A DNA stretch of 64,000 bases from Halorussus marinus (GTDB taxonomy: Archaea; Halobacteriota; Halobacteria; Halobacteriales; Haladaptataceae): positions 1 to 64,000 of the forward strand of contig NZ_SBIV01000005.1 in NCBI RefSeq assembly GCF_004765795.1. The letters are read 5' to 3'. The notes under the pieces are model-generated. The model was not told the origin of the DNA. It worked only from the letters and a program-made list of their open reading frames with translations, and did no database searches. This document shows positions 1 to 64,000 of this stretch, one piece after another. Numbering within the stretch: position 1 is the stretch's first letter; each line of letters starts with the position of its first letter. Both the position numbers and the translations under genes were made by a program.

Positions 1-31
1 AGCAATGGCCTCCGGCAGGATCAACCGGAAT
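1..31 (-). rRNA. rrs: 16S ribosomal RNA, 5' end only
   Basis: Read on the minus strand, this stretch begins ATTCCGGTTGATCCTGCCGG, the conserved start of archaeal 16S rRNA. The gene runs leftward out of the window, so only its first 31 bases are present. The rest of the rRNA operon (tRNA-Ala, 23S and 5S in most haloarchaea) would lie beyond position 1. Confidence 0.97.
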
Positions 32-230
32 GGTTGCCGAACCACGAAGGGTTCGGTGGGTCTCTGGCGGAAGCAACTGAATGCTAAATGTCCGTCAGTT
101 CGACGACACTGGCCGACGTCCGACCGGGTGTCACCGAACTACCAGGGCTAACATCAGATCCCATCGTGTACGGCGGACCGCAGGGGTGGAATCCTCATTT
201 CCTTCGGACCTGAACGTTTGCTTCGATCGG
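32..230 (-). other. rRNA operon leader upstream of 16S
   Basis: Transcribed leader between the promoter array and the mature 16S 5' end. In haloarchaea this segment carries the 5' half of the 16S processing stem cut at a bulge-helix-bulge. The partner half would lie after 16S, outside the window, so the stem cannot be checked. No credible coding region is present. Confidence 0.6.
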
Positions 231-250
231 TCTTAAACCCATCGAAGCGA
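231..250 (-). promoter_or_regulatory. rrnP: rRNA promoter, copy nearest to 16S
   Basis: On the minus strand it reads TTCGATGGGTTTAAG, a variant of the motif shared by all five copies: TTCGACG, two or three bases, then CTTAAG as the TATA element. It lies about 200 bases before 16S. Confidence 0.7.
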
Positions 251-336
251 GTTCGGTCCGAGATCGCGACGCGAGTTGAACGCGTCCCGAATCACGTCGT
301 GTCGTTTGCTGCATTACGATTCGAACCGCCCTATTC

Positions 337-356
337 ATTTAAGGGCGTCGAACCGG
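337..356 (-). promoter_or_regulatory. rrnP: rRNA promoter, second copy
   Basis: The minus strand reads GGTTCGACGCCCTTAAATG, an almost perfect copy of the repeated rRNA promoter motif. Confidence 0.75.
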
Positions 357-420
357 GCCGGCCTTCGGCGGGAAGACCCCCGAAGGCTCGTGCACATCCA
401 ACACCGAGCACCCGACTTCA

Positions 421-439
421 CTTAAGGGCGTCGGATCGG
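421..439 (-). promoter_or_regulatory. rrnP: rRNA promoter, third copy
   Basis: The minus strand reads GATCCGACGCCCTTAAG. The TATA element CTTAAG is 83 bases from that of the second copy. Confidence 0.72.
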
Positions 440-466
440 ATTTTGAACGTCAGCCAGCCGAGGCGT

Positions 467-485
467 CTTAAAAAGACGCCGATTC
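467..485 (-). promoter_or_regulatory. rrnP: rRNA promoter, fourth copy (degenerate)
   Basis: The minus strand reads GAATCGGCGTCTTTTTAAG. It sits in the palindrome GGCGTCTTAAAAAGACGCC and is the least conserved copy in the upstream TTCGACG part. Confidence 0.55.
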
Positions 486-550
486 TCGCTGGCTCACGGA
501 AGCCCGAACCACCGGACTTCGTTCACATTACCACGAATGGCCGGGTTACA

Positions 551-567
551 CTTAAGACCGTCGAACC
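551..567 (-). promoter_or_regulatory. rrnP: rRNA promoter, most distal copy
   Basis: The minus strand reads GGTTCGACGGTCTTAAG. It is the farthest promoter of the array and lies only about 50 bases beyond the 3' end of the neighbouring nikR gene, which reads the same way. Confidence 0.75.
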
Positions 568-613
568 GTAAGTCCAGTGGGTCGCGTTATCGTGATTCCA
601 GCCCCGCCCGGAC

Positions 614-1009
614 TTACTCTCGGTCGGTTCCCAGAACCATGACTTTCACCCTCGCGACCGCGTCGAAGTTCCGGAGGCGGTACGCGAGCTCGCGGACGTC
701 GCCGGCCGGACCGCGGCAGAACGCGGTTTCGAGACACCACTCGCCGTGGTGGACATGGCTCGTGGCGGCGATGACGTCGCCGAACTCGTGCTGGACGTCG
801 TGGAGGTCGTGGACCACCGACTCGTGTTCGTAGTCGTACGCGAGCACGGCGACGACCTCGCCGGCGGTGGCTTCGAGTTCGTCGTGAGACTCGACGTACT
901 CGCGCATGGCCTCGCGGACCGCCCGCGACCGCGAGTCGAGCCCTTCCGCCTGCCACGTCTCGTCGAACGCCGCCAGCACGTCCTCGGGAACAGTGAGACT
1001 CGTGCGCAT
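614..1009 (-). CDS. nikR: NikR-type nickel-responsive regulator
   Basis: 131-residue DNA-binding regulator of nickel uptake. Residues 1-45 form a ribbon-helix-helix domain (MRTSLTVPEDVLAAFDE). Residues 50-131 match the ACT-like nickel-binding domain. The NikR ligand pattern is visible: His74, then His85-Val-His87, then Cys92, close to His76, His87, His89 and Cys95 of the E. coli protein. A longer frame exists upstream, but the ATG at 1009 starts exactly at the conserved N terminus. No nickel transporter is adjacent; the cobalamin genes and copA nearby make a metal neighbourhood. The gene ends just before the rRNA promoter array and reads the same way. Confidence 0.88.
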   Translation of the reverse strand: MRTSLTVPEDVLAAFDETWQAEGLDSRSRAVREAMREYVESHDELEATAGEVVAVLAYDYEHESVVHDLHDVQHEFGDVIAATSHVHHGEWCLETAFCRGPAGDVRELAYRLRNFDAVARVKVMVLGTDRE

Positions 1010-1222
1010 GCCTTGGGCTTGCTCGCGAACGGCTTGTGTGTTTTCGTTGGGCACGGAGCCGAGCCTGCGTACGTAGTTACGGCCACCACGACGACAGTCA
1101 CAGTCGGGACGCGAGGAGAGCGGCCGCGATACCGGTCGAGATGGGGGTCGGCTTCGTCTCCGGGCTCCTTTAAACGTCAATTTTTTGTCTTCCGCGCGAC
1201 CACCGTTCGACTGGTGGGACCG

Positions 1223-1405
1223 ATGGACGAAGCAGCACTGGTTCCGACCGTGATCTACGTCCTGCTCACCGTCCAGTTGGTGGTACTGGCCGCAAGAACG
1301 TTCGAGTGGTTCGAACTGACCGGGCTCACCGGCACGCTCGTCGCGCTCCTGCTCGTCTTCGAGGGCGGACTCGCCTACGAGGGCGTCCAAGTCGCGCTCC
1401 GATAG
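1223..1405 (+). CDS. small membrane protein, unknown function
   Basis: 60-residue hydrophobic protein starting MDEAALVPTVIYVLLTVQ, with two likely membrane helices (about residues 6-25 and 33-52). It is divergent from nikR. A TATA-like CTTTAAAC lies at 1168-1175. Third-position GC matches real genes here. I do not recognise the family; control by NikR is possible because the two share one intergenic region, but I see no clear operator. Confidence 0.55.
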   Translation: MDEAALVPTVIYVLLTVQLVVLAARTFEWFELTGLTGTLVALLLVFEGGLAYEGVQVALR

Positions 1406-1498
1406 CGGTCGGGGTTCCGACGGGGCGGTCGGCGAGCCCCGGTCGAAAACCCGATTTTCCGAAGGGGCGGCGCCCCGAGGCCCGCGACGAGGCGGCGT

Positions 1499-4177
<2,679 letters not shown>

Positions 4178-4344
4178 AGGTGTCTCGTTGTCGTGTACTA
4201 CGGGACCCACGTTTATGCGGATTTTCCCTTTTCGAGCCGACGATCGCGGTGCCGAATACGATCATAAGTAAACTCAGCCGGTGTGCGTCTTTTGTTTCCT
4301 AAATTTGTACGCGGGGCGATCGCCCCCGAGCGCGCCACCGAACG

Positions 4345-4352
4345 GTTTTACC
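4345..4352 (+). promoter_or_regulatory. TATA element for the cobalamin operon
   Basis: GTTTTACC, centred 27 bases before the ATG at 4376. This predicts that the transcript starts at the micro-ORF rather than at cbiE. Confidence 0.6.
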
Positions 4353-4375
4353 GCTCGCGCGGAACGTCCCGAGTG

Positions 4376-4420
4376 ATGTCGACCGAGAGACGCCGGCCCG
4401 GCGGCGAGGTGAAACCGTGA
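4376..4420 (+). CDS. leaderless micro-ORF coupled to cbiE
   Basis: 14-codon frame MSTERRRPGGEVKP. Its ATG sits where a leaderless transcript from the TATA element at 4345-4352 would begin, and its TGA overlaps the cbiE GTG by four bases (GTGA). A Shine-Dalgarno-like GAGGTGA lies inside its end. The layout suggests that ribosomes load on the 5' end, translate the micro-ORF and re-initiate on cbiE. Function of the peptide is unknown. The alternative is that the ATG is chance and cbiE simply has a short leader. Confidence 0.5.
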   Translation: MSTERRRPGGEVKP

Positions 4421-5178
4421 GCGACGACTACGACCTCGATGCGGGGCCCGACCCCGCCGGCGTCGCGGCCGCCGACCCCGAACCCGACGGTCCGGACGAC
4501 CCCGTCCGCGCGGTCGGGATCGGACCGGGGAACCTCGAGTACCTCACGCCCCGGGGCGAGCGCGCGATCCGAGACGCCGACGTCGTCGTCGGCTTCGAGA
4601 CGGTGATCGAGTACGTGGCCGACCGCACCGACGCGGACCTCCTGGCGTGTGGCTACGCCGACGAAGCCGAGACGCTGGCGGCGTTCGCCGACCGCGTCGC
4701 GTCGGGCGAGACCGGGACCGCGGTGCTGATGGGCGACCCGAACCACTCGGGCTACCAGTTCGTCGGGAAGGTCGAGGCGGCGGTCGAGCGACCGGTCCGG
4801 GTTGTCCCGGGGGTCTCGTCGCTTCAGGTGGCCGCGAGCAGGGCTCGGACGCCGATGGAGGAGTCGGTGTTCGTGACCCTCCACAAGAGCGGCGAGATCG
4901 ACCCCGACCTCGACAGGCTCCGGGCCGCGGTCGGGAACCGCCACCTGCTGGTGTTGCCCCGCCCGTTCGACTGGATGCCGGGCGACGTGGCTCGCGAACT
5001 GGTCGAGAGCGGCGCGCCGACGTGCCTCGACGCGCTCGTCTGCGAGCGACTCACTCACGACGACGAGACGATCACGCGCACGACGCTTGGCGCGCTCGCC
5101 GACTCTGCGGGCGGCTCGGACTCCCCGTACTCCGACCTCTCGGTGCTGGTCGTCAGGGCCGACCGAACCACTAAGTAG
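4417..5178 (+). CDS. cbiE: cobalt-precorrin-7 (C5)-methyltransferase
   Basis: 253-residue SAM-dependent tetrapyrrole methyltransferase acting in the corrin-ring part of cobalamin synthesis. Residues from about 30 carry VGIGPGNLEYLTPRGERAI, the family's N-terminal glycine motif, followed by DVVVGFETVIEYV and the VVPGVSSLQVAASR segment. The first 28 residues are an acidic, Pro/Ala-rich extension. The start is GTG, overlapping the end of a micro-ORF and preceded by GAGGTGA. It is the first enzyme gene of the cobalamin cluster. CbiT (C15 methyltransferase/decarboxylase), its usual partner, is not in the window. Confidence 0.85.
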   Translation: MSDDYDLDAGPDPAGVAAADPEPDGPDDPVRAVGIGPGNLEYLTPRGERAIRDADVVVGFETVIEYVADRTDADLLACGYADEAETLAAFADRVASGETGTAVLMGDPNHSGYQFVGKVEAAVERPVRVVPGVSSLQVAASRARTPMEESVFVTLHKSGEIDPDLDRLRAAVGNRHLLVLPRPFDWMPGDVARELVESGAPTCLDALVCERLTHDDETITRTTLGALADSAGGSDSPYSDLSVLVVRADRTTK

Positions 5179-5184
5179 TTAAAC
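5177..5184 (+). promoter_or_regulatory. TATA element before the cobT micro-ORF
   Basis: AGTTAAAC, overlapping the cbiE stop region and centred about 28 bases before the ATG at 5209. It implies a second, internal promoter in the cobalamin cluster. Confidence 0.55.
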
Positions 5185-5208
5185 CCAGCTTGTCCTAATC
5201 ACGCCACG

Positions 5209-5286
5209 ATGGTGTTTCGTCACGCCGCGAGCGAACCGGCGACCGAGAGACTGCGGACCGGCGGGTCGGGCCGGGGTGGCCGATGA
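5209..5286 (+). CDS. leaderless micro-ORF coupled to cobT
   Basis: 25-codon frame starting [19 protein letters not shown] and rich in Arg and Gly. Its ATG coincides with the expected transcript start from the TATA element at 5177-5184. Its TGA overlaps the cobT ATG by four bases (ATGA), and GGGGTGG precedes that ATG. It repeats the arrangement seen before cbiE. Whether the peptide is made or only couples translation is unknown. Confidence 0.5.
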
Positions 5287-6332
5287 GGTTCGTCCTCGTC
5301 TCCGGCGCCACCCGGACCGCCGAGATCGACGGCATCAGCGCCGCGGGCGCCGATCCCGCGCTGATGGCCCACACCCCGAGCGCCGACGCCGAGATCGTGG
5401 AGTACGGCCGGCCGGTCGACGCGCCGGTCGTCCCGGTCAGTCCCACGGGGTGTCCCACGCCCGCGGTCGTCACTCGCGCGGTCCGCGAGCGGCTCGGTTT
5501 CGAGACGCTGATAGTCGACGCCGGACTCGCCGCGCCGACCGGCGCGCCGACCGTCGAGGTGGGATCGGGCCCCGGTGGGGACGTGCGCGAGCCCGAGCCG
5601 GTGGCGGACGCTTCCGAGACGTTCGCCGCGGCTCGCGACCTCGGCGCGTCACTGCCCGACGAGGAGCTCGTCGTCGCCGAGACGGTTCCGGGCGGGACCA
5701 CCACCGCGCTCGGCGTCCTCTCGGCGCTCGGCGAACGCGCGTCGGTGTCCTCGTCGCTACCCGACAATCCGATGGGACTCAAACGCGAGGTCGTCGCCGA
5801 CGCGCTCGCCGCGAGCGACCTCTCGGCGGGCGACTGTCGAGGCGATCCCCGCGGGGCCGTCCGCCGGATGGGCGACCCGGTACTCGCCGCGGTCGCGGGG
5901 CTGACGCGGGGCGCACTCGATGCCGGGACCGACGTGACCCTCGCCGGCGGGACCCAACTGGCCGCGGCGGGCGCGCTCGTCCGCCACGCGGGGATCGAGG
6001 CGCCGCTCGAACTCGCCACGACGCGCTTCGTCGCCGACGACGACACCGCCGCGATCGGCGCGCTCGCCGACGACCTCGACCTCTCGCTGACCGTGACCGA
6101 CCCCGAGTTCGAGGCCGGCGACCACCCCGCGACCGACGCCTACCTCGCGGGCGAGGCCAAAGAAGGGGTCGGCATGGGCGGCGCGCTCGCGCTCGCCGAC
6201 CGGGCGGGCGCGTCGCCGGCCGCGATCCGCGAGCAGATCGGCGTCGTCTACGACCGGATTACCGGCGACGGCCGGCCGGGCGAGGGCCGCGACGCCGACC
6301 CGGACGACGACCCTCGGGAGGCCGGGCCGTGA
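5283..6332 (+). CDS. cobT: CobT-like nicotinate-nucleotide phosphoribosyltransferase
   Basis: 349-residue protein of the archaeal CobT family. The enzyme activates the lower-ligand base as its alpha-ribotide for nucleotide-loop assembly. Visible conserved parts are [16 protein letters not shown] near residue 55, [18 protein letters not shown] near 140, [20 protein letters not shown] near 215 and [14 protein letters not shown] near 295. The start ATG overlaps the preceding micro-ORF stop. The stop overlaps the GTG of cbiA by four bases (GTGA), so translation is coupled along the cluster. The C-terminal 25 residues are an acidic tail. Confidence 0.82.
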
Positions 6333-7633
6333 AGGGCGTGGTTCTCGGTGGGACGAGTTCGGGCGTCGGCAAGACCGTCGCCACCCTCGCGGTGCTCCGG
6401 GCGCTGGCGGAGGCGGGCCGGGACCCCCAGCCGGCGAAGGCCGGGCCCGACTTCATCGACCCGAGCCACCACGAGCGAGTCGCCGGTCGCCCGTCGCGGA
6501 CGCTGGACTGCTGGCTGGAGGGCCGCGAGGGCCTGCGACGCAACTACTACCGGGGCGACGGCGACATCTGCGTCGTCGAGGGCGTGATGGGGCTGTACGA
6601 CGGCGACGGCTCCAGCACCGCGATGGTCGCCGAGGCGCTCGACCTCCCGGTCGTCCTCGTGGTCGACGCCGCGGCCGGGATGGAGAGCGTGGCCGCGACC
6701 GCGCTCGGCTTCCGGGAGTACGCCGAGCGCGTCGGTCGGGACGTCGAGGTCGCCGGCGTCCTCGCCCAGCGCGCCCACGGCGGTCGTCACGCCGAGGGCG
6801 TCCGGGAAGCGCTCCCCGACGACCTCGCGTACTTCGGACGGATCGGGCCCGACCCCGCCCTCGAAGTCCCCGAACGCCACCTCGGGCTCGAACGCGGCGA
6901 CGAGCGGCCCCTGAGCGACGAGGCCCTGTCGGCGGCCGCCGAACACGTCCGGGCCGAGCGACTACTGGCGACGGCCCGCGAGCCGCCGCGGCCCGACCCC
7001 GACTCCCGACCGGGCGAGCGAGCGACCGGCGAGCGGATCGCGATCGCCCGAGACGGGGCCTTCAGCTTCCGGTACCCCGCGACCGTCGAGCGGCTCCGAG
7101 CGCGGGCCGACGTGCGGACGTTCTCACCCGTCGCGGGCGACGACCTGCCCGACTGCGACGGGGTCTACCTCCCGGGGGGCTACCCGGAGCTGTACGCCCA
7201 AGACCTCGCGGTGAGCCCGGCGCTGGCGACCCTCCGCGAGCGCGCGAGCGAGGGACTCCCCGTGTTCGGGGAGTGTGGCGGACTGATGGCGCTCGCGGAG
7301 TCGCTCACGACGACCGACGGCGACAGCTACGAGATGGCGGGCGTCCTCCCGGCGGACGTGGAGATGCGCGAGCGCTATCAGGCGCTCGACCACGTCGAAC
7401 TCCGGGCGCGCGAGCGGACCCTCACCGCGAGCGCGGGCGACCGCCTCCGGGGCCACGAGTTCCACTACTCCGCCGCCGACCCCGCGACAGACGCCCGGTT
7501 CGCCTTCGACGTCGAGCGGGGCGAGGGGATCGACGGCGATCGCGACGGACTGACCGAATACCGGACGCTGGGCACCTACTGCCACGTCCACGCCGAGAGC
7601 GGCGCGTTCGACACATTCATCGACCACCTATGA
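6329..7633 (+). CDS. cbiA: cobyrinate a,c-diamide synthase
   Basis: 434-residue amidase that makes the a and c amides of cobyrinic acid using ATP and glutamine. The N-terminal dethiobiotin-synthetase-like domain carries the P-loop [10 protein letters not shown] (about residues 7-16), followed by [11 protein letters not shown] and EGVMGLYDG. The C-terminal class I glutamine amidotransferase domain has [12 protein letters not shown] and the nucleophile region [11 protein letters not shown]. The GTG start at 6329 overlaps the cobT stop. The stop overlaps the ATG of the adenosyltransferase gene (ATGA). It sits mid-cluster. Confidence 0.92.
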
Positions 7634-8319
7634 CAGACGACCACACATCGACCGACCGGAGCACGGGCGAACAGACAGCGAGCGACCGAGCGCCGACCGC
7701 AGAGGCCATCGAACCGTCGACCCCCGAGGAGTTCGGACTGGTGCAGGTCTGGTGGGGCGACGGGAAGGGCAAGACGACCGCCGCGCTGGGGATGGGCTTT
7801 CGGGCCGCCGGCCACGGCTACCGCGTCCACATGCTCCAGTTCATGAAGGGCGGGACCGGCACCGTAGAGGACACGCGCGGCGAGTACAACGCCATCGAAC
7901 GCGTCCCCGGGTTCACCTACGAGAACACCGGCCACTACGGCTGGCACGGCTTCCTCGACGGCTCGGACGACGACGAGCACGACGCGAAGGCCGCCGCCGC
8001 GCTCGCGCGTGCGCGTGAGATAGTGGAGGCCAGCGAGTCGACCGGCGACGAACCGGTCGCCACCGACGCGCCGGCCGACGCGGGCGTCCACATGCTGATC
8101 CTCGACGAGGTGCTCTACGCCGCTAACCGCGGCCTGATCGACCCCGAGGCGGTGATCGACCTCGTCGAGACCAAACCCGACGACCTCGAACTGGTCCTGA
8201 CCGGCGGCCACGACCGCCCCGAGTTCGCGTGCGAGCGCGCGGACCTCGTCACCAACGTCCGGAAGGAGGCCCACCCCATCGAGTCGGGCCACGCCGCTCG
8301 GAAGGGCACGGAGTACTGA
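7630..8319 (+). CDS. cobA: cob(I)yrinic acid a,c-diamide adenosyltransferase
   Basis: 229-residue BtuR/CobO-type corrinoid adenosyltransferase, which attaches 5'-deoxyadenosine to cobalt. The first 40 residues are a disordered Thr/Asp-rich extension, then VWWGDGKGKTTAALGMGFR supplies the P-loop; MLQFMKGG and ILDEVLYAANRGLID are family signatures. A short insertion (about residues 140-155) separates two core strands. The start ATG overlaps the cbiA stop by four bases. The stop is immediately followed by the ATG of cbiP, with no gap. Confidence 0.92.
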   Translation: MTDDHTSTDRSTGEQTASDRAPTAEAIEPSTPEEFGLVQVWWGDGKGKTTAALGMGFRAAGHGYRVHMLQFMKGGTGTVEDTRGEYNAIERVPGFTYENTGHYGWHGFLDGSDDDEHDAKAAAALARAREIVEASESTGDEPVATDAPADAGVHMLILDEVLYAANRGLIDPEAVIDLVETKPDDLELVLTGGHDRPEFACERADLVTNVRKEAHPIESGHAARKGTEY

Positions 8320-9906
8320 ATGACCCGCACGCTGCTGGTCGCCGGGACCGCGAGCCACGTCGGCAAGAGCACCGTCGCCGCGGGGCTCTGTCGGCACCTC
8401 GCCGACGCCGGGGTCTCGGTCGCGCCGTTCAAGGCCCAGAACATGAGCAACAACGCTCGGGCCGTCCTCGCGCCCGCGGCCGGCGGCGACCGCGGGGCGG
8501 GCGAGCGCGCGGCGGCGGAATCGGGTGCGAGGAGAGAGGGAGGGGGTCTGGGGGAGGGAGAGAGGAGAGAGGGCGAGATCGGCGTCTCCCAGTACGTTCA
8601 GGCCCGGGCGGCCCGGATCACGCCGACGACCGATCTGAACCCCGTCCTGCTCAAGCCCCGCGGCGACGGCGAGAGCCAACTGGTCGTTCAGGGCGAGGCC
8701 GTCGGCCACTTCGAGGCGGGGTCGTACTACGACGACCACTGGGTGCGCGCCCGAGCCGCCGCGGTCGAGTCCTTCGAGCGACTCGCCGCCGACCACGAGG
8801 TGGTCGTCGCCGAAGGCGCGGGCAGTATCGCCGAGATCAACCTCCACGACCGGGATCTGGCGAACGTCGAGACCGCCCGGTTCGCCGACGGCACCGACGT
8901 GATCGTGGTCGCCGACATCGAGCGCGGCGGCGCGTTCGCCAGCCTCTACGGCACGCTCGAACTGATGCCCGACGACGTCCGCGAGCGAGTGGTGGGCGCG
9001 CTCGTCACGAAGTTCCGGGGCGATCGGTCGATCCTCGACCCGGGGATCGCGGAGTTCGAGGACCGAACCGGCGTCCCGATCCTCGGCGTGCTTCCGTACG
9101 ACGACCCCGGACTCCCCGAGGAGGACAGCGTCTCGTTGCCCGCGGAGGGCGAGCGGGCGGTCCGGGGCGACGACGACGGCGTCCCGGACGACCGGGCGGT
9201 CACGGTCGCGGCGGTCCGGCTCCCGCGGGTCTCGAACGGCACCGACCTCGAACCGCTCGAACGCGAGCCCGGCGTTCGGGTCGCGTACGTTCCCCCGAAC
9301 GCCGACCTCGGGGAGGCCGACGCGGTCGTCCTCCCGGGGACGAAAAACACCGTCGACGACCTGCTCGCGCTCCGGGAAGCCGGCTTCGGGGAGGCGCTGG
9401 CCGAGTTCGACGGACCGATCGTCGGCCTCTGTGGGGGCTATCAGGTACTCGGCGAGCGAATCCGGAACGCGGGCGTCGAGAGCACCGCCGAGCGCGGGAC
9501 CGTCCCGGGGTTCGGCCTGCTCCCGGTCGAGACCAGCTTCTCGGCCGACAAGCGCGTCGCGCAGGTGACCCGATCGGTCGACGGGACCGGCCCCATCGCC
9601 GGCGCGTCCGGGACGGTCTCGGGCTACGAGATACACATGGGCGAGTCGACGCCCACGGCGCCGGTCGACCGGCCGGTCGGCCCCGCCAGCGCCGCGACCG
9701 ACCGAGTGCTCGGGACCTACCTCCACGGCCTGTTCGAGAACGAGAACGCCCGCTCGGCGTTCGTCGCGCGGGTCTTCGAGGCGAGCGGGAAGACGCCGCC
9801 GGACGCAGGCGGGAAGGCGGCCTCGCCCCACGACGCCGCGGCCGAACTCGTTCGCGAGCATGTGGATCTGGCGGCGCTCGGACTGCCCACGGCGCGCGAT
9901 TTATGA
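8320..9906 (+). CDS. cbiP: adenosylcobyric acid synthase
   Basis: 528-residue CobQ/CbiP amidase that adds the b, d, e and g amides. The N-terminal ATPase domain has [15 protein letters not shown] and [29 protein letters not shown], which normally follows closely, appears only after an extra segment of about 40 residues (roughly 48-88). That insert is encoded by a G/A-only-like tract at 8527-8576. [16 protein letters not shown] and the glutaminase motif [14 protein letters not shown] follow. It is the last gene of the cobalamin cluster; no permease or cobS/cobD lies beside it. Confidence 0.92.
8527..8576 (+). repeat. purine-rich low-complexity tract inside cbiP
   Basis: About 50 bases made almost only of G and A (runs such as GAGGAGAGAGGGAGGGGG), unlike the GC-balanced codons around it. 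It encodes an Arg/Glu/Gly-rich stretch within a segment absent from the usual CbiP core. A similar shorter tract lies at 27106-27130. Confidence 0.75.
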
Positions 9907-9936
9907 AAGCTCGCTTTGTGTAGTGAAATCCTAGTA

Positions 9937-9944
9937 GTTTTATT
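9937..9944 (+). promoter_or_regulatory. TATA element of the thioesterase gene
   Basis: GTTTTATT centred 27 bases before the ATG at 9968; predicts a leaderless mRNA and supports that start. Confidence 0.65.
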
Positions 9945-9967
9945 CGGGCGGCGCCGAATCCCGCGAC

Positions 9968-10459
9968 ATGGAGCAGACCGAGACGGTGCAGACCGCGACG
10001 CTGGACGAGTCACACACCGAAATGAGCGAGATCCTGATGCCCGACGACACCAACAACCTCGGTCGGGCGCTCGGCGGGTCGGTCCTCCACTGGATGGACA
10101 TCTGTGGAGCGATTTCCGCGCGGCGGTTCTCGCGGCGGCAGGTCGTCACGGCGTCGATGGACCACGTCGACTTCCTCGAAGCGATCGACCTCGGCGACGT
10201 CGTGGTGACCGAGGCCTACGTCTTCGAGACCGGCGAGTCGAGCATGGAAGCGAAAGTCGACGTGTACGCCGAGCGGCCGAGCGACGACGAGCGCCGCGAG
10301 ACCGCCACCTCGTTTTTCACCTTCGTCGCGCTCGACGGCGACGAGAACGCGGCGGCCGTGCCCGATCTCCGGTGTCCGACCGACGAACAGGAGCGAAAGC
10401 GCCGCGAGGCGCTCGAAGAGCGGTCCCGGCGCAGGGCGGCGCTGGCCGAGACCGAGTAG
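9968..10459 (+). CDS. hotdog-fold acyl-CoA thioesterase
   Basis: 163-residue cytosolic protein of the YciA/acyl-CoA hydrolase family, expected to split acyl-CoA into free acid and CoA. Residues 23-40 (ILMPDDTNNLGRALGGSV) match the family's catalytic segment with the conserved Asn/Asp, followed by the LHWMD helix and the VTASMDHVDFLEAI strand. A charged helix rich in Arg and Glu ends the protein. The gene has its own TATA element and is convergent with nrdB: its TAG is followed directly by the reversed nrdB stop. Confidence 0.85.
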   Translation: MEQTETVQTATLDESHTEMSEILMPDDTNNLGRALGGSVLHWMDICGAISARRFSRRQVVTASMDHVDFLEAIDLGDVVVTEAYVFETGESSMEAKVDVYAERPSDDERRETATSFFTFVALDGDENAAAVPDLRCPTDEQERKRREALEERSRRRAALAETE

Positions 10460-11446
10460 CTACCAGTCGAGCGAGCCGCCCGACCGGTACTCGGTCACCT
10501 GGGTCTCGAAGAAGTTCTTCTCCTTGTTGAGGTCGGTCGCCTCCGACATCCACGGGAAGGGGTTGTCGGTGCCGTACGACGCCGGGAGGTCGAGCTGGCG
10601 GAGGCGACGGTCGGCGACGTACTCGACGTACTCGGCGAACTGCTCGGGGCCCATCCCGAGGATCTCGTCGGGGCAGGCCTCCCGGGCGTAGAGCTGTTCG
10701 AGCTCGACCGCCTCCTCGATCAGCGCCGCGATCTCGGCTCCGAACTCGTCGGTCCAGACGCCCGGGTGCTCCTCCCGGACGGTGTTGATGAGGTCGACCC
10801 CGAACGCGAGGTGGACCGACTCGTCGCGCATGATGTACTCGAACTGCTGGCCGATACCGACCATCTTGTTCTGTCGCTTGAGCCCGAGCATCATCGCGAA
10901 TCCGGCGTAGAAGAAGATGCCCTCCATGATGACGTAGAAGCCGACGAGGTCCCGGAGGAACGACCGGACGTCCGCGTCGGTCCGAAGCTCGAAGTCGTCG
11001 TCGAGAATGTCCTCGGTCAAATCGACGACGTACGCGTCTTTCTCCTCGATCGACGGCACCTCCTCGTACATGCCGTAGACGTAGTCGGGGTCGAGGCCGA
11101 GCGAGTCACAGCAGTAGATGAAGGTGTCGGTGTGGATGGCCTCCTCGTAGGCCTGCCTGAGGAGGTACTGACGACACTCCGGGCTGGTGACGTACTCGTA
11201 GAGCGCCAGCACGATGTTGTTGGCGGTCAGCGATTCGGCGGTCGAGAAGAACCCAAGATTCCACTCGACGAGCTGGCGCTCGGCGTCGGTCAGCGCGTCG
11301 CCGTTCCACTGATTGGCGTCCTCGCCCATCGGAATCTCCTCGGGCACCCAGTTGTTGTTCACGCCGGCGCGGTAGTACTCGCGCGCCCAGTCGTACTCGA
11401 TCGGCAGTATCTTGTTCGGGTCGGTCTTGTCGTCGTTCAGTATCAT
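10460..11446 (-). CDS. nrdB: ribonucleotide reductase small subunit, class Ic-like
   Basis: 328-residue R2 subunit that holds the metal cofactor for deoxyribonucleotide synthesis. Metal ligands are visible: Glu in GFFSTAES (first ligand, Glu where class Ia has Asp), Glu102 and His105 in EEAIHTD, Glu in IMEGIFFY, and Glu and His in RDESVHLAFG. The residue four after His105, where class Ia has the radical Tyr, is Phe109 (codon 11120-11122). Glu as first ligand plus Phe at the radical site is the pattern of the Mn/Fe enzyme of Chlamydia. The C-terminal tail ends in GGSLDW. It starts one base after nrdA ends and is surely cotranscribed with it. Confidence 0.93.
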   Translation of the reverse strand: MILNDDKTDPNKILPIEYDWAREYYRAGVNNNWVPEEIPMGEDANQWNGDALTDAERQLVEWNLGFFSTAESLTANNIVLALYEYVTSPECRQYLLRQAYEEAIHTDTFIYCCDSLGLDPDYVYGMYEEVPSIEEKDAYVVDLTEDILDDDFELRTDADVRSFLRDLVGFYVIMEGIFFYAGFAMMLGLKRQNKMVGIGQQFEYIMRDESVHLAFGVDLINTVREEHPGVWTDEFGAEIAALIEEAVELEQLYAREACPDEILGMGPEQFAEYVEYVADRRLRQLDLPASYGTDNPFPWMSEATDLNKEKNFFETQVTEYRSGGSLDW

Positions 11447-11447
11447 A

Positions 11448-13904
11448 TCACTGGCAGGCGTCGCAGGTCGGGTCCTCGACGTTCGGGAGGTCGGTTCGCT
11501 CGCGGTTCGACTCGGCGCTCGACTGATCCCGGGTCTGAGTCTTCCCGTACTCCGCCATGTCGACGGTGGACTTCTCGATCTGTGAGGCCCCGAGCGTCCG
11601 CAGGTAGTAGGTCGTCTTCAGCCCCAGCTCCCACGCGGTCTGGTAGACGTCGTCGAGCAGCGAGCCGTCGGTGGACGGGAAAAAGACGTTGTGCGAGACC
11701 GACTGATCGATCCACCGACCCCGGCGGGCGGTGAGCCGGAGCTGGTGGCGCGGGTCGATCTCGAACGCGCTCCGGTGGAGCTCTCGGATCGGTTCGGGGA
11801 TCGCCTCGATCTCCTGGATCGAGCCGTCGTGGAATTTGATCCGGTCGACCATCTCCTCGTCCCAGAGGCCCCGTTCGTCGAGGTCCGCGACGAGGCGGTC
11901 GTTGACGACCGTGAAGTCCCCGCTCATGTTCGACTTGACGTAGAGATTCGAGTAGACCGGCTCGATCGACGGCGTGGTGCCGGCGATGGTCGAGATGGTC
12001 GCGGTCGGCGCGACCGCCATCGTGTTCGAGTTCCGCATCCCGTGGTCGGCGACCGCCTCCCGCACCGGCCCCCAGTCGAGGCGCTCCTCGCGGGGCAGGG
12101 GAATCTCGCGGCCGCGTTCTTCTTCGAGCAGGTCGAGAGTGTCCTGGGGGAGGATACCCCGATCCCACTTCGAGTCCTCGAACGAAGGGTAAGCACCGCG
12201 CTCGGCCGCCAGCTCCGCCGAGCTCCGGATGGCGTGGTAGGAGACCAGCTCCTGGGACGCGTCGGCGAACTCGACCGCCGCCTCCGAAGCGAACGGGATC
12301 CCGCGTTCGAGCAGGGCCTCGTGGAACCCCATCACGCCCATCCCGACCGGGCGGTGGCGCATGTTCGAGCGCTCGGCCTCGTCGGTGGGGTAGAAGTTGA
12401 GGTCGACAACGTTGTCGAGCATCCGCATCCCGGTCTCGACGGTCTCCCGGAGCTTCTCGCGGTCGAGGCCGAGCGCCGCGTTCCCGTCGGTCCCTTCCGA
12501 CGGGACGCGCTCGGCCGCCGGCTCGACGTGCTTCGAGAGGTTCACCGACCCGAGGTTGCAGACGGCGTGTTCGTCCTCGCTCGTGTTGAGCGTGATCTCG
12601 GTACAGAGGTTCGAGGAGTGGACGACGCCCTCGTGGTCCTGGGGCGACCGGACGTTACAGGGGTCTTTGAACGTGATCCACGGGTGACCGGTCTCGAACA
12701 GCCTGGTGAGCGTCTCGCGCCAGAGCTCGGCGGCGTCGACCGTCTCGTACTGGCGGAGCTCGCCAGCCTCGGCCTTCCGCTCGTACTCGCGATATAGCTC
12801 CTCGAACTCCTCGCCGTACGTGTCGTGGAGTTCGGGCACCTCGTCGGGCGAGAACAGTGTCCACTGCTCGTCAGCCCGCACCCGCTTCATGAACAGATCC
12901 GGAATCCACGCCGCGGTGTTCATGTCGTGGGTCCGGCGGCGCTCGTCGCCGGTGTTGCGTCGCAGGTCGACGAAGGCCGGGAAGTCGAGGTGCCAGCACG
13001 CCAGATACGCGCAGGCCGCGCCGCGGCGCTTGCCCGAGCGGTTGATCGCCGCGGTCACGTCGTTCGAGATCTTGAGGAACGGGACGACGCCGGTCGACTC
13101 GACGCCGGTCGACTCGATGAGCGACCCGGCGGCCCGGATCGGCGTCCAGTCGTTGCCGAGCCCGCCGCTCCACTTCGAGAGCCGAGCGTGGCCCTTGTAG
13201 GCGTCGAAGATGCCGGCGAGGTCGTCGGGCACGGTCGTCAGGTAACACGAACTCAGTTGGGCGTGGGTCGTCCCGGCGTGGAACAGCGTCGGGCTCGACG
13301 GGACGAACCGGAGCGTCGACATGAGCTCGTAAAACTCGCGGGCGCGGGCCTCGCGGTCGGCGACCGGTTCGGCCAGCGCGAGCCCCATCGCCACGCGCAT
13401 CCAGAACGCCTGCGGGAGTTCGAGGCGCTCGCCGTCGGCGGTCTGGAGGAAGTACCGCTGGTAGAGAGTGTCCAGCGCCATGTAGTCGAACAGTTCGTCG
13501 CGCTCGACCGCGAGCGACTCCGCGAGTGCTTCGAGGTCGAAGGCGAGCATGCGCTCGTCGAGCAGGCCGTCTTCGACGCCTCTCTCGACGTTCTCGGCGA
13601 AGCTCTCGCGGGCGGCCGCCGCAAAGTCGTCGGGAACCGTCCCGACGACTTCGCGGTAGTAGCGCTCGCGGAACGCCGCGGCCGCGATCCGCTTGTAGGC
13701 AGGATCGCGCTCGATCCGGGCGGTCAGCGCGTCGATCACCGCGTCGTACAGTTCCTCGATCGAGGCGTCCTCGTAGAGGTTCCGTTCGATCTCGGTGGCG
13801 AGGTCGTCGAACACCGGGTCGGTGAGTACGTCCTCGCGTCCCGTTCGTGCGCGGTCGAGGACCGCGCGGATCGTCTCGGTGGTGGAAGTCGTCGTCTGAT
13901 TCAT
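11448..13904 (-). CDS. nrdA: ribonucleotide reductase large subunit
   Basis: 818-residue catalytic R1 subunit. Active-site pieces are present: LSSCYLTTVPDDL (redox Cys), SNLCTEITLNTSEDEHAVCN (substrate Asn, thiyl Cys, Glu and second redox Cys), TYYLRTLGASQIEKS (radical-relay tyrosines) and the C-terminal CDAC pair. The N terminus goes straight into the helical domain before the barrel; the roughly 90-residue ATP-cone that gives dATP feedback in many class I enzymes is not seen. The ATG at 13904 is used, since the frame upstream has no coding character. A TATA-like GGATAAAGC lies at 14026-14034, giving a leader near 100 bases. Confidence 0.95.
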   Translation of the reverse strand: MNQTTTSTTETIRAVLDRARTGREDVLTDPVFDDLATEIERNLYEDASIEELYDAVIDALTARIERDPAYKRIAAAAFRERYYREVVGTVPDDFAAAARESFAENVERGVEDGLLDERMLAFDLEALAESLAVERDELFDYMALDTLYQRYFLQTADGERLELPQAFWMRVAMGLALAEPVADREARAREFYELMSTLRFVPSSPTLFHAGTTHAQLSSCYLTTVPDDLAGIFDAYKGHARLSKWSGGLGNDWTPIRAAGSLIESTGVESTGVVPFLKISNDVTAAINRSGKRRGAACAYLACWHLDFPAFVDLRRNTGDERRRTHDMNTAAWIPDLFMKRVRADEQWTLFSPDEVPELHDTYGEEFEELYREYERKAEAGELRQYETVDAAELWRETLTRLFETGHPWITFKDPCNVRSPQDHEGVVHSSNLCTEITLNTSEDEHAVCNLGSVNLSKHVEPAAERVPSEGTDGNAALGLDREKLRETVETGMRMLDNVVDLNFYPTDEAERSNMRHRPVGMGVMGFHEALLERGIPFASEAAVEFADASQELVSYHAIRSSAELAAERGAYPSFEDSKWDRGILPQDTLDLLEEERGREIPLPREERLDWGPVREAVADHGMRNSNTMAVAPTATISTIAGTTPSIEPVYSNLYVKSNMSGDFTVVNDRLVADLDERGLWDEEMVDRIKFHDGSIQEIEAIPEPIRELHRSAFEIDPRHQLRLTARRGRWIDQSVSHNVFFPSTDGSLLDDVYQTAWELGLKTTYYLRTLGASQIEKSTVDMAEYGKTQTRDQSSAESNRERTDLPNVEDPTCDACQ

Positions 13905-14133
13905 GGGTGGTCGGCCGGACCGGACGTCGGCGTCGATACGGCGAGCGACAGCGTTGCCACTGTTCGGCGTCGAGCGGCTGACTCGTCCGATTTCCGGCCG
14001 TACCAGTTGGTGTTCGCCCCGACCCGGATAAAGCTTTCCAACACTACTTTCAGAAGTACAAGTTAGATTTACCGAGCGAGTGACTCGCGAAACCGACCTC
14101 CCCATTTACGGTCCTCACCGTCGAACGGGGAGC

Positions 14134-14304
14134 GTGAGCAAACAGCTAGAGATAGTCGAGTCGGGGAGCCAGAAGCAGGCCGAGAGCACGGCCAACAACC
14201 GAATCAGAGCGTACGAAGAGGACGGCTACGACCTCGTCGATCAGGAGATCGGCCTCGGGTCGAACGGGGTCACGATACTGCTCGTCTTCGAGTCGGTCGA
14301 GTAG
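14134..14304 (+). CDS. small conserved-looking protein
   Basis: 56-residue acidic protein beginning with GTG (MSKQLEIVESGSQKQAEST) and ending in two predicted strands (VTILLVFESVE). I do not recognise a named family. The start follows from a TATA-like ATTTAC at 14104-14109, centred 27 bases upstream, which predicts a leaderless mRNA. It is divergent from nrdA and convergent with the TRASH-Lrp gene. Confidence 0.65.
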   Translation: MSKQLEIVESGSQKQAESTANNRIRAYEEDGYDLVDQEIGLGSNGVTILLVFESVE

Positions 14305-14328
14305 GCGAACTCGGGGCCGGCGGCCGGA

Positions 14329-14919
14329 TCAGGCCGCCTCTCTCATCTCCTCGTACTGCTGTTCGAATCGCGCCAGACAGGACGAACAGCAAAACTGGTA
14401 GAGGTCGCCGTCGATCCGGGTCGACTCGCCCTCGCTGGTGACGGTGTTGCCACACTCGTCACACTCGAGGGCGAACTCCGCGCCCTCGGGTTCTGGCGAC
14501 CACGACGACTCCGCGAGCAGGTCGACGTCGTACGACCGGATCGCGTCGGTGTCGAGCGAGTCCGCGAGTAGCGGCTCGACCGCGCCGTCTTCGAGTCTGG
14601 CGTGGAACACCACCCGGCCGTCGGCGGTGACGAAGACGTGTTCGACCGAGTCGAGCGCTTCGACGCGCTCGCGGACGTCGGCGACCCGACCGGGTTCGAT
14701 CCGGAGGTCGACGAGCACCGCGATCCCTTCCGAGAGGAGCGAGCGATCGAGATCGACGGTGAACTGCTGGATGACGCCGAGTTCGCGCATGCGGTCGATG
14801 CGGTCGGAGACCGTCGGCGGCGAGAGTTCTACAGCGTCCGCGATCTCGTTGTACGGTCGGCGGGCGTTCGCGACGAGCAACTGGAGAATTTCGAGGTCGG
14901 TTTCGTCGAGTTCCCTCAT
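14329..14919 (-). CDS. Lrp/AsnC regulator with C-terminal TRASH metal domain
   Basis: 196-residue regulator. Residues 1-60 are an AsnC-type helix-turn-helix (LDETDLEILQLLVANARRPYN), about 65-140 are the Lrp ligand/oligomer domain, and about 150-196 form a TRASH domain with ECDECG, then CCSSC, the paired cysteines that bind metal. In Halobacterium a protein of this architecture senses copper and controls the CopA-type exporter. The copA gene here is 10 kb away, so copper sensing is a good inference. It is transcribed alone between two rightward genes. Confidence 0.88.
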   Translation of the reverse strand: MRELDETDLEILQLLVANARRPYNEIADAVELSPPTVSDRIDRMRELGVIQQFTVDLDRSLLSEGIAVLVDLRIEPGRVADVRERVEALDSVEHVFVTADGRVVFHARLEDGAVEPLLADSLDTDAIRSYDVDLLAESSWSPEPEGAEFALECDECGNTVTSEGESTRIDGDLYQFCCSSCLARFEQQYEEMREAA

Positions 14920-15084
14920 TGGTACGCACTCGCGTGTCCACCGTCAAACATGTTTCGGCGCCGCGGCCCCGACCCGGTCCGGGGCGCGATCGGCGCGGGA
15001 CGGGGGCGTCCCGGCGATCCCCTTACTCTCCTTAATACTCCTTGCAGAAACGCTTTTGAGGGGAAACGTCGTCGAATGGTAAAC

Positions 15085-15516
15085 ATGTCTATCGACGGAG
15101 CCGCGGCCGACGACATCACGTACGTCCAGAAGGCGTGCGCGTACATCACCCGGGGCGAGCGCGAACTGCTCGCGTTCGAGGGCCCGGGCCACGACGGCCT
15201 CCAGATCCCGAAGGGGACCATCGAGGCGGGCGAGACGCCCCGGGAGGCGGTGTTTCGGGAGGTCGCCGAGGAGAGCGGGCTCGGCGCGCTCGCCGACACG
15301 CGCCACCTCGCGACCGACGTGTGGCGCCGCAGGCCGGCGCGGCGGTACGTCCGCCACTTCTTCCACGCGACCGTCCACGACCCCCGCGACCGGTGGACTC
15401 ACACCGTGACCGGGTCGGGCGAGGAGGTCGGCGCGGAGTTCGAGTTCTCGTGGGTCGACCTCCCGGCCGACGAGGAATTCGCGCTCGCGCTCGACGACTA
15501 CGTCCACCTGCTGTAG
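15085..15516 (+). CDS. Nudix hydrolase
   Basis: 143-residue hydrolase of nucleoside-diphosphate-linked substrates. The full Nudix box is present: G at KGTIEAGE, then REAVFREVAEESGL, with the metal-binding REVxEE. The preceding LLAFEGPGHDGLQIPKG resembles the diadenosine-polyphosphate hydrolase branch, but the substrate cannot be told from sequence. Two ATGs, at 15076 and 15085, are possible; the second fits a TATA-like GCTTTTGA at 15052-15059 better. Confidence 0.87.
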   Translation: MSIDGAAADDITYVQKACAYITRGERELLAFEGPGHDGLQIPKGTIEAGETPREAVFREVAEESGLGALADTRHLATDVWRRRPARRYVRHFFHATVHDPRDRWTHTVTGSGEEVGAEFEFSWVDLPADEEFALALDDYVHLL

Positions 15517-15562
15517 GATCGACTCGCGGAAAATCCCGGAGGCCGCGGCCCCGCGCCCGGCG

Positions 15563-16300
15563 TCAGTCGCCGGTCGCTTCGGGGGTCGGACCGTCGAACT
15601 CGGGCGACCGAACGGGGTCGGCGCGGTCGTCGGCGCGCTCGGCTTCGTCCAGCGCGCGGATGTTCGCGAACAGGAAGCCGGCGAAGCCGACGCGGATCAG
15701 CACCGAGATGTAGTGGTTGATGAGAATGTCTCCGAACTTCGTGAACGCTCCCGCGTCCGAGATGAACGCGTACGCGATGAGCATCGCGAGGAGGAAAAGC
15801 AGGAGGTTTCGGGCCTTCCAGTGGAGCAGTCGCCGATCGGCCGAGCGGTTTTGGGCCGTCTCCCAGATCGGCCCCACGAACAGGTACGCGACGAAAACGT
15901 GCCCGCCAATGACGATCAGCGTCGAGACGAGCGTCACCAGACCGCCCGCTCTGGCGCCGAAGTTGAACGCAAGGACCTGCACTGCGGGGGCGGCGGTCAC
16001 GATCGCGAGGTTCCGGCGCTTCGCACCGGCGAGCTTCGCGGTGACGAACCACAGTAACGAGTAGGCGAACACGTCGTTGGCGACGTTCGGCAGGGCGAAA
16101 AAGTAGCCGTGAGCCGAAAACGCGCCCACGCCGGCGGCCGCGAGGAAACTGCACACGGTACTGACGGCCATGACCGCCACGACGAGCCGACAGTAGTGAT
16201 GGAGCCGCTGTGGAATCCGGCGGAGCCACAGGAGCAAGACCGCGAGGGTGACCGCGTACGCGACGCCGCCGACCGCGTACAGGGTCGGTTCGTCAATCAT
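15563..16300 (-). CDS. microbial opsin homologue lacking the retinal lysine
   Basis: 245-residue seven-helix membrane protein of the type I rhodopsin family. The last two helices align with bacteriorhodopsin: helix F begins with the shared RN, and helix G contains [12 protein letters not shown] where rhodopsins have AKVGFG. The Schiff-base Lys is replaced by Arg203 (codon CGC at 15692-15694), the helix G counter-ion Asp by Ser199, and the Trp/Tyr/Pro residues lining the retinal pocket in helix F are gone. It should not bind retinal covalently. Its ATG lies eight bases inside the end of the transducer gene upstream, the same order as htrI-sopI and htrII-sopII. Lysine-less opsins have been noted in haloarchaea; function is unknown. 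Confidence 0.82.
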
Positions 16301-17891
16301 CGCTTCCCCCCACTGGCGCGCCGGACGGAGACGCGGCGATCGGGTCGTCTTCGTCGCCGGAGTCTCGGGTCTCGAACGAACTCAGCATCTCGCGGAGGTC
16401 CGCGGTCCGGTCGGCGAGCGTATCGGTTCGCTCGCGGACGTCGGCCATCGTCGCCGCGGTCTCGTCGGCGGTCGCCGCGAGGTCCTCGGATCGGTCCGCG
16501 ACCTCCACGGCGACCTCGCGGACGGTCTCGACCGCGACCGCGACCTCCTCGGTCGCGGCCGCACCGTCGTCGGTCGCGCGGTTGATCTCCGCCATCGCGT
16601 CGTCGACGTCGGTGACCGTGTCGGTCAGTCCCTGCAGGGTCTGGCCCGTCGCCGTCACGGTTTCGACGCTCTCGTCGATGCGACGTCTGGTGTCGTCCAT
16701 CTCCCGAGTCACGTCGGTGACGTCGCCCCGAACGGTCTCGATGATACTGCTTATCTGATCGACCGCGTCCTGGGTCTCGGCCGCGAGTTGCTTGATTTCG
16801 TCCGCGACGACCGCGAAGCCGTCGCCTTCAGCGTCGGCGCGGGCGGCCTCGATGTTGGCGTTCAGCGCCAGCAGGCCGGTCTGCTCGGCGATGTCGTCGA
16901 TGAGTCCCGTCGTCTCGCCGACTTCTTCCATCCGTTCGTCGAGGTTGTCGACCAGCCGTCCGAGTTCGGTCACCGCCTCCTCGATCCGGTCGATCGCGTC
17001 GATCGCCTCCTCGGCGCGCTCGGCGCCGGCCTCGCCGGCCTCGGCGGCGTCGGTCGCTCGGTCGGCGACCTCGTCGGTCGTCGAGGCGACTTCCTCGATC
17101 GTCGCCGACAGGTCGTTGGCCTCCTCGACCGCGCTTTCGAGCTGGTCGGCCTGACTCGCGACGTCGTCGGCCAGCGACCGGATGTCCGCGGCGAGCGACT
17201 CGTGGCGCCGCTCGACCGCCGCGGCGTCGTCCGCGACCGCGGTGCTCGTGGTCTCGACCTCGGCGGCGAACGCGATGATCTCCTCGACGGTGGCGGACAG
17301 ATCGGTCGCCATCTCCTCGTAGGCGGCGCCAATCCGTTCGATCGCCTCGATGTCGGTGTCCGTGTCGAGGCGGTGGCTGAAGTCGCCCTCGGCGGCCGAG
17401 GCCATCGCGTCGCCGACGTCCTCGGCCCGTTCGAGCAGGCGTTCGCTTCGCTCTTCGGCTTCCCGCTGGGCGGCCTCCGCGCGCTCTTGAGCGCGCTCGG
17501 CCTCTTCGCGGGCGGTCTCGGACTCCGCGAACGCCTCGTCGAGCGATCGCCGCATGCTGTCGAACGACGCCGCCAGACGGCCGAACTCGTCGGGGCGGTC
17601 GCTCTCGGGGGTGACGTCGAGATCGCCCGACTCGATGGCTTCGGCCGCGGCGGTGAGGTTCCGGAGTTCGACGCCGACGCTCCCGGCCAGAACGATACCG
17701 AGCAGACCGATATGAAGCGCGAGGACGAACAGCGTGGCGGCGACCGCCTGCCCCCCGGTCGCGCCGACGCGCGAGACGTCCATCGCGAAGAGGACGCCGA
17801 ACACGACGGTCGCCCCGAGCGCGACCCCCAGCGCCGCGCCGATTCGGCGGCTGTACTTCTGCAAGATCCAGTCTACGGATACAGTTGTCAT
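16293..17891 (-). CDS. Htr-type methyl-accepting transducer
   Basis: 532-residue membrane transducer for taxis. Two membrane helices (about residues 18-40 and 52-75) are joined by a very short outer loop of about 11 residues, as in the rhodopsin partners HtrI and HtrII, so there is no ligand-binding domain. HAMP-like segments follow, then a long coiled coil and the signalling tip [20 protein letters not shown] with [16 protein letters not shown]. The ATG at 17891 follows a TATA element at 17919-17928. The next gene is the lysine-less opsin, overlapping by eight bases; a complex of the two is the natural inference. Confidence 0.9.
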
Positions 17892-17918
17892 TTGCCAAAA
17901 CCGTATTCCCAAATTCAA

Positions 17919-17928
17919 CTTTTAAACT
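17919..17928 (-). promoter_or_regulatory. TATA element of the htr-opsin operon
   Basis: AAGTTTAAAA on the minus strand, about 33 bases before the transducer ATG. The rest of 17892-18095 is AT-richer than average and holds no gene. Confidence 0.55.
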
Positions 17929-18095
17929 TTTGGACCTAAGTATCAGACGAGATAATAGACTCTATATCCGAGGACTGGACGGATGAACGGGGGACTTCGA
18001 GGCGCCCGTTTCGAGGCCGTTAGCACCGCGTGGTCGGTTGGTCGCCGGGCGGCGTCGACGAATCGGCGAGTCCGAACCAGTTACGCACCGCCGTG

Positions 18096-19172
18096 TCAGG
18101 CGATTTCGTCGGCGATCGCCACCGCCTCGTCGAGCCCGAGTTCGCGGTCGGCCGCATCGAGCCGGTCGAGGAGCCGGCGGACGCGCTCGTCGGTCGGCTC
18201 TCGGCCGGCCCGTTCGAGCAACCGGCGCGCCCCACCGCGGCCCGTCGCGGCGCCGAACAGGAGCCGGCGTTCGCCGCCGAACCGCGCGGGGTCGAACGGC
18301 TCGAAGGCGCTCGGCTCGGCCAGCATCGCGGCGGTGTGGAGCCCGGACTCGTGGGCGAACGCGTCCTCGCCGAGCAGTGGCGCGGTCGGGGCCACGTCCT
18401 CGCCGAGCGCGTCGAGAACCGCGCGCGCGCCGGGCAGTAGCGACCCCTCGTCGAGCCCGACGTCGACGCATTCGTCGCCGGCCAGCGCCGACGCGGCGAC
18501 CGCCTCCAGCGAGGCGTTGCCCGCGCGCTCGCCGAGCCCGGCCACCGACACGTCGGCCTTCGCGACCCCGCATCGGGCGGCCGCCAGCGTGTTCGCGGTG
18601 GCGACCCCGAGGTCGTCGTGGAAGTGGACCCCGACCCGTTCGAGGTCCGTATCGAGCGCGTCGAGGCGCTCGACCACCCCCGTCGGCGTCCGGCTCCCGA
18701 CGGTGTCGGCGACGGTGTAGAGGTCCGCGTCGACCGCCCCGAACAGGTCGTCGAGGGCGCCCGGATCGGTCCGGAAGCCGTCCATCGCGTCGAAGTGGAC
18801 GCCGAGACCGGCCTCGCGGGCGCGGTCCGCGGCCGCCGTCGCGGCCGCGGTCAGCTCCACGCGATCTTTCCCGAGGACGTGTTCGAGCTGTCGGTCGCTG
18901 GTCGGGGCGAAGACGTTCACGACGTCGACGCCGGCCTCGATCGCCGCGTCGACGTCGCCCGGGACCGCGCGAGCGATCCCCGTCGTCGCCGCGTCGAGGT
19001 CGAGGCGGTCACAGACCCGGGCGGTCCGATCGTCCGCGACCGGGAAGCCGACCTGCACGTACTCGACGCCGAGCGCGTCGAGTTCGCGGGCGGCCGCGAC
19101 CTTCCGGTCGACCGAGTACTCGACGCCGGGACGCTGTTCGCCCTCCCTGAGCGTCAGATCGAGGAGCTTCAC
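18096..19172 (-). CDS. LeuA-like (DRE-TIM) acyl-CoA condensing enzyme
   Basis: 358-residue TIM-barrel enzyme of the isopropylmalate/citramalate/homocitrate synthase family. Motifs in order: LLDLTLREGEQRPGV (metal and base residues at the N terminus), VHFHDDLGVATANTLAA (metal-binding HxH), VAGLGERAGNASLE and HESGLHTAAML. It stops there, without the LeuA regulatory domain, like NifV/homocitrate synthases. The keto-acid substrate cannot be told. The GTG start overlaps the CoA-transferase stop (GTGA), so the two are made together at the end of an ABC-transporter operon. This context is catabolic, so leucine synthesis is unlikely. Confidence 0.8.
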   Translation of the reverse strand: MKLLDLTLREGEQRPGVEYSVDRKVAAARELDALGVEYVQVGFPVADDRTARVCDRLDLDAATTGIARAVPGDVDAAIEAGVDVVNVFAPTSDRQLEHVLGKDRVELTAAATAAADRAREAGLGVHFDAMDGFRTDPGALDDLFGAVDADLYTVADTVGSRTPTGVVERLDALDTDLERVGVHFHDDLGVATANTLAAARCGVAKADVSVAGLGERAGNASLEAVAASALAGDECVDVGLDEGSLLPGARAVLDALGEDVAPTAPLLGEDAFAHESGLHTAAMLAEPSAFEPFDPARFGGERRLLFGAATGRGGARRLLERAGREPTDERVRRLLDRLDAADRELGLDEAVAIADEIA

Positions 19173-20560
19173 ACCACGCCCTCCTCGTGGAGCCGGTCGA
19201 TCTCCTCGCGGTCGTAGCCGAGCGCTTCGAGCACCGCCCCGGTGTCCTCGCCGAGCGCGGGGGGGTCCGACGACTCGACGCGGTCGAACCCCGACGCCCG
19301 CGCCGGGAACCGGGGCGTCCGGACGCGACCGCCCTCGCCCTCGGTGGCCCGGACCTCGGCCAGCGCTTCGGTCGCCCGGAGATGCGGGTCCCCACAGACG
19401 TCTTCGGTGTCGTTGACGGGCGCGACCGGGACGCCGGCGTCCTGGAGTCGGGCGACGATCTCGTCGGTCCCGAACTCCGCGCAGGTCGCCGCGACGATCT
19501 CGTGGAGTTCCTCGCGGTTGTCGAGTCGGTCGGCGAGTTCGGCGAACCGGTCGTCGGCGGCGACGTCGAGGTCGAGCGCGTCGCAGAACCGCCGCCACTG
19601 GCGGTCCGACGACGGGCCGACGAACACCCACTCGTCGTCGGCCGACTCGAACACGTCGTAGGGCGCCCAGCCGGGGTGGCTCGCGCCCATCGGCTCGGGC
19701 ACGTCGTCGTACGCCTGGGTGTACGCCAGCCAGTAGCCCATGAGCGCGACCGTGCTCTCGAACAGCGGGACCGTGACGTGTTGGCCCTCGCCGGTCGCGT
19801 CGCGCTGGCGGACCGCCCCGAGCACCGTCACCGCGGCGTACAGCGACGCCGCCATGTCCGAGAGGCTGGTGCCCGACCGGACCGGCGGCTCCCCGGGGTG
19901 GCCGGTCACGCTCATCACGCCCGAGAGCGCCTCCGCGACGGGGTCGAGCGCGGGGAACGACTCGTACGGGCCCGGATTGAACCCCTTGATCGAGCAGTAC
20001 ACCAGTTCGTCGTTCACGCCCGCGAGGTCGTCGTAGCCGACCCCGAGGCGGTCGGCGGTGCCGGCCGCGAAGTTCTCGACCAGCACGTCGGCCTCCTCGA
20101 CGAGGTCGTGGAACACGGCCCGGCCCTCCTCGGACTTCAGGTCGAGGGCGACCCCGAGCTTGTTCCGGTTGACGTAGTTGAACGAGCTGTTGCCGATCGG
20201 GCTCGAATCCCGGACCGCGTCGCCCAGTTCGGGGTGTTCGACCTTTATGACCTCCGCCCCGAGGTCGGCGAGCACCATCGAGCAGAACGGGCCGGCGATG
20301 ATGTGACCGAGTTCGAGGACCGTCACGTCCGAGAGCGGGCGGCCCTCCCCGCCGGGCAAGAGCCCGGGCGCCACCCGGCCGCCGTCGGCGCGGAGCCGAT
20401 CGTCGTCGAGGGCTCTGGAGCCCGATCGGGGCGGGCCTTCGGGGGGTCGGCGGTCGGTGCGGTCGTCGGAGCCGGTCGAGTCGGCACCCGCCGGCCCGTT
20501 GCGGGCGGGTCGTCGGTCGGCCGAGACGCTGTTCGCGGGGAGAGTCGTGTCGTTCGTCAT
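19169..20560 (-). CDS. class III CoA-transferase (CaiB/BaiF family)
   Basis: 463-residue enzyme expected to move CoA between carboxylic acids. After an acidic, disordered N-terminal stretch of about 75 residues, the family core starts with LSDVTVLELGHIIAGPFCS, followed by GAEVIKVEHPELGD, the NRNKLGVALDLKSEEG block and DVLVENFAAGTADRLG. The Asp that forms the enzyme-aspartyl-CoA link lies in the later GTSLSDMAASLYAA segment. The substrate is unknown. It lies between the transporter ATPase and the LeuA-like enzyme, with coupled translation to the latter. Confidence 0.85.
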   Translation of the reverse strand: MTNDTTLPANSVSADRRPARNGPAGADSTGSDDRTDRRPPEGPPRSGSRALDDDRLRADGGRVAPGLLPGGEGRPLSDVTVLELGHIIAGPFCSMVLADLGAEVIKVEHPELGDAVRDSSPIGNSSFNYVNRNKLGVALDLKSEEGRAVFHDLVEEADVLVENFAAGTADRLGVGYDDLAGVNDELVYCSIKGFNPGPYESFPALDPVAEALSGVMSVTGHPGEPPVRSGTSLSDMAASLYAAVTVLGAVRQRDATGEGQHVTVPLFESTVALMGYWLAYTQAYDDVPEPMGASHPGWAPYDVFESADDEWVFVGPSSDRQWRRFCDALDLDVAADDRFAELADRLDNREELHEIVAATCAEFGTDEIVARLQDAGVPVAPVNDTEDVCGDPHLRATEALAEVRATEGEGGRVRTPRFPARASGFDRVESSDPPALGEDTGAVLEALGYDREEIDRLHEEGVV

Positions 20561-20614
20561 CGTATGAGGTGGTGTGGTGTCGGTGAGGCGAGTGGTGGTG
20601 TCGATGCGGGGCGG

Positions 20615-21745
20615 TCAGGGCGACTGGCGAGGCGTCTCGCCCGCGAGCGCGTCGCCGTGACAGATGGTCCGGCCGTCGGCGTCGAAGACGAACAGGTCCC
20701 CGGGATCGAAGCCGACGACGAGCTCGTCGCCGTGCTCGACCGCGCCGAACGCCGTCGAGACCGCGTCGACGTCGGTGCCGTCGGGGGTGTGACCGTGGAC
20801 GACGAACTCGGTGCCGAGCTGTTCGACAACCCCCGCGATCACGGTGAGTTCGTAGTCGCCGCCGTCGGCCGAGAGGTACTGCGGGCGGATCCCGACCGTG
20901 ATCGAGTCGCCGACCCGGTCGGCGAAGCGGTCGGCCGGCGCCAGCACCCCGAAGCCGTCGCCCGCGAGCGCGTAGCCGTCGTCGGTCTCGGCGACCGTCG
21001 CGGGCAACAGGTTCGTCGACGGCGTCCCGATGAACCGGGCGACGTACTCCGAGACGGGGGCGTCGAACAGCTCGCCCGGCGGGGCGAACTGTTCGAGCCG
21101 GCCCTGATTCAGGAGGATGACCTGATCGCTCATCGTCATCGCCTCGGTCTGGTCGTGGGTGACGTAGACGACCGTCGCGTCGAGCTCCTGATGGAGGCGC
21201 TGGACCTCGACCCGGAGTTCGGCCTTGAGCTTGGCGTCGAGGTCGCTCATCGGCTCGTCGAGCAACAGGACGTCGGGGTCCTGGACGAACGCCGAGCCGA
21301 GCGCGACCCGCTGTTGCTGGCCGCCCGATAGCTCCGCGGGCATCTTCTCGAGCTGTTCGGTGATCTGGAGCGTCTCGGCCGCCTCGTCGATCCGGCGGTC
21401 GCGCTCGTCTTTCGGGACGCCCTGGACCTTGAGCCCGTAGCCGATGTTCCGGCGGACCGTCATGTGAGGGTACAGCGCGATGGACTGGAACACCATCGCG
21501 CAGTTGCGGTCCTGGGGCGACTGGCCGGTCACGTCCTCGTCGCCGAACGAGAGCCGGCCCTCGGTGGGGGTCTCCAGCCCCGCGATCATCCGGAGCGTCG
21601 TCGTCTTGCCACAGCCGGACGGGCCGACGAGCGTGGTGAACGACCCCTCGGGGATCGACAGCGTGAGGTCGTCGACCGCGACGTGGACCGAGCCGGCGGA
21701 TCGGTACTCCTTGCGAACCGAGTCGAGGTGGATCGGACGTGCCAT
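20615..21745 (-). CDS. ABC importer ATPase, MalK/UgpC type
   Basis: 376-residue ATPase. Walker A is GPSGCGKTTTLR, the Q-loop lies in AMVFQSIALYPHM, the signature is LSGGQQQR, Walker B is VLLLDEPMSDLDAK and the switch His is in YVTHDQTEAM. The C-terminal 130 residues form the TOBE-type regulatory barrel (VGIRPQYLS) typical of MalK-like importers. Its ATG overlaps the permease stop by one base (TAATG). It energises the importer encoded just upstream. Confidence 0.93.
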   Translation of the reverse strand: MARPIHLDSVRKEYRSAGSVHVAVDDLTLSIPEGSFTTLVGPSGCGKTTTLRMIAGLETPTEGRLSFGDEDVTGQSPQDRNCAMVFQSIALYPHMTVRRNIGYGLKVQGVPKDERDRRIDEAAETLQITEQLEKMPAELSGGQQQRVALGSAFVQDPDVLLLDEPMSDLDAKLKAELRVEVQRLHQELDATVVYVTHDQTEAMTMSDQVILLNQGRLEQFAPPGELFDAPVSEYVARFIGTPSTNLLPATVAETDDGYALAGDGFGVLAPADRFADRVGDSITVGIRPQYLSADGGDYELTVIAGVVEQLGTEFVVHGHTPDGTDVDAVSTAFGAVEHGDELVVGFDPGDLFVFDADGRTICHGDALAGETPRQSP

Positions 21746-22617
21746 TATTCGAGTCCTCCGACGTTAAAGCCCTGCAGGAGGTAGTTCTGGAGGAAAACCG
21801 CGATGAGGAACGGGGGGATGCAGATGAGAAGCGACACCGCCATCGTCTCGCCCCACCCGATGGTGACGCGGTCGAGAAAGAGGCTGGCGCCGACGGTGAT
21901 GGTGTACATCTCGTCGTTGCTCATCACGACCCGCGACATCGTGAAGTCGTTCCACGCGACCGCAAACGAGAAGATCGCCGCCGAGATGTAGCCGGGGCGC
22001 GCGACCGGCAGTACCACGTCCCAGAGGGTTCGAGTCCGACTCGCGCCCCGGACCCACGCCGACTCCTCCAAGGAGATCGGCACCGTCTGGAAGTACTGCC
22101 ACATCAGCCAGATGGTAAAGGGCGCCGAGATGGCGGTCAGCGCCATCGTCAGCGCGAAGTAGCTGTTCAGCAGGCCGAGCGAGAAGAAGATGACGTACAG
22201 CGGGATCGCGAGCACGATCGGGCTGAACATGTACGCGAACAGCACCGCGCGGGCCGCGACCGTCTTGCCGGTGAACTCGAAGCGCGTGAGCCCGTAGCCG
22301 GCCGCCACCGCCAGCGCCGTCGAGAGGACGGTCGAGCTCGCGGTGACGATGAGGCTGTTGGCGAAGTACTGGATCGTGTTCGTGTCCTCGATCAGGACCC
22401 GGAAGTTCCGGAGCGTCAGCGAGTCGATCAGCAGGTTCACGTCGCCGCCGCGGAACACCGCCGCGGGCGACTGGACCGCGACCGCGACCATCACGTACAC
22501 CGGGACGGTGACGAACACCGCGACCAGCGCCGCGACGAGGACGAGCGCGATCCGCTTGATGCGAGTCTGGAGCCGCTGGGGGACGACCGAGCCGGCGGCG
22601 CCTTCGCCGAGCGCCAT
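21745..22617 (-). CDS. ABC importer permease, MalG type
   Basis: 290-residue inner-membrane permease with six predicted helices. The coupling motif EESAWVRGASRTRTLWDVVLPVARPG, which docks on the ATPase, is the EAA loop of carbohydrate-type importers. A short N-terminal cytoplasmic segment precedes the first helix. The ATG overlaps the stop of the first permease by one base (TGATG). Confidence 0.92.
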   Translation of the reverse strand: MALGEGAAGSVVPQRLQTRIKRIALVLVAALVAVFVTVPVYVMVAVAVQSPAAVFRGGDVNLLIDSLTLRNFRVLIEDTNTIQYFANSLIVTASSTVLSTALAVAAGYGLTRFEFTGKTVAARAVLFAYMFSPIVLAIPLYVIFFSLGLLNSYFALTMALTAISAPFTIWLMWQYFQTVPISLEESAWVRGASRTRTLWDVVLPVARPGYISAAIFSFAVAWNDFTMSRVVMSNDEMYTITVGASLFLDRVTIGWGETMAVSLLICIPPFLIAVFLQNYLLQGFNVGGLE

Positions 22618-23528
22618 CAGTGGGTCACCTCCTTCTCGGGCTCGAAGACCCTGAAGTAGACGACCGCCACGCCGGCGAGCAGGAAGAACATGATGCCGGC
22701 GAGCGCGGTCGCGGCGCCGAAGTTCACCTCGTTGAACGCGAGCTCGTACACCCGGATCGGGAGGGTGGTGGTCGCGTTCAGCGGCCCGCCGCGGGTCGAG
22801 AGGTAGATGATGTCGAACTTGTTGAACATCCAGATGCCCCGCACCAGGAGGATGATGAGAATCGCCCCCCGGAGGTGGGGCACCGTGATGTCGCGGAACG
22901 CCTGCCACGTCGAGGCGCCCTCGACGCGGGCGCGCTCGTAGAGGTTCGGGTCGATGGCCTGGAGCCGGGCGAGCAGGATGAAGAAGGCGAACGAGCCGAA
23001 CTTCCAGACGCTGGTCACCGCGACCGCCGCCATCGCCCACTCGATCGTCGAGAAGAACGCGATGGGGTCGGCGACCACCCCGAAGTCGACGAGCCACTGA
23101 TTGACGACGCCGATGTTCGGGTCGAAGAGGAACTGCCAGATGAAGATGACCACGAGCGTCGGCAGGAGATAGGGGAAGATCATCATCGTCCGGAGGACGC
23201 TCCCGCCCCGGATCTGTTGGTTGACCACCAGCGCGAGCCCGAGCCCGAGCAGGAGGCTGAAGACGGTGGTCGAGACGGCGTAGAGCACGCTGTTCCAGAG
23301 GAAAAGCGGGAACTGCTCGGCGGTCAGGATCTCGACGTAGTTCGAGAGACCGGCGAACGAGGCCGCCCGCGTGGGGTTCTCGAAGAGACTCATCCCGAGG
23401 GCGTAGGCGATGGGGATCGCCCAGACGAGGGTGAAAAACGCCGCGAGCGGGAGGAACGTTGCGAGCAACAAGAGCCGTCGCTCGTCGAACTCGGCGAGCG
23501 AGGACCTGACGGACGTGACCGTACTCAT
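22617..23528 (-). CDS. ABC importer permease, MalF type
   Basis: 303-residue permease with six predicted helices and the EAA loop (RARVEGASTWQAFRDITVPH) near residue 220. It has no large periplasmic insertion, as in most archaeal and Gram-positive MalF-like proteins. It follows the binding-protein gene after 21 bases and is translationally coupled to the second permease. Confidence 0.92.
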   Translation of the reverse strand: MSTVTSVRSSLAEFDERRLLLLATFLPLAAFFTLVWAIPIAYALGMSLFENPTRAASFAGLSNYVEILTAEQFPLFLWNSVLYAVSTTVFSLLLGLGLALVVNQQIRGGSVLRTMMIFPYLLPTLVVIFIWQFLFDPNIGVVNQWLVDFGVVADPIAFFSTIEWAMAAVAVTSVWKFGSFAFFILLARLQAIDPNLYERARVEGASTWQAFRDITVPHLRGAILIILLVRGIWMFNKFDIIYLSTRGGPLNATTTLPIRVYELAFNEVNFGAATALAGIMFFLLAGVAVVYFRVFEPEKEVTH

Positions 23529-23549
23529 AGTGGTGGGAGAGGAGGCGTC

Positions 23550-24899
23550 TCAGTCCTGGAGGCCCCGGAGCTCTTCGGCGACCCAGTCGACGGTTTCCTC
23601 GGGCGAGCGACCGCCGACGAGCAGCTGCTCGGCCGACTGACCGAACACCTGCTGGCCGTAGGCGTCGGCCGCGACGATGTTTGGCGCGCCGTCGTCGCCG
23701 GTCGCGAGGACCGAGGTGAACGCGTCCCAGTTGTCCCGGACGAGTTCCATCACGTCGGGGTGGTTCTGGATCGTCTCGTTGTTCCGGACCGCCTCGCTGT
23801 CGAGGCCCTCGCGGGTCGGCGGGAACTGGAACAGCGGCGCCGAGAGCACGAAGTCCATGAACCGCTCGGACTTGCTGAAGAAGTCGACGAACTGCCGGGC
23901 GCCCTCGGTCGCGCCCCCGGAGTTCCAGACGACGTGACCCTCCATGTACGCCCACCACTTGTCCTGACCGTTGCCGTCCGGCACCGGGAACGCGGTCGGC
24001 GAGAGCTTCTCGACGAGGTCCGGACGGTTCGCGGAGATGGTGAGGATCGGGAGCCCGCCGACGCTCATCGCGGCCGCGGCGTTCTCCTGCTGGAGCGCGG
24101 CGATGGCGTCGCCCCACTCCCAGCCGGAGCCGTTCGGCGCGTACTCGGCCATCTGCTGGACCCACTCGTAGGTCTCGATGGCCGCCTGACGGTTGTCCTC
24201 GTCGTCGATCGTGACCTGAATGTCGTCGGACGGGCCGCTGTAGATGTCGACGTCGTTCTGCCAGTGGTACTGGGTAATCGACGTGTCGGCGTTGTTGGTC
24301 TGGCCCGACTGGACGACGTAGCCGTTGATGTCTTCCTCCTCGGAGACGCGCTGGGCCTCGGACTGCCAGGTCTCCCACGTCGTGGGGTTTTCCTCGTAGA
24401 TGTCGTTTCGGTACCACCCCATCAGGGGCTCGACCATCGTCGCCACGAAGTACGACTCGCCGTCGACGTTGACCGGATCGGGCAGGCCGGTCCCCTGGAC
24501 CGCCTCGCTGACCGGCGCGGCGTCGCCGTCTCGCTGGTAGCGGTAGGCGTCCGCGGACGTGTCGAAGACGACGTCCGGGGGGTTGCCCGCGGCCCGCATC
24601 TTCTGGAGTTGCTCGTCGGTCGAGGTCCCCTTCGACGTGTAGGTGACGTCGACCGTGTAGTCGTGTTCGCTCTCGAACTCCGAGATGATCTGGTCGATGA
24701 CCTGCTTGGAGTCGCCCCGGTCCGAGAGATACTTGATCGTGGTCTGGGTCGCATCGCCCGATTCGACCTCGCCGACAGTCGTCGCGGAGTCGCCCTCCGA
24801 GTCCGACTCGGAACCGCCCGTACAGCCGGCCACGGCGACCGCCGTCGCCCCGCCGGCCGCGGTCAGGAACTTGCGCCTCGTCGAGTGCTGTCTAGCCAT
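23550..24899 (-). CDS. ABC importer solute-binding lipoprotein
   Basis: 449-residue family 1 solute-binding protein anchored outside the cell. The N terminus has a twin-arginine signal (STRRKFLTAAGG) and a lipobox ending in AGC, then a Ser/Asp/Glu linker. The mature part carries TYTSKGTSTDEQLQKMRAAG and PDVVFDTSADAY, typical of carbohydrate-type binding proteins, but the ligand cannot be read. The ATG at 24899, in front of the twin-arginine motif, is chosen over one 15 bases upstream. A TATA element at 24954-24965 gives a leader near 34 bases. It is the first gene of the transporter/CoA-transferase/LeuA-like block. Confidence 0.92.
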   Translation of the reverse strand: MARQHSTRRKFLTAAGGATAVAVAGCTGGSESDSEGDSATTVGEVESGDATQTTIKYLSDRGDSKQVIDQIISEFESEHDYTVDVTYTSKGTSTDEQLQKMRAAGNPPDVVFDTSADAYRYQRDGDAAPVSEAVQGTGLPDPVNVDGESYFVATMVEPLMGWYRNDIYEENPTTWETWQSEAQRVSEEEDINGYVVQSGQTNNADTSITQYHWQNDVDIYSGPSDDIQVTIDDEDNRQAAIETYEWVQQMAEYAPNGSGWEWGDAIAALQQENAAAAMSVGGLPILTISANRPDLVEKLSPTAFPVPDGNGQDKWWAYMEGHVVWNSGGATEGARQFVDFFSKSERFMDFVLSAPLFQFPPTREGLDSEAVRNNETIQNHPDVMELVRDNWDAFTSVLATGDDGAPNIVAADAYGQQVFGQSAEQLLVGGRSPEETVDWVAEELRGLQD

Positions 24900-24953
24900 G
24901 CGAATACATACCATACTAAGGCGTGGAATGTCTTCGCCCTACACCAGTAGGCT

Positions 24954-24965
24954 CTTTAAATAGTC
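24954..24965 (-). promoter_or_regulatory. promoter of the ABC/CoA-transferase operon
   Basis: GACTATTTAAAG on the minus strand. It lies between the HTH-10 regulator stop and the binding-protein start, so the block can be expressed apart from the regulator. Genes that follow are spaced by overlaps or gaps under about 60 bases. Confidence 0.65.
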
Positions 24966-24969
24966 CGGC

Positions 24970-25650
24970 TCAATCGGCGCCGGTCTCGGCCGCGTCGAGC
25001 GCCGACCCGGAGTCGTCCGACGAGAACGCGCCCCGTCGGTCGCCGCCGTCGAGCGCGTTGCGCAGGAGCGCGCGCTCGGCCTTTCGGAGGTGTTCGAGGA
25101 ACGTGGCGTGGCTGATCTCGAGTTCCGCCGCCAGCGTCTCGGCGTCGGTCTCGCGGGGCCATTCGTAGTAGCCGGCGTCCAGCGCGAGCGCGACCACCTC
25201 GGCTTGCCGGTCCGAGAGCATCGTCTCAGCGGCCCGGTACGGCGTGAGCTGGGCGAGCCGCACGGAGCCGATCTCCCGGAGTTCGGCCACGATGTTCCGG
25301 AGGTCCTCCCGGCGGAAGACGACGATGTCGAACGCCCGCTGGGTCCCGTCCACCCGGTCCCACCACTGCATCATGCCGTGGTTTGACCGGATGATCGGGA
25401 GCGCGCCGCAGGCCCGCTTGGTGAGCTTTATGTGCGTCTCGTCGACTCGCTCGACGTTCGAGACCTGCTCGGAGTCCTCGAACGCCGCCACGAACTCCGC
25501 GACCTTGTCCTCGGCGTCGATCACGAAGGAGATGTGCTCGTCATCGAGGACCTCCTCGTGGTTGACCGTGAACGACGTGTTCCACCGATCGGTGACCTCG
25601 CTCAGGACGCAGTCGGTCCGGAGATCGAGATAGAGCTTGGCGCGGAACAT
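24970..25650 (-). CDS. HTH-10 family regulator (bacterio-opsin-activator type)
   Basis: 226-residue haloarchaeal regulator. Residues 1-145 form the variable N-terminal domain; about 148-200 are the HTH-10 domain (LSDRQAEVVALALDAGYYEW, then LEISHATFLEHLRKAERAL). The tail is acidic. It is read in the same direction as, and directly before, the ABC operon, so it is the likely pathway regulator. A TATA element ATTATTAA at 25673-25680 is centred 27 bases before the ATG, giving a leaderless mRNA. Confidence 0.88.
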   Translation of the reverse strand: MFRAKLYLDLRTDCVLSEVTDRWNTSFTVNHEEVLDDEHISFVIDAEDKVAEFVAAFEDSEQVSNVERVDETHIKLTKRACGALPIIRSNHGMMQWWDRVDGTQRAFDIVVFRREDLRNIVAELREIGSVRLAQLTPYRAAETMLSDRQAEVVALALDAGYYEWPRETDAETLAAELEISHATFLEHLRKAERALLRNALDGGDRRGAFSSDDSGSALDAAETGAD

Positions 25651-25788
25651 CCAGTAGAGTCACGTAGTGGGGATTATTAACGTTTCGCGTGCTAACTCGT
25701 GTCGATCGCCCCGACGCGGGACGGCCGGCCGAGTCGAACCCGCCGAACACGCCGAGCGACGCCGATCGGCGGCGTTTCGGCAACAGCA

Positions 25789-25796
25789 GTTATCAC
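25789..25796 (+). promoter_or_regulatory. TATA element before the AI-2E micro-ORF
   Basis: GTTATCAC, centred about 28 bases before the ATG at 25821. It predicts a transcript that begins at the micro-ORF, about 115 bases before the main gene. Confidence 0.5.
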
Positions 25797-25820
25797 GACG
25801 GCTGTCGTGACGTGTGTACC

Positions 25821-25937
25821 ATGGCTGAATACGGCTCGGACGCGACGACGACGCGAGCGGGGCAGTGGGACGGGGTCGGGAACCGGACGGGAACCGCACC
25901 GTCGGCCGGGGCGGGGCCGACCCCGCGCGAACAGTGA
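25821..25937 (+). CDS. leaderless micro-ORF coupled to the AI-2E family gene
   Basis: 38-codon frame starting MAEYGSDATTTRAGQWDG, polar and Gly/Thr-rich. Its ATG is at the expected transcript start. Its TGA overlaps the GTG of the next gene by four bases (GTGA). No Shine-Dalgarno element precedes that GTG, so coupling would be the main way to start it. It is a longer version of the arrangement seen before cbiE and cobT. Confidence 0.5.
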   Translation: MAEYGSDATTTRAGQWDGVGNRTGTAPSAGAGPTPREQ

Positions 25938-27103
25938 GCCTCGCGTCACTGCTCGATCGCGACCGGAACCGCGCGGCGTGGTGGCTCTACATCGGTTTTC
26001 TGGGGCTCGGCGTCGCCTTCCTCGGCTACTCGTTTCTGGGCACCTTCGTCTTCGGCGTGTTCGTCTACTACGCGTCGCGGCCGGTGTTCGGCCGGGTGCG
26101 ATCGCGGCTCGGGCGCGACGGCGCCTCGGCGGCCGTGACCCTGCTGGGCTTTGTGGTCCCGGTGTTGCTGATCGTCGGGTACGTTCTGGCGGCCGGACTC
26201 CGGGACGTCGCGTCGCTGTCGGGTGTCGGTCCGGACGAGTACGTCCAACTGCTCTCGCCGTTCGTGAACGTCGAAGCGCTCGGCGAGGGCCAGCGCGACG
26301 CGCTCGCGACCCTCCTGAATCAGCCGGGGCGACTCCGGTCGCTCCCGTTCGATCGGCTCCGGAGCCTGCTGACCAGCGGTCTCGCGGTGCTCGGGTCGGC
26401 GATCAACGCCCTCGTTCACGTCACGCTCGCGTTCGGACTCGCGTTCTTCTTGCTCCGGGACGGCGATAGCGTCGCCGAGTGGTTCCGGCGCAACGTGGCC
26501 CCGCCGGACTCGGCCGGCCACGCCTACGCGAAGGCGGTCGACGACGACCTCGAAACCGTCTTCTTCGGCAACGTGGTGTTCGTGTTCACGATGGCGGTGT
26601 TGGCGGCGGTGATCTACTACGGCTTCAACCTCGTCGCCCCGGACCCGCTCGGAATCCCGTTTCCCGTGTTGCTCGCGCTACTGACCGGGATCACGAGCCT
26701 GATCCCGCTGGTCGTCAGCAAACTGGTGTACGTCCCGCTGGTGATCTACCTCGGGACGGTCGCGTTCCGGACCGGCGGGGTGGCACTGGTGTTTCCCGTC
26801 GGCCTCCTCGTGGTCTCGTTTCTCGTGCTGGACATCTTACCCCAGACGTTCCTCCAGCCGTACATCTCGGGGCGACAGATACACACCGGCATCATGATGT
26901 TCGCGTACCTGCTCGGTCCGCTGTTGTTCGGGTGGTACGGCTTCTTCCTGCTCCCGCTTTTCGCCGTGCTCGTGCTTCAAGCGGTCCGCATCGTGCTGAC
27001 CGACCTGCTCCACGGCGACCGCCTCACCTCCGCGGTCGACGCCGCCCCGTCGCTCGGCGGCGATCCGCCGGGGGAGTCCACCGGCGCTGACGGCGGGGAG
27101 TAG
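25934..27103 (+). CDS. AI-2E/PerM family membrane protein
   Basis: 389-residue integral membrane protein with about eight helices, the usual size and layout of the family once called AI-2 exporters and now also linked to Na+/H+ antiport and permease roles. The segment ITSLIPLVVSKLVYVP and the following LDILPQTFLQPYISGRQIH match the conserved core near the C terminus. The GTG at 25934 opens a clean cytoplasmic N terminus (SLASLLDRDRNRAAWWLY) and overlaps the preceding micro-ORF stop. Substrate unknown. Confidence 0.85.
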   Translation: MSLASLLDRDRNRAAWWLYIGFLGLGVAFLGYSFLGTFVFGVFVYYASRPVFGRVRSRLGRDGASAAVTLLGFVVPVLLIVGYVLAAGLRDVASLSGVGPDEYVQLLSPFVNVEALGEGQRDALATLLNQPGRLRSLPFDRLRSLLTSGLAVLGSAINALVHVTLAFGLAFFLLRDGDSVAEWFRRNVAPPDSAGHAYAKAVDDDLETVFFGNVVFVFTMAVLAAVIYYGFNLVAPDPLGIPFPVLLALLTGITSLIPLVVSKLVYVPLVIYLGTVAFRTGGVALVFPVGLLVVSFLVLDILPQTFLQPYISGRQIHTGIMMFAYLLGPLLFGWYGFFLLPLFAVLVLQAVRIVLTDLLHGDRLTSAVDAAPSLGGDPPGESTGADGGE

Positions 27104-27105
27104 TC

Positions 27106-27130
27106 GAGAGAGGGAGAAGAGGGAGAGAGC
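27106..27130 (+). repeat. short purine-only tract
   Basis: An A/G run in GAGAGAGGGAGAAGAGGGAG just after the AI-2E stop. It resembles the tract inside cbiP and lies in an intergenic region, so it may be a site of slippage or a terminator-side spacer. Confidence 0.5.
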
Positions 27131-27178
27131 CCGAGACTCGGAACCACACCGGCCGGCGCGTGGTTCCGCGACGCACAC

Positions 27179-27186
27179 AGTTAAGG
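27179..27186 (+). promoter_or_regulatory. TATA element of the aldo/keto reductase gene
   Basis: AGTTAAGG centred 27 bases before the ATG at 27210, predicting a leaderless mRNA. Confidence 0.6.
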
Positions 27187-27209
27187 CTCGAAGCGAAGAT
27201 ACGAGGCGT

Positions 27210-28169
27210 ATGGAGTACGTCAGCCTCGGGTCCACCGGCACGAAGGTCTCGGAGATCTGTTTCGGAACGTGGCGCTTCGGCAAGGAGTCGAACGGCACCG
27301 TCGAGACCGACCGCAAGACCGCCCACGACCTGCTCGACACCGCGTACGAACGCGGGGTCAACTTCATCGACACCGCGAACGTCTACGGCGACCCCAACGG
27401 CACCGCCGAGGAGTGGATCGGCGACTGGCTCGCCGACCACGACCGCGAGGAGTTCGTGCTCGCCTCGAAGGTGTACTTCGGGTTCGACGACGGCCCGAAC
27501 GATCGGGGGCTCTCGCGCAAGCACATCCGGGCCCAGATAGAGGGCACGCTCGACCGCCTCGGCACGGAGTACCTCGACGTCTACTACATCCACCGGTGGG
27601 ACGACGAGACGCCGATCGAGGAGACGCTCCGGACGCTGAACGACCTCGTCCGGGAGGGGAAGGTCAACTACCTCGCGGCGAGTTCGATGGCGGCGTGGAA
27701 GCTCACGAAGGCCCTCTGGACCAGCGACATAGAGGGCCTAGAGCGGTTCGAAGTGACCCAGCCGCGGTTCAACCCCGCCTACCGGGAGCCGGTCGCGGAC
27801 TACCTCGACGTGTGCGCCGACCGGGGGATCGCGGTCTGTCCGTACTCGCCGCTCGAAGGCGGCTTTCTCACCGGCAAGTACGAGCGCGACGCCGCCGGGC
27901 CCGAGGGGTCCCGGGGCGACCTCTACGAGTGGGACGACCGGTGGGACGACCGTCAGTGGGCGGTCTTAGACGCGATCCGAGCGGTCGGCGAGGCGGTCGA
28001 CGCCACGCCCGCCCAGGTGACCCTCCGGTGGCTGGCCGACCAGCGCGAGTTCCAGTGTATCCCCATCGTGGGCGCGCGGACGACCGACCAACTCGAGGAG
28101 AACCTCGGCGCGTCGGAGATCGACATCTCGGACGACCAGTACGACCGCATCGCGGCGGCCGCCGAGTAG
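27210..28169 (+). CDS. aldo/keto reductase
   Basis: 319-residue NADPH-type oxidoreductase, YajO/potassium-channel beta-subunit branch by length and N terminus (MEYVSLGSTGTKVSEICFGT). The catalytic tetrad is visible: Asp in FIDTANVYG with its Tyr, Lys in VLASKVYFG and His in DVYYIHRWD. The cofactor loop near the C terminus reads PIVGARTTDQLEENL. Substrate unknown. The gene has its own TATA element and stands alone. Confidence 0.92.
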   Translation: MEYVSLGSTGTKVSEICFGTWRFGKESNGTVETDRKTAHDLLDTAYERGVNFIDTANVYGDPNGTAEEWIGDWLADHDREEFVLASKVYFGFDDGPNDRGLSRKHIRAQIEGTLDRLGTEYLDVYYIHRWDDETPIEETLRTLNDLVREGKVNYLAASSMAAWKLTKALWTSDIEGLERFEVTQPRFNPAYREPVADYLDVCADRGIAVCPYSPLEGGFLTGKYERDAAGPEGSRGDLYEWDDRWDDRQWAVLDAIRAVGEAVDATPAQVTLRWLADQREFQCIPIVGARTTDQLEENLGASEIDISDDQYDRIAAAAE

Positions 28170-28223
28170 GACGACGCCGGCTCGCCGTGGGCGCCCGCCG
28201 CGCCGGGTTCCGGCACGCTCGGA

Positions 28224-28231
28224 GTTTTATA
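28224..28231 (+). promoter_or_regulatory. TATA element of the MFS gene
   Basis: GTTTTATA centred 26-27 bases before the GTG start, predicting a leaderless mRNA. Confidence 0.65.
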
Positions 28232-28253
28232 CCCGTCCCGAAAACGTACTCGC

Positions 28254-29474
28254 GTGTCCAGCGACGCCGACCCGGACGAGCCCTCGCGGTCCAGCACCGT
28301 CGGGCTCGTCGCGGGCGTGTTCCTGCTGTCGACCGCGGCCGGCGCCTACGAGATCGCGCCCGCGAGCGTGCTCCCGCTGGTCAGAGAGTCGCTCGGGATC
28401 GGCGCGACCGCCGCGGGGTGGCTCGTGAGCGTGATGTACCTGACCGCGGTCGTCGCCAGCGTCCCCGTCGGGATCGCGCTCGACCGGGTGTCGGTCCGCA
28501 GGGCGGTCGCGGCCGCCGGCGTCGCGCTCCTGATCGCGGGCGCGTGGGGCTGGGCCGCCGCGGTCGCGGGGGCCTACTGGTGGCTGTTCGCGTCCCGGAT
28601 GCTGGGCGGGCTGTGTTACGTGATCGTGTGGAACGCCGGCGCGAACCTCGCGGGACAGGCGGTCGAACCCGACGTGCGGGCGACCGCGGTCGGGCTGTTC
28701 ACCGCGAGCGCCCCGGTCGGATTCACGCTGGGACAGTTCGGGAGCCCGCTGCTGGCCGAGCCGTTCGGCTGGCCGGCCACGCTGCCGGCGTTCGCGGCCA
28801 TCGCGGCGGTCGGGGTCGGAGTCTTCCTGCTTGCGACCCGGAACCGCCGGCTCGCGGTCGAGACCGGCCAGCCCGACCGGGCGGAGTTCGCCGCGCTGTT
28901 CACCGACCGGGCGGCCTGGACGCTCTGTACGCTGAGCTTCCTCGGCTTTTCGCTGTATCTCTTTCTCAACAGCTGGCTCCCGAGCTACCTGACCGAGGGG
29001 CTCGGCGTCTCGCTCGCGGCCGGCGGGGCGCTCACCGCGGTGTTCCCGGCGGTCGGCGTCCTCTCGCGGACCGGCGGGGGCGTCCTCTCCGACCGGCTGT
29101 TCGGCGGCGCCCGGCGGCCGGTCGCGGTGCTTTCGTTCGTGGTCGCCGCGCCCGCGATCGCCGGCTTCGTCGTCTTCTCGGCGGTGCCGGTCGTGGTCGC
29201 GCTGATCGTCGTCTCGGGGTTCGCGGTCCAGCTCGCGCTCGGCCTGCTCTACACCTACGTCGCGGAGGTCGTCGCGCCGGCGGTCCGGACGACCGCGGTC
29301 TCGATGCTGACGAGCGTGGGGCTGTTCGGCGCTTTCGCCGCACCCATCGCCGGGGGCGCCGTCATCGAGCGGGCCGGCTACCTACCGGCGTTCGGCCTCG
29401 CGGCCGCCCTCGGGGCGCTCGGCGCGGTGATCGCGTGGCGCGCGCCCACCTCGGAGACGCCGACCGGAGGCTGA
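28254..29474 (+). CDS. MFS transporter
   Basis: 406-residue carrier with 12 predicted helices. The loop between helices 2 and 3 reads GIALDRVSVRRAV, a relaxed form of the GxxxDRxGRR signature, and its partner in the second half is GVLSDRLFGGARRP. It resembles the CynX/NimT and NarK-like branches loosely; substrate unknown. The GTG at 28254 is supported by a TATA element GTTTTATA at 28224-28231. Confidence 0.88.
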   Translation: MSSDADPDEPSRSSTVGLVAGVFLLSTAAGAYEIAPASVLPLVRESLGIGATAAGWLVSVMYLTAVVASVPVGIALDRVSVRRAVAAAGVALLIAGAWGWAAAVAGAYWWLFASRMLGGLCYVIVWNAGANLAGQAVEPDVRATAVGLFTASAPVGFTLGQFGSPLLAEPFGWPATLPAFAAIAAVGVGVFLLATRNRRLAVETGQPDRAEFAALFTDRAAWTLCTLSFLGFSLYLFLNSWLPSYLTEGLGVSLAAGGALTAVFPAVGVLSRTGGGVLSDRLFGGARRPVAVLSFVVAAPAIAGFVVFSAVPVVVALIVVSGFAVQLALGLLYTYVAEVVAPAVRTTAVSMLTSVGLFGAFAAPIAGGAVIERAGYLPAFGLAAALGALGAVIAWRAPTSETPTGG

Positions 29475-29571
29475 GGCGGTCTGCCCGCGGATTCCGGGTC
29501 GGGGCGGGCCGGGTGGCCGGAAACGCTAATGGCGCTGGCTCCCGACGACTAGAGCCGGAGGGTGGGAACAT

Positions 29572-30837
29572 ATGGCAGACAAACCGCACCAGAACTTGGC
29601 CATCATCGGTCACGTCGACCACGGCAAATCAACGCTGGTCGGGCGGCTCCTCTTCGAGACGGGGAGCGTCCCGGACCACGTCATCGAACAGCACCGCGAG
29701 GAGGCCGAGGAGAAGGGCAAGGGCGGCTTCGAGTTCGCCTACGTCATGGACAACCTCGCCGAGGAGCGCGAGCGCGGTGTCACCATCGACATCGCCCATC
29801 AGGAGTTCGAGACCGACGAGTACTACTTCACCATCGTGGACACGCCCGGCCACCGCGACTTCGTGAAGAACATGATCACGGGGGCCTCGCAGGCCGACAA
29901 CGCCGTCCTGGTCGTCGCGGCCGACGACGGCGTCGCGCCCCAGACCCAAGAACACGTCTTCCTGGCGCGCACGCTGGGGATCAACGAACTCATCGTCGCG
30001 GTCAACAAGATGGACGCCGCCGACTACGACGAGACGCGGTATCGGGAGGTGATCGCGGAGGTCAAAGACCTGCTCGATCAGGTCCGGTTCGACACCGCCG
30101 ACGCGAGCTTCATCCCGATCTCGGCGCTGGAGGGCGACAACGTCGTCGAGCGAAGCGACGAGATGCCGTGGTACGACGGCGAACTCGTGCTCGAAGCGCT
30201 CAACGGCCTCGAAGCCCCGGAGCCGCCGACCGACGCGCCGCTCCGACTCCCGATTCAGGACGTCTACACCATCTCGGGCATCGGAACCGTCCCGGTCGGC
30301 CGCGTCGAGACCGGCGTCCTCAACACCGGCGACAGCGTCTCGTTCCAGCCAAGCGACGTGGGCGGGGAGGTCAAGACGATCGAGATGCACCACGAGGAGG
30401 TGCCGCGGGCCGAGCCCGGCGACAACGTCGGGTTCAACGTCCGGGGCGTCGGCAAAGACGACATCCACCGGGGCGACGTCTGTGGTCCCGCCGACGACCC
30501 GCCGTCGGTCGCCGAGACCTTCACCGCCCAGATCGTGGTGATGCAACACCCGTCGGTCATCACCGACGGCTACACGCCGGTCTTTCACGCCCACACCGCG
30601 CAGGTCGCCTGCACCATCGAGTCCATCGACCAGAAGATCAACGCGGCCTCCGGTGAGGTCGAGGAGGAGAACCCCGACTTCATCCAGTCGGGCGACGCCG
30701 CGGTCATCACGGTTCGCCCGCAAAAGCCCCTCTCGATCGAGTCCTCGAGCGAGATCCCCGAACTGGGGAGCTTCGCGGTGCGGGACATGGGCCAGACCAT
30801 CGCGGCGGGCCGCGTGCTGGAAGTCAACGAAGGGTAG
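29572..30837 (+). CDS. tef1a: translation elongation factor EF-1 alpha
   Basis: 421-residue GTPase that brings aminoacyl-tRNA to the ribosome. G motifs are GHVDHGKST (P-loop), DIAHQEF region for switch I (RGVTIDIA), DTPGH where most EF-1alpha proteins read DCPGH, NKMD and ISALEGDN. Domains II and III are complete ([32 protein letters not shown]). In haloarchaea the gene is normally followed by rpsJ (S10); here the next genes are a small acidic protein and a transporter. It may be the housekeeping copy in a rearranged place or a second copy. Confidence 0.93.
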
Positions 30838-30884
30838 GGGAAATCGCGTCGAGCGCGCCCGCGTTCGCGCGGCCACATCGGTTC

Positions 30885-30892
30885 ATTTTACT
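30885..30892 (+). promoter_or_regulatory. TATA element of the small acidic protein gene
   Basis: ATTTTACT centred 27 bases before the ATG at 30916, predicting a leaderless mRNA. Confidence 0.65.
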
Positions 30893-30915
30893 GTCCGAGC
30901 GGAGTCGGTCTACAC

Positions 30916-31095
30916 ATGGGTTTTGGTAGCTACGACGAGTCCGAACAGCAGGATCAGGACAACGACATCGACGAGGACGCCGCGGTCAACGTCCACGAGA
31001 ACGACCACCACGGCGAGGTCTCGTTCGACTCGGAGGCCTCTCAGGACGAGCTCCTCGACAAGCTCGACGAGATCAAGGGCGCCGACGAGGAGTAG
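30916..31095 (+). CDS. small acidic protein, DUF5786-like
   Basis: 59-residue very acidic protein starting MGFGSYDESEQQDQDND and ending in a short helix (SQDELLDKLDEIKGADEE). The start and the final helix resemble a small haloarchaeal family I recall as DUF5786; that name is from memory. Function unknown. It has its own promoter and is convergent with the tct operon. Confidence 0.8.
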   Translation: MGFGSYDESEQQDQDNDIDEDAAVNVHENDHHGEVSFDSEASQDELLDKLDEIKGADEE

Positions 31096-31124
31096 CGGCC
31101 GGCGACCACTCAGGTCGCGCCGAC

Positions 31125-32621
31125 CTACGCCGACTCCGTGTTCGACCCGCGCCACGCCTGCACGAACGGGACAACGAGCGACACCGCCGCCAGCGCGAAG
31201 ATGCCGAGCGTGAGCGGTTCGGAGTAGAAGATTTCTAACGAGCCGCCCGACAGCTTGAGCGACCGCCGGAGGTTCACCTCCGCGATCGGCCCCAGGATGA
31301 GCCCGAGCACCATCGGCGCGAGTGGGTAGTCTTCGACCCGCATCACGTAGCCGAGCGCGCCCGCACCGAGCGCGACCCACACGTCGAGGACGTTACCCCG
31401 GAGCGCGAACGCTCCCACGATCGAGAGCACGAAGATCGCGGGCCAGAGGTACTTCCCCGGGAAGTCGATGAGCCGAGCCCAGTAGCGGGCGCCGACCAGC
31501 CCGAACACCAGGATGACGACGTACACGGTAAAGAAGCCGACGAAGATGGCGTAGACGAGTTCGGGTTCGTCCTGAAACAGCCCGGGGCCGGGCCGGATGC
31601 CGTGGACCATCAGCGCGCCGATCAGGATCGCGGTCACCGAGTCGCCGGGGATACCGAGGGTCAGCGTCGGGATCAGCGCGCCGCCGGTCGAGGCGTTGTT
31701 GCCCGATTCGGCCGCCGCCACCCCGCGGATGTCGCCGTCGCCGAACGTCGCGGCCGCGCCCTCGACCCAGCGTTTGGCCTCGTTGTAGGTGACGAACGAC
31801 GCGATGTCGCCGCCAGCGCCCGGGATCGCGCCGATGAACGCCCCCGCCACGCTCGATCCGACGACGACGTTGCGGATCTTCGAGAGGTCCGCCCGCGAGG
31901 GGATGACGTTCGTGAACTCCTGGGAGACCTGCTCGGTCTCGATGCCGCGCTGGTAGCGCAGGAACCCCTCCGCGATGCCGAACAGCCCGATCATCACCGC
32001 GATGAACTGGATGCCGGAGGTGAGCGGTTCGAAGCCGAACGAGAAGCGGGGATACGCCAGTACGGGGTCGAGGCCAACCGTCGCGAGCAGCATGCCGAGC
32101 AGGCCCGAGACGAGCCCCTTGAGAAGCGAGTCGCCGCTGACGCTGGCGATGATCGTGAGCCCGAACACCGCAAGCGCGAAGTACTCCGCCGAGCCGAACT
32201 CGATGGCGACGCTCGCGATCTGTGGTGCTAACGCCGCGAGCAACACGACGCTGACCGCGCCGCCGACGAACGACGCCACCGTCGCCACCGCGATCGCCCG
32301 GCCCGCGAGTCCGCGTTCGGCCAGCGGGAAGCCGTCGAAGACAGTCGCGGCCGCGCTCGGGGTCCCGGGCGTCCGGATCAAGATCGCGGGGATCGAGCCC
32401 GCGTACAGCGCGCCGCCGTAGATGCCGAGCAGGAGCATCATCCCCTCGGCGGCCTCCATGCCGAACGTGAACGAGACGAGCACCGCGACGGTCATGGTCG
32501 CGGTCATCCCGGGGAGCGACCCCATCGTCATCCCGATGAGCACGCCCGCCACGATGAGCGCGAGCGCGAACGGCTGGTAGACGATCGCGGCCCCCTGCAG
32601 GAGGTTGCCGACGACGCTCAT
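31125..32621 (-). CDS. tctA: tripartite tricarboxylate transporter, TctA subunit
   Basis: 498-residue large membrane subunit with about 12 helices. Family signatures: GSLPGMTATMTVAVLV near residue 35, IYGGALYAGSIPAILIRTPG near 70, GAIPGAGGDIASFVTYNEAK near 265 and TLTLGIPGDSVTAILIGAL near 325. These segments line the substrate path. The ATG directly follows the tctB stop. Together with TctB and TctC it imports organic acids driven by an ion gradient; substrate unknown. Confidence 0.93.
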   Translation of the reverse strand: MSVVGNLLQGAAIVYQPFALALIVAGVLIGMTMGSLPGMTATMTVAVLVSFTFGMEAAEGMMLLLGIYGGALYAGSIPAILIRTPGTPSAAATVFDGFPLAERGLAGRAIAVATVASFVGGAVSVVLLAALAPQIASVAIEFGSAEYFALAVFGLTIIASVSGDSLLKGLVSGLLGMLLATVGLDPVLAYPRFSFGFEPLTSGIQFIAVMIGLFGIAEGFLRYQRGIETEQVSQEFTNVIPSRADLSKIRNVVVGSSVAGAFIGAIPGAGGDIASFVTYNEAKRWVEGAAATFGDGDIRGVAAAESGNNASTGGALIPTLTLGIPGDSVTAILIGALMVHGIRPGPGLFQDEPELVYAIFVGFFTVYVVILVFGLVGARYWARLIDFPGKYLWPAIFVLSIVGAFALRGNVLDVWVALGAGALGYVMRVEDYPLAPMVLGLILGPIAEVNLRRSLKLSGGSLEIFYSEPLTLGIFALAAVSLVVPFVQAWRGSNTESA

Positions 32622-33128
32622 CTACGCCACCCCCAGAACCAGCGGGAGCGACGGGAGAAACTCCGAGAGCGACACGACGCTCCCCTCCGGGAGCGGAACG
32701 CGCAGGAACGCCCGGAACACGTAGTGGAGTACCACCGCGATGGCGACCCCGAGCGGGACCGACGTGCGGAGCCGCCTCACCCCGGAGTACCACATCAGCC
32801 CGACGAGAAACCCCAGCGTTCCGAGGACGAACCCGACCGCCGGCATCACGAGCACGTAGGCCAGCAGGAACCCGGCCGGGACCGCGAACCGGACCACCGC
32901 TTCGGTCCCCACACTGTGGGTTCGAGGGTCGCGAGCGACCACGCTTCGAACGAGCAGTACGGCCGCCAGCAGAGCGATCGTCGCCGCGATGACTCGGGGG
33001 AAGAAGGCCGCGCCCGGGGTCTCGCCGAACCCGCTCGGGAAGTCGCGACTCGCGACGAACACGCCCGCCGACAGCGCTACCAGCAGCGCCGCGCCGACTT
33101 TATCGGTGTGTCGAATGTCGATAGCCAT
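32622..33128 (-). CDS. tctB: tripartite tricarboxylate transporter, TctB subunit
   Basis: 168-residue membrane protein with four predicted helices, the usual topology of the small subunit. Position between TctC and TctA fixes the identification, since TctB proteins share little sequence. DFPSGFGETPGAAFFPRVIA in the first loop matches the common G-x-G-P-x-x-FP element. Confidence 0.88.
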   Translation of the reverse strand: MAIDIRHTDKVGAALLVALSAGVFVASRDFPSGFGETPGAAFFPRVIAATIALLAAVLLVRSVVARDPRTHSVGTEAVVRFAVPAGFLLAYVLVMPAVGFVLGTLGFLVGLMWYSGVRRLRTSVPLGVAIAVVLHYVFRAFLRVPLPEGSVVSLSEFLPSLPLVLGVA

Positions 33129-33166
33129 TGAAAAACTCGGAGTGGCCCGGTCGCGTCCCGACCGGA

Positions 33167-34234
33167 TTACGAGCTCGTCGTCTCAGACGCTGTCGTGGTT
33201 CCCGACTCGGTTTCGGTGCCGCCGTCGCCGCCCGGTCCGAGACCGAGGTTGGCGACGATCTCCTCGAAGCGGTCGAGTTCGGACGCCATGAACTCGCCGT
33301 ACTCCTCGGGGCCGCGGTTGACCAGCCCGAAGCCGTTCTCGTCCATGAACGACTGGAAGTCGTCGGACTCGTACACCGACTGGAACGCGCCGTTGAGCGT
33401 CTGGACTCGCTCGTCGGGCGTGCCCGACGGGACCCCGAGCCCGCGCCACGCGCCGATCGTCACGTCGATGTCTTTCTCCCGGAGAGTCGGCACGTCCGGG
33501 AACAGGTCGTTGCGCTCCTCGCCGAACACCGCGAGCATGTTGAGCGGGCCGTCCTGGACCTGCGGGGCGACCTCCGCGGCGCTCGCGGTGGTCGCCTCGA
33601 CCTCGCCGTTGACCACGGCTTGGGTCGCGGGCGCGCCGCCGTCGTAGCCGATGTGCTCGACGTCGATGCCGACCTGCTGGGCCATCTGGGCCGCCGAGAG
33701 GTGCCAGATCGCGCCGATCCCCGAGTTCGAGATCCGGATCTCGCCGGGGTTGTCCTCGGCGTAGGAGACGAACTCCTCGATCGTGCTGTACGGAGCGTCC
33801 TCGTGGACGGTCAGCGACGCCGGATCGAAGTTGTACTGCATCACGGCGTCGAAGTCGTCGGGCGTGATGTCGGCGATCCCGAGGTGCGAGATCGTGGCGA
33901 TCTCGACCGTCAGCACGCCCACCGTGTGGCCGTCGGCTTCGGCGTTGGCGGCCGCTCGGAAGCCCGCGCTCCCGCTCCCGCCGGTCTGGTTCGTCACGAA
34001 GACGGACGTGTCGAGTTCGTTCTCCGCCAGCGAGGCGAGCTGGCGGGCGGTTCGGTCGGTGCCGCCGCCGGCCGCCCACGGAACGATCAGTTCGATGTCG
34101 TCGCTCGGGTACTCCTGTGCGGCGCCGAGACCTGTCAGTCCGGCGAGTCCGACCGCCGAACCGACGCCGGTCGCCTTGAGAAACCGTCGCCGTCCTGTCG
34201 ATTCGAGTATCGCGTCGTTGTCTTCCCCCACCAT
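33167..34234 (-). CDS. tctC: tripartite tricarboxylate transporter, TctC binding protein
   Basis: 355-residue extracellular binding protein of the Bug family. A twin-arginine signal is present (GRRRFLKATG), but no lipobox Cys, so it may be soluble or held another way. The core has IELIVPWAAGGGTDRTARQL and VTNQTGGSGSAGFRAAAN, the two loops that bind carboxylates. The last 20 residues are a Gly then Thr/Ser/Glu tail, unusual at the C terminus of this family and a possible glycosylation or anchoring region. An AT-rich promoter (ATAGTAAAAC on the minus strand) lies about 15-25 bases before the start. Confidence 0.92.
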   Translation of the reverse strand: MVGEDNDAILESTGRRRFLKATGVGSAVGLAGLTGLGAAQEYPSDDIELIVPWAAGGGTDRTARQLASLAENELDTSVFVTNQTGGSGSAGFRAAANAEADGHTVGVLTVEIATISHLGIADITPDDFDAVMQYNFDPASLTVHEDAPYSTIEEFVSYAEDNPGEIRISNSGIGAIWHLSAAQMAQQVGIDVEHIGYDGGAPATQAVVNGEVEATTASAAEVAPQVQDGPLNMLAVFGEERNDLFPDVPTLREKDIDVTIGAWRGLGVPSGTPDERVQTLNGAFQSVYESDDFQSFMDENGFGLVNRGPEEYGEFMASELDRFEEIVANLGLGPGGDGGTETESGTTTASETTSS

Positions 34235-34381
34235 TCCACCACCAATGTTTTACTATATCGGATAAGAACTTTTTTGCCTATTTTGTTATGTTAGTTCGGG
34301 AGGAAGGTGTGAGCCCGGTCGCGGGCGCGCGACGGCCCCGGAGACGGCGGAAATCCCGAGTCGGGGGCGCGAACCGGGCCG

Positions 34382-34389
34382 AATATAAC
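34382..34389 (+). promoter_or_regulatory. TATA element of the uracil-DNA glycosylase gene
   Basis: AATATAAC centred 27 bases before the GTG at 34412; it decides that start. Confidence 0.65.
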
Positions 34390-34411
34390 GCGGTACGCGC
34401 TACGGTGGCGC

Positions 34412-35077
34412 GTGAAGAACGTCACCGACAGGATCACCAACCCGTTCGACATGCGCCCGCCCTGTCCGGGCGCGGAGGGCGAGCAGGCGGCCGTCTTCGG
34501 GTACGGCGACGCGAACGCCGACTTCCACGTCGTCGGCGACCACCCCGGCGTCCACGGCGGGTGCGAGACGGGCGTTCCGTTCACCGGGAGTCCCGCCGGC
34601 GAGCGACTCCGGTCCGTGCTGAACGAGGTCGGCCTCGTAGCCGACCGAGACGGCGACGGCGACGGGCCCGCGGTCGCAAACCTCTTTCTGAGCTACCGGT
34701 ACATGTGCTGTCTGGCGGACGATCGGGCGCCCACCGACCGCGAGTACGACGACCTCGAACCGTTTTTCGACGCCGAACTCCGGGCGATCGCCGCCCACGT
34801 TCTGCTCCCGGTCGGCGAGGCCGCGACCCGACACGTCCTCGCCACCTACGGCGCCCGGGCGGCGCTGGTCGACGACCGCGGGATGGCCGAACTCCACGCC
34901 GACCACGTCCCCGGAAGCGGCTTCCTCGTCGTTCCGATCCGCGAGCCGACCGAGTGGGCGGACGCCGATCGCGAGCGACTGGCGGCGTCGCTGTCGGAGC
35001 TACTGGACTCGGACTATCGCCAGACCGCCGACCTGAGTCGGTTTCTCGCGGGCGACGAGACCTACGAGGTGCGGTAG
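34412..35077 (+). CDS. uracil-DNA glycosylase superfamily protein
   Basis: 221-residue protein of the UDG fold. The first motif is VVGDHPGVHGGCETGVPFTG, corresponding to GExPGxxExxxGxPFxG of families 4 and 5, with changes in the catalytic acidic position. LLPVGEAATRHVL aligns with the central strand/helix and HADHVPGSGFLVVPIREPT with the DNA-intercalation motif region, where the usual HPS is altered. Only one or two of the iron-sulfur cysteines seem present, so I cannot assign the family. A diverged glycosylase or a UDG-like protein with another role is possible. Confidence 0.75.
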   Translation: MKNVTDRITNPFDMRPPCPGAEGEQAAVFGYGDANADFHVVGDHPGVHGGCETGVPFTGSPAGERLRSVLNEVGLVADRDGDGDGPAVANLFLSYRYMCCLADDRAPTDREYDDLEPFFDAELRAIAAHVLLPVGEAATRHVLATYGARAALVDDRGMAELHADHVPGSGFLVVPIREPTEWADADRERLAASLSELLDSDYRQTADLSRFLAGDETYEVR

Positions 35078-35238
35078 TCTGGGCCGCCGGGAACGACGGC
35101 GTCGACCACCCCTCGGACGGTCCCCGCGAGGAGATCGAGAAGTGTCGGAACCAGCGGCAAGACTACGACGAACGCGACCGCCGCGCCGACGGCCACCAGC
35201 GCGATCTGTACCGGCGTCTCGGGACGAGGGACCGCCAT
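35062..35238 (-). CDS. small membrane protein, unknown function
   Basis: 58-residue protein starting MAVPRPETPVQIALVAVG with one long hydrophobic segment (about residues 10-40) and a short hydrophilic tail. It overlaps the 3' end of the glycosylase gene by 16 bases on the other strand. The translation is hydrophobic and continuous through the gap, which would otherwise be empty. Family not recognised. Confidence 0.6.
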   Translation of the reverse strand: MAVPRPETPVQIALVAVGAAVAFVVVLPLVPTLLDLLAGTVRGVVDAVVPGGPDYRTS

Positions 35239-35317
35239 GCGTACGCCGACGCCGCCATCGGTGTTAAAACTCGGTGTGGGTCCGTCCGGGCGTCGCCGAC
35301 CCCGAGCGCGTCGCTAC

Positions 35318-35620
35318 TTACCGATCCGGATCGCACTCCGGGCCGGGGTCGGCGGCGCGGTTCGGGCGCGACTCGGCGTCGAACTCCGCCCCGCAGTCGG
35401 CACAGACCATGCTGTCGGCCGGGAGACCCCGCTGTGGGGTGACCAGCCCGCAGTCGTCACAGATGCCGTAGAGTCGCTTGCCGGGGTCGAGACCGCTGAC
35501 GAACTCCATCCGGACCCACGCGTCGGGGTTCCGTTCGTCGTAGATCTCGACGCCGCCGTCGGTCCGCGTCCAGTTGACGGCCTCCTCGTCGCGCCCCCGT
35601 GACTCGGTTCGGTCGCTCAT
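35318..35620 (-). CDS. small zinc-ribbon protein
   Basis: 100-residue protein. The middle (VEIYDERNPDAWVRMEFV) resembles a short haloarchaeal motif, and the second half holds CDDC and CADC pairs 19 residues apart, a zinc ribbon. The C terminus is Pro/Asp/Arg-rich. Possible roles are nucleic-acid binding or protein contact; nothing specific can be said. Confidence 0.75.
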   Translation of the reverse strand: MSDRTESRGRDEEAVNWTRTDGGVEIYDERNPDAWVRMEFVSGLDPGKRLYGICDDCGLVTPQRGLPADSMVCADCGAEFDAESRPNRAADPGPECDPDR

Positions 35621-35769
35621 CGCGTAGGTGAACCCCGATCGGTATCTATCATAAAAGTTCCGTGATAATATTTACTACGGGCGTGGTAAACCGGCGGCAG
35701 GGCGCCCGACGCGCCGGCGGCGACCGGCGGGAGGGAAAACGACTTATTCCGACGCCGCCGAGTGGGACC

Positions 35770-36765
35770 GTGCAACGGATCCAGCTCGGGAACACCGTCT
35801 TCGAGGGCGAGAACGCCGTCTACGTCCTCGGAGCCGACGCAGAGACGACCGCGCTCGTCGACACCGGCGTCGCGGACTCGGCGACGCGCGAACAGCTACG
35901 GTCGGGACTCGCGGCCCACGGCCTCGGGTTCGAGGACGTCGACGCCGTCCTGTTGACCCACTGGCATCACGACCACGCCGGGCTCGCGGGCGAGATTCAG
36001 GCCGAGAGCGACGCGACCGTCCACGTCCACGAGGCCGACGCCGAGATGATCGAGGCCGGCGGAACGACACACGTCGAGGAGATAGAGCGACGCGACCTCT
36101 TCGATCGGTGGGGCGTCCCCGAGCAGAAGGCCGAGGAGCTACTGGCGTTTCTGGGTCGCCACGAGGAGATCAGGGGACGGGCCCCGACCGTCGAGACGTT
36201 CGCCGACGGCGAGCGCTTCTCGGTGGGCGACCTCGAACTGGAAGCCGTCCACCTGCCCGGCCACACCGCGGGGCTGACGGGGTTCCGGTTCGACGGCGAG
36301 GACGGCCCGGAGCTGTTCGCCGGCGACGCGCTGTTGCCGAAGTACACCCCGAACGTCGGCGGCGCGGACCCGCGAGTCGAGGACCCGCTGAAGGCGTATC
36401 TCGGCTCGCTCGACCGGATCGTCGACGGCGAGTACGTCCGGTCGTGGCCGGGCCATCGGGACCCCATCTCGAACCCCACCGAGCGGGCCCGCGAGATCAT
36501 CGACCACCACCGCGAGCGCACCGAGCGAGTCGTCGCCGTCCTGCGCGAGCGCGGCGCCGCCGACGCCTGGACGGTGAGCGCCGACCTGTTCGGCGAACTG
36601 TCGAACATCCACATCCTTCACGGGCCCGGGGAGGCGTACGCCCACCTCGATCGGCTCGAACGCGAGGGCGTGGTGGCCAACACCGACTCGGGGTACGAAC
36701 TCCGAACCGACCCCGACCTCGACGCGGTGTTCGGCGCCGAAGACGTGGCCGTCGACTCCGAGTAG
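35770..36765 (+). CDS. metallo-beta-lactamase fold hydrolase
   Basis: 331-residue hydrolase. The metal motif is LLTHWHHDHAG (HxHxDH); later ligands are in HLPGHTAG, LFAGDALL and SWPGHRDPI. The last 90 residues form a helical, winged-helix-like tail (HHRERTERVVAVL, then AYAHLDRLEREGVV), as in LACTB2-type and related proteins. The GTG at 35770 is supported by a TATA-like CTTATTCC at 35743-35750; a longer frame upstream lacks coding character. Confidence 0.88.
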   Translation: MQRIQLGNTVFEGENAVYVLGADAETTALVDTGVADSATREQLRSGLAAHGLGFEDVDAVLLTHWHHDHAGLAGEIQAESDATVHVHEADAEMIEAGGTTHVEEIERRDLFDRWGVPEQKAEELLAFLGRHEEIRGRAPTVETFADGERFSVGDLELEAVHLPGHTAGLTGFRFDGEDGPELFAGDALLPKYTPNVGGADPRVEDPLKAYLGSLDRIVDGEYVRSWPGHRDPISNPTERAREIIDHHRERTERVVAVLRERGAADAWTVSADLFGELSNIHILHGPGEAYAHLDRLEREGVVANTDSGYELRTDPDLDAVFGAEDVAVDSE

Positions 36766-36862
36766 GTCGGATCGGTCGGGCGACGCCGGAGCCGAGTCGG
36801 TGGCGCCGCTCGGGTTCACGTCCGTTCGTATTTTTGATCTGGGAATTTAAAGGAATGAAACC

Positions 36863-36870
36863 ACTTATTA
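36863..36870 (+). promoter_or_regulatory. TATA element of the hybrid kinase gene
   Basis: ACTTATTA centred about 32 bases before the ATG at 36899. A second AT-rich element, AATTTAAAGG, lies at 36844-36853. Confidence 0.5.
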
Positions 36871-36898
36871 GGAAGCCCTGAATCCGACCACACGAAGC

Positions 36899-38563
36899 AT
36901 GGTAGACGCACCGCCCCGCGTGCTCCACGTCGAGGACAACGACTTCTTCGCGAGAATCACCGCCGACGTCCTCGGCGACTACGACATCGACGTCTGCACC
37001 GTGGGGAGTGCCGACGCCGCCCTCGACAAACTCGCCGCCGAGGAGTTCGACTGCGTGGTCAGCGACTACGAGATGCCGGGGATGGACGGGCTGGAGCTTC
37101 TCGACGAGGTTCACGAATCGTATCCCGACCTCCCGTTCATCCTGCTGACCGGCGGCGGCAGCGAGCAGATCGCGAGCAGAGCGATTTCGGCGGGGGTCAC
37201 CGACTACCTCAAGAAAGCGACCGGGAAAGAGCAGTTCACGGTGCTGGCAAACCGCATCGAGAACGCCATCTCCCGGCGGCGGACCGAGCGACGCGTCGAC
37301 CGCCAGATCGAGGTCAACGACCGGATCTGGGACGTGAGTCAGGCGGTCCTTCGGGCGTCCTCGCGCGAGGAGATCGAGGAGATCGTCTGCGAGCAACTCG
37401 CCGGGACCGAGCCCTACTCGGTCGCGTGGGTGGGCAAGACCGACGCGAACGCGAACGTGATCCATCCGCAGGTCGCGACGGGCATCGACGTGGCCGCCCT
37501 CGAACCGATCGCGTTGGCCGCCGATCGAGACGACGCGCCGTCGGAGCCCCGGAGTACCGACGGGGCGGCGTCGGTGTCGAATCCTCGGCTGATACGAGAG
37601 GCCATCGCCACCGAGACCGTTCAGGTCGCGACGCGGCCCGTTCCGGACGCCGACGACCGAGGCGGCGCCGATCGAAACGGCTCGGAAGACGCCGACGGCG
37701 AATCGGCGGTCGTCGCCGTGGTGCCGCTGGTGTACGAGAGCACGATTTACGGCACGCTGAGCCTGTGGTCGGTCACCCGAGGCGCGTTCGGGAAGACCGA
37801 GCGGCGCGTCCTCTCGAAGTTCGGCAGTAGCGTCGCCTACGCGATCGACTCGGTCCGGACCCGAAAGGAACTCGTCAGACGCGAACAGCGACTTCAGGTG
37901 TTCAACCGGATCCTCCGGCACAACCTCCGCAACGACCTCAACGTGGTGTTGGGCCACGCCGAGAACCTCCTCGAGGAGAATCCGGGCTCGGAAGCCGACG
38001 TCGACGTGATCAAGCGGAAGGTGATCGAACTCATCGAGATCAGCGAGAAGGCCCGGGAGGTCGGGAAGACCCTCGACCGAGAGGACGAGACCCGGACCCA
38101 GATCGACCTCGCCGAGTCGATCGAACACACCGTCGAGGAGTTTCGCCAGTCGTACCCGGAGACGGAGATACTCGTCGACTGTCCCGACTCCGTCTACGCG
38201 TACGCCGACAAAACCATCGACGCCGCGATCAGCGAAGTCCTCGAAAACGCCATCGAACACACCGACTGCGAGTCCCCGTCGGTCACCGTGTGCGTCTCCC
38301 GGCCCGTCGACGAGAGCGGGTGGGTGGAGCTGGCGGTGCTCGACGACGGACCGGGCATCCCCGAAGAGGAACAGGAGGTGCTCTCGGAGGGCAAAGAGAC
38401 CGCGCTCCACCACGGGAGCGGCCTCGGGCTCTGGCTCGCGAACTGGATCGTCGAGAAGTTCGGCGGCGAACTGGCGTTCGACGACGACCGGACCGACGGG
38501 AGTGCGGTGATTCTGCGACTCCAGCACGCGAGCGTGGCGGGCGACCGGACCCCGGAGTTCTGA
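36899..38563 (+). CDS. hybrid sensor kinase: receiver, GAF-like, histidine kinase
   Basis: 554-residue soluble signalling protein. Residues 1-125 are a receiver domain with acidic pocket Glu12-Asp13, phospho-acceptor Asp56 (VVSDYEMPGMDG) and Lys in DYLKKA. About 135-325 look like a GAF-type sensor (bacterio-opsin-activator GAF, by EEIVCEQLAG and IYGTLSLWS). About 330-545 are the kinase: His341 in RILRHNLRNDLNV, the N box EVLENAIEHT, DDGPGIPEEE and GSGLGLWLANWIVE. No membrane helix. Receiver-first order suggests it passes signals from another kinase. The cognate regulator is not in the window. Confidence 0.92.
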   Translation: MVDAPPRVLHVEDNDFFARITADVLGDYDIDVCTVGSADAALDKLAAEEFDCVVSDYEMPGMDGLELLDEVHESYPDLPFILLTGGGSEQIASRAISAGVTDYLKKATGKEQFTVLANRIENAISRRRTERRVDRQIEVNDRIWDVSQAVLRASSREEIEEIVCEQLAGTEPYSVAWVGKTDANANVIHPQVATGIDVAALEPIALAADRDDAPSEPRSTDGAASVSNPRLIREAIATETVQVATRPVPDADDRGGADRNGSEDADGESAVVAVVPLVYESTIYGTLSLWSVTRGAFGKTERRVLSKFGSSVAYAIDSVRTRKELVRREQRLQVFNRILRHNLRNDLNVVLGHAENLLEENPGSEADVDVIKRKVIELIEISEKAREVGKTLDREDETRTQIDLAESIEHTVEEFRQSYPETEILVDCPDSVYAYADKTIDAAISEVLENAIEHTDCESPSVTVCVSRPVDESGWVELAVLDDGPGIPEEEQEVLSEGKETALHHGSGLGLWLANWIVEKFGGELAFDDDRTDGSAVILRLQHASVAGDRTPEF

Positions 38564-38602
38564 TCGGTCCGGTCGAGTCGCCGAGTCGGGCGGTCGCCCG
38601 CG

Positions 38603-38763
38603 ACCCCGTCGTTTCCGCTGTCTGCCCTCACGGGGCGTGCGGCCGGTCCACACCGGTGTTTCCGTTGTTTCGTCGCCGGGCCCGCGGCGGGTCTGCGGTT
38701 CGTCGCGACACCGATGTTTCCGGTGTTTATTCCGCGGCCCGATCACTCCGCAGTTTCCGCTGT
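38603..38763 (-). repeat. ORB group 1: four leftward origin-recognition boxes
   Basis: Four 19-base elements on the minus strand at 38603-38621, 38650-38668, 38708-38726 and 38745-38763. Each reads ACA(G/C)CGGAAAC or ACAACGGAAAC followed by a G-rich end. The first matches the consensus ACAGCGGAAACGACGGGGT. They lie between the kinase gene and orc1/cdc6. ORF frames across them show no coding character. Confidence 0.8.
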
Positions 38764-38872
38764 TTCGCCCGGCCGAACGCGACCGGACGGCGAGAGCCGA
38801 ACTCCGCGAGCGCGACCGGCGTTCGGCGCGGTCGACGAGACTCCCGGACCGATACGGGGTCGAGAGCGTCGA

Positions 38873-39001
38873 ACAGCGGAAACGGTGGGGTAATTGATGG
38901 GTCGTGGGCACAGCGGAAACGGTGGGGTAATTGATGGGTCGTGGGCACAGCGGAAACGGTGGGGTTCGGTTCGGCGGTCGAAACAGCGGAAATCGTGGGG
39001 T
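38873..39001 (+). repeat. ORB group 2: four rightward boxes, including a 37-bp tandem repeat
   Basis: ACAGCGGAAACGGTGGGGT occurs at 38873-38891, 38910-38928 and 38947-38965, and a variant (AAATCG) at 38983-39001. The first two units with their spacer are identical over 37 bases; spacings are 37, 37 and 36. The group ends 48 bases before the orc1/cdc6 stop. G-rich ends face orc1/cdc6, opposite to group 1. Confidence 0.85.
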
Positions 39002-39048
39002 TGGGGCGACGGGGAGGCCGACGAGTGATTTTCGGGGTCGCTCGCGGG

Positions 39049-40290
39049 TCACTCCTCGATGTCGCCGAACGTGGTCTGGTAGTACGGCCTGATGCTGTCG
39101 TGGACGCCGGCGAACTCGATCGTCTCTTCGAGCGCGCTGACCACCAGTTGGAGGTCCTGTTTCAGGGCGTGTTCGCGGTACTTGCCCCCGGACATCCCCT
39201 CGTTTTTCTCGGTCGAGGAGATGACCCCGAGCATGGCGAGGTCGGCGAGGTGGTCGCGCATCCGACGGCTGGTGAGCGGTTCGGTGCCGACGTGGTTGCA
39301 CAGCTGTTCGTACCGGGGTCGGATGTCGCGCGAACGAGCGGGCGTCGTCTCCTCGGCCTCGAGCGAGGTGAGCGCGTAGAGGATGAGTCGGGCGTGCTCG
39401 GTCAGGTCGGCGACCCCCTCCATGATGCGGTCGCGTTCGAGCTTCTCGCGTGCCTCTTGGACGTGCTCGTCGGTGACCTGCTCGACGGCCTCCTTCCGGG
39501 CGAGATCGCCGGCCTCCAGCAGGAGATCGAGGGCCTGTCGGGCGTCGCCCGCGTCCTGTGCGCCGTAGGCCGCACAGAGCGGGATCACGTCCTCGGCGAG
39601 CGCCGCCTCGTGAAAGGCGACCTGCTCGCGCTGGCTCAACACCTTCTGGAGTTCGGTGGCGTCGTACGGCGGGAACGACACCTCCTTCTCGCAGAGCGAC
39701 GACCGGACCTTCGCGGAGAGCGAGTCGCGAAACGAGAGGTCGTTCGAGATGCCGATGAGCCCGATCTTGGCGTCTTCGAGGTAGCCGTTGCTCCGTGCGC
39801 GCGGGATCTGATAGAGGATGGAGTTGTCGTTGATGTGATCGACCTCGTCGAGGACCACGATGATAGTTCCGCCGACCTTGTCGAGTTCCTCCCAGAGGAA
39901 ACTGTACACCTGCGCTTGTGGGTAGCCGGTGTTGCTGATCTGTTCGGACGGGGTTCGGAGCGTGTTGACGAGTCGCACTGCCACCTGATAGCTCGAGTTG
40001 AGACCGTCACAGTTGATCTCGATCACGTTCAACGAGATGTCGTCGTACTTGGCGGCGTCGTCCTGGAGACGGTTGAGGAGAAATCGGGTCGCGGCGGTCT
40101 TGCCGACGCCGCTCTTGCCGTAGAGGAAGATGTTCGACGGGGCCTCGCCGTTGATGATCGGTTGGAGTGCGGCGTGGTACTCCTCCAACTCGTCGTCGCG
40201 ACCGACGAGGTTGTTCGGGGTGTACTCCTCCAGCAAGGCGTCGCGGTTCTTGTAGAGGGAGTTGTCCCGATCGAAACTGAACGATGACAT
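39049..40290 (-). CDS. orc1/cdc6: Orc1/Cdc6 replication initiator
   Basis: 413-residue AAA+ initiator that binds ORB elements and loads the MCM helicase. The N-terminal LVGRDDELEEYHAAL precedes Walker A GKSGVGKTAAT; Walker B with sensor elements is IIVVLDEVDHI; sensor 2 lies in GDARQALDLLLEAG. The C-terminal 80 residues form the winged helix that contacts DNA (PLTSRRMRDHLADLAMLGVI). The sequence differs from the main haloarchaeal oriC1-type Cdc6, so a secondary origin is likely. ATG at 40290 agrees with a TATA element GGATTTATG (minus strand) at 40315-40323, giving a leaderless mRNA. ORB clusters lie on both sides. Confidence 0.94.
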   Translation of the reverse strand: MSSFSFDRDNSLYKNRDALLEEYTPNNLVGRDDELEEYHAALQPIINGEAPSNIFLYGKSGVGKTAATRFLLNRLQDDAAKYDDISLNVIEINCDGLNSSYQVAVRLVNTLRTPSEQISNTGYPQAQVYSFLWEELDKVGGTIIVVLDEVDHINDNSILYQIPRARSNGYLEDAKIGLIGISNDLSFRDSLSAKVRSSLCEKEVSFPPYDATELQKVLSQREQVAFHEAALAEDVIPLCAAYGAQDAGDARQALDLLLEAGDLARKEAVEQVTDEHVQEAREKLERDRIMEGVADLTEHARLILYALTSLEAEETTPARSRDIRPRYEQLCNHVGTEPLTSRRMRDHLADLAMLGVISSTEKNEGMSGGKYREHALKQDLQLVVSALEETIEFAGVHDSIRPYYQTTFGDIEE

Positions 40291-40314
40291 GAACTGTCGT
40301 TGGGTGGACGACCA

Positions 40315-40323
40315 CATAAATCC
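40315..40323 (-). promoter_or_regulatory. TATA element of orc1/cdc6
   Basis: GGATTTATG on the minus strand, 27-29 bases before the ATG. An ORB-like element at 40330-40348 lies directly upstream, so the initiator may repress or sense its own promoter. Confidence 0.65.
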
Positions 40324-40329
40324 ACAGGG

Positions 40330-40452
40330 CGACGGCGGTGTCCGCTGTTTCTTTTGTTCGATTCTTTTTAACTCAAGGCGTCGTTCCCGGAGGCCGTGGT
40401 TTCCGTTGTCGGATCTGACTTAAACACACACCCACCCCATCGTTTCCGGAGT
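40330..40452 (-). repeat. ORB group 3: three leftward boxes beside the orc1/cdc6 promoter
   Basis: Minus-strand elements at 40330-40348 (ACAGCGGACACCGCCGTCG, degenerate), 40391-40409 (ACAACGGAAACCACGGCCT) and 40434-40452 (ACTCCGGAAACGATGGGGT). They border the AT-rich tract on its left. Confidence 0.7.
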
Positions 40453-40484
40453 CTTCGACGGGATCGGCAGGAGGGGGTTCGAGT

Positions 40485-40635
40485 TGGTATTTAATTTGGG
40501 AACCTTTATTACCCAAGACAGCAAACGATATCCGTAGGACAATTAGTCAAAATAGACTATTATATCTCTCGGTTTGCTGTGCGTATTTTCTAGGAAGCGA
40601 AGACGATACCTCGCTAATATTGACAGTATTTGATC
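40485..40635. other. AT-rich tract, candidate duplex-unwinding element of the origin
   Basis: About 150 bases that are clearly AT-richer than the surrounding DNA (for example TATTTAATTTGGG and AATAGACTATTATAT). It contains inverted repeats: ACAGCAAAC at 40518-40526 against GTTTGCTGT at 40572-40580, and TAGTC/GACTA around 40544-40558. It lies between leftward ORBs and rightward ORBs. No gene is present. Confidence 0.75.
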
Positions 40636-40709
40636 CCCGACGAACAGCCGCCGGATCGTGGCGGGCCGATTGTGGCGTCCCAACCCCCTCCCCACTGTTC
40701 TCGCGGAAA

Positions 40710-41231
40710 ACAGCGGAAACAGTGGGGTGGGTGTGTGGCCGCCCTTTCGCCCCGTCCCCGCACCCGCCGCCCCGAGACAGCGGAAACGACGGAGTGAGCG
40801 TCAGTCCCACGACCAACTGTCGACCTCTCTCGACGTCTTTTCCGGCCGAAATCGGCCTCAGCCGGCCAGTGGGTCTCGAACGAGCGACCGTAGACAACGG
40901 AAACCGCGGTGTTGGTGGCCGTGAGTCGGACCCAAAACGAGGCTCGTCTCGTGACCGAAACACCGGAAACGGTGGTGTTACCGTGACCCGTGGAGACCGA
41001 CGCGCCGCCGATCTTCCGCCTCAGTTGGCGGCGTTCCTCGTCGTATCGTCGGGTGGGTAGCCTCGATAGTGTCGAAATCGCGAGGCTGAACGTCCGGTCT
41101 CGACGCCGTAAGCCAACTGGCACGACACACGGAACCGTCCCAAAACAGCGGAAATCGTGGGGTTACGTTCGGCTTCGAGCGCTCCGGTCCGAACGGCTCC
41201 GATCGCTTCGAGACAGCGGAAACGGCGGGGT
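40710..41231 (+). repeat. ORB group 4: six rightward boxes
   Basis: Elements at 40710-40728 (ACAGCGGAAACAGTGGGGT), 40777-40795, 40894-40912, 40960-40978, 41145-41163 and 41213-41231. Each has the CGGAAA core with a G-rich 3' end. The first lies in a larger inverted repeat, CCCCACTGTT with AACAGTGGGG. The segment to 41266 holds no convincing gene and completes a non-coding region of about 975 bases. Confidence 0.8.
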
Positions 41232-41266
41232 CGTGACACGGTGAGACAAAAGGGCCGATCGGTCGG

Positions 41267-41821
41267 CTACCGCGACGCGACTATCAGCACCGTCTCGGGA
41301 CGTTCGTCCGCCCGCTCCACGTCGAAGCCCGCGGATTCGAGCAGTTCGACCGCCTCGTCGCGATCGTAGCGCTCCGCGACCGGGGGCCCGCTCTCCCCGC
41401 GGCCCGCCCCCGACCAGTCGGCGACCACGAATCGCCCGCCGTCCCGGAGCACGCGTGCGACTTCCGAGACGGCGGCCTCGCTCGCGAACTCGTGGAACGT
41501 CATCGTCGAGAACGCGCCGTCGAGGTCGCCGTCGCCGAACGGCAGGTCCGCGACGTCGGCCGTCACGAGCGAGACGTCCTCCGGGAGGCCCTTCTCGCGG
41601 TAGGCGTCGTGCATCGCGGACTGGACGTCCACCGCGCGGATCTCTCCCGCGAACGGGGCCACGTCGTCGGTGTAGAAGCCGGTCCCGCTCCCGAGGTCCG
41701 CGAGCGCGGCGTCCGGCTCGGGGTCGATCGCCTCGACCAGTTCCTCGCGGGAGAGGTAGCGGTAGCGCGATTCGTCTTCGAGCTTGTCGGCACGGTCGGC
41801 GTCGAACGTGTGGAACCCCAT
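41267..41821 (-). CDS. class I SAM-dependent methyltransferase
   Basis: 184-residue methyltransferase of the Methyltransf_11 type. SAM-binding motif I is LADLGSGTGFYTDDVA, with the acidic end of strand 2 in IRAVDVQSAM; motif II region is VSLVTADVADLPFGDGDLDG; post-motif strands are VLRDGGRFVVADW. Substrate unknown (a small molecule is more likely than nucleic acid). It starts one base after the thioredoxin stop, so the two are cotranscribed. Confidence 0.88.
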   Translation of the reverse strand: MGFHTFDADRADKLEDESRYRYLSREELVEAIDPEPDAALADLGSGTGFYTDDVAPFAGEIRAVDVQSAMHDAYREKGLPEDVSLVTADVADLPFGDGDLDGAFSTMTFHEFASEAAVSEVARVLRDGGRFVVADWSGAGRGESGPPVAERYDRDEAVELLESAGFDVERADERPETVLIVASR

Positions 41822-41822
41822 C

Positions 41823-42254
41823 TCAGGCGTGGCGCTCCACTACCCGGGTCAGGCTCTGTTCGTCCTGCATCCCGACGAGCTGTTCGACCTGCTCGCCGTC
41901 GGCGAACACGACGAGGGTCGGAACGCTCCGGACGCCGTACTGGGACGCGAGCCCCTGGTGTTGGTCGACGTCGACCTTCGCGACCGTGGCCGGGGTGGTC
42001 TCGGCGACCGACGCCACGACGGGTTCGAGCATCTTGCACGGGCCACACCAGTCCGCGTAGAAGTCGACGAGCACGACGCCGTCGCCGCTCGTGATCTCGG
42101 AGAACTGCTCGACGCTCTCGACGTGGACGGGTTCGTCGGTCGATCCCACCCCGTCGGTCGCATCGGTTCGGGTCTCGGAGCCGGCGTCGGAGCGCTCGCC
42201 GGCGAGCTGTTCGCGCTTTCGCTCGCGGATGGCTTCGAGTTCGTCGTCGGTCAT
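41823..42254 (-). CDS. trxA: thioredoxin
   Basis: 143-residue thioredoxin with an acidic N-terminal extension of about 45 residues. The active site is DFYADWCGPCKMLEPV, and the cis-Pro loop is SVPTLVVFADG. It reduces disulfides in the cytoplasm. The ATG at 42254 is supported by a TATA element CATTAACT (plus-strand reading) at 42278-42285, 27 bases away. A longer frame upstream is not coding. Confidence 0.93.
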   Translation of the reverse strand: MTDDELEAIRERKREQLAGERSDAGSETRTDATDGVGSTDEPVHVESVEQFSEITSGDGVVLVDFYADWCGPCKMLEPVVASVAETTPATVAKVDVDQHQGLASQYGVRSVPTLVVFADGEQVEQLVGMQDEQSLTRVVERHA

Positions 42255-42471
42255 CGTCCGTACTTGTCGCCCGACGGCATTAACTGTTGTGCAAATTTCC
42301 TGCAATACTGACGATCGCCGATGGTGGTCCCGACCCCGCCCACGGAGCGTCGGCGGTGCAGGCGGTCGGTTTCGGGGGCGACGCCGGGCCCGGGAGACAG
42401 CGAGACGGAAGCTCCCCGGCGGCGTTTGCTCGTGCCCGTACGTTGATGTGGCACGCATCCCACGGATCGGT

Positions 42472-44565
42472 ATGAGCGAACCCCTCGACGTCGAGGACTT
42501 CTACGGGCTGACCCTCCTGACCGACGTGGCCGTCTCGCCGACGGGCGAGCGCGTCGCGTTCGTCGCCGACGAGTTCGACCGCACCGAAGACGACCGCCGG
42601 AGCTCGCTCTTCGTCGCGCCCGCCGACGGCGCACGCGACCCCACGCGGCTCTCGCGGGCGTCGGACGCGAGCGTTCCCGCGTGGAGCCCGGACGGCACGA
42701 AACTGGGGTTCGTCGCGGCCCGAGAGACCGACGCCGAACTCGCAGTCTCGCGGGCCGACGGTGACGACGACGAGCCGTCGGACGACGAGGAGCGAGTCGA
42801 CGCCGGCGCCGACGAGCCGAAACCGCAGGTCTGGGCGTTCGATCTGGAGCGCGGCGGGGACGCCCGCCAGCTCACCGACTTCGAGGAGGGCGTCGAGTCG
42901 TTCGACTGGGGACCCGCGGGCGAGCGGCTCGCGGTCGCGGCCCGTGACCCGACAGAGGACCAACGCGAGTACCTGACTGCCCGCCGCGAGGACGACGCCC
43001 CGATCGAGACCGAGCGCCTCCAGCACAAGTACGACGGGAAGGGCTGGCTCGACGAGGTGCGGACCTATCTGTTCGTGGTCGATTGTGAGAGCCGGGAGGC
43101 CGACCGGCTCGACGACGCCCACGGCGGGGGCGCCCACGAGCCCGCGATCGGCCTCCAACCGGCGTGGTCGCCCGACGGATCGACGATCGCCTTCCTCTCG
43201 AACCGGACCGACCGCCCCGACGACAACTACGTGATGGACGTGTACGCGATCGCACCCGACGGCGAGGACCTCCGGCGGGTGACCGACGGCGACCTCACCG
43301 CGTCGCGTCTCCGGTGGCACCCGGACGGCGACCGGCTCGCGTTCGTCGGCGGCGACCCCGAGAACTGGTACGACCCCGACCGGGTCTACGTCGCCGAGCG
43401 CGACGCCCCGGCAGACGCCTCGGGCGAGACCGACGCGGGTCGGCTCGGCGCGCCGGCGTCGCGATCTGGCGACCTCGACCGCACCGTCGCCCGCTACGGC
43501 GCGCCGGGCTGGGACGGCGACGACGTGATCGTGCCGATCGGCGACGAGGGACTGACCCGACTCGCACGGTTCACCCTGGAAGGCGACCCCGAGCGGACGT
43601 TCGACGCGCAGGGCCGGGATCGAACGATCGAGGGGTTCGACCTCCGGGGCGGTCGCGCCGCGGTCGTGCTCTCGGACCCGGCGGCCGGAACCGACGTGTT
43701 CAGCGCGCCCGCCGTCGATCTCGACTCGGCGGAGCCGACCCGCGTCTCGGCGGTCAACGAGGAGCTCGTCGGGGGCGCTCGGACGCCGGAGTGTCGTCGC
43801 ATCACCGTCGAATCCGACGGGGCCGAGATCGACGTGCTGGCCTACCTGCCCCCGGAGTACGACCCCGACGACCCAGACGCCGACCCCCGCCCGCTGGTCG
43901 CCTCGATCCACGGTGGCCCGATCGCGTACGACGCGCCGACGTTCTCGTTCGACTACGCTCACCTGACCGGTCAGGGGTACGTCGTCGCCCGGACGAACTA
44001 CCGCGGGAGCTCCTCGTACGGCCGCGAGTTCAGCGAGCAGATCCGCGGCGAGTGGGGGCCCCGCGAGCGCGACGACGTGCTCGCGGCCGTCGACGAACTG
44101 GTCGACCGGGGCTGGGTCGACGACGAGCGGTGTTTCGCCACCGGGTTCTCCTACGGCGCGATGACGACGGGGTATCTGGTGACCGCGAGCGACCGGTTTG
44201 CGGCGGCCGCCGCCGAGCACGGCATCTACGACTTCCGGTCGTCGTTCGGCACCGACGACAGCCACGTCTGGTGGGAGAACGACTACGGCCTGCCGTGGGA
44301 CAACCCCGAGGGCTACGACGCGAGTTCGAGCCTCGTCGACGCGGGCGAGATCGACACCCCCCTGCTGGTGACCGCGGGCGGCGAGGACTGGCGGTGTCCG
44401 CCCTCCCAGTCCGAACAGCTCTACGTCAGCGTCAAGAAACAGGACGTGCCGGCTCGACTCGTCGTCTACCCGGACGAGCACCACGCCATCGGCGACCCCG
44501 ACCGGGCGATCCACCGGCTCGAAGAGCTGACCGACTGGTTCGAGCGCCACGACCCCGACGCGTAG
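42472..44565 (+). CDS. S9 family peptidase (acylaminoacyl-peptidase type)
   Basis: 697-residue serine peptidase. The first 440 residues form a seven-bladed propeller with repeats such as PAWSPDGTKLGFVA and PAWSPDGSTIAFLS. The C-terminal alpha/beta hydrolase domain has the oxyanion element IHGGPIAY, nucleophile Ser560 in GFSYGAM (Ala instead of the usual second Gly), Asp in TAGGEDWRCPP and His in YPDEHHAI. No signal peptide, so it is cytosolic and expected to trim peptides. ATG 42472 begins at the first propeller residue. Confidence 0.92.
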   Translation: MSEPLDVEDFYGLTLLTDVAVSPTGERVAFVADEFDRTEDDRRSSLFVAPADGARDPTRLSRASDASVPAWSPDGTKLGFVAARETDAELAVSRADGDDDEPSDDEERVDAGADEPKPQVWAFDLERGGDARQLTDFEEGVESFDWGPAGERLAVAARDPTEDQREYLTARREDDAPIETERLQHKYDGKGWLDEVRTYLFVVDCESREADRLDDAHGGGAHEPAIGLQPAWSPDGSTIAFLSNRTDRPDDNYVMDVYAIAPDGEDLRRVTDGDLTASRLRWHPDGDRLAFVGGDPENWYDPDRVYVAERDAPADASGETDAGRLGAPASRSGDLDRTVARYGAPGWDGDDVIVPIGDEGLTRLARFTLEGDPERTFDAQGRDRTIEGFDLRGGRAAVVLSDPAAGTDVFSAPAVDLDSAEPTRVSAVNEELVGGARTPECRRITVESDGAEIDVLAYLPPEYDPDDPDADPRPLVASIHGGPIAYDAPTFSFDYAHLTGQGYVVARTNYRGSSSYGREFSEQIRGEWGPRERDDVLAAVDELVDRGWVDDERCFATGFSYGAMTTGYLVTASDRFAAAAAEHGIYDFRSSFGTDDSHVWWENDYGLPWDNPEGYDASSSLVDAGEIDTPLLVTAGGEDWRCPPSQSEQLYVSVKKQDVPARLVVYPDEHHAIGDPDRAIHRLEELTDWFERHDPDA

Positions 44566-44592
44566 GTCGACGCGTCAGGGACGCGGGTCAGA

Positions 44593-44952
44593 TCACGCCG
44601 ACTCGGGGGCGACCGTCTCGGACTCCTCGACGTCGGGACGGGGTCCGTGAACGACGTGGTTCCCGTCGGCCCGGACCTCGACCCGGCACCCCCGCAACTC
44701 GAACACGACCCGTCCCCGAGTCCGCGGCCGTCCGTCGCACCGGTCGTCGAACAGCCGCCCGAGGGCGTCCGGATCGATCACGTCGTACAGCACGAACTCC
44801 TCGTCGGTCGGCTCGCAGTCGGTGATCGCCGCGACCGCCCGCGGGACGCTGACGGCCGGATCGTCGGCGTCGGTTGCGATTCGGTACGCCGGCCGCTCGC
44901 CGCGGTCGAGCGACGGTTCGCGTTCCACGTAGTGTGTCGTCGCGTCTCTCAT
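44593..44952 (-). CDS. HalOD1 output-domain protein
   Basis: 119-residue protein. The domain spans about residues 28-105: SVPRAVAAITDCEPTDEEF, VLYDVIDPDALGRLFDD, then RGRVVFELRGCRVEV and DGNHVVHG. HalOD1 is a haloarchaeal domain found alone or after receivers, with unknown output. Two ATGs, at 44952 and 44991, are possible; the nearer gives the usual short N terminus, while a TATA-like element at 45011-45020 fits the farther one about as well. Confidence 0.83.
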   Translation of the reverse strand: MRDATTHYVEREPSLDRGERPAYRIATDADDPAVSVPRAVAAITDCEPTDEEFVLYDVIDPDALGRLFDDRCDGRPRTRGRVVFELRGCRVEVRADGNHVVHGPRPDVEESETVAPESA

Positions 44953-45158
44953 AGTTAGATACGGACAGCCGAACTCCCGATTCCGTAGCATCTGAGAACT
45001 ACGGTATCTGATAAAAAACCCTCGGTTCGCGTTTACCGTTATCGGCTCACCACCGGAAATTACTGCCGGTAGCGTGCCGGCGGCCGGGGTTCGCGCGCTA
45101 ACTCCGGACCACTCAGCCCGTCGACTCCGAGGCTGTTAGCGCATCGACTCGGGGCCTT

Positions 45159-45494
45159 TCACTCTCTGGTCAGGATCATCGCGTCGTCGGCCGCCTGCTC
45201 GCCGACGTGCTCGCGGAACTGCTCGGCGTGGATCGCCTTCAGCCGCGAGAGCCCGTCGGGTCCGGCGTCGAGCCGCTCGCCGAACTCGGCCCAGACGTGG
45301 CTCCGGACCGAGAGGTAGTACGCGGCGTCGGTCCGGGCCACGAGCGGGTCACGGTGGAACTGGGTCCGGTAGTCGTAGACGAGATCCTCGACCGAGAGAG
45401 CCGGGAGCGCCCGGACGGCCTCCTGATGGCGGGCGACGAGCGCGCGGTCGGCCTCGTCGTCGACGTCGGGGAACGGATCGAGGGGGTCGGCCAT
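45159..45494 (-). CDS. conserved-looking hypothetical protein
   Basis: 111-residue acidic, mainly helical protein starting MADPLDPFPDVDDEADRAL. Blocks such as LSVEDLVYDYRTQFHRDPLV and YYLSVRSHVWAEFGERL look structured, but I do not recognise a family. No membrane segment or metal motif. The ATG is supported by a TATA element GGTTAAAC (plus-strand reading, 45517-45524) about 27 bases away. Confidence 0.7.
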   Translation of the reverse strand: MADPLDPFPDVDDEADRALVARHQEAVRALPALSVEDLVYDYRTQFHRDPLVARTDAAYYLSVRSHVWAEFGERLDAGPDGLSRLKAIHAEQFREHVGEQAADDAMILTRE

Positions 45495-45601
45495 GCCCGC
45501 CGCTACGGCCGCCCCACGGTTAAACGGCGGCGGTGAGTCGGATCGATGACGGCCGCCGTCGCGACCGAACACCCCGGCGTTGGGCCCCGACGATCGGGGG
45601 T

Positions 45602-46963
45602 CTACCGTCGCGCGATCAGCACCGCGAGGACGAGCCCGACCACCGCGACGACCGGACCGAACCCGGGGACGCCGGTCGAGGGCGTCTCGGTCGCGGTCGC
45701 CGTCTCGGCCCGGAGCGCCGTGGTCGACGGATCGTCGCCGCCCGGGGTGTCGGTCGTCGCTCGGTCGGTCGTCTCGGCGTCAGTCGCGTTCGGCGACCCG
45801 ATCCGGACCAGCCAGCCGTCCCGGCCGTCGGCGTCGGCGCCGCCGGTCTGGCCCGCGAGCAGGTAGCCGCCGTCGTGGCCGCGGATCGCGGGCCACGGCT
45901 TGTCCCACCCCGAGGTGCCGTAGTACGACTCGTCTGTGACCCGACCGTCGGCGTCTGTCGCGACGACGTAGCCGTCCGCGCTCCCGTCGGGACCCGCGTT
46001 CGAGCTTCCGGTGAACAGGAAGCCCTCCTCGGTCCGCATCGCCGAGTCGAGCCACTGGGTGCCGTTCCCGCCCGGCCTGCGCTCCCACGCGACCGAGCCG
46101 TTCGCGCCGACCTTCACGAGCCACCCGTCGCGCGGGCCGGTGGCGTTGCTCTCGGTCTCGCCGGCGAACACGAAGCCGCCGTCGGCGGGCGCGGCCGCCC
46201 ACACGTCGTCCCTGCTGGCCCCGCCCGCGGTCGTCTGCCACTGCTCGGCGCCGTCGGCGCCGATCGCGAGCGCCCACCCGTCGTCGGTCTCGCCCTCGAC
46301 CTTGCCGGCGAGGTAGTACCCCGACTCACGGGGCACGATCGCGCGGAGGTAGCCGTCGCCGTACCGCTCGGGGGTCGGGTACGCCTCGGTCCACTCGGTC
46401 GATCGGTTCTCGTCGAGCCTGAGCGCCACGCCCTCGCGGCGGTCGCTCCGGGTCCACCCCGCGAGGAGGTAGCCCGAATCGTCGGCTTCGAGCGCGTAGA
46501 AAGCGCCCGCCGACGGCGTCCGTTCCGCGACGACCTCGCCGTCGGGCCCGACCTCGACGATCCAGCCCCGCGGGCTCTCGTCCCGATCGGTCCGGCCCGC
46601 CAGAACGTAGCCGTCCTCGGCCCGCGCGACCCCGTAGAAGCGGTCGGTGCCCGACTCGCCGTAGGTGCGCTCCCACTCGATCTCGCCCTCGGCGTCGGTC
46701 TTGACGACCCATCCGTCGCGGTCCTCGCCGCCGGCCCACCCGACCGCGAGGTAGCCGCCGTCGTCGGTTCGGACCAGGTCCGCGAAGGTGTCGTCGCCCT
46801 CGCCCCCGTGGGTCCGTTGCCACTGTTCGGGGAGGTCGGGGCGGGCGAGCGTCTCGGCGTCTCCGTGGCCGGCGTCGGCGGCGCTCGTGGCGATCGCGGG
46901 CAGGGCGGCGGCCAGCCCCGCGCCGACGACGAGCGCCGTCAGCACCGCTGCGAGCAGTCTCAT
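45602..46963 (-). CDS. secreted propeller-repeat protein with PGF-CTERM anchor
   Basis: 453-residue surface protein. A Sec signal (MRLLAAVLTALVVGAGLAAA) is followed by at least seven repeats of about 50 residues built on GGYLAVGWAGG and DGWVVKTDAEGEIEWERTYG, as in delta-60/propeller-type repeat proteins. A Thr-rich, probably glycosylated stalk leads to GVPGFGPVVAVVGL and a final RR, the PGF-CTERM signal cut by archaeosortase ArtA and replaced by a lipid. ATG 46963 is preferred to GTG 46972 because of a TATA element near 46990-46998. Binding partner unknown. Confidence 0.85.
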   Translation of the reverse strand: MRLLAAVLTALVVGAGLAAALPAIATSAADAGHGDAETLARPDLPEQWQRTHGGEGDDTFADLVRTDDGGYLAVGWAGGEDRDGWVVKTDAEGEIEWERTYGESGTDRFYGVARAEDGYVLAGRTDRDESPRGWIVEVGPDGEVVAERTPSAGAFYALEADDSGYLLAGWTRSDRREGVALRLDENRSTEWTEAYPTPERYGDGYLRAIVPRESGYYLAGKVEGETDDGWALAIGADGAEQWQTTAGGASRDDVWAAAPADGGFVFAGETESNATGPRDGWLVKVGANGSVAWERRPGGNGTQWLDSAMRTEEGFLFTGSSNAGPDGSADGYVVATDADGRVTDESYYGTSGWDKPWPAIRGHDGGYLLAGQTGGADADGRDGWLVRIGSPNATDAETTDRATTDTPGGDDPSTTALRAETATATETPSTGVPGFGPVVAVVGLVLAVLIARR

Positions 46964-47070
46964 GCGCGTCACTCGACGCTCGACGGTGTTTGTTATGGGC
47001 CGGCTGTACGGGCGTAGGCGGAGCCTGTCGCATCCAAAAGCGTAAACTGACTCCCTGCGAGCGTCCGGCC

Positions 47071-47484
47071 ATGTCCCGGACGGCTCTCCTGTTGGCCGGC
47101 GTCGGTATGGTAACGTGGGGCGCGTGGGTGGTGTTGGCGGACCTCGCCACCCGGACGCTCGAACCCGAGATCGCGATGGCGATCTCGTATCTCGTGGGCG
47201 CCGGCGTCGCGGTCGCGTACATCCTCTCGCAGGGCGGCGCGCCCGCGGTCACCGGGGTCGGCGCGGGCTACGCGCTCGCCGGCGGGCTGTTCTCGGGCGT
47301 CGGGGGCGTGAGCTACTACGCCGCGCTCCAGTACGGCGACGCGTCGGTCGTCTCGACGATCACCGCCCTCTACTTCGTCGTCGCGGCGGTGCTCGGGGTC
47401 CTGTTTCTCGGCGAGTCGCTCGGCGCCCGCGACGCGGTGGGGATCGCGCTCGCGGTCGGGGCCGTGGCGGTGCTCTCGACCTGA
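47071..47484 (+). CDS. EamA/DMT-type half-size membrane protein
   Basis: 137-residue protein with four or five helices, equal to one EamA domain of the drug/metabolite transporter superfamily. Signatures: WGAWVVLADLATRTLEPE near the start and YYAALQYGDASVVSTITALY with LFLGESLGARDAVGIALAV at the end. Half-size members work as dimers. A TATA element GTAAACTG is centred about 27 bases before ATG 47071. Substrate unknown. Confidence 0.85.
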   Translation: MSRTALLLAGVGMVTWGAWVVLADLATRTLEPEIAMAISYLVGAGVAVAYILSQGGAPAVTGVGAGYALAGGLFSGVGGVSYYAALQYGDASVVSTITALYFVVAAVLGVLFLGESLGARDAVGIALAVGAVAVLST

Positions 47485-47522
47485 CCGCCGGCCGCGTCGG
47501 CGTGGAGCTCGACGCCCCGGAC

Positions 47523-47720
47523 TCACTCCCGTCTCCACACCTCGGGTTCGAGGTCGAACCGCCGCAGGACCGAGGGGTAGCCGAAGGCGATGGTCAGCGC
47601 CGCGATCATCCGGGGGACGAACCCGTCGACCCCGACCGCGGCGAGGACGACGACGGACGCGAAGTAAAGTAGCATCATCGCCACGAACTGCGGCAGGAGC
47701 TGTCGCCACTTCGATGTCAT
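47523..47720 (-). CDS. small two-helix membrane protein
   Basis: 65-residue protein starting MTSKWRQLLPQFVAMMLLYF, with two predicted helices (about residues 9-30 and 34-50) and a charged C terminus. A TATA element (GTTTAACA on the minus strand) lies 27 bases before the ATG. Family not recognised. Confidence 0.7.
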   Translation of the reverse strand: MTSKWRQLLPQFVAMMLLYFASVVVLAAVGVDGFVPRMIAALTIAFGYPSVLRRFDLEPEVWRRE

Positions 47721-47776
47721 ACGACTGTCGAAGGTCCCTGAGATGTTAAACGTGCGTGGGTCGCCGGCCCGCCCGG

Positions 47777-48781
47777 TCACTCGAACGCGGGGACGACCTC
47801 GCCGCCGAGGCGCTCGATGCACTCGACCATCGCGTCCGTGCCGATCCCGGGGTGGTAGGTCCGGAAGATGAAGTGGACGTCGTCGCCGAGCGCCTCGCGG
47901 TACGCGGTCAGCTCTTCTACGACGTCCTCGGGAGACCCGTAGATGGCCTGCTCGCGGAGTTCGGTTCGGCGCTCGTCGGACAGCTCTGCGACCGGTTCGT
48001 CGTCGAAGATTTCGGCGTACCGGCGCTGGAGATAGAGGTAGCCGTCCCGCATCGTCGCCCACGCCTCCTCGCGGGAATCGCCGACGAAGCCGTGCTGGAG
48101 GACGTAGACGTCGAACTCCCCGTCGAGGCCCTCCTCGTCGCGGACCCGCCGGATGTCCTCGACGCGCTTTCGCACCCCTCCGATCGAGAGCGCGGAGGGC
48201 GCACACCACGCGTCGGCGACGCGGGCGGCCCGCCGGACCGCCGGCTTGGCCGCCCCGCCGTACATGATCGGGATCGACTCGTCCGGTTTGGGGGTGACCG
48301 TCGCGTCGGGCGAGACCTCGTGAAACTGCGCGTCGTACTCGAGCGGGCCGTCGGACCACGCCGCGCGCAGGAGGTCGGTGGCGTCCCGGAGCCGGTCGAC
48401 GCGCTCCTCGCGGGGGACGCCGAACTCCTCGAACTCCCGGGGATTCGACCCGATGGCGAGCCCGAGGGTCAGCCGACCGTCCGCGAGCAGATCGACCGTG
48501 GCGGCGTCCTCGGCGAGCCGGACCGAGTCGTACAGCGGTGCGAGCGCGATACAGCTCCCGATCTCGACGTCGTCGGTCGCGGTCGCCAGCGCGCCGAGTG
48601 CGGGCATCGTCGCCGAGAGGTAGCCGTCCTCGGCGAAGTGGTGTTCGGAGACCCACGCGCTCGCGAGGCCGGCGTCGTCGACCGCCCGGCCGAGAGTCAG
48701 CATCTCCTCGTAGATGTCGCTCGTCGATCTGTCGTCGTCGGGTCGGCGCTGACAGGTGAAAAGCCCCGTGCCGATCTCCAT
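47777..48781 (-). CDS. LLM-class F420/flavin-dependent oxidoreductase
   Basis: 334-residue TIM-barrel protein of the luciferase-like monooxygenase superfamily. The N terminus (MEIGTGLFTCQRRPDD), SAWVSEHHFAEDGY, VEIGSCIALAPLYDSVRLAED and GRLTLGLAIGSNPREFEEFG match the bacterial-luciferase-like group. In haloarchaea such proteins generally use coenzyme F420. Substrate unknown. It lies 42 bases after the M24 protein gene and reads the same way, so the two may be cotranscribed. Confidence 0.88.
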   Translation of the reverse strand: MEIGTGLFTCQRRPDDDRSTSDIYEEMLTLGRAVDDAGLASAWVSEHHFAEDGYLSATMPALGALATATDDVEIGSCIALAPLYDSVRLAEDAATVDLLADGRLTLGLAIGSNPREFEEFGVPREERVDRLRDATDLLRAAWSDGPLEYDAQFHEVSPDATVTPKPDESIPIMYGGAAKPAVRRAARVADAWCAPSALSIGGVRKRVEDIRRVRDEEGLDGEFDVYVLQHGFVGDSREEAWATMRDGYLYLQRRYAEIFDDEPVAELSDERRTELREQAIYGSPEDVVEELTAYREALGDDVHFIFRTYHPGIGTDAMVECIERLGGEVVPAFE

Positions 48782-48823
48782 ACCCCGTGGTCGCTGGCCG
48801 TCGACTTAGTTTGTCGGGACCGG

Positions 48824-50098
48824 CTAGTAGTCGATTGTGGTGATCTCCTCGACGGGCCACTGGCTCAGGATCTCGACGCCGTTCTCGCGCACCACCACCA
48901 TCTCCTCGACACGGACGCCCTGCCGGTCGGCCGGCCGCATCGTCTCGACGGCCATCGTCATCCCCTCCTCGATCTCGATCGGGTGGTCGGGCGAGAGTCC
49001 GCGCCAGATCAGCGGCACCTCGTAGAGCTGGAGCCCGAGCCCGTGGGCCCAGTGGTTCGTGGTCATCTCCCAGAACTCCTCGGCGCCGTACCACTCCATC
49101 TGCTCGCCGTCCTCGTCGGGGAACCCCCGACAGATCTCGTCGGTGGTCGCGCCGGGTTCGATGCGTTCGAGCACGTCGTAGAGGTCGTCGCGGGCCTTCC
49201 GGTAGGCCTCCCGCTGGGCCGCGGTCGGGTCGCCGAGGCTGAACGTCCGGTAGTAACACGACCGATAGCCGTTGAACCCGACGTTGTAGAAGTCGGCGTA
49301 CACGAGGTCGCCGGGCCGCATCACGCGGTCGGTGGTGTTGGCCTGATGTTTGGGCCAGGTGTTCGGCCCGGAGGTGACGTAGCCGCCCTGCACCATCGCA
49401 CCGAGCCCCCAGAGCTCCTCGGTGGCCGCGCCCCACACCTCCGACTCGCGCGCGCCGGGCTTTGCGGTCTCGGTGATCCGCTGGAAGCCGGCCTCACAGA
49501 GCGCGGCGACCATCCGGAGACACTCGATCTCGTCGCGGGTCTTTATCTTCCGGGCGTCCGCCATGGCCTGCGTACACTCGTCGGGCCGAACGTCCACGCC
49601 GCGGTCCTCGAACTTCCCGATGAGCGAGCGGTTGCCCACGTCGATGCCCATCGGTTCGTTCTTCACGCCGTACTCCTCGGCCGCCTCGACGACGAGGTCG
49701 GCCATCTTGCCCGCGAGCCAGTCGCGGGCCGACTCGCGCCCCGACGCCCGCGGGACGTTGCCCAGCCCAGGCGCGGCGTACCGCACGTCGTCGAGCCACG
49801 GGCAGTTGTACCGCTGGTTGCTCGCGTGGTCGGCGGTGTCCCAGTGGACGACGTCGCCGTCCTCGGTGAGGAGGGTGTAGTGGTCGGCGCCCGACCCGCC
49901 GGTCATCGCGAGGCCGGTGACGTACCGGACGTTGGGATCGTCGACCAACAGCATGCTCCCGAGCCCGGCCTCGCGCATCCGTTCGAGCGCCCGCGCCTTG
50001 CGCTCGCGGCGCAGTCGCTGGAAGTCGATGCGCTCCTCCCAGTCGACCGCCATCGTGCCCCGGGTGCCTTCCATGAAATCGCGCTGATAGAAACCCAT
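48824..50098 (-). CDS. M24 (creatinase/aminopeptidase P fold) protein with altered metal site
   Basis: 424-residue pita-bread fold protein. The N-terminal creatinase-like domain (about 1-180) has MLLVDDPNVRYVTGL. In the catalytic half, ADFYNVGFNGYRSCYYRTF keeps the first Asp ligand but has Cys where the second Asp (SDxTR) should be; His in NHWAHGLGLQ, Glu in TMAVETM and Glu in RVEEMVVV are present. This is unlike normal metallopeptidases; a non-peptidase hydrolase such as the ectoine/creatine type is possible. The ATG at 50098 follows a TATA-like element at about 50121-50129. Confidence 0.85.
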   Translation of the reverse strand: MGFYQRDFMEGTRGTMAVDWEERIDFQRLRRERKARALERMREAGLGSMLLVDDPNVRYVTGLAMTGGSGADHYTLLTEDGDVVHWDTADHASNQRYNCPWLDDVRYAAPGLGNVPRASGRESARDWLAGKMADLVVEAAEEYGVKNEPMGIDVGNRSLIGKFEDRGVDVRPDECTQAMADARKIKTRDEIECLRMVAALCEAGFQRITETAKPGARESEVWGAATEELWGLGAMVQGGYVTSGPNTWPKHQANTTDRVMRPGDLVYADFYNVGFNGYRSCYYRTFSLGDPTAAQREAYRKARDDLYDVLERIEPGATTDEICRGFPDEDGEQMEWYGAEEFWEMTTNHWAHGLGLQLYEVPLIWRGLSPDHPIEIEEGMTMAVETMRPADRQGVRVEEMVVVRENGVEILSQWPVEEITTIDY

Positions 50099-50220
50099 GA
50101 CCGTCCGTACGCCGAGGTCTGTAATGAAAGTAAGTGGCCGTCCGGGCCGGACGCGTCCACTGCACACGCGGAGTCGGGTTCGCGCGTAGTTTTAACACCG
50201 CTCCCGACGACCACCGAATT

Positions 50221-50940
50221 ATGTACAAACACGTCGCCCTGCTCGTCCGCAAGGAGGGGCTGACCCACGAGGAGTTCGTCGACCACTGGCAGACCGAACA
50301 CGCCCCGATCGCCCGCGAGATCGACGGCGTCACGCGCTACCAGACCGTCCTGCCGACGGACCCGGGGAACGCGGAGTTCGACGGGATCGCCGAACTCTAC
50401 TTCGAGGACCTCGACGCGCTCCACGACGCGTTGGGGAGCGAGGGCTCGCGGGACTACGACCCCGAGAAAGGGACCGCGAAGGCGGCCCGCGAGGACGTCG
50501 ACAACTTTCTGGCCGTCGAGAAGCGGCCCCGATTCGTCGGCGAGGAGGTCGTCCAGAGAGACGACGTCGACGGCGACACCGACGGCCTCTACAAGCACTC
50601 GGCGTTTCTCGTCCGCAAGGAGGGGTTGACCCACGAGGAGTTCGTCGACCACTGGCAGACCGAACATACCCCGATCGCCCGCGAGATCGACGGCGTGGTC
50701 CGGTACGCCACCGTGTTGCCGACGGACCCGGAGAACGCGGAGTTCGACGGCGTCGCCGAACTCTACTTCGAGGACCTCGACGCGCTCCACGACGCGCTGG
50801 GAAGCGAGGGCTCGCGGGACTACGACCCCGAGAAAGGGACCGCGAAGGCGGCCCGCGAGGACGTCGACAACTTCCTGGCCGTCGAGGAGCGCCCCCGCTT
50901 TATCGGTCGAGAGACGGTCCAGAAAGACGACCGCTCGTAG
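50221..50940 (+). CDS. tandem EthD-domain protein
   Basis: 239-residue protein made of two nearly identical halves, residues 1-122 and 123-239. Each starts YKH, continues LVRKEGLTHEEFVDHWQTEH, and ends FLAVE-RPRF; this is the EthD ferredoxin-like fold seen beside degradation enzymes. The two DNA halves are also nearly identical at an offset of 366 bases, so the duplication is recent or maintained by conversion. A TATA element (GTTTTAAC near 50186-50193) predicts a leaderless start at 50221. Function of EthD domains is mostly unknown. Confidence 0.88.
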   Translation: MYKHVALLVRKEGLTHEEFVDHWQTEHAPIAREIDGVTRYQTVLPTDPGNAEFDGIAELYFEDLDALHDALGSEGSRDYDPEKGTAKAAREDVDNFLAVEKRPRFVGEEVVQRDDVDGDTDGLYKHSAFLVRKEGLTHEEFVDHWQTEHTPIAREIDGVVRYATVLPTDPENAEFDGVAELYFEDLDALHDALGSEGSRDYDPEKGTAKAAREDVDNFLAVEERPRFIGRETVQKDDRS

Positions 50941-50962
50941 GTTCGTCGGTGTCGACGACCGG

Positions 50963-51301
50963 CTACGGCCGGATGTAGGCGTACCCGTCGTCTTGGAGTC
51001 GGGTGAGCTCGCCGACGCCCGAGGACACCGTCTCGACGCCGTCGACGAGATCGGACTCCGAGAGGTCCATGGTGTCGAGGGTGTTCGAACAGGCCTTGAA
51101 CGAGATCCCGGCCGCGAGCAGGTCGGCGACCGTCTCGCTCCCGTCCCCGCCCGCTGTGAGCGGCTCGATGCCCTCCGCCTGCGCGACCACCGCGATGTCG
51201 TCCATCTCGACGGTTTCGTCGTTCGAGAGGTTCTCCGCGACGGTGAGCGCGGTCTGCTGTTGGGCCTCCTCGCCGGTGATGAGGTGGAACACGGTTCGCA
51301 T
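50963..51301 (-). CDS. DsrE-family protein
   Basis: 112-residue protein with the DsrE/DsrF-like fold, starting MRTVFHLITGEEAQQQTALTVAENLS. A central FKACSNTLDTM holds the Cys that carries sulfur in active family members. The related haloarchaeal proteins are short and single-domain. A sulfur-transfer role is plausible but not shown. The ATG at 51301 opens directly on the first strand; longer frames are shadows. Confidence 0.82.
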   Translation of the reverse strand: MRTVFHLITGEEAQQQTALTVAENLSNDETVEMDDIAVVAQAEGIEPLTAGGDGSETVADLLAAGISFKACSNTLDTMDLSESDLVDGVETVSSGVGELTRLQDDGYAYIRP

Positions 51302-51378
51302 ACCGGAGAGACGGCGCGGTCGCGGGAAACGGTTGTGGCCGGGCCAACGCTTACGGTCCGACGCGACGACTCGGGCAC

Positions 51379-51975
51379 ATGGCAGAGCCAGACTACGACG
51401 CGCAGGTCCGCTCCGCGCTCCCGGAGCTCGCCGACATCGACGATCCGGCGCTCCGCGACCGAGTCGTCGAGGCGTGGACGCTCGGCCTCGAACGCGGCGG
51501 CTGGCGCGACGTTCACGACGTCCCCTACGCGTGGAACATTCAGGAGGTCTCGAACGTCGAGCACGTCCGCGGGGTGACCCGCATCGCGGTCGCGTCGGCC
51601 GCCGAACAGCGGGAGTTCCACGGCGCGGACCCCGACCTCGACGTGATCCGTGCGGCCTGTCTGCTCCACGACGTGGGCAAGTGCTACGAGTACGTCGACC
51701 ACGTCGACGACGAGACGCTCGGGGAGCCGGACCCGACCTACGCCGGCGAGGAGATCCCCCACTCGCTGTCGGGGTACGCGCTGGCCCACGAGGTCGGCTG
51801 TCCGCTCGCGGTCCAGCGTGCCATCCCACACTTCCTCGGGGAAGTCCCCGACCGCACCCTCGAAGCCGAACTGGTCAAGAGCGCCAACGCCGCGAGTTCG
51901 AACGCGATCACCCAGTCGGCGATGGGGATCACGCTCGAAGAGTGGGTCCGGACGTACAGCCAGACGACCGACTGA
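51379..51975 (+). CDS. HD-domain phosphohydrolase
   Basis: 198-residue protein. His in SNVEHVRGVTRIA and the His-Asp pair in ACLLHDVGKCYEYVDHV form the HD metal site; the later AIPHFLGEVPDRTLEAELVKSANA gives additional ligands including Asp/Ser positions. The family hydrolyses nucleotides or phosphoesters; substrate unknown. It is rightward and precedes hemE by 100 bases. Confidence 0.85.
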   Translation: MAEPDYDAQVRSALPELADIDDPALRDRVVEAWTLGLERGGWRDVHDVPYAWNIQEVSNVEHVRGVTRIAVASAAEQREFHGADPDLDVIRAACLLHDVGKCYEYVDHVDDETLGEPDPTYAGEEIPHSLSGYALAHEVGCPLAVQRAIPHFLGEVPDRTLEAELVKSANAASSNAITQSAMGITLEEWVRTYSQTTD

Positions 51976-52075
51976 GCGCCCCTCGGCGCCGTTCGGCGGG
52001 GTCGACCCCGCGAGGTCGTGTCGTCTGGCGCCGAATGCAGAAGCCATTAGCCCCCGCCGAGCCAACGTCGGAACC

Positions 52076-53086
52076 ATGAACGACCTTCTGGTCCGGGCCG
52101 CTCGCGGCGAGCGGACCGAACGCCCGCCGGTGTGGCTGATGCGACAGGCCGGCCGGTACATCCCCGAGTACCGCGAGATTCGCGCCGACTACACGTTCAA
52201 GGAGGCCATCTCGACCCCCGAGGTGGCCGAGCGAATCACCCTGCTCCCGTGGGAGATCTTCGAGCCCGACGGGCTGGTGATGTTCTCGGACATCCTGACC
52301 GTCCTCGAACCGCTCGGGCTCGACTACCGCATCGAGAGCGGTGTCGGCCCGGTGATCGCCGACCCCGTCGAGGGTCCCGACGACGTGCCCGCGGGTCACG
52401 CCGACGTCCGCGAGGAACTCGACTACGTCGGCGCGCTCCTCGAACGCCTCGATGACAGCGTCGGCGACCGGACGAGCCTCATCGGCTTCGCCGGCGGGCC
52501 GTTCACGCTCGCGGCGTACGCGGTTGCCGGCGAGCCAGCCGGCAAGAAACAGCTCCCGATCCGGCGCTTCCGGGTCGAGCACCCCGACGCGTTCGCCGAG
52601 TTGCTCGAACGCTTCGCCGACGTGGTCGTCGACTATCTGGAGTTTCAGGTCGAGGCGGGCGCCGACGTGATCCAGCTGTTCGACACCTACGCCGGCCTGC
52701 TGACCCCCGACGACTACGCCGCGTTCGTCCAGCCGCTCCACCGGCGCATCTTCGAGGCCGTCGACGTGCCGTCGATCGTCTTCTCGCGGAACCCCGGCGG
52801 CAAGCTCGATCTGCTCGCCGACTCGGGCGCGGACGTGGTGAGCCTCGACTGGACCGTGGACGTGGCCGACGCCCGCGCGGAACTCGGCGACGTGCCCGTC
52901 CAGGGGAACCTCGACCCGACGTATCTGCTCGGCGACGAGCAGTTCGTCCGCGAGAAGACCCGCCAAGTCATCGAGAAGGCCGGCCCCGAGGGCCACATCC
53001 TGAACCTCGGCCACGGCATCAACCGGAACACGCCGGTCGAGAACGCGACGGCGTTCGTCGAGACCGCGAAGGAAGTCGAGCGGTAA
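52076..53086 (+). CDS. hemE: uroporphyrinogen decarboxylase
   Basis: 336-residue enzyme that converts uroporphyrinogen III to coproporphyrinogen III. The signature PPVWLMRQAGRYIPEYREIR is at residues 17-36, with the catalytic Asp in VMFSDILTVLEPLG; GFAGGPFTLAAYAV and LNLGHGINRNTPVEN complete the site. It belongs to the classical or coproporphyrin heme route, not the siroheme route usual in other archaea. Its TAA is followed at once by the reversed TAA of the P450 gene. Confidence 0.95.
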   Translation: MNDLLVRAARGERTERPPVWLMRQAGRYIPEYREIRADYTFKEAISTPEVAERITLLPWEIFEPDGLVMFSDILTVLEPLGLDYRIESGVGPVIADPVEGPDDVPAGHADVREELDYVGALLERLDDSVGDRTSLIGFAGGPFTLAAYAVAGEPAGKKQLPIRRFRVEHPDAFAELLERFADVVVDYLEFQVEAGADVIQLFDTYAGLLTPDDYAAFVQPLHRRIFEAVDVPSIVFSRNPGGKLDLLADSGADVVSLDWTVDVADARAELGDVPVQGNLDPTYLLGDEQFVREKTRQVIEKAGPEGHILNLGHGINRNTPVENATAFVETAKEVER

Positions 53087-54376
53087 TTACCCCCGCTCGC
53101 GGAGCTCGAGTTCCACGGTGTCGGCGGGGGCCAGCGTCATCGACGCCACGAGATCCAGTTCCGCGGGCGCCGCGGTTCGGACTCGGAACCGCCGGAGCAC
53201 ACTCGCGAGCACGAGGCGGGCCTCGACCAGTGCGAACCGGCGGCCGATGCACTGGCGCGGGCCGCCGCCGAACGGGAAGTAGGCGTACGCCGGCCGCTCG
53301 TCGTCGATCCACCGCTCGGGTCGGAACGCCTCTGGGTCGTCGTAGAACGCCGGTCGACGGTGGGTCGCCCACTGCGAGCACAGGACCAACGCGCCCGCGG
53401 GCACGTCGCACCCCGCGACCGCGTCGTCGCCGACCGCTTCCCGCATCACCACGGGGACCGGCGGATAGAGCCGCATCGCCTCCCGAATCGCACGATCGGT
53501 CCGCGGCAGGTCGTCGCCGAGCGCGGGTGGCCGGTCGAGGTCGCGGATCTCGTCGGCGACCCGGGCCTGTTCGTCGGGATGGGTCCCGAGCAGGAACAGC
53601 GCGTACGTCAGCGCCAGCGCCGTCGTCTCGTGGCCCGCGAGCAGGAACGTTATCAACTGGTCGCGGATCTCTTCGTCGCCCGCGCCGGACTCGACGAGCG
53701 TCGAGAGCAGGTCGTCGTCCCCCTCGCCGCTCCGACGGGAGTCCGCGAGGTCGGCGACGAACGATTCGAGGCGCGCGACCGCCCTACGGTAGCGCCTGTT
53801 CCGCGCCGTCGGAACCCAGTCGGGGACGTAAAACGGCGTCCTCGAATCGGGCGCGAACCGGTCAGTCACGGCCGCCGCGGCCTCTCTGACCTCAGTGGCG
53901 TCCCGCAGGTCGGCGCCGAACAGAACCTGCCCGAGCACGTCGAGAGTGAGGGCGGGCAGCGCCTCGGTCGCGTCGATCGAGCCGCGATCGGCCCATCGGT
54001 CGAGGTGACGAGAGGTGCACTCGACCATCGTCTCGGCGTAGCTCGCGATCCGACCCGGATAGAACGCGGGCTGAATTCGGTCGCGCTGGCGGCTCCACTG
54101 CTCGCCCTCGCTGATCAGCAGGCCGTCCCCGAGCAGTCCCTCCAGTTCCCGCTTCTGGAACTCGCCCTTGCGGTAGTTGTCGGCGTTGCTCGCGAGAACG
54201 CGCTCGATCGCCGCGGGATCGGCGAGCAACACCGCGTCCCGCTTTATCGCCGACAGGCGAACGGCGCCGCCGTACTCGGCGACGGTTCGCTCCACGAACC
54301 CGAGGGGGTCGCGAGCGTAGTCGTAGGCGTGACCGATCACCGGGAGACCGGGAGGGGCGTCTCGTGACTCGCTCAT
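53087..54376 (-). CDS. cytochrome P450
   Basis: 429-residue soluble P450 monooxygenase. The I-helix reads TFLLAGHETTALALTYAL, the K-helix ExxR is AIREAMRLYPPVP, and the heme ligand is Cys376 in FGGGPRQCIGRRFA. No membrane anchor is present. Length and motifs fit the CYP174-like haloarchaeal and related bacterial groups, but I cannot assign a subfamily. Substrate and redox partner are unknown. It lies between heme genes and is divergent from an HTH-10 regulator. Confidence 0.93.
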   Translation of the reverse strand: MSESRDAPPGLPVIGHAYDYARDPLGFVERTVAEYGGAVRLSAIKRDAVLLADPAAIERVLASNADNYRKGEFQKRELEGLLGDGLLISEGEQWSRQRDRIQPAFYPGRIASYAETMVECTSRHLDRWADRGSIDATEALPALTLDVLGQVLFGADLRDATEVREAAAAVTDRFAPDSRTPFYVPDWVPTARNRRYRRAVARLESFVADLADSRRSGEGDDDLLSTLVESGAGDEEIRDQLITFLLAGHETTALALTYALFLLGTHPDEQARVADEIRDLDRPPALGDDLPRTDRAIREAMRLYPPVPVVMREAVGDDAVAGCDVPAGALVLCSQWATHRRPAFYDDPEAFRPERWIDDERPAYAYFPFGGGPRQCIGRRFALVEARLVLASVLRRFRVRTAAPAELDLVASMTLAPADTVELELRERG

Positions 54377-54430
54377 ACGCGGACGTAATCGCGTCCGGTG
54401 GGAGGGCGTGCTGCCGAGTATAGCCGGTTA

Positions 54431-54438
54431 TTTATATA
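54431..54438 (+). promoter_or_regulatory. TATA element of the HTH-10 gene next to P450
   Basis: TTTATATA, one of the best TATA matches in the window; it decides ATG 54460. The 83-base gap to the P450 start also serves the divergent gene. Confidence 0.7.
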
Positions 54439-54459
54439 CATCCAACGATGGGTTGCCCG

Positions 54460-55119
54460 ATGAAACGCGCTCGACTCCGCGTCCGCCCGCCGCGTTCGGC
54501 GACCAGCCCGGTCCACGGCGCGGTCCAATCGACCGACGGGCTCGGCGTGGCGACACTGCTCTCGGGCGGCATCGACCCCGACGATCCCACGGAGTTGTTC
54601 TCGATCGCGGGCGGGGAGGCCGCGGTCCGGGCCGCCCTCGCCGACTGCGAGAGGGTTCGGTCGTTCGACGTGACGACGGTCGAAGCGGACGCGACGTACG
54701 TCTACGTTCGGGAGGACGGACGGGACGACCAGCGGAAGTTCGCGGAGCTGTTTACCGCCGGAACGCTGGTCGCCACGCTCCCGATTCGCTACCGTCCCGA
54801 CGGCCGGGTCGAACTCACGCTCGTCGGCGCGAGCGACGACCTCCGCTCCGCGGTGGAGCGCGCAAGCGACCTCGCGGAAGTGACGGTGGCGACCGTCGGC
54901 GACGGATGGACCGGCGGCGAGCCGAGTCGGCACCTCACCGATCGCCAGCACGAGGTCCTGGAGGCCGCCTCGGCCCTCGGTTACTACGACAACCCGCGGG
55001 GAGCAACCCAAGACGAGGTCGCCGCCGAACTCGACCTCGCGCCGAGCACGGTCGCCGAGCACCTTCGGAAGGCGGAGTCACGGCTGGTCGCCGACGCGCT
55101 CGACGCGGGCCCCGAGTAA
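54460..55119 (+). CDS. HTH-10 family regulator
   Basis: 219-residue haloarchaeal regulator. About residues 1-145 form the sensory N-terminal domain; about 152-208 carry HTH-10 (LTDRQHEVLEAASALGYYDN, then LDLAPSTVAEHLRKAESRL). It is divergent from the P450 gene and a candidate regulator of it. Of two ATGs, 54448 and 54460, the second is 27 bases from the centre of the TATA element TTTATATA at 54431-54438. Confidence 0.87.
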   Translation: MKRARLRVRPPRSATSPVHGAVQSTDGLGVATLLSGGIDPDDPTELFSIAGGEAAVRAALADCERVRSFDVTTVEADATYVYVREDGRDDQRKFAELFTAGTLVATLPIRYRPDGRVELTLVGASDDLRSAVERASDLAEVTVATVGDGWTGGEPSRHLTDRQHEVLEAASALGYYDNPRGATQDEVAAELDLAPSTVAEHLRKAESRLVADALDAGPE

Positions 55120-55128
55120 GGGCGCAGC

Positions 55129-56433
55129 TCACTCTCCGGCGAGTTCGGCGGCCAGCGAGGCGGCCTCTCGGACCCTGCTCGGCACGCCCATCCGGTCGGT
55201 GTAGTTGGTCGCGAGCCGGACGCCCTCGGGGAGTTCGACCCGGTCGAGCGCGGTCCACGAGTCGTCGTAGGCCGGGAACCCGCGCCGGTGGCGGTGGACT
55301 TCGACGACCTCGGTCGGCGCGCCCGTCACCTGCTCGAACTCGGCGGCCGCGATCTCGCCGAGCGTCTCGTCGCTCTCGTCGAGGATCTCTGGGTCGTGCA
55401 TCCCGCCGAGGAAGGCGGTCACGACCTCGCGGTCGAACATGCTCGCGTTCCACGAGGCCCCCAGCGTCCGGAGATCCTCGCCGAAGCCGACCTGATAGCC
55501 CAGGGCGTCGGGGTCTACGTCGCCGTCGGCGAGGTCGGCTTCGAGCGCGACCATCCCGAGGCGGTTGTACCTGAGTTCCCGGAGCGCGTCGGCCGACGCT
55601 GGCGCGAGGTCGGCGACGAGGTCGGCGGTCAGGTCCGCGGGCGTCGTCACCACGACCTCGTCGAACGCGGTCGTACCCTCCGGCGTCTCGACGGCGTATC
55701 GGCCGCCGTCGGTCTCTCGGACGGCCGTCACCGGGGTGTCGAGCCGGACGACCTCGTCGTGGGCGGCCGCCAGCGCCTCGGGGAGCCGCTGGAGGCCGTC
55801 GTCGAACGAGATCGCCGGCGGGGTCGCTCTTCCGCCCGCCGTGCGCGCGATCGCGGCCTTCAACAGGCTGTCGTGGCGCGCTTCGAGCTTCAGCAGTCCC
55901 GAGAGGGCGTACCGGGCCGGCATCGCGTCGGGGTCCGAGCCGTAGATGCCGCCGAACAGCGGTCCGAGCAGGTTCCGGTAGGTCTCGGCGCCGAACTTCC
56001 GGACGAACAGTTCGCCCGCCGACTCCTCGGGGTCGCCGGGGTCGGTGAACGGCTCGGCGAGCACCTCGCGCTTTGCCTCGGCCGACAGCAGGTCGGTCTC
56101 GCCGAACGCCGCCATCGAGAACGGCGCGGCGTGGAGGTCGCCGTCGGCGTAGACGCAGACCGGCAGGTCGGGGTCGGCGGTCCGGACCTCGTCGTCGAGT
56201 CCGAGGGCCTCGATCAGGTCGTCGATCCGGTCGGTCCGCCGGATTCGCTGTGGCCCCCACTCGATCACGCGGCCGTCGACGCGCTCGCTCCGGATCGCGC
56301 CGCCGGGGTCGGGCGCGGCCTCGAAGACGACGGCCTCGACGCCCTCGCGGTCGAGGTAGTGGGCGAGCGCCAATCCCGTGATGCCGCCGCCGACGACGCC
56401 GACCGACGGCTCCGACCCGCCGCCGGCGCTCAT
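55129..56433 (-). CDS. hemG: HemY-type protoporphyrinogen/coproporphyrinogen oxidase
   Basis: 434-residue FAD enzyme that aromatises the porphyrinogen ring. The dinucleotide motif VGVVGGGITGLALAHYLDREG is at residues 9-29, followed by FEAAPDPGGAIRS; the C terminus has RLATNYTDRMGVPSRVREA, the second FAD-binding segment. Because HemY-type enzymes can act on coproporphyrinogen III (CgoX), the product could be coproporphyrin. It is translationally coupled to hemH: its ATG overlaps the hemH stop by four bases. Longer frames upstream are shadows of hemH. Confidence 0.9.
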   Translation of the reverse strand: MSAGGGSEPSVGVVGGGITGLALAHYLDREGVEAVVFEAAPDPGGAIRSERVDGRVIEWGPQRIRRTDRIDDLIEALGLDDEVRTADPDLPVCVYADGDLHAAPFSMAAFGETDLLSAEAKREVLAEPFTDPGDPEESAGELFVRKFGAETYRNLLGPLFGGIYGSDPDAMPARYALSGLLKLEARHDSLLKAAIARTAGGRATPPAISFDDGLQRLPEALAAAHDEVVRLDTPVTAVRETDGGRYAVETPEGTTAFDEVVVTTPADLTADLVADLAPASADALRELRYNRLGMVALEADLADGDVDPDALGYQVGFGEDLRTLGASWNASMFDREVVTAFLGGMHDPEILDESDETLGEIAAAEFEQVTGAPTEVVEVHRHRRGFPAYDDSWTALDRVELPEGVRLATNYTDRMGVPSRVREAASLAAELAGE

Positions 56434-57473
56434 CGGGGCGCGTTCAGACACATCGCGTTCGGCGAGTCGGCGCACTGACACTGCCGGAACTGGTAGTAGC
56501 CGGGGTCGAACTCGCCGACGAACGGCTCGACGATGTCGCCCAGGACCTCGCCGAACCGATCGTCGTCGTGGGGGACCGGGACCCGATAGAAGTCCAGCCC
56601 GAGCTCGGCGGCCTCCTCGGCGAGCTCGTCGTCGAGCTCCGAGAGGGTCTCGCTTTGCTCGTGCATGAAGCTGATCGGCTCGACCACCACGCGGTCGGCC
56701 TCGACGGTCTCGATGGCGTCCTCGACGTCGGGCTCGGTCCACGGGATGTCGCGGTTCTCGTGGTTCTGGAACCCGAGGGTGTACGAGTCGACCCCGAGCT
56801 TGCGGGCGATCACCTCGCAGAACTCCTCGACGTAGGTGTCGTACCGGCTCCCCTCGTCGAGGTAGTGACGCGGGGTGCCGTGGGCCGAGTAGAGCAACTC
56901 GGTGTCCTCGTCGGTCAGATCCAGCCCGTGGGCGTCGGCGAACCGCCGGACGTTGTCGGCCCGGATCTCGTTGTACAGCGGGTGGCGGTGCCAGCCCGTG
57001 ATCTCGGCGACGTCGACGTCCCAGTCGCGCTCGTCGACCGCGCCGGTGAGTTCTTCGAGCGCCGCGACGGTCGTCGAGGCCCCACAGAGGGGGTAGACCG
57101 GGAGCCCGACCAGCTGGTCGACCCCGTCCTCGCGGGCGGCCGCCACCGCGTCGTCGATGAACGGTTCGGTGAACTGCATTCCGATGTACGTCTCGACGTC
57201 GTAGCCCCGGTCGTCGAGCTCGGCGGCCAGCGCGTCGGCTTGGGCCTCGGCCTGCGGGTTCAGCGGCGACCCGCCGATCTCCTCGTACTCCTCGATGAGC
57301 CCGGCGGCGCGGCGCTCGGCGAGCTGGCGGGCCCGCTCGCGGGCCTCCTCCTCGGTGTCGGCCTCTTCGAGCGAGGCGTTGTTCAGAAAGATGCGTTCGA
57401 GGTACGCGACGACGTTCTCTCGGGTCGGTTCGGACGGCTCTCCGAAGTTGAGGACGACGACCCCTGTTGTCAT
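56430..57473 (-). CDS. hemH: ferrochelatase
   Basis: 347-residue chelatase that inserts Fe(II) into protoporphyrin IX or coproporphyrin III. LLYSAHGTPRHYLDEGSRYD holds the metal His, and YTLGFQNHENRDIPWTEPD with VVVEPISFMHEQSETLSELD, including Glu, complete the site. The last 16 residues hold three Cys (QCQCADSPNAMC), like the tail of [2Fe-2S] ferrochelatases of Actinobacteria and animals. Start ATG 57473 fits the conserved MTTGVVVLNFGEP. It is first in the hemH-hemG pair. Confidence 0.94.
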   Translation of the reverse strand: MTTGVVVLNFGEPSEPTRENVVAYLERIFLNNASLEEADTEEEARERARQLAERRAAGLIEEYEEIGGSPLNPQAEAQADALAAELDDRGYDVETYIGMQFTEPFIDDAVAAAREDGVDQLVGLPVYPLCGASTTVAALEELTGAVDERDWDVDVAEITGWHRHPLYNEIRADNVRRFADAHGLDLTDEDTELLYSAHGTPRHYLDEGSRYDTYVEEFCEVIARKLGVDSYTLGFQNHENRDIPWTEPDVEDAIETVEADRVVVEPISFMHEQSETLSELDDELAEEAAELGLDFYRVPVPHDDDRFGEVLGDIVEPFVGEFDPGYYQFRQCQCADSPNAMCLNAPR

Positions 57474-57619
57474 AGTTGAGTCTTGGACGGCGTCGTTGAA
57501 TACCTGTCGCTTGCCTACCGCGGTCCCGGTCGGCGCCACCCCTATCGTTCGTCGGAGTTGCGGCTGATTCTATGTCGTACCTTTATTGTGAACCAGTCGC
57601 ATTCCTCGGACAAAGTGAT

Positions 57620-58351
57620 ATGACGATTTCTACAATCGTCGACGACGTAACCGGGAGCTCGCAGACGCTTACCGTCTACGATCCGAGCGATCCGAACGCG
57701 GTCTCACAGATCGCCGACTACTTCGAGGTCCAGAACGTGACCGTCGAGGAGGCCGAGACCGCGGACGGACCCGAGGGCTTCGCGGTGCTCCACGACGAGG
57801 GGGAGTTTCTGGCGGCCGCGGACGTAGAGGAGCTTCGGGCGGCGGTCACGCTCGATTCGGGAGTGCTCGACGCGGCCGGCTTCGACGAACTCGCCTACCC
57901 CGACCTGATCGGCGCGGTCGACGACAAGACGTTCACGGCGTACGGCAAGCGCCAGATGATCCTCGCGTCTCGCGAGGTCGAAGAGCGATCGTGGTACGCC
58001 CGGGGCGGCGAACTCCACTCGGGGTTCCAGCGCCTCTCGCTGCTGGCCGAGCAGTGGGACCTCTACACCCGGATCGCGGACCGCGGGGTCGACGTCCACG
58101 TCTACGGCGAACCCGACTGGGAGCCGCCGGCGAACGACTCGATCACCGTCCACGCCAGCGACGACGCCGAGATCCGGGACGCGTGGTTCGTGGCGTTCGA
58201 GTCGCCCGAGCCCGACGGCGACTGCGCGCTGGTCGCCGACGAGCGCGAACCGAACGTCTTCTGCGGGTTCTGGACGTTCGACGACGGCGTCGTCGCCGAC
58301 GTGTTCGACCACCTCCGCGAGGAGTACGGCCGGCGTCGAGTGTCGAACTGA
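57620..58351 (+). CDS. DICT-domain sensory protein
   Basis: 243-residue protein. It starts MTISTIVDDVTGSSQTLTVY, has EERSWYARGGELHSGFQRLS near residue 135, then VDVHVYGEPDWEPP, and ends with FCGFWTFDDGVVADVFDHL; these are the DICT domain landmarks. DICT domains are sensory and often sit beside bacteriorhodopsin-type and light-signalling proteins. This copy stands alone, without a kinase or HTH domain attached. ATG 57620 is used; a TATA-like CCTTTATTG is at 57584-57592. Confidence 0.85.
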   Translation: MTISTIVDDVTGSSQTLTVYDPSDPNAVSQIADYFEVQNVTVEEAETADGPEGFAVLHDEGEFLAAADVEELRAAVTLDSGVLDAAGFDELAYPDLIGAVDDKTFTAYGKRQMILASREVEERSWYARGGELHSGFQRLSLLAEQWDLYTRIADRGVDVHVYGEPDWEPPANDSITVHASDDAEIRDAWFVAFESPEPDGDCALVADEREPNVFCGFWTFDDGVVADVFDHLREEYGRRRVSN

Positions 58352-58543
58352 GCCACGGTCCCGGAACCCGACGCTAATTCGACGTTCCGGTCCGAGTAGC
58401 GGCCGTCGACGCTCCTCGGACGCCGCCGATCGGTGCGGGAAGCGGGTCTGAAGGCGACGTCTCAATAGCGCTCCGGAGTGCTCCCCGGCGGTACGGACCA
58501 CCCGTAAGGTGGATTGAAGCCCCCGCAGGCCGTCTGAATCGGT

Positions 58544-58687
58544 ATGCCCGCAGAATCGGACTCGGGTCGAGACGACCGGCGAGTCGAGCGACTGTTCGGA
58601 TCGCTCCCGCACATCCGTGTATCGCGCCTGCCCGACGAGGACAGCGAGTCCAGCGTCGCGGACCCAGACGCGTCCGGCCCGCGATGA
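58544..58687 (+). CDS. possible small protein
   Basis: 47-codon frame starting MPAESDSGRDDRRVERLF, polar and acidic at the end. Codon usage is plausible, but there is no clear TATA element and no recognised family. It fills the gap between the DICT gene and the convergent nuclease gene. Treat as tentative. Confidence 0.3.
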   Translation: MPAESDSGRDDRRVERLFGSLPHIRVSRLPDEDSESSVADPDASGPR

Positions 58688-58711
58688 GCGGGCGACCGCG
58701 ACGGTAGTCGC

Positions 58712-59458
58712 TCAGACGTGGGGCTCGAAGACGTCCGACCGGAGGCGGCCGTGGACCGTCTCCAGTAGCGTTCGGAGGTTCTCGGCGTCCTCGCGGTTGT
58801 ACCGGACGAGGCGGTCGAGCGCGGCGTCGTCTTCCTCGCGGTCGTAGCGGTGCCAGAGCCGGACCGCCTCCCGGCCGTCGACGTCCTCGTCGTCGCGCTC
58901 GATGCCCAGATCGCTCTCGACGGCCTTGAGCCCGCCCGAGAGGCCGACCTGCTTGCAGAGGTACAGCAGATCGAGGTGGGGCGTGGTCACGTCGAGATCG
59001 AAGTTGTCCTCGAGGAACGGCTGGTCGAAGCGCTTGCCGTTGAACGAAACGAGCATGCTCGACTCGGCGAACTCCTCGCGGAGTCGCTCGGCGGTGAGGT
59101 CCTCGCCCTGCACGTACGTCCGGGTGTCGCCGGCGCGGTGGAGGCTCACCGTCGTCACCTCGTGGCGACCGCTGTCGAGGCCGGTGGTCTCGATGTCGAA
59201 AAAGCAGGCGTCGGCCGCGAAGTTGTCGTAGGCCCGCCAGAGGCTCCCGCTGGGCAGGAAGTCGGCGAAAAACGAGGCGTCGGGGTCGTCGAGGTGGTCG
59301 CGGGCGTCGGCGATGAACGTTCGGACGTTCTCGGAGGTCTTGGGCCCGAGGAGTCCGTCCTCGAACTCGTCCCAGTGGGTGACTCCCTGTTGCCAGAGCG
59401 TCCGCTCGGTCTTCTCGCCCACCCCGCGAGCGGGGATGAAGGAGTTCTCCAGTCGCAT
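58712..59458 (-). CDS. DEDD-type exonuclease, YprB/RNase H-like
   Basis: 248-residue nuclease. Residues 5-45 form a helix-hairpin-helix-like unit (SFIPARGVGEKTERTLWQQG). The nuclease core follows: CFFDIETTGLDSGRHEVTTV (DxE), MLVSFNGKRFDQPFLEDNF (second Asp) and LVRYNREDAENLRTLLE (final Asp). The family trims DNA or RNA ends. ATG 59458 is supported by ATTTATAAG (minus-strand TATA, about 59481-59489), 27 bases away. Confidence 0.9.
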   Translation of the reverse strand: MRLENSFIPARGVGEKTERTLWQQGVTHWDEFEDGLLGPKTSENVRTFIADARDHLDDPDASFFADFLPSGSLWRAYDNFAADACFFDIETTGLDSGRHEVTTVSLHRAGDTRTYVQGEDLTAERLREEFAESSMLVSFNGKRFDQPFLEDNFDLDVTTPHLDLLYLCKQVGLSGGLKAVESDLGIERDDEDVDGREAVRLWHRYDREEDDAALDRLVRYNREDAENLRTLLETVHGRLRSDVFEPHV

Positions 59459-59510
59459 GGGTGTGATGGATCGGTCGTCCCTTATAAATCTCTCCGAACC
59501 GGCCGGCCGG

Positions 59511-60161
59511 TCAGTCGGCACTCGCGACCTCCCCGTCGCGATCGGGCTCGGCTTCTGTGGCCTCCGTGAACCGCGCCGGGACGTACGGCCGGGCCGCGTC
59601 CGGGACCAGCGCGACCGTCCGGCGCCACACCCGCGCCAGCGGCTTGCGGACCAGCGCGTAGCTCGCCGAGATCGCCACCGCCCCGGCGACGAACTCCCGG
59701 ACGGGGCTCTCGTGGACCGCGAGTGCCGGGAGCCCGAGCAGGGCCGCGAACGCGGCGTCCTCGGGCGCGCCGTCGTAGCGAATCCAGCGTCGCGGCGGGA
59801 CCCACCGCCCCCGGAAGTGGTCGTACACCGCGCGCTCGGAGGTCCCGCGCCACGGTTCGAGTTCGAGCCCGCCGCCGAGCGCGTCCATCAGCGAGTGGAG
59901 CGCCGCGCCGACGACGAACAGCGCGGCCGCGACGCTCGCGGGCCCGGGGGCCGCGAGCGCGATCCCGATCAGGGGAACCGCGAGAATCGAGTAGTACACC
60001 GGGAAGTGGAGGCGCTTTCGGTGGTCGGCGTAGAGGTCGAAGTCGGGGAACACGCTCCCGAGGACTGCGCCCGCGATCGCGACGACGGTGAACTCGGGGG
60101 CGACGCGCGCGACCGCGGTCGCGAGCGCGACCCCGACCAGCGCGTGGGTGGTCGCCATCAT
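59511..60161 (-). CDS. YdjM/LexA-binding inner-membrane family hydrolase-like protein
   Basis: 216-residue membrane protein of the DUF457/YdjM group. Metal-type residues occur in MATTHALVGVALA (His), FPDFDLYADHRKRLHFPVYY (Asp, His) and ALHSLMDALGGG (His, Asp), set between about five hydrophobic helices. The family is called metal-dependent hydrolase, but no substrate is known. The TATA element GTTTATACG (minus strand, about 60183-60191) supports the start at 60161. Confidence 0.82.
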   Translation of the reverse strand: MMATTHALVGVALATAVARVAPEFTVVAIAGAVLGSVFPDFDLYADHRKRLHFPVYYSILAVPLIGIALAAPGPASVAAALFVVGAALHSLMDALGGGLELEPWRGTSERAVYDHFRGRWVPPRRWIRYDGAPEDAAFAALLGLPALAVHESPVREFVAGAVAISASYALVRKPLARVWRRTVALVPDAARPYVPARFTEATEAEPDRDGEVASAD

Positions 60162-60305
60162 GTACCCGGCGTAGGCGGCGGTCGTATAAACGCCTGACGC
60201 CGGCCGAAATCGGCTCGTCCGTCGGGGAAACTGATCGGCGTCGCCGTCCCGACGACTCCGAATCGGCGTCCAGCGGCGGTCGTTCGGCAATCGTGAGGGG
60301 TCGGC

Positions 60306-60533
60306 CTACGTCGAGGACGGGAGCACGTCTTTTACCGGGTAGAGCTCCTCGTGGATGCCCTCCGCGTCGCAGTCGGCGCTCGGACAGCGGTAGTACCAGC
60401 CGTCGTCGGTCGCCTCGGAGGCCTGAAACCGCTCGCCGCACTTGCCACAGAACAGTCGCGAGTCGAAGTTGTCGGCGTCTCGCGAGAGGTCCACGTCGGC
60501 GGCGGTCTCCCTGCTCTCGAGTAGTTGTTGCAT
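60306..60533 (-). CDS. small zinc-ribbon protein
   Basis: 75-residue protein with a ribbon: CGKCGERF, then CPSADC. The first 25 residues are helical and acidic (MQQLLESRETAADVDLSRD). A TATA-like TATGTATTAT lies on the minus strand about 25 bases before the ATG. It may bind nucleic acid or RNA polymerase; not known. Confidence 0.75.
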   Translation of the reverse strand: MQQLLESRETAADVDLSRDADNFDSRLFCGKCGERFQASEATDDGWYYRCPSADCDAEGIHEELYPVKDVLPSST

Positions 60534-60616
60534 ACGCTCACTTCCACCCCATAATACATAAGCCCCACCGATTCGGGGCGTTCCCCGCCGCTGGCGGCGG
60601 TGGCGGCGCTCCGGCG

Positions 60617-61429
60617 TCACCGCGTTCGCACGTACCATGCCGCCCCGAGGGCGGCGAGCGCGACCGCGCCGCCGACGAAGAACACGAGCCCCGGCGGCGG
60701 TCCGCCCGCCGCGCTACCGGCGGCCTCGACGGCCGTCGTCGTCGACTGGGCGACGGTGTCGGCCACTGTACCAGCGCCGTCGGCCGACTCTGTCGCCTCG
60801 GCGACCGTCCGGACCGACTCCTCGGCGACGGTCCCGTCGTGGGCGGTGGACTCGGGGGCCGGCGTCGCCTCGGCGCTCTCGGTGACGGTCTCGGAGCGGT
60901 AGTCGGCGTCGCCGCCCGCCGTGGCGTTCTCGGCGGCGGTCGGCGCGGCCCCGGCGTCGCCTCCGGAGCCGGAACCGAGTCGCGGGACGAGGCCGCCGCC
61001 GACGGTCCCTTGGACGAGGAGGCTCGCCAGCCCGAGAATCCCGAGTGCTCCGAGCAGTCGCGAGAGCGCCGACTCGACGCCGGGAGCGTCCTCGTCGCTC
61101 CCGGCGAACACCACGAGCGGCGCGGCCGCCGGAGCGTACACGCTCATCTCGCGACCCTTCTCCGAGTAGATCGTGTCGACGACCTCGACGAGGTCGGCGT
61201 CTTCGAGTTTTCGGAGGTGGTATCGGACGTTCTGGATCGAGGTGTCGGCGGCCTCGGCGAGGGCCGAGGGCGTCCGGGGTTCGTCGTACAGCGCCGCGAG
61301 GACGTCTCGGGCGGTCTCGGACTGGAGGGCGCCGAGGAGGACGTCGGCCTCCTCGCTGTCGACGCCGATGACGCGCGGATCGCCGTCGTCGGCCTCGGCG
61401 TCCGAACTGGAGGGTAACAACCCGGCCAT
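60617..61429 (-). CDS. ArsR-like winged-helix protein with membrane anchors
   Basis: 270-residue protein. About residues 28-95 form a winged helix (LGALQSETARDVLAALYDEP, then TSIQNVRYHLRKLEDADLVEVV). Two hydrophobic segments follow (about 120-140 and 245-265), separated by a Thr/Ser/Glu-rich stretch of about 100 residues. A DNA-binding domain tied to the membrane suggests signal reading at the membrane. It is divergent from the iron ATPase gene; a role in that locus is unproven. Confidence 0.82.
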   Translation of the reverse strand: MAGLLPSSSDAEADDGDPRVIGVDSEEADVLLGALQSETARDVLAALYDEPRTPSALAEAADTSIQNVRYHLRKLEDADLVEVVDTIYSEKGREMSVYAPAAAPLVVFAGSDEDAPGVESALSRLLGALGILGLASLLVQGTVGGGLVPRLGSGSGGDAGAAPTAAENATAGGDADYRSETVTESAEATPAPESTAHDGTVAEESVRTVAEATESADGAGTVADTVAQSTTTAVEAAGSAAGGPPPGLVFFVGGAVALAALGAAWYVRTR

Positions 61430-61536
61430 ACGCGCGGGATACTCACAGTCGGCCCATAGGCTTGTCCCCGGCGGGCGTCGGCGCCCCGAGCGCGAGCGGT
61501 CGGAACGTGACCAAACCGAAATCCATATCTGTTGTT

Positions 61537-61550
61537 TTAGGCGTACCTAA
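61537..61550 (+). promoter_or_regulatory. DtxR-type iron operator before the iron ATPase
   Basis: TTAGGCGTACCTAA, a 14-base perfect palindrome extended by T and A on each side. It matches the TTAGG...CCTAA core of DtxR/IdeR/Idr sites. It lies just before a micro-ORF and can block transcription start. Confidence 0.75.
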
Positions 61551-61556
61551 TAACGG

Positions 61557-61610
61557 ATGCGAGCGACACGTCCGGCGAGCGTCCGAGCCGACTCACGGAG
61601 GGAGCTATGA
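61557..61610 (+). CDS. leaderless micro-ORF coupled to the iron ATPase gene
   Basis: 17-codon, Arg-rich frame MRATRPASVRADSRREL. Its TGA overlaps the ATPase ATG by four bases (ATGA), and a strong GGAGGGAG lies inside its end. A weak TATA-like ATATCT is at 61525-61530. It sits right after the iron operator, so repression would act on its start. Arginine codons make up 5 of 17. Confidence 0.5.
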   Translation: MRATRPASVRADSRREL

Positions 61611-62491
61611 CGAACGACGCAGAACGCGCGGCGGCCGGCGACCGGGGTATCGACGCGACGATCCCCCGCGACGGGACCGGCGCCGACGACACGGCGGAGT
61701 TGCACAGCGCGGTCCTGGGCGAGGACCTCCGGATCGGCTACCCCACGACCGACGAGCCGGTCGTGGAGTGTGCGCGGATCGACGTCCCGGAGGGCGAGAT
61801 CACCGCGCTCGTCGGGCCGAACGGCTCCGGAAAGTCGACGCTGTTGAAGGCGCTCTCGGACCACCTCGAACCCGACGCGGGCGTGGTCGCGCTCAACGGC
61901 CGGGAGATCGGAGAGTTCGGCCAGAAAGAGCTCGCCCGCGAGCTCGGCCACCTGTCACAGGAGAACGACTCGCCCGGCGGCATCACCGTCGAGGAGCTGG
62001 TGTACCACGGTCGCTACCCCCACAGGGGGTTCTTCGAGTCGGTCACGGACGCCGACCGGGCGGCGGTCGAGCGCGCCATCGACCTCGCGGGCGTCGACCA
62101 CCTCCGCGACCAGCAGGTGGGCTCGCTCAGCGGCGGCCAGAAGCAACTGGCGTGGATCGCGATGGTGCTGGCTCAGGACACCGAGGTGCTGTTTCTCGAC
62201 GAACCGACGACGTTCCTCGACCTCCACCACCAGCTCAGGGTGTTAGAGACGGTCCGTCGGCTCAACGAGGAGGAGGGAGTCACGGTCGCGGTCGTCCTTC
62301 ACGACCTCTCGCAGGCCGCTCGGTTCGCCGACTACCTCGTCGCGCTCGACGACGGCGGGGTGTACGACTGGGGGCCGCCCGAGGACGTGGTGACCGAGAA
62401 ACTGCTCGCGGACGTGTTCGCGGTCGACGCCGCGGTCACCAAAGACTCGGGCGTGACCATCCTCCCGAAGCGGGCGCTCGACGACGAGTAG
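61607..62491 (+). CDS. iron-siderophore ABC transporter ATPase
   Basis: 294-residue FecE-type ATPase. The first 45 residues are a polar extension. Walker A is GPNGSGKSTLLKAL, the signature LSGGQKQLAWIAM, Walker B VLFLDEPTTFLDLHHQ, and the switch His is in VVLHDLSQAAR. It powers uptake of ferric siderophores or heme (B12 is less likely given the iron operator). The permease gene usually found beside it is absent. Confidence 0.92.
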   Translation: MTNDAERAAAGDRGIDATIPRDGTGADDTAELHSAVLGEDLRIGYPTTDEPVVECARIDVPEGEITALVGPNGSGKSTLLKALSDHLEPDAGVVALNGREIGEFGQKELARELGHLSQENDSPGGITVEELVYHGRYPHRGFFESVTDADRAAVERAIDLAGVDHLRDQQVGSLSGGQKQLAWIAMVLAQDTEVLFLDEPTTFLDLHHQLRVLETVRRLNEEEGVTVAVVLHDLSQAARFADYLVALDDGGVYDWGPPEDVVTEKLLADVFAVDAAVTKDSGVTILPKRALDDE

Positions 62492-62520
62492 CGGTCGGGT
62501 CGTTTGGATCGACGCATGTT

Positions 62521-62534
62521 TTAGGCCGGCCTAA
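62521..62534 (+). promoter_or_regulatory. DtxR-type iron operator 1 of the binding-protein gene
   Basis: TTAGGCCGGCCTAA, a perfect 14-base palindrome inside TTTTAGGCCGGCCTAAA, 40 bases before the start codon. Confidence 0.8.
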
Positions 62535-62554
62535 ACCGAAACCGCTTTCAACTT

Positions 62555-62568
62555 TTAGGCTGGCCTAA
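62555..62568 (+). promoter_or_regulatory. DtxR-type iron operator 2 of the binding-protein gene
   Basis: TTAGGCTGGCCTAA within TTTTAGGCTGGCCTAAAA, six bases before the ATG. The operator covers the likely transcript start, and operator centres are 34 bases apart, about three helical turns. Confidence 0.85.
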
Positions 62569-62573
62569 AAATT

Positions 62574-63776
62574 ATGGCAGACGACAACGACGCCGAGAGC
62601 CCGACGCGCCGCCGATTCCTGATCGCGGGCGGAACCGCCGCGACAGCCGCCATCGCGGGCTGTACCGGCGCGAGCGACTCCGGGGACCGGACGACCACGA
62701 CCGAGACGACGGCGACGACCGAGGCCGCCACGACCCGACCGGAAACCGACGAGACGACCGACGAGGAGACGACCACCGAAGACTCCTCGTACACGGTCTC
62801 GATGGCTCCGGTCGGCGACGTGACCTTCGAGTCGGTGCCCGAGACGTGGGTCGCGAACAACGGGAGCTGGGCCGACATGGGCGCGGCGCTCGGCGTCGAA
62901 CCGCCGAAGGCGGTCTGGCTGACGAGCCGGTATCACACCCAGTACTACGACGCCATCGACGGCGTCTCGGTCGACAAGAGCGACATGGTCGACCTCTCGC
63001 AGGACGGGGTGAGCAAGGAGTTGTTCTACGACCTCGACGCCGACGTCCACGTCATCGACCCCAACTTCCTGATGAACCGGTTCGGCGGCTGGAAGCAGGC
63101 CGATATCGACGAGATCCGCGACCGGGTCGGTCCGTTCTTCGGCAACAGCATCTTCTCGCAGGGGTACGGCTGGCACGAGGACTACCGGTATTACGACCTC
63201 TACGAGGCGTTCGAGAAGCTCGCGCGGGCGTTCCAACGCACCGACCGCTACGAGGCGTTTAGCGCGCTCCACGAGGAGTTCCAGTCGTCGGTCTCCGAAA
63301 TCGTCCCGCCGGAGGGCGAGCGCCCCGCGGTCGCGATCGCCTGGGCGGGCGCCGACGAACCGGAGACGTTCCTGCCGTACGTCGTGAGCGAGGGGACAAG
63401 CTTCAAGCAGTGGCGCGACCTCGGGGTCCGGGACGCGCTCGCGGAGACCGACGTCGAGGACTTCCACGACAACCGCGGCGAGATCGACTACGAGACCCTG
63501 CTCGAAATCGACCCGGACGTGTTGCTCCTCCGGGGCCACGAGACCAAAACCGCCGCGGAGTTCCGGGACACGGTCGTCTCGTTCATGGCGGACCACGACG
63601 TCGCGAGCAGTCTGAGCGCGGTCCAGAACGGCGACGTCTACCGGGGCGGCCCGCTGTATCAGGGGCCGATCACGAACCTCGTCCTCACCGAGCGCGCCGC
63701 CCAACAGGTCTACGGCGTCGAGGCGGACCTGTTCGACCGCCAGCGCGTCGCCGACATCGTCGCCGGCGACGTCTGA
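62574..63776 (+). CDS. iron-siderophore binding lipoprotein
   Basis: 400-residue periplasmic-binding-like lipoprotein. It has a twin-arginine signal (PTRRRFLIAGG) and a lipobox at AIAGC, then a Thr/Glu-rich linker of about 40 residues. The core is of the FepB/TroA type, with LLEIDPDVLLLRGHET. Two DtxR-type operators precede it, so it is iron-repressed. It follows the ATPase gene by 82 bases but has its own control region. Confidence 0.88.
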   Translation: MADDNDAESPTRRRFLIAGGTAATAAIAGCTGASDSGDRTTTTETTATTEAATTRPETDETTDEETTTEDSSYTVSMAPVGDVTFESVPETWVANNGSWADMGAALGVEPPKAVWLTSRYHTQYYDAIDGVSVDKSDMVDLSQDGVSKELFYDLDADVHVIDPNFLMNRFGGWKQADIDEIRDRVGPFFGNSIFSQGYGWHEDYRYYDLYEAFEKLARAFQRTDRYEAFSALHEEFQSSVSEIVPPEGERPAVAIAWAGADEPETFLPYVVSEGTSFKQWRDLGVRDALAETDVEDFHDNRGEIDYETLLEIDPDVLLLRGHETKTAAEFRDTVVSFMADHDVASSLSAVQNGDVYRGGPLYQGPITNLVLTERAAQQVYGVEADLFDRQRVADIVAGDV

Positions 63777-63821
63777 GTCGCCGCCGTAACGTTCAATTCT
63801 CGGCCCGTGGTATCGACGCCC

Positions 63822-63968
63822 ATGGCACAGTGCCCTCACTGCGAGTCCGACATCACCGACTGGGCCGAGCGACTGGAGAGCGGCGTGGCCGCGAGCTCGC
63901 CGAAGGTCTGGACCTGCCCGGACTGTGACTCGGTGCTCGGGATCTCCGACTGGGGGTCGAAGACGTAA
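63822..63968 (+). CDS. small double-CxxC zinc-ribbon protein
   Basis: 48-residue protein MAQCPHCESDITDWAERLES continuing to WTCPDCDSVLGISDWG. Two CxxC pairs make a complete zinc ribbon. A TATA-like CGTTCAAT lies about 25-32 bases before the ATG. The remaining bases to the window end (TTAACGCAAACGCAAACGC) look like the start of the next intergenic region. Confidence 0.75.
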   Translation: MAQCPHCESDITDWAERLESGVAASSPKVWTCPDCDSVLGISDWGSKT

Positions 63969-64000
63969 CGTTAACGCAAACGCAAACGCTTACGCACGGT

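Follow-up and report, generated by a model that had tools for sequence, protein, structure and literature searches.

The DNA analysed here (hereafter the window) is a stretch of 64,000 nucleotides from Halorussus marinus (contig NZ_SBIV01000005.1, positions 1 to 64,000), in which we characterized a pair of overlapping genes on the reverse strand. One of them (16293..17891) encodes an HtrII-like transducer of 532 aa with two membrane helices, a HAMP domain and an MCP signalling domain, and the other (15563..16300) encodes an opsin-related protein (ORP) of the arginine type, 245 aa long and with seven predicted helices. The transducer is read from an ATG at 17891 to a stop at 16293 and the opsin ATG lies at 16300, so that the transducer stop and the opsin start overlap by exactly 8 bases (16293..16300, reverse strand, ATGATTGA), the length given in an earlier note that was made from the letters alone. 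The likely promoter of the pair, read by eye on the same strand (17892..17940), is an A/T-rich TTTAAAA ~40 bases upstream of the transducer's ATG. Near the pair lies a gene (14329-14919, reverse strand) for an Lrp-like regulator whose C-terminal tail is rich in cysteine, and in the wider synteny this Lrp-like gene is the only one to recur near the pair, within ~6 kb, at three same-genus loci.

The ORP retrieved sensory rhodopsin II (SRII) of Natronomonas pharaonis as its top match among PDB sequences (phmmer, E 1.4e-7), at an identity of ~20%. It did not score above the curated cut-off of the Pfam family Bac_rhodopsin (PF01036), which was found in three other genes of the same genome, and automatic annotation may therefore overlook the ORP gene. 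An AlphaFold2 model (mean pLDDT 72.8, pTM 0.69), built from a two-row alignment and compared at the level of the fold, had as its top Foldseek match SRII from its complex with HtrII, 1h2s (E 4.4e-7, TM 0.70/0.76), and it superposed on microbial rhodopsins with Z ~21 and an rmsd of ~3 Å over ~210 residues. Sequence and fold searches thus agree on SRII as the nearest solved relative, in keeping with the first assignment of the gene to the opsin family. In the transducer, the HAMP (1.4e-13) and MCPsignal (2.4e-37) domains follow hydrophobic helices at residues ~16-42 and ~46-76 with the external loop nearly absent, and its best solved relative is HtrII of N. pharaonis (E 1.8e-10); hydrophobicity, domains and this match bear out the two-helix, loop-poor transducer in htr-sop order that had been read at the outset. 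Paired htr-sop genes with a HAMP/MCP transducer are a trait of sensory rhodopsins (SRI/SRII) that the window pair shares, whereas the retinal lysine in helix G is such a trait that the ORP lacks.

The host genome encodes archaellins, CheA and ~11 MCPs, so the means for a taxis output are there. A beta-carotene-cleavage homologue and three canonical opsins are encoded as well, and retinal is therefore probably made in the host. All three canonical opsins (L001, L002, L003) carry the lysine; L002 lies next to a transducer of its own and is consistent with a sensory rhodopsin, and residues of L001 and L003 resemble those of proton and chloride pumps.

The retinal site of the opsin-related protein

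Residue correspondences between the ORP and SRII were taken from a 102-row alignment. Both this alignment and the phmmer match place R203, encoded by CGC at 15692..15694 (reverse strand), at the Schiff-base lysine (K205 in N. pharaonis SRII, K216 in BR), and codon and alignment together uphold the arginine that the earlier note had reported there. The same holds for Ser199, which aligns with D201, the helix G counter-ion, and for the missing aromatic residues of helix F, where the ORP has L171, L174 and A178 in place of W171, Y174 and W178. Further replacements place N75 at D75, Q108 at V108 and a threonine at F127, and Asp76 (codon at 16073..16075, reverse strand), the proposed partner of Arg203, at W76. 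The SRII signalling residue Tyr199 is kept as Y197. At SRII position 189 the ORP has a threonine (Thr187), as do four same-genus orthologues, unlike most other ORP rows of the alignment, which carry Asp; Asp189 is reported to be strongly, though not universally, conserved among ORPs (PMC4915679).

Another lysine in helix G that could bind retinal, which would have overturned the first reading of the gene, was rejected, as helix G (188-213) contains no lysine. The loss of covalent retinal binding in the ORP is well supported by these alignments, and its pocket cannot accommodate retinal in the manner known from rhodopsins. In its gene order, its fold and its two-helix transducer without external domain, as well as in the position of the Tyr-transducer contact and the basic residues with which helix F begins, the pair is like SRII/HtrII of N. 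pharaonis, while unlike that SRII the window ORP has neither the Schiff-base lysine nor D201 nor the aromatic pocket.

Homologues, gene arrangement and selection

Becker et al. 2016 described 48 haloarchaeal ORPs, in which group A has Arg for Lys, with 15/16 beside HAMP/MCP genes, and group B has hydrophobic residues in place of Lys (PMC4915679). The earlier note had lysine-less haloarchaeal opsins as merely noted; they do exist, but those of the arginine type with a linked transducer have been described as a family. The window ORP is like the published group A in its Lys-to-Arg replacement, in W76D, Y174L, W178A and F127T, in its kept Tyr199, in its adjoining HAMP/MCP gene and in being nearest to sensory rhodopsins (PMC4915679). 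It differs from the Halorubrum-type members of group A, of which Met108 is typical, in having Gln108, as does most of its subclade; we therefore treated Met108 as a subgroup trait and not as clade-defining, and it has been reported as a group-A residue, not as a membership criterion (PMC4915679). By clade, Lys-to-Arg replacement, lost pocket and adjoining transducer, the window ORP can be assigned from its sequence to group A of the haloarchaeal ORPs. The retinal lysine is likewise missing from Rh-noK of betaproteobacteria and from freshwater flotillin-associated rhodopsins, which, unlike the window ORP, are proton-pump relatives without transducers and for which the literature describes separate lysine losses (PMC10308929).

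Orthologues are present in 4 of the 17 other genomes of the genus (55-59% identity), and a profile built from the same-genus orthologues found many further relatives across the class; a search of genome contigs gave a single named relative, in Halobacterium sp. TGN-42-S1, and a search for viral copies in IMG/VR gave 13 pattern matches, none of them a relative. The alignment and tree that had been proposed as a check separated all 79 lysine-less sequences from the rest by a branch whose SH-aLRT is 100, as a single clade beside the sensory rhodopsins. The deep order of the groups in this tree is uncertain because the tree search was short and some branches are long. Arg at the place of SRII 205 is invariant in 54/54 group-A homologues, group A (n = 54) being the arginine-bearing rows of its clade, inside which only one row, L063, carries another residue. 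Group A (n = 54) is likewise invariant at K162, R164 and N165, where helix F begins, and groups A and B are so for the Tyr at SRII 199; at these positions the conservation of helix residues that the earlier note had asked about is found.

Whether lysine-less opsins elsewhere also adjoin htr genes was a further question of that note, and among the arginine-type homologues a transducer lies directly upstream in 56/59, with one of the remaining three at a contig end. The overlap is 8 bases in 38 and 4 bases in 16 of the 59. In SRII-HtrII we take N74 of HtrII to be the partner of Y199. Of the 69 transducers matched by a motif, 48 have N at this place and 21 have H, and the window transducer has His60 there; of this contact the 2016 study says only that SRII Y199 bonds with the transducer (PMC4915679). 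Sequence, gene order across many genomes and conserved contact residues make the pairing of receptor and transducer well supported. Selection on the ORP is purifying, with dN/dS <1: for the closer pairs, NG86 gave 0.19-0.47 and YN00, where it converged, 0.06-0.22.

Several relatives depart from the arrangement in the window. The highly diverged ORP L063 (2929-3732, reverse strand) has Ser in place of the lysine and has lost the helix-C acid, yet its gene still overlaps a transducer by 4 bases. A third arginine-type set (L069, L074, L076, L078, L081; ~base 3000 each), which stands nearer to SRII than do groups A and B, keeps Asp/Glu75, Arg72, Tyr174 and D201, and its transducers show a 4-base overlap and mostly a stretch of ~220 residues between the two membrane helices. 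At L068, L072 and L082, two group B (hydrophobic-type) ORP genes flank a single transducer in the order ORP-transducer-ORP, which suggests two receptors per transducer.

The association of the arginine with a helix-C acid

Light acts on SRII by breaking a pair formed between Asp75 of helix C and the charged Schiff base that K205 carries. Helix-C positions 75/76, at which the SRII Schiff base meets its counter-ion, hold an Asp or Glu at one or the other place in 58/59 sequences with Arg at 205, and such an acid is absent from all 20 sequences with neither Lys nor Arg at 205, in which leucine, phenylalanine, valine or serine replaces the lysine. Of the arginine-type sequences, 30 carry the acid at 76 alone, 12 at 75 alone and 16 at both places; 1 has it at neither, this acid-less exception being L015, whose membrane domain is intact. 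On a tree built without columns 75/76 the acid switched position at least 10 times, and both places were empty only once; the shortage of sequences with neither acid has a Fisher p of 3e-4, uncorrected for relatedness. The joint loss of Arg and acid comes down to ~2 independent events, and a tree-aware test to only two independent pairs, which makes the Arg-acid switch suggestive, not proved. Further polar or charged gains in group A are R109 (34/54), D/E/N/Q113 and E/Q198. In the 2016 study W76D is described as the loss of an aromatic residue, and neither 'salt bridge' nor 'counterion' is a word of its main text (PMC4915679). The pattern across these sequences is suggestive of a buried Arg-acid pair that would replace the photochemical switch in arginine-type ORPs.

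Possible functions of the pair

We consider it fairly probable that the ORP and its transducer form a single taxis receptor complex that resembles SRII-HtrII in its build but works without photochemistry. The arginine-type ORP would pack against the two-helix transducer in the membrane, and since an external sensing domain is missing from the transducer, the ORP is the likely sensor. Arg203, in the lysine's place, would pair with Asp76, the neighbour of the old counter-ion, within a pocket that has become polar where it was once aromatic. The Arg203-Asp76 pair could then be disturbed by membrane potential, by pH, by an ion or by a small ligand that is polar or charged. The disturbance would shift helices F and G, and TM2; the signal would pass from Tyr197 to His60 of the transducer, at the place of the Y199-N74 contact of SRII-HtrII, and run from there to HAMP, CheA and the archaellum. 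Complex formation, switch and taxis output are steps that we infer. A stimulus other than light is the most likely input to the pair, in line with the taxis to non-light stimuli already proposed for ORPs in 2016 (PMC4915679); of the non-light taxis receptor put forward in the earlier note, the pairing and the loss of covalent retinal are thus the supported parts.

A role in light reception would require retinal or a carotenoid to be held non-covalently, or absorption to be borrowed from a neighbouring rhodopsin. The host does have canonical opsins and a beta-carotene-cleavage homologue, and opsin mutants without the lysine are able to function with aminated retinal analogues (PMC4915679), but the pocket aromatics are lost (W76D, W171L, Y174L, W178A, F127T), expression of two ORPs with retinal in excess gave no retinal absorbance, with no peak at 480-580 nm, and the last genes of retinal synthesis are likewise missing from ORP species that have no canonical opsin (PMC4915679), so we regard this explanation as very improbable. 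Somewhat easier to entertain, though still unlikely, is an ORP that itself senses nothing and acts as a structural or constitutive regulator, fixing the state of the transducer or tuning receptors of the array. No ligand is known, and the loss of one function with partner contact kept would look alike; against this, the pocket did not drift but gained conserved polar or charged residues (76, 108 or 109, 113, 205), and the pair recurs in many genera.

The gene is divergent and unmatched by its Pfam family, as a decaying sensory rhodopsin or one with a misread lysine codon might be, yet the chance of either is negligible, given the arginine in 54/54 of group A, the intact frames, the near-fixed overlap and a dN/dS well under 1. 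A read error, the other possibility that could have undone the first reading, is excluded because of this invariance, and read error and pseudogene were both rejected on Arg invariance and dN/dS. Within the favoured reading of a non-light taxis receptor complex, we can go further only tentatively: arginine-type ORPs may be chemoreceptors that arose from rhodopsins, in which the pair of Schiff base and counter-ion that light breaks became an Arg-acid pair broken by a ligand or ion and driving the same transducer, a proposal that we rate as possible but short of probable.

The arginine-type, transducer-linked ORP class and the idea of non-light taxis were already known in 2016, when ORP transcription was also shown and ORP protein was undetectable in native cells (Becker et al., PMC4915679). 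In the open literature searched we found no later experimental work on haloarchaeal ORPs, no test of the 2016 hypothesis, and no ORP for which a stimulus, a phenotype or a solved structure is reported. Added here are the single well-supported lysine-less clade, the near-fixed 8- or 4-base overlap, the kept SRII-HtrII contact and the Arg-acid pattern. The Arg-acid pair offers a concrete site for mutagenesis, and the presence in one genome of a canonical sensory rhodopsin beside its transducer and of the ORP pair would make a direct comparison possible. Should chemicals or ions prove to be what ORPs sense, microbial rhodopsins would not be light devices alone, and the membrane coupling that reads a photon could also read a ligand; chemoreceptor ORPs would then parallel, among microbes, the ligand-gated receptors that are relatives of animal opsins.

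Follow-up and report, generated by a model that had tools for sequence, protein, structure and literature searches.

Within the window analysed here, the first 64 kb of contig C5 (310,881 bp) from a Halorussus genome of 3.76 Mb, an orc1/cdc6 initiator gene is flanked on both sides by arrays of ORB elements (Table 1). We found 17 ORB-like elements in the places and orientations that an earlier note on this DNA had given them: four leftward and four rightward elements after the gene (38602-39002), and three leftward and six rightward ones before it (40329-41232). In both arrays every leftward ORB precedes every rightward one, so that the G-ends face outward. The pattern at the locus is ACANCGGAAAYNNNGGNGT, with the consensus ACA-N-CGGAAA-Y-NNN-GG-N-GT. 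With a weight matrix (PWM) built from the 17 locus elements, 16 of them scored from 18.9 to about 30 bits in leave-one-out and are strong ORBs; the remaining one, at 40329-40348 (ACAGCGGACACCGCCGTCGC), has no G-end and is marginal at 9.0 bits. At a threshold of at least 10 bits the 64-kb window contains 17 sites, every one inside the locus, compared with 2.7 (maximum 8) expected in first-order random sequence of this length. Perfect matches to ACANCGGAAAYNNNGGNGT in the whole 3.76-Mb genome are confined to C5, with 14 at the locus and three far off; the ORB dialect of its own that had been proposed for this initiator holds within this genome. The AT-rich tract noticed earlier between the opposing groups before the gene was also recovered: it occupies the 257-bp gap between the inner upstream ORBs, and positions 40,501-40,600 are 62% AT, as against about 31% for the genome. 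An extended G-string, GGGGTGGGTGTGTG, is present in the window only on the two ORBs flanking this tract.

Table 1. Features of the orc1/cdc6 locus (window positions; +, forward strand; -, reverse strand;., no strand).
Feature	Position	Strand	Sequence, score or remark
ORB d1, downstream array, G-end left	38602..38621	-	ACAGCGGAAACGACGGGGTC, 28.7 bits
ORB d2, downstream array	38649..38668	-	ACAACGGAAACACCGGTGTG, 25.2 bits
ORB d3, downstream array	38707..38726	-	ACACCGGAAACATCGGTGTC, 25.0 bits
ORB d4, downstream array	38744..38763	-	ACAGCGGAAACTGCGGAGTG, 26.3 bits
Switch point of downstream array, 109 bp, 27% AT, without unwinding tract	38764..38872	.	
ORB d5, in an exact tandem duplication (37 bp) with d6	38873..38892	+	29.6 bits
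ORB d6, downstream array	38910..38929	+	29.6 bits
ORB d7, downstream array	38947..38966	+	30.8 bits
ORB d8, downstream array	38983..39002	+	28.4 bits
orc1/cdc6 initiator gene	39049..40317	-	TIGR02928, 452 bits (cut-off 181); Cdc6_lid and Cdc6_C domains
Marginal ORB-like element, doubtful	40329..40348	-	9.0 bits (leave-one-out); without G-end
ORB u1, between orc1/cdc6 gene and AT-rich tract	40390..40409	-	22.1 bits
TTTAAGTC motif adjoining the G-string of the inner ORB; possible TATA-like element of an orc1 promoter	40416..40424	-	shared by most of the 15 Halorussus loci
Inner ORB u2 with extended G-string	40425..40452	-	ACTCCGGAAACGATGGGGTGGGTGTGTG
AT-rich presumed duplex-unwinding element	40453..40709	.	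core 40501-40600, 62% AT
Inner ORB u3 with extended G-string	40710..40737	+	ACAGCGGAAACAGTGGGGTGGGTGTGTG
ORB u4, upstream array	40777..40796	+	27.6 bits
ORB u5, upstream array	40894..40913	+	28.7 bits
ORB u6, upstream array	40960..40979	+	29.2 bits
ORB u7, upstream array	41145..41164	+	28.4 bits
ORB u8, upstream array	41213..41232	+	29.2 bits

The initiator gene likely starts at the ATG at 40290, where the alignments of its relatives begin. Its product is 94-97% identical in Halorussus relatives, and in the named complete Halorussus genomes these closest relatives are plasmid-borne, on replicons of 303-558 kb. Of the roughly 11 Orc1/Cdc6 genes in the genome, C5 carries only this one; the plasmids of H. 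salilacus and H. pelagicus likewise have it as their sole Orc1. The oriC1-type gene and its ORBs (TCCACNYGAAACGNNGGGG) were located on another contig, C10, and neither was found on C5, in agreement with the earlier view that this initiator is not of the oriC1 type. The left end of C5 reads as the reverse complement of the 5' end of an archaeal 16S rRNA, and a 5S gene is found at the right end in the same orientation as this 16S; closure through a single rRNA operon is therefore possible and would give about 316 kb. A comparison of the two ends for circularity revealed no direct overlap, because both fall within the rRNA operon; C5 being a draft contig, its circularity is something we infer. 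The rRNA operon lies about 39 kb from orc1 in C5 and about 49 kb from it in the H. salilacus plasmid, to which about 53% of C5 aligns (blastn). The predicted replicon of ~316 kb (C5 plus one rRNA operon) is inherited across Halorussus and Haladaptatus. Haladaptatus pallidirubidus was the only case with the orthologue inside the main-chromosome record.

The composition of the replicons points to the upstream array as the site of initiation. In four relatives (H. salilacus, G058, G102 and G136, the last without its final 14.6 kb; sizes 303-415 kb) the global maximum of the mean-corrected cumulative GC skew lies at a distance of 11-57 bp from the tract predicted to unwind, with amplitudes that exceed all 500 block shuffles. 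On C5 itself, only the raw cumulative maximum, at 40,500, coincides with the tract, the detrended (mean-corrected) one being 24 kb off. By their orientation, the ORBs of the locus would bias the local skew in the opposite direction, so the maximum is not made by them. Both arrays are present in all 15 Halorussus loci, with turnover of positions and copy numbers, and the extended G-string of the inner pair (GGGGTGGGTGT-type) is found in 14 of them; in the exception, G097, another element was chosen as the inner ORB. The locus thus combines what characterises haloarchaeal orc1/cdc6 origins, namely an adjacent orc1/cdc6 gene, inverted G-string ORBs around an AT-rich tract and a skew inflection. 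With homology, conservation in the 15 loci and the skew maxima all in its favour, the earlier identification of a haloarchaeal origin stands, and we are highly confident that the locus is the origin of the ~0.3-Mb replicon. Calling it probably secondary was misleading, since it is the primary and probably the only Orc1/Cdc6 origin of a separate replicon of this size. According to our proposal, the Orc1/Cdc6 protein encoded at 39049-40317 would bind its own ORB dialect, and the G-string-extended ORBs at the edges of 40453-40709 would position it to open the AT-rich tract, which would lead to MCM loading and bidirectional replication. The gene-side inner ORB adjoins a conserved TTTAAGT motif, a possible orc1 promoter, so autoregulation of orc1 via this ORB is likely.

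The closest characterised relative is oriP-cdc6K of the Haloarcula hispanica megaplasmid pHH400, where oriP is the unique, undeletable origin according to knockout and marker-frequency data (PMC3936714). Like our locus, it serves a megaplasmid and lies next to just one orc1/cdc6 gene. Its ORBs are built alike (ACAGCGGACAY...GGTGT); most of them precede the gene and three follow it, a smaller downstream array than ours. The ORB core is CGGACA there and CGGAAA here, that is, a sister dialect. A search for perfect CGGAAA elements had returned none in relatives at 60-63% identity, which were thought to be ORB-less, until the PWM scan showed CGGACA instead. The initiators are 60% identical over 395 ungapped residues, below the initiator identity of at least 80% by which members of one family are recognised (Wu 2012). 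By this measure the origin and its downstream array would form a new family within a known type, extending the known arrangement to a widespread second-chromosome family. As in pHH400, the initiator is the sole one of its megaplasmid (C5, G066:C2 and G058:C2). The ORB of origin II in Halorubrum lacusprofundi (Hla_3512) and Haloquadratum (HQ2959A), TAACAGCGGAAACAGTGGGGTGGGGGGGT, is almost letter-for-letter the inner ORB ACAGCGGAAACAGTGGGGTGGGTGTG; the likeness is one of ORBs, and those loci have two ORB types beside one gene, compared with one type here.

The remote and intragenic ORBs are the new part of our findings. Three perfect ORBs lie elsewhere on C5, at 232,944, 233,155 and 291,436, all outside the 64-kb window. 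In 12 Halorussus genomes, counting perfect matches, we found 41 remote ORBs in 5.1 Mb of orc1-bearing contig as against four in the remaining sequence of about 47.8 Mb, i.e. ~8/Mb on the replicon and ~0.08/Mb elsewhere, a roughly 95-fold difference with genome sizes rounded. Two Halorussus species without the cognate Orc1 have 0 and 1 perfect match. The remote ORBs include two conserved loci on the same replicon as the origin and away from it. At locus A, a single ORB lies within an HpcH/HpaI aldolase gene (PF03328; C5:291,436). Locus B consists of up to seven ORBs in intergenic DNA (C5:232,944 and 233,155 here); in most Halorussus its neighbours are a 46-aa zinc-ribbon ORF and genes for a wHTH protein, an FAD oxidoreductase and a DUF7471 membrane protein. 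Additional scattered ORBs occur on the Haladaptatus replicons. A rule that the G-end of a remote ORB faces the origin was rejected as a general one: it fits nearly all Halorussus sites, an agreement that is not independent because synteny is conserved, but fails in Haladaptatus and at G066:213,397.

We consider it likely that these ORBs are bound by Orc1, and give even odds to an action on initiation; if so, they would most likely be titration or timing sites. The main rival for the remote sites is that they are operators: Orc1 would serve as a transcription factor at a few replicon genes, namely the aldolase operon and the region of membrane-protein, zinc-ribbon and oxidoreductase genes, and the sites would play no part in replication timing. 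The intergenic position of locus B beside the same genes in most Halorussus would suit such a role, as would the local job suggested by a lone conserved ORB within one gene; compared with about 16 origin sites, this ORB would add little titration and a local role could fit it better. The non-initiator Orc1-2 of Sulfolobus is described as a transcription regulator (PMC9738581). Against operators speak the distances and neighbours of remote ORBs, which differ between species, and the aldolase ORB, which sits 84 codons inside its gene and not at the promoter. Similar satellite ORBs also accompany oriC1 on the chromosome, which suggests a link of the remote ORBs to replication. We therefore regard the transcription-factor role as possible but rather doubtful. 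On pHH400 and the H. marismortui counterpart we detected no remote ORBs, so they are not required by this kind of origin.

The intragenic ORB of locus A reads GAC ACC GGC GTT TCC GGT GTC on the coding strand. Its GTT and GGT are invariant in 13 Halorussus aldolase genes, despite making up 6% of the valine and 11% of the glycine codons of these genes, respectively, and the adjacent Leu and Val codons vary. Among 92 seven-codon windows in the 13 genes this one is the most conserved. The ORB is kept in eight of nine other Haladaptataceae aldolase genes, although their products share no more than about 50-57% identity with ours. The ninth, G082, has lost it and retains a second intragenic ORB 105 codons further on, which is also present in most G082 relatives. 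Off the replicon it is missing: in G156, which has no cognate Orc1, the aldolase orthologue lies on the oriC1 contig and reads GTC GGG GGC, and the off-replicon aldolase paralogues contain no intragenic ORB. Two on-replicon Halorussus genes depart from the pattern, G114 having lost the ORB and G176 carrying it with one mismatch. The 19-mer could instead be kept for the protein or as an mRNA hairpin (ACACCGG/CCGGTGT arms), as DTGVSGV belongs to a conserved HpcH/HpaI stretch and the 19-mer is nearly palindromic. Several observations make this quite unlikely. Rare GTT and GGT are fixed next to freely varying flanking codons, the third base of GTT is conserved though it would sit in the hairpin loop, and in Haladaptatus variation does occur in the Gly codon that coincides with the free NNN positions; the paralogues and the chromosomal G156 copy do without the 19-mer, and the second Haladaptatus ORB uses unrelated codons and is not palindromic. 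Codon usage thus indicates that the intragenic ORB is selected as DNA. Silent changes could erase it with the protein unaltered, which offers a cheap and specific test.

For the array downstream of the gene, which the earlier note had included in the origin layout together with the upstream array, we propose another function. Eight ORBs directly 3' of the initiator gene surround a gap of 27% AT without an unwinding tract, and in this they resemble oriC2D, an ORB-rich non-origin region (11 ORBs) 3' of cdc6E in H. hispanica, which has no ARS activity and restrains oriC2, probably by titration; oriC2D could not be deleted alone (PMC3936714). The likeness is one of layout. oriC2 lies on the main chromosome beside oriC1, in contrast to our locus on a separate replicon, and the same paper describes no remote ORBs, which C5 has. 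By analogy, it is somewhat probable that the downstream array is an initiator titrator: it would sequester excess initiator and thereby restrain initiation, as oriC2D does with Cdc6E. Could it instead be the origin itself or an equal half of a bipartite one? Its leftward-then-rightward order, kept in 15 of 15 Halorussus loci, is what a symmetrical origin would have, but its gaps are short and less AT-rich (26-145 bp, 26-52% AT), the skew peaks at the upstream tract and the analogous oriC2D lacks ARS activity, so that we give this reading very little credence. The two arrays do not form one symmetrical origin, and the upstream array is the origin; it is this half of the described layout that stands. 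It is extremely improbable that the locus belongs to the main chromosome as an origin that is secondary, weak or dormant. Several of the genome's Orc1/Cdc6 genes do have their own ORBs, and haloarchaea are known to possess dormant origins (PMC4595724), but this Orc1 is the only one on its replicon, those complete Halorussus genomes that have the orthologue carry it on separate plasmids, and a GC-skew maximum falls exactly at the locus.

In bacteria, control of an origin from a distance is established: E. coli datA and DARS, as well as Vibrio crtS and 39-mers, are initiator-binding sites off the origin that tune initiation. The remote ORBs resemble them in being initiator sites far from the origin, with a function that we would assign by inference; the bacterial sites bind DnaA or RctB, proteins unrelated to Orc1. 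In the archaeal literature that we found, only an origin-adjacent array has been tied to titration, and we found no report of remote or intragenic ORBs in open-access literature, subscription journals possibly holding one. We hold with good confidence the overall explanation of a replicator-initiator unit with a downstream titrator and remote ORBs bound by its initiator. Evenly balanced, in our judgement, is the further proposal that conserved, replicon-specific satellite ORBs, some intragenic under synonymous selection and lost off the replicon, let Orc1 set copy number or timing remotely. If true, Orc1 would exert effects on its own replicon far from the origin, in an archaeal equivalent of datA, DARS or crtS. 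The similar oriC1 satellites suggest that the satellite-ORB principle may be general: in six Halorussus genomes, the chromosome carries satellite ORBs of the oriC1 type at distances from oriC1 of about 5 kb, about 10 kb and up to about 250 kb.

The array of origin recognition boxes (ORBs) downstream of orc1/cdc6 contains an ORB that has been duplicated in tandem together with its spacer, as an exact repeat of 37 bp (see table), which illustrates how such arrays grow. The sister initiators of the Haloarcula replicons pHH400 (locus L179) and pHMA411 (L180) have ORBs with the core CGGACA, whereas the core is CGGAAA at the origin of contig C5. This is a difference of a single base that could be traced to residues of the initiators.

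Coordinates of the features
Feature	Replicon	Position
Tandem duplication of ORB plus spacer	H. marinus C5 (window)	38,873-38,946
Satellite copies of the oriC1-type ORB	H. marinus G000:C10	8,714-93,579
Additional 19-mer copy (L137)	H. salilacus G066:C2	213,397
Duplicated orc1 and ORB sites (L029, L030)	Haladaptatus pallidirubidus NZ_CP085301 (G190:C1)	1.46-2.41 Mb

On a single 434-kb plasmid of Halorussus aquaticus (NZ_CP100401; L023, L026) we found two near-identical copies of the entire origin unit separated by about 47 kb. In Haladaptatus pallidirubidus, orc1 and each ORB site are present twice at a spacing of 551,849 bp. Either the assembly is at fault here, or a segment as large as a megaplasmid has been duplicated in tandem within the record of the chromosome.

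The 19-mer ACACCGGAAACGCCGGTGT, the lone ORB within the C5 aldolase gene, has an additional copy on the H. salilacus replicon, at a place where neither the aldolase nor its neighbouring genes gave a match. In each of six Halorussus genomes (H. marinus and the chromosomes of five others), ORBs of the oriC1 type (TCCACNYGAAACGNNGGGG) have satellites at distances of about 10 kb and about 5 kb from oriC1, with more distant ones up to about 250 kb away. Both termini of C5 lie within an rRNA operon, in 16S on the left and in 5S on the right and on the same strand, suggesting that the replicon carries an rRNA operon.
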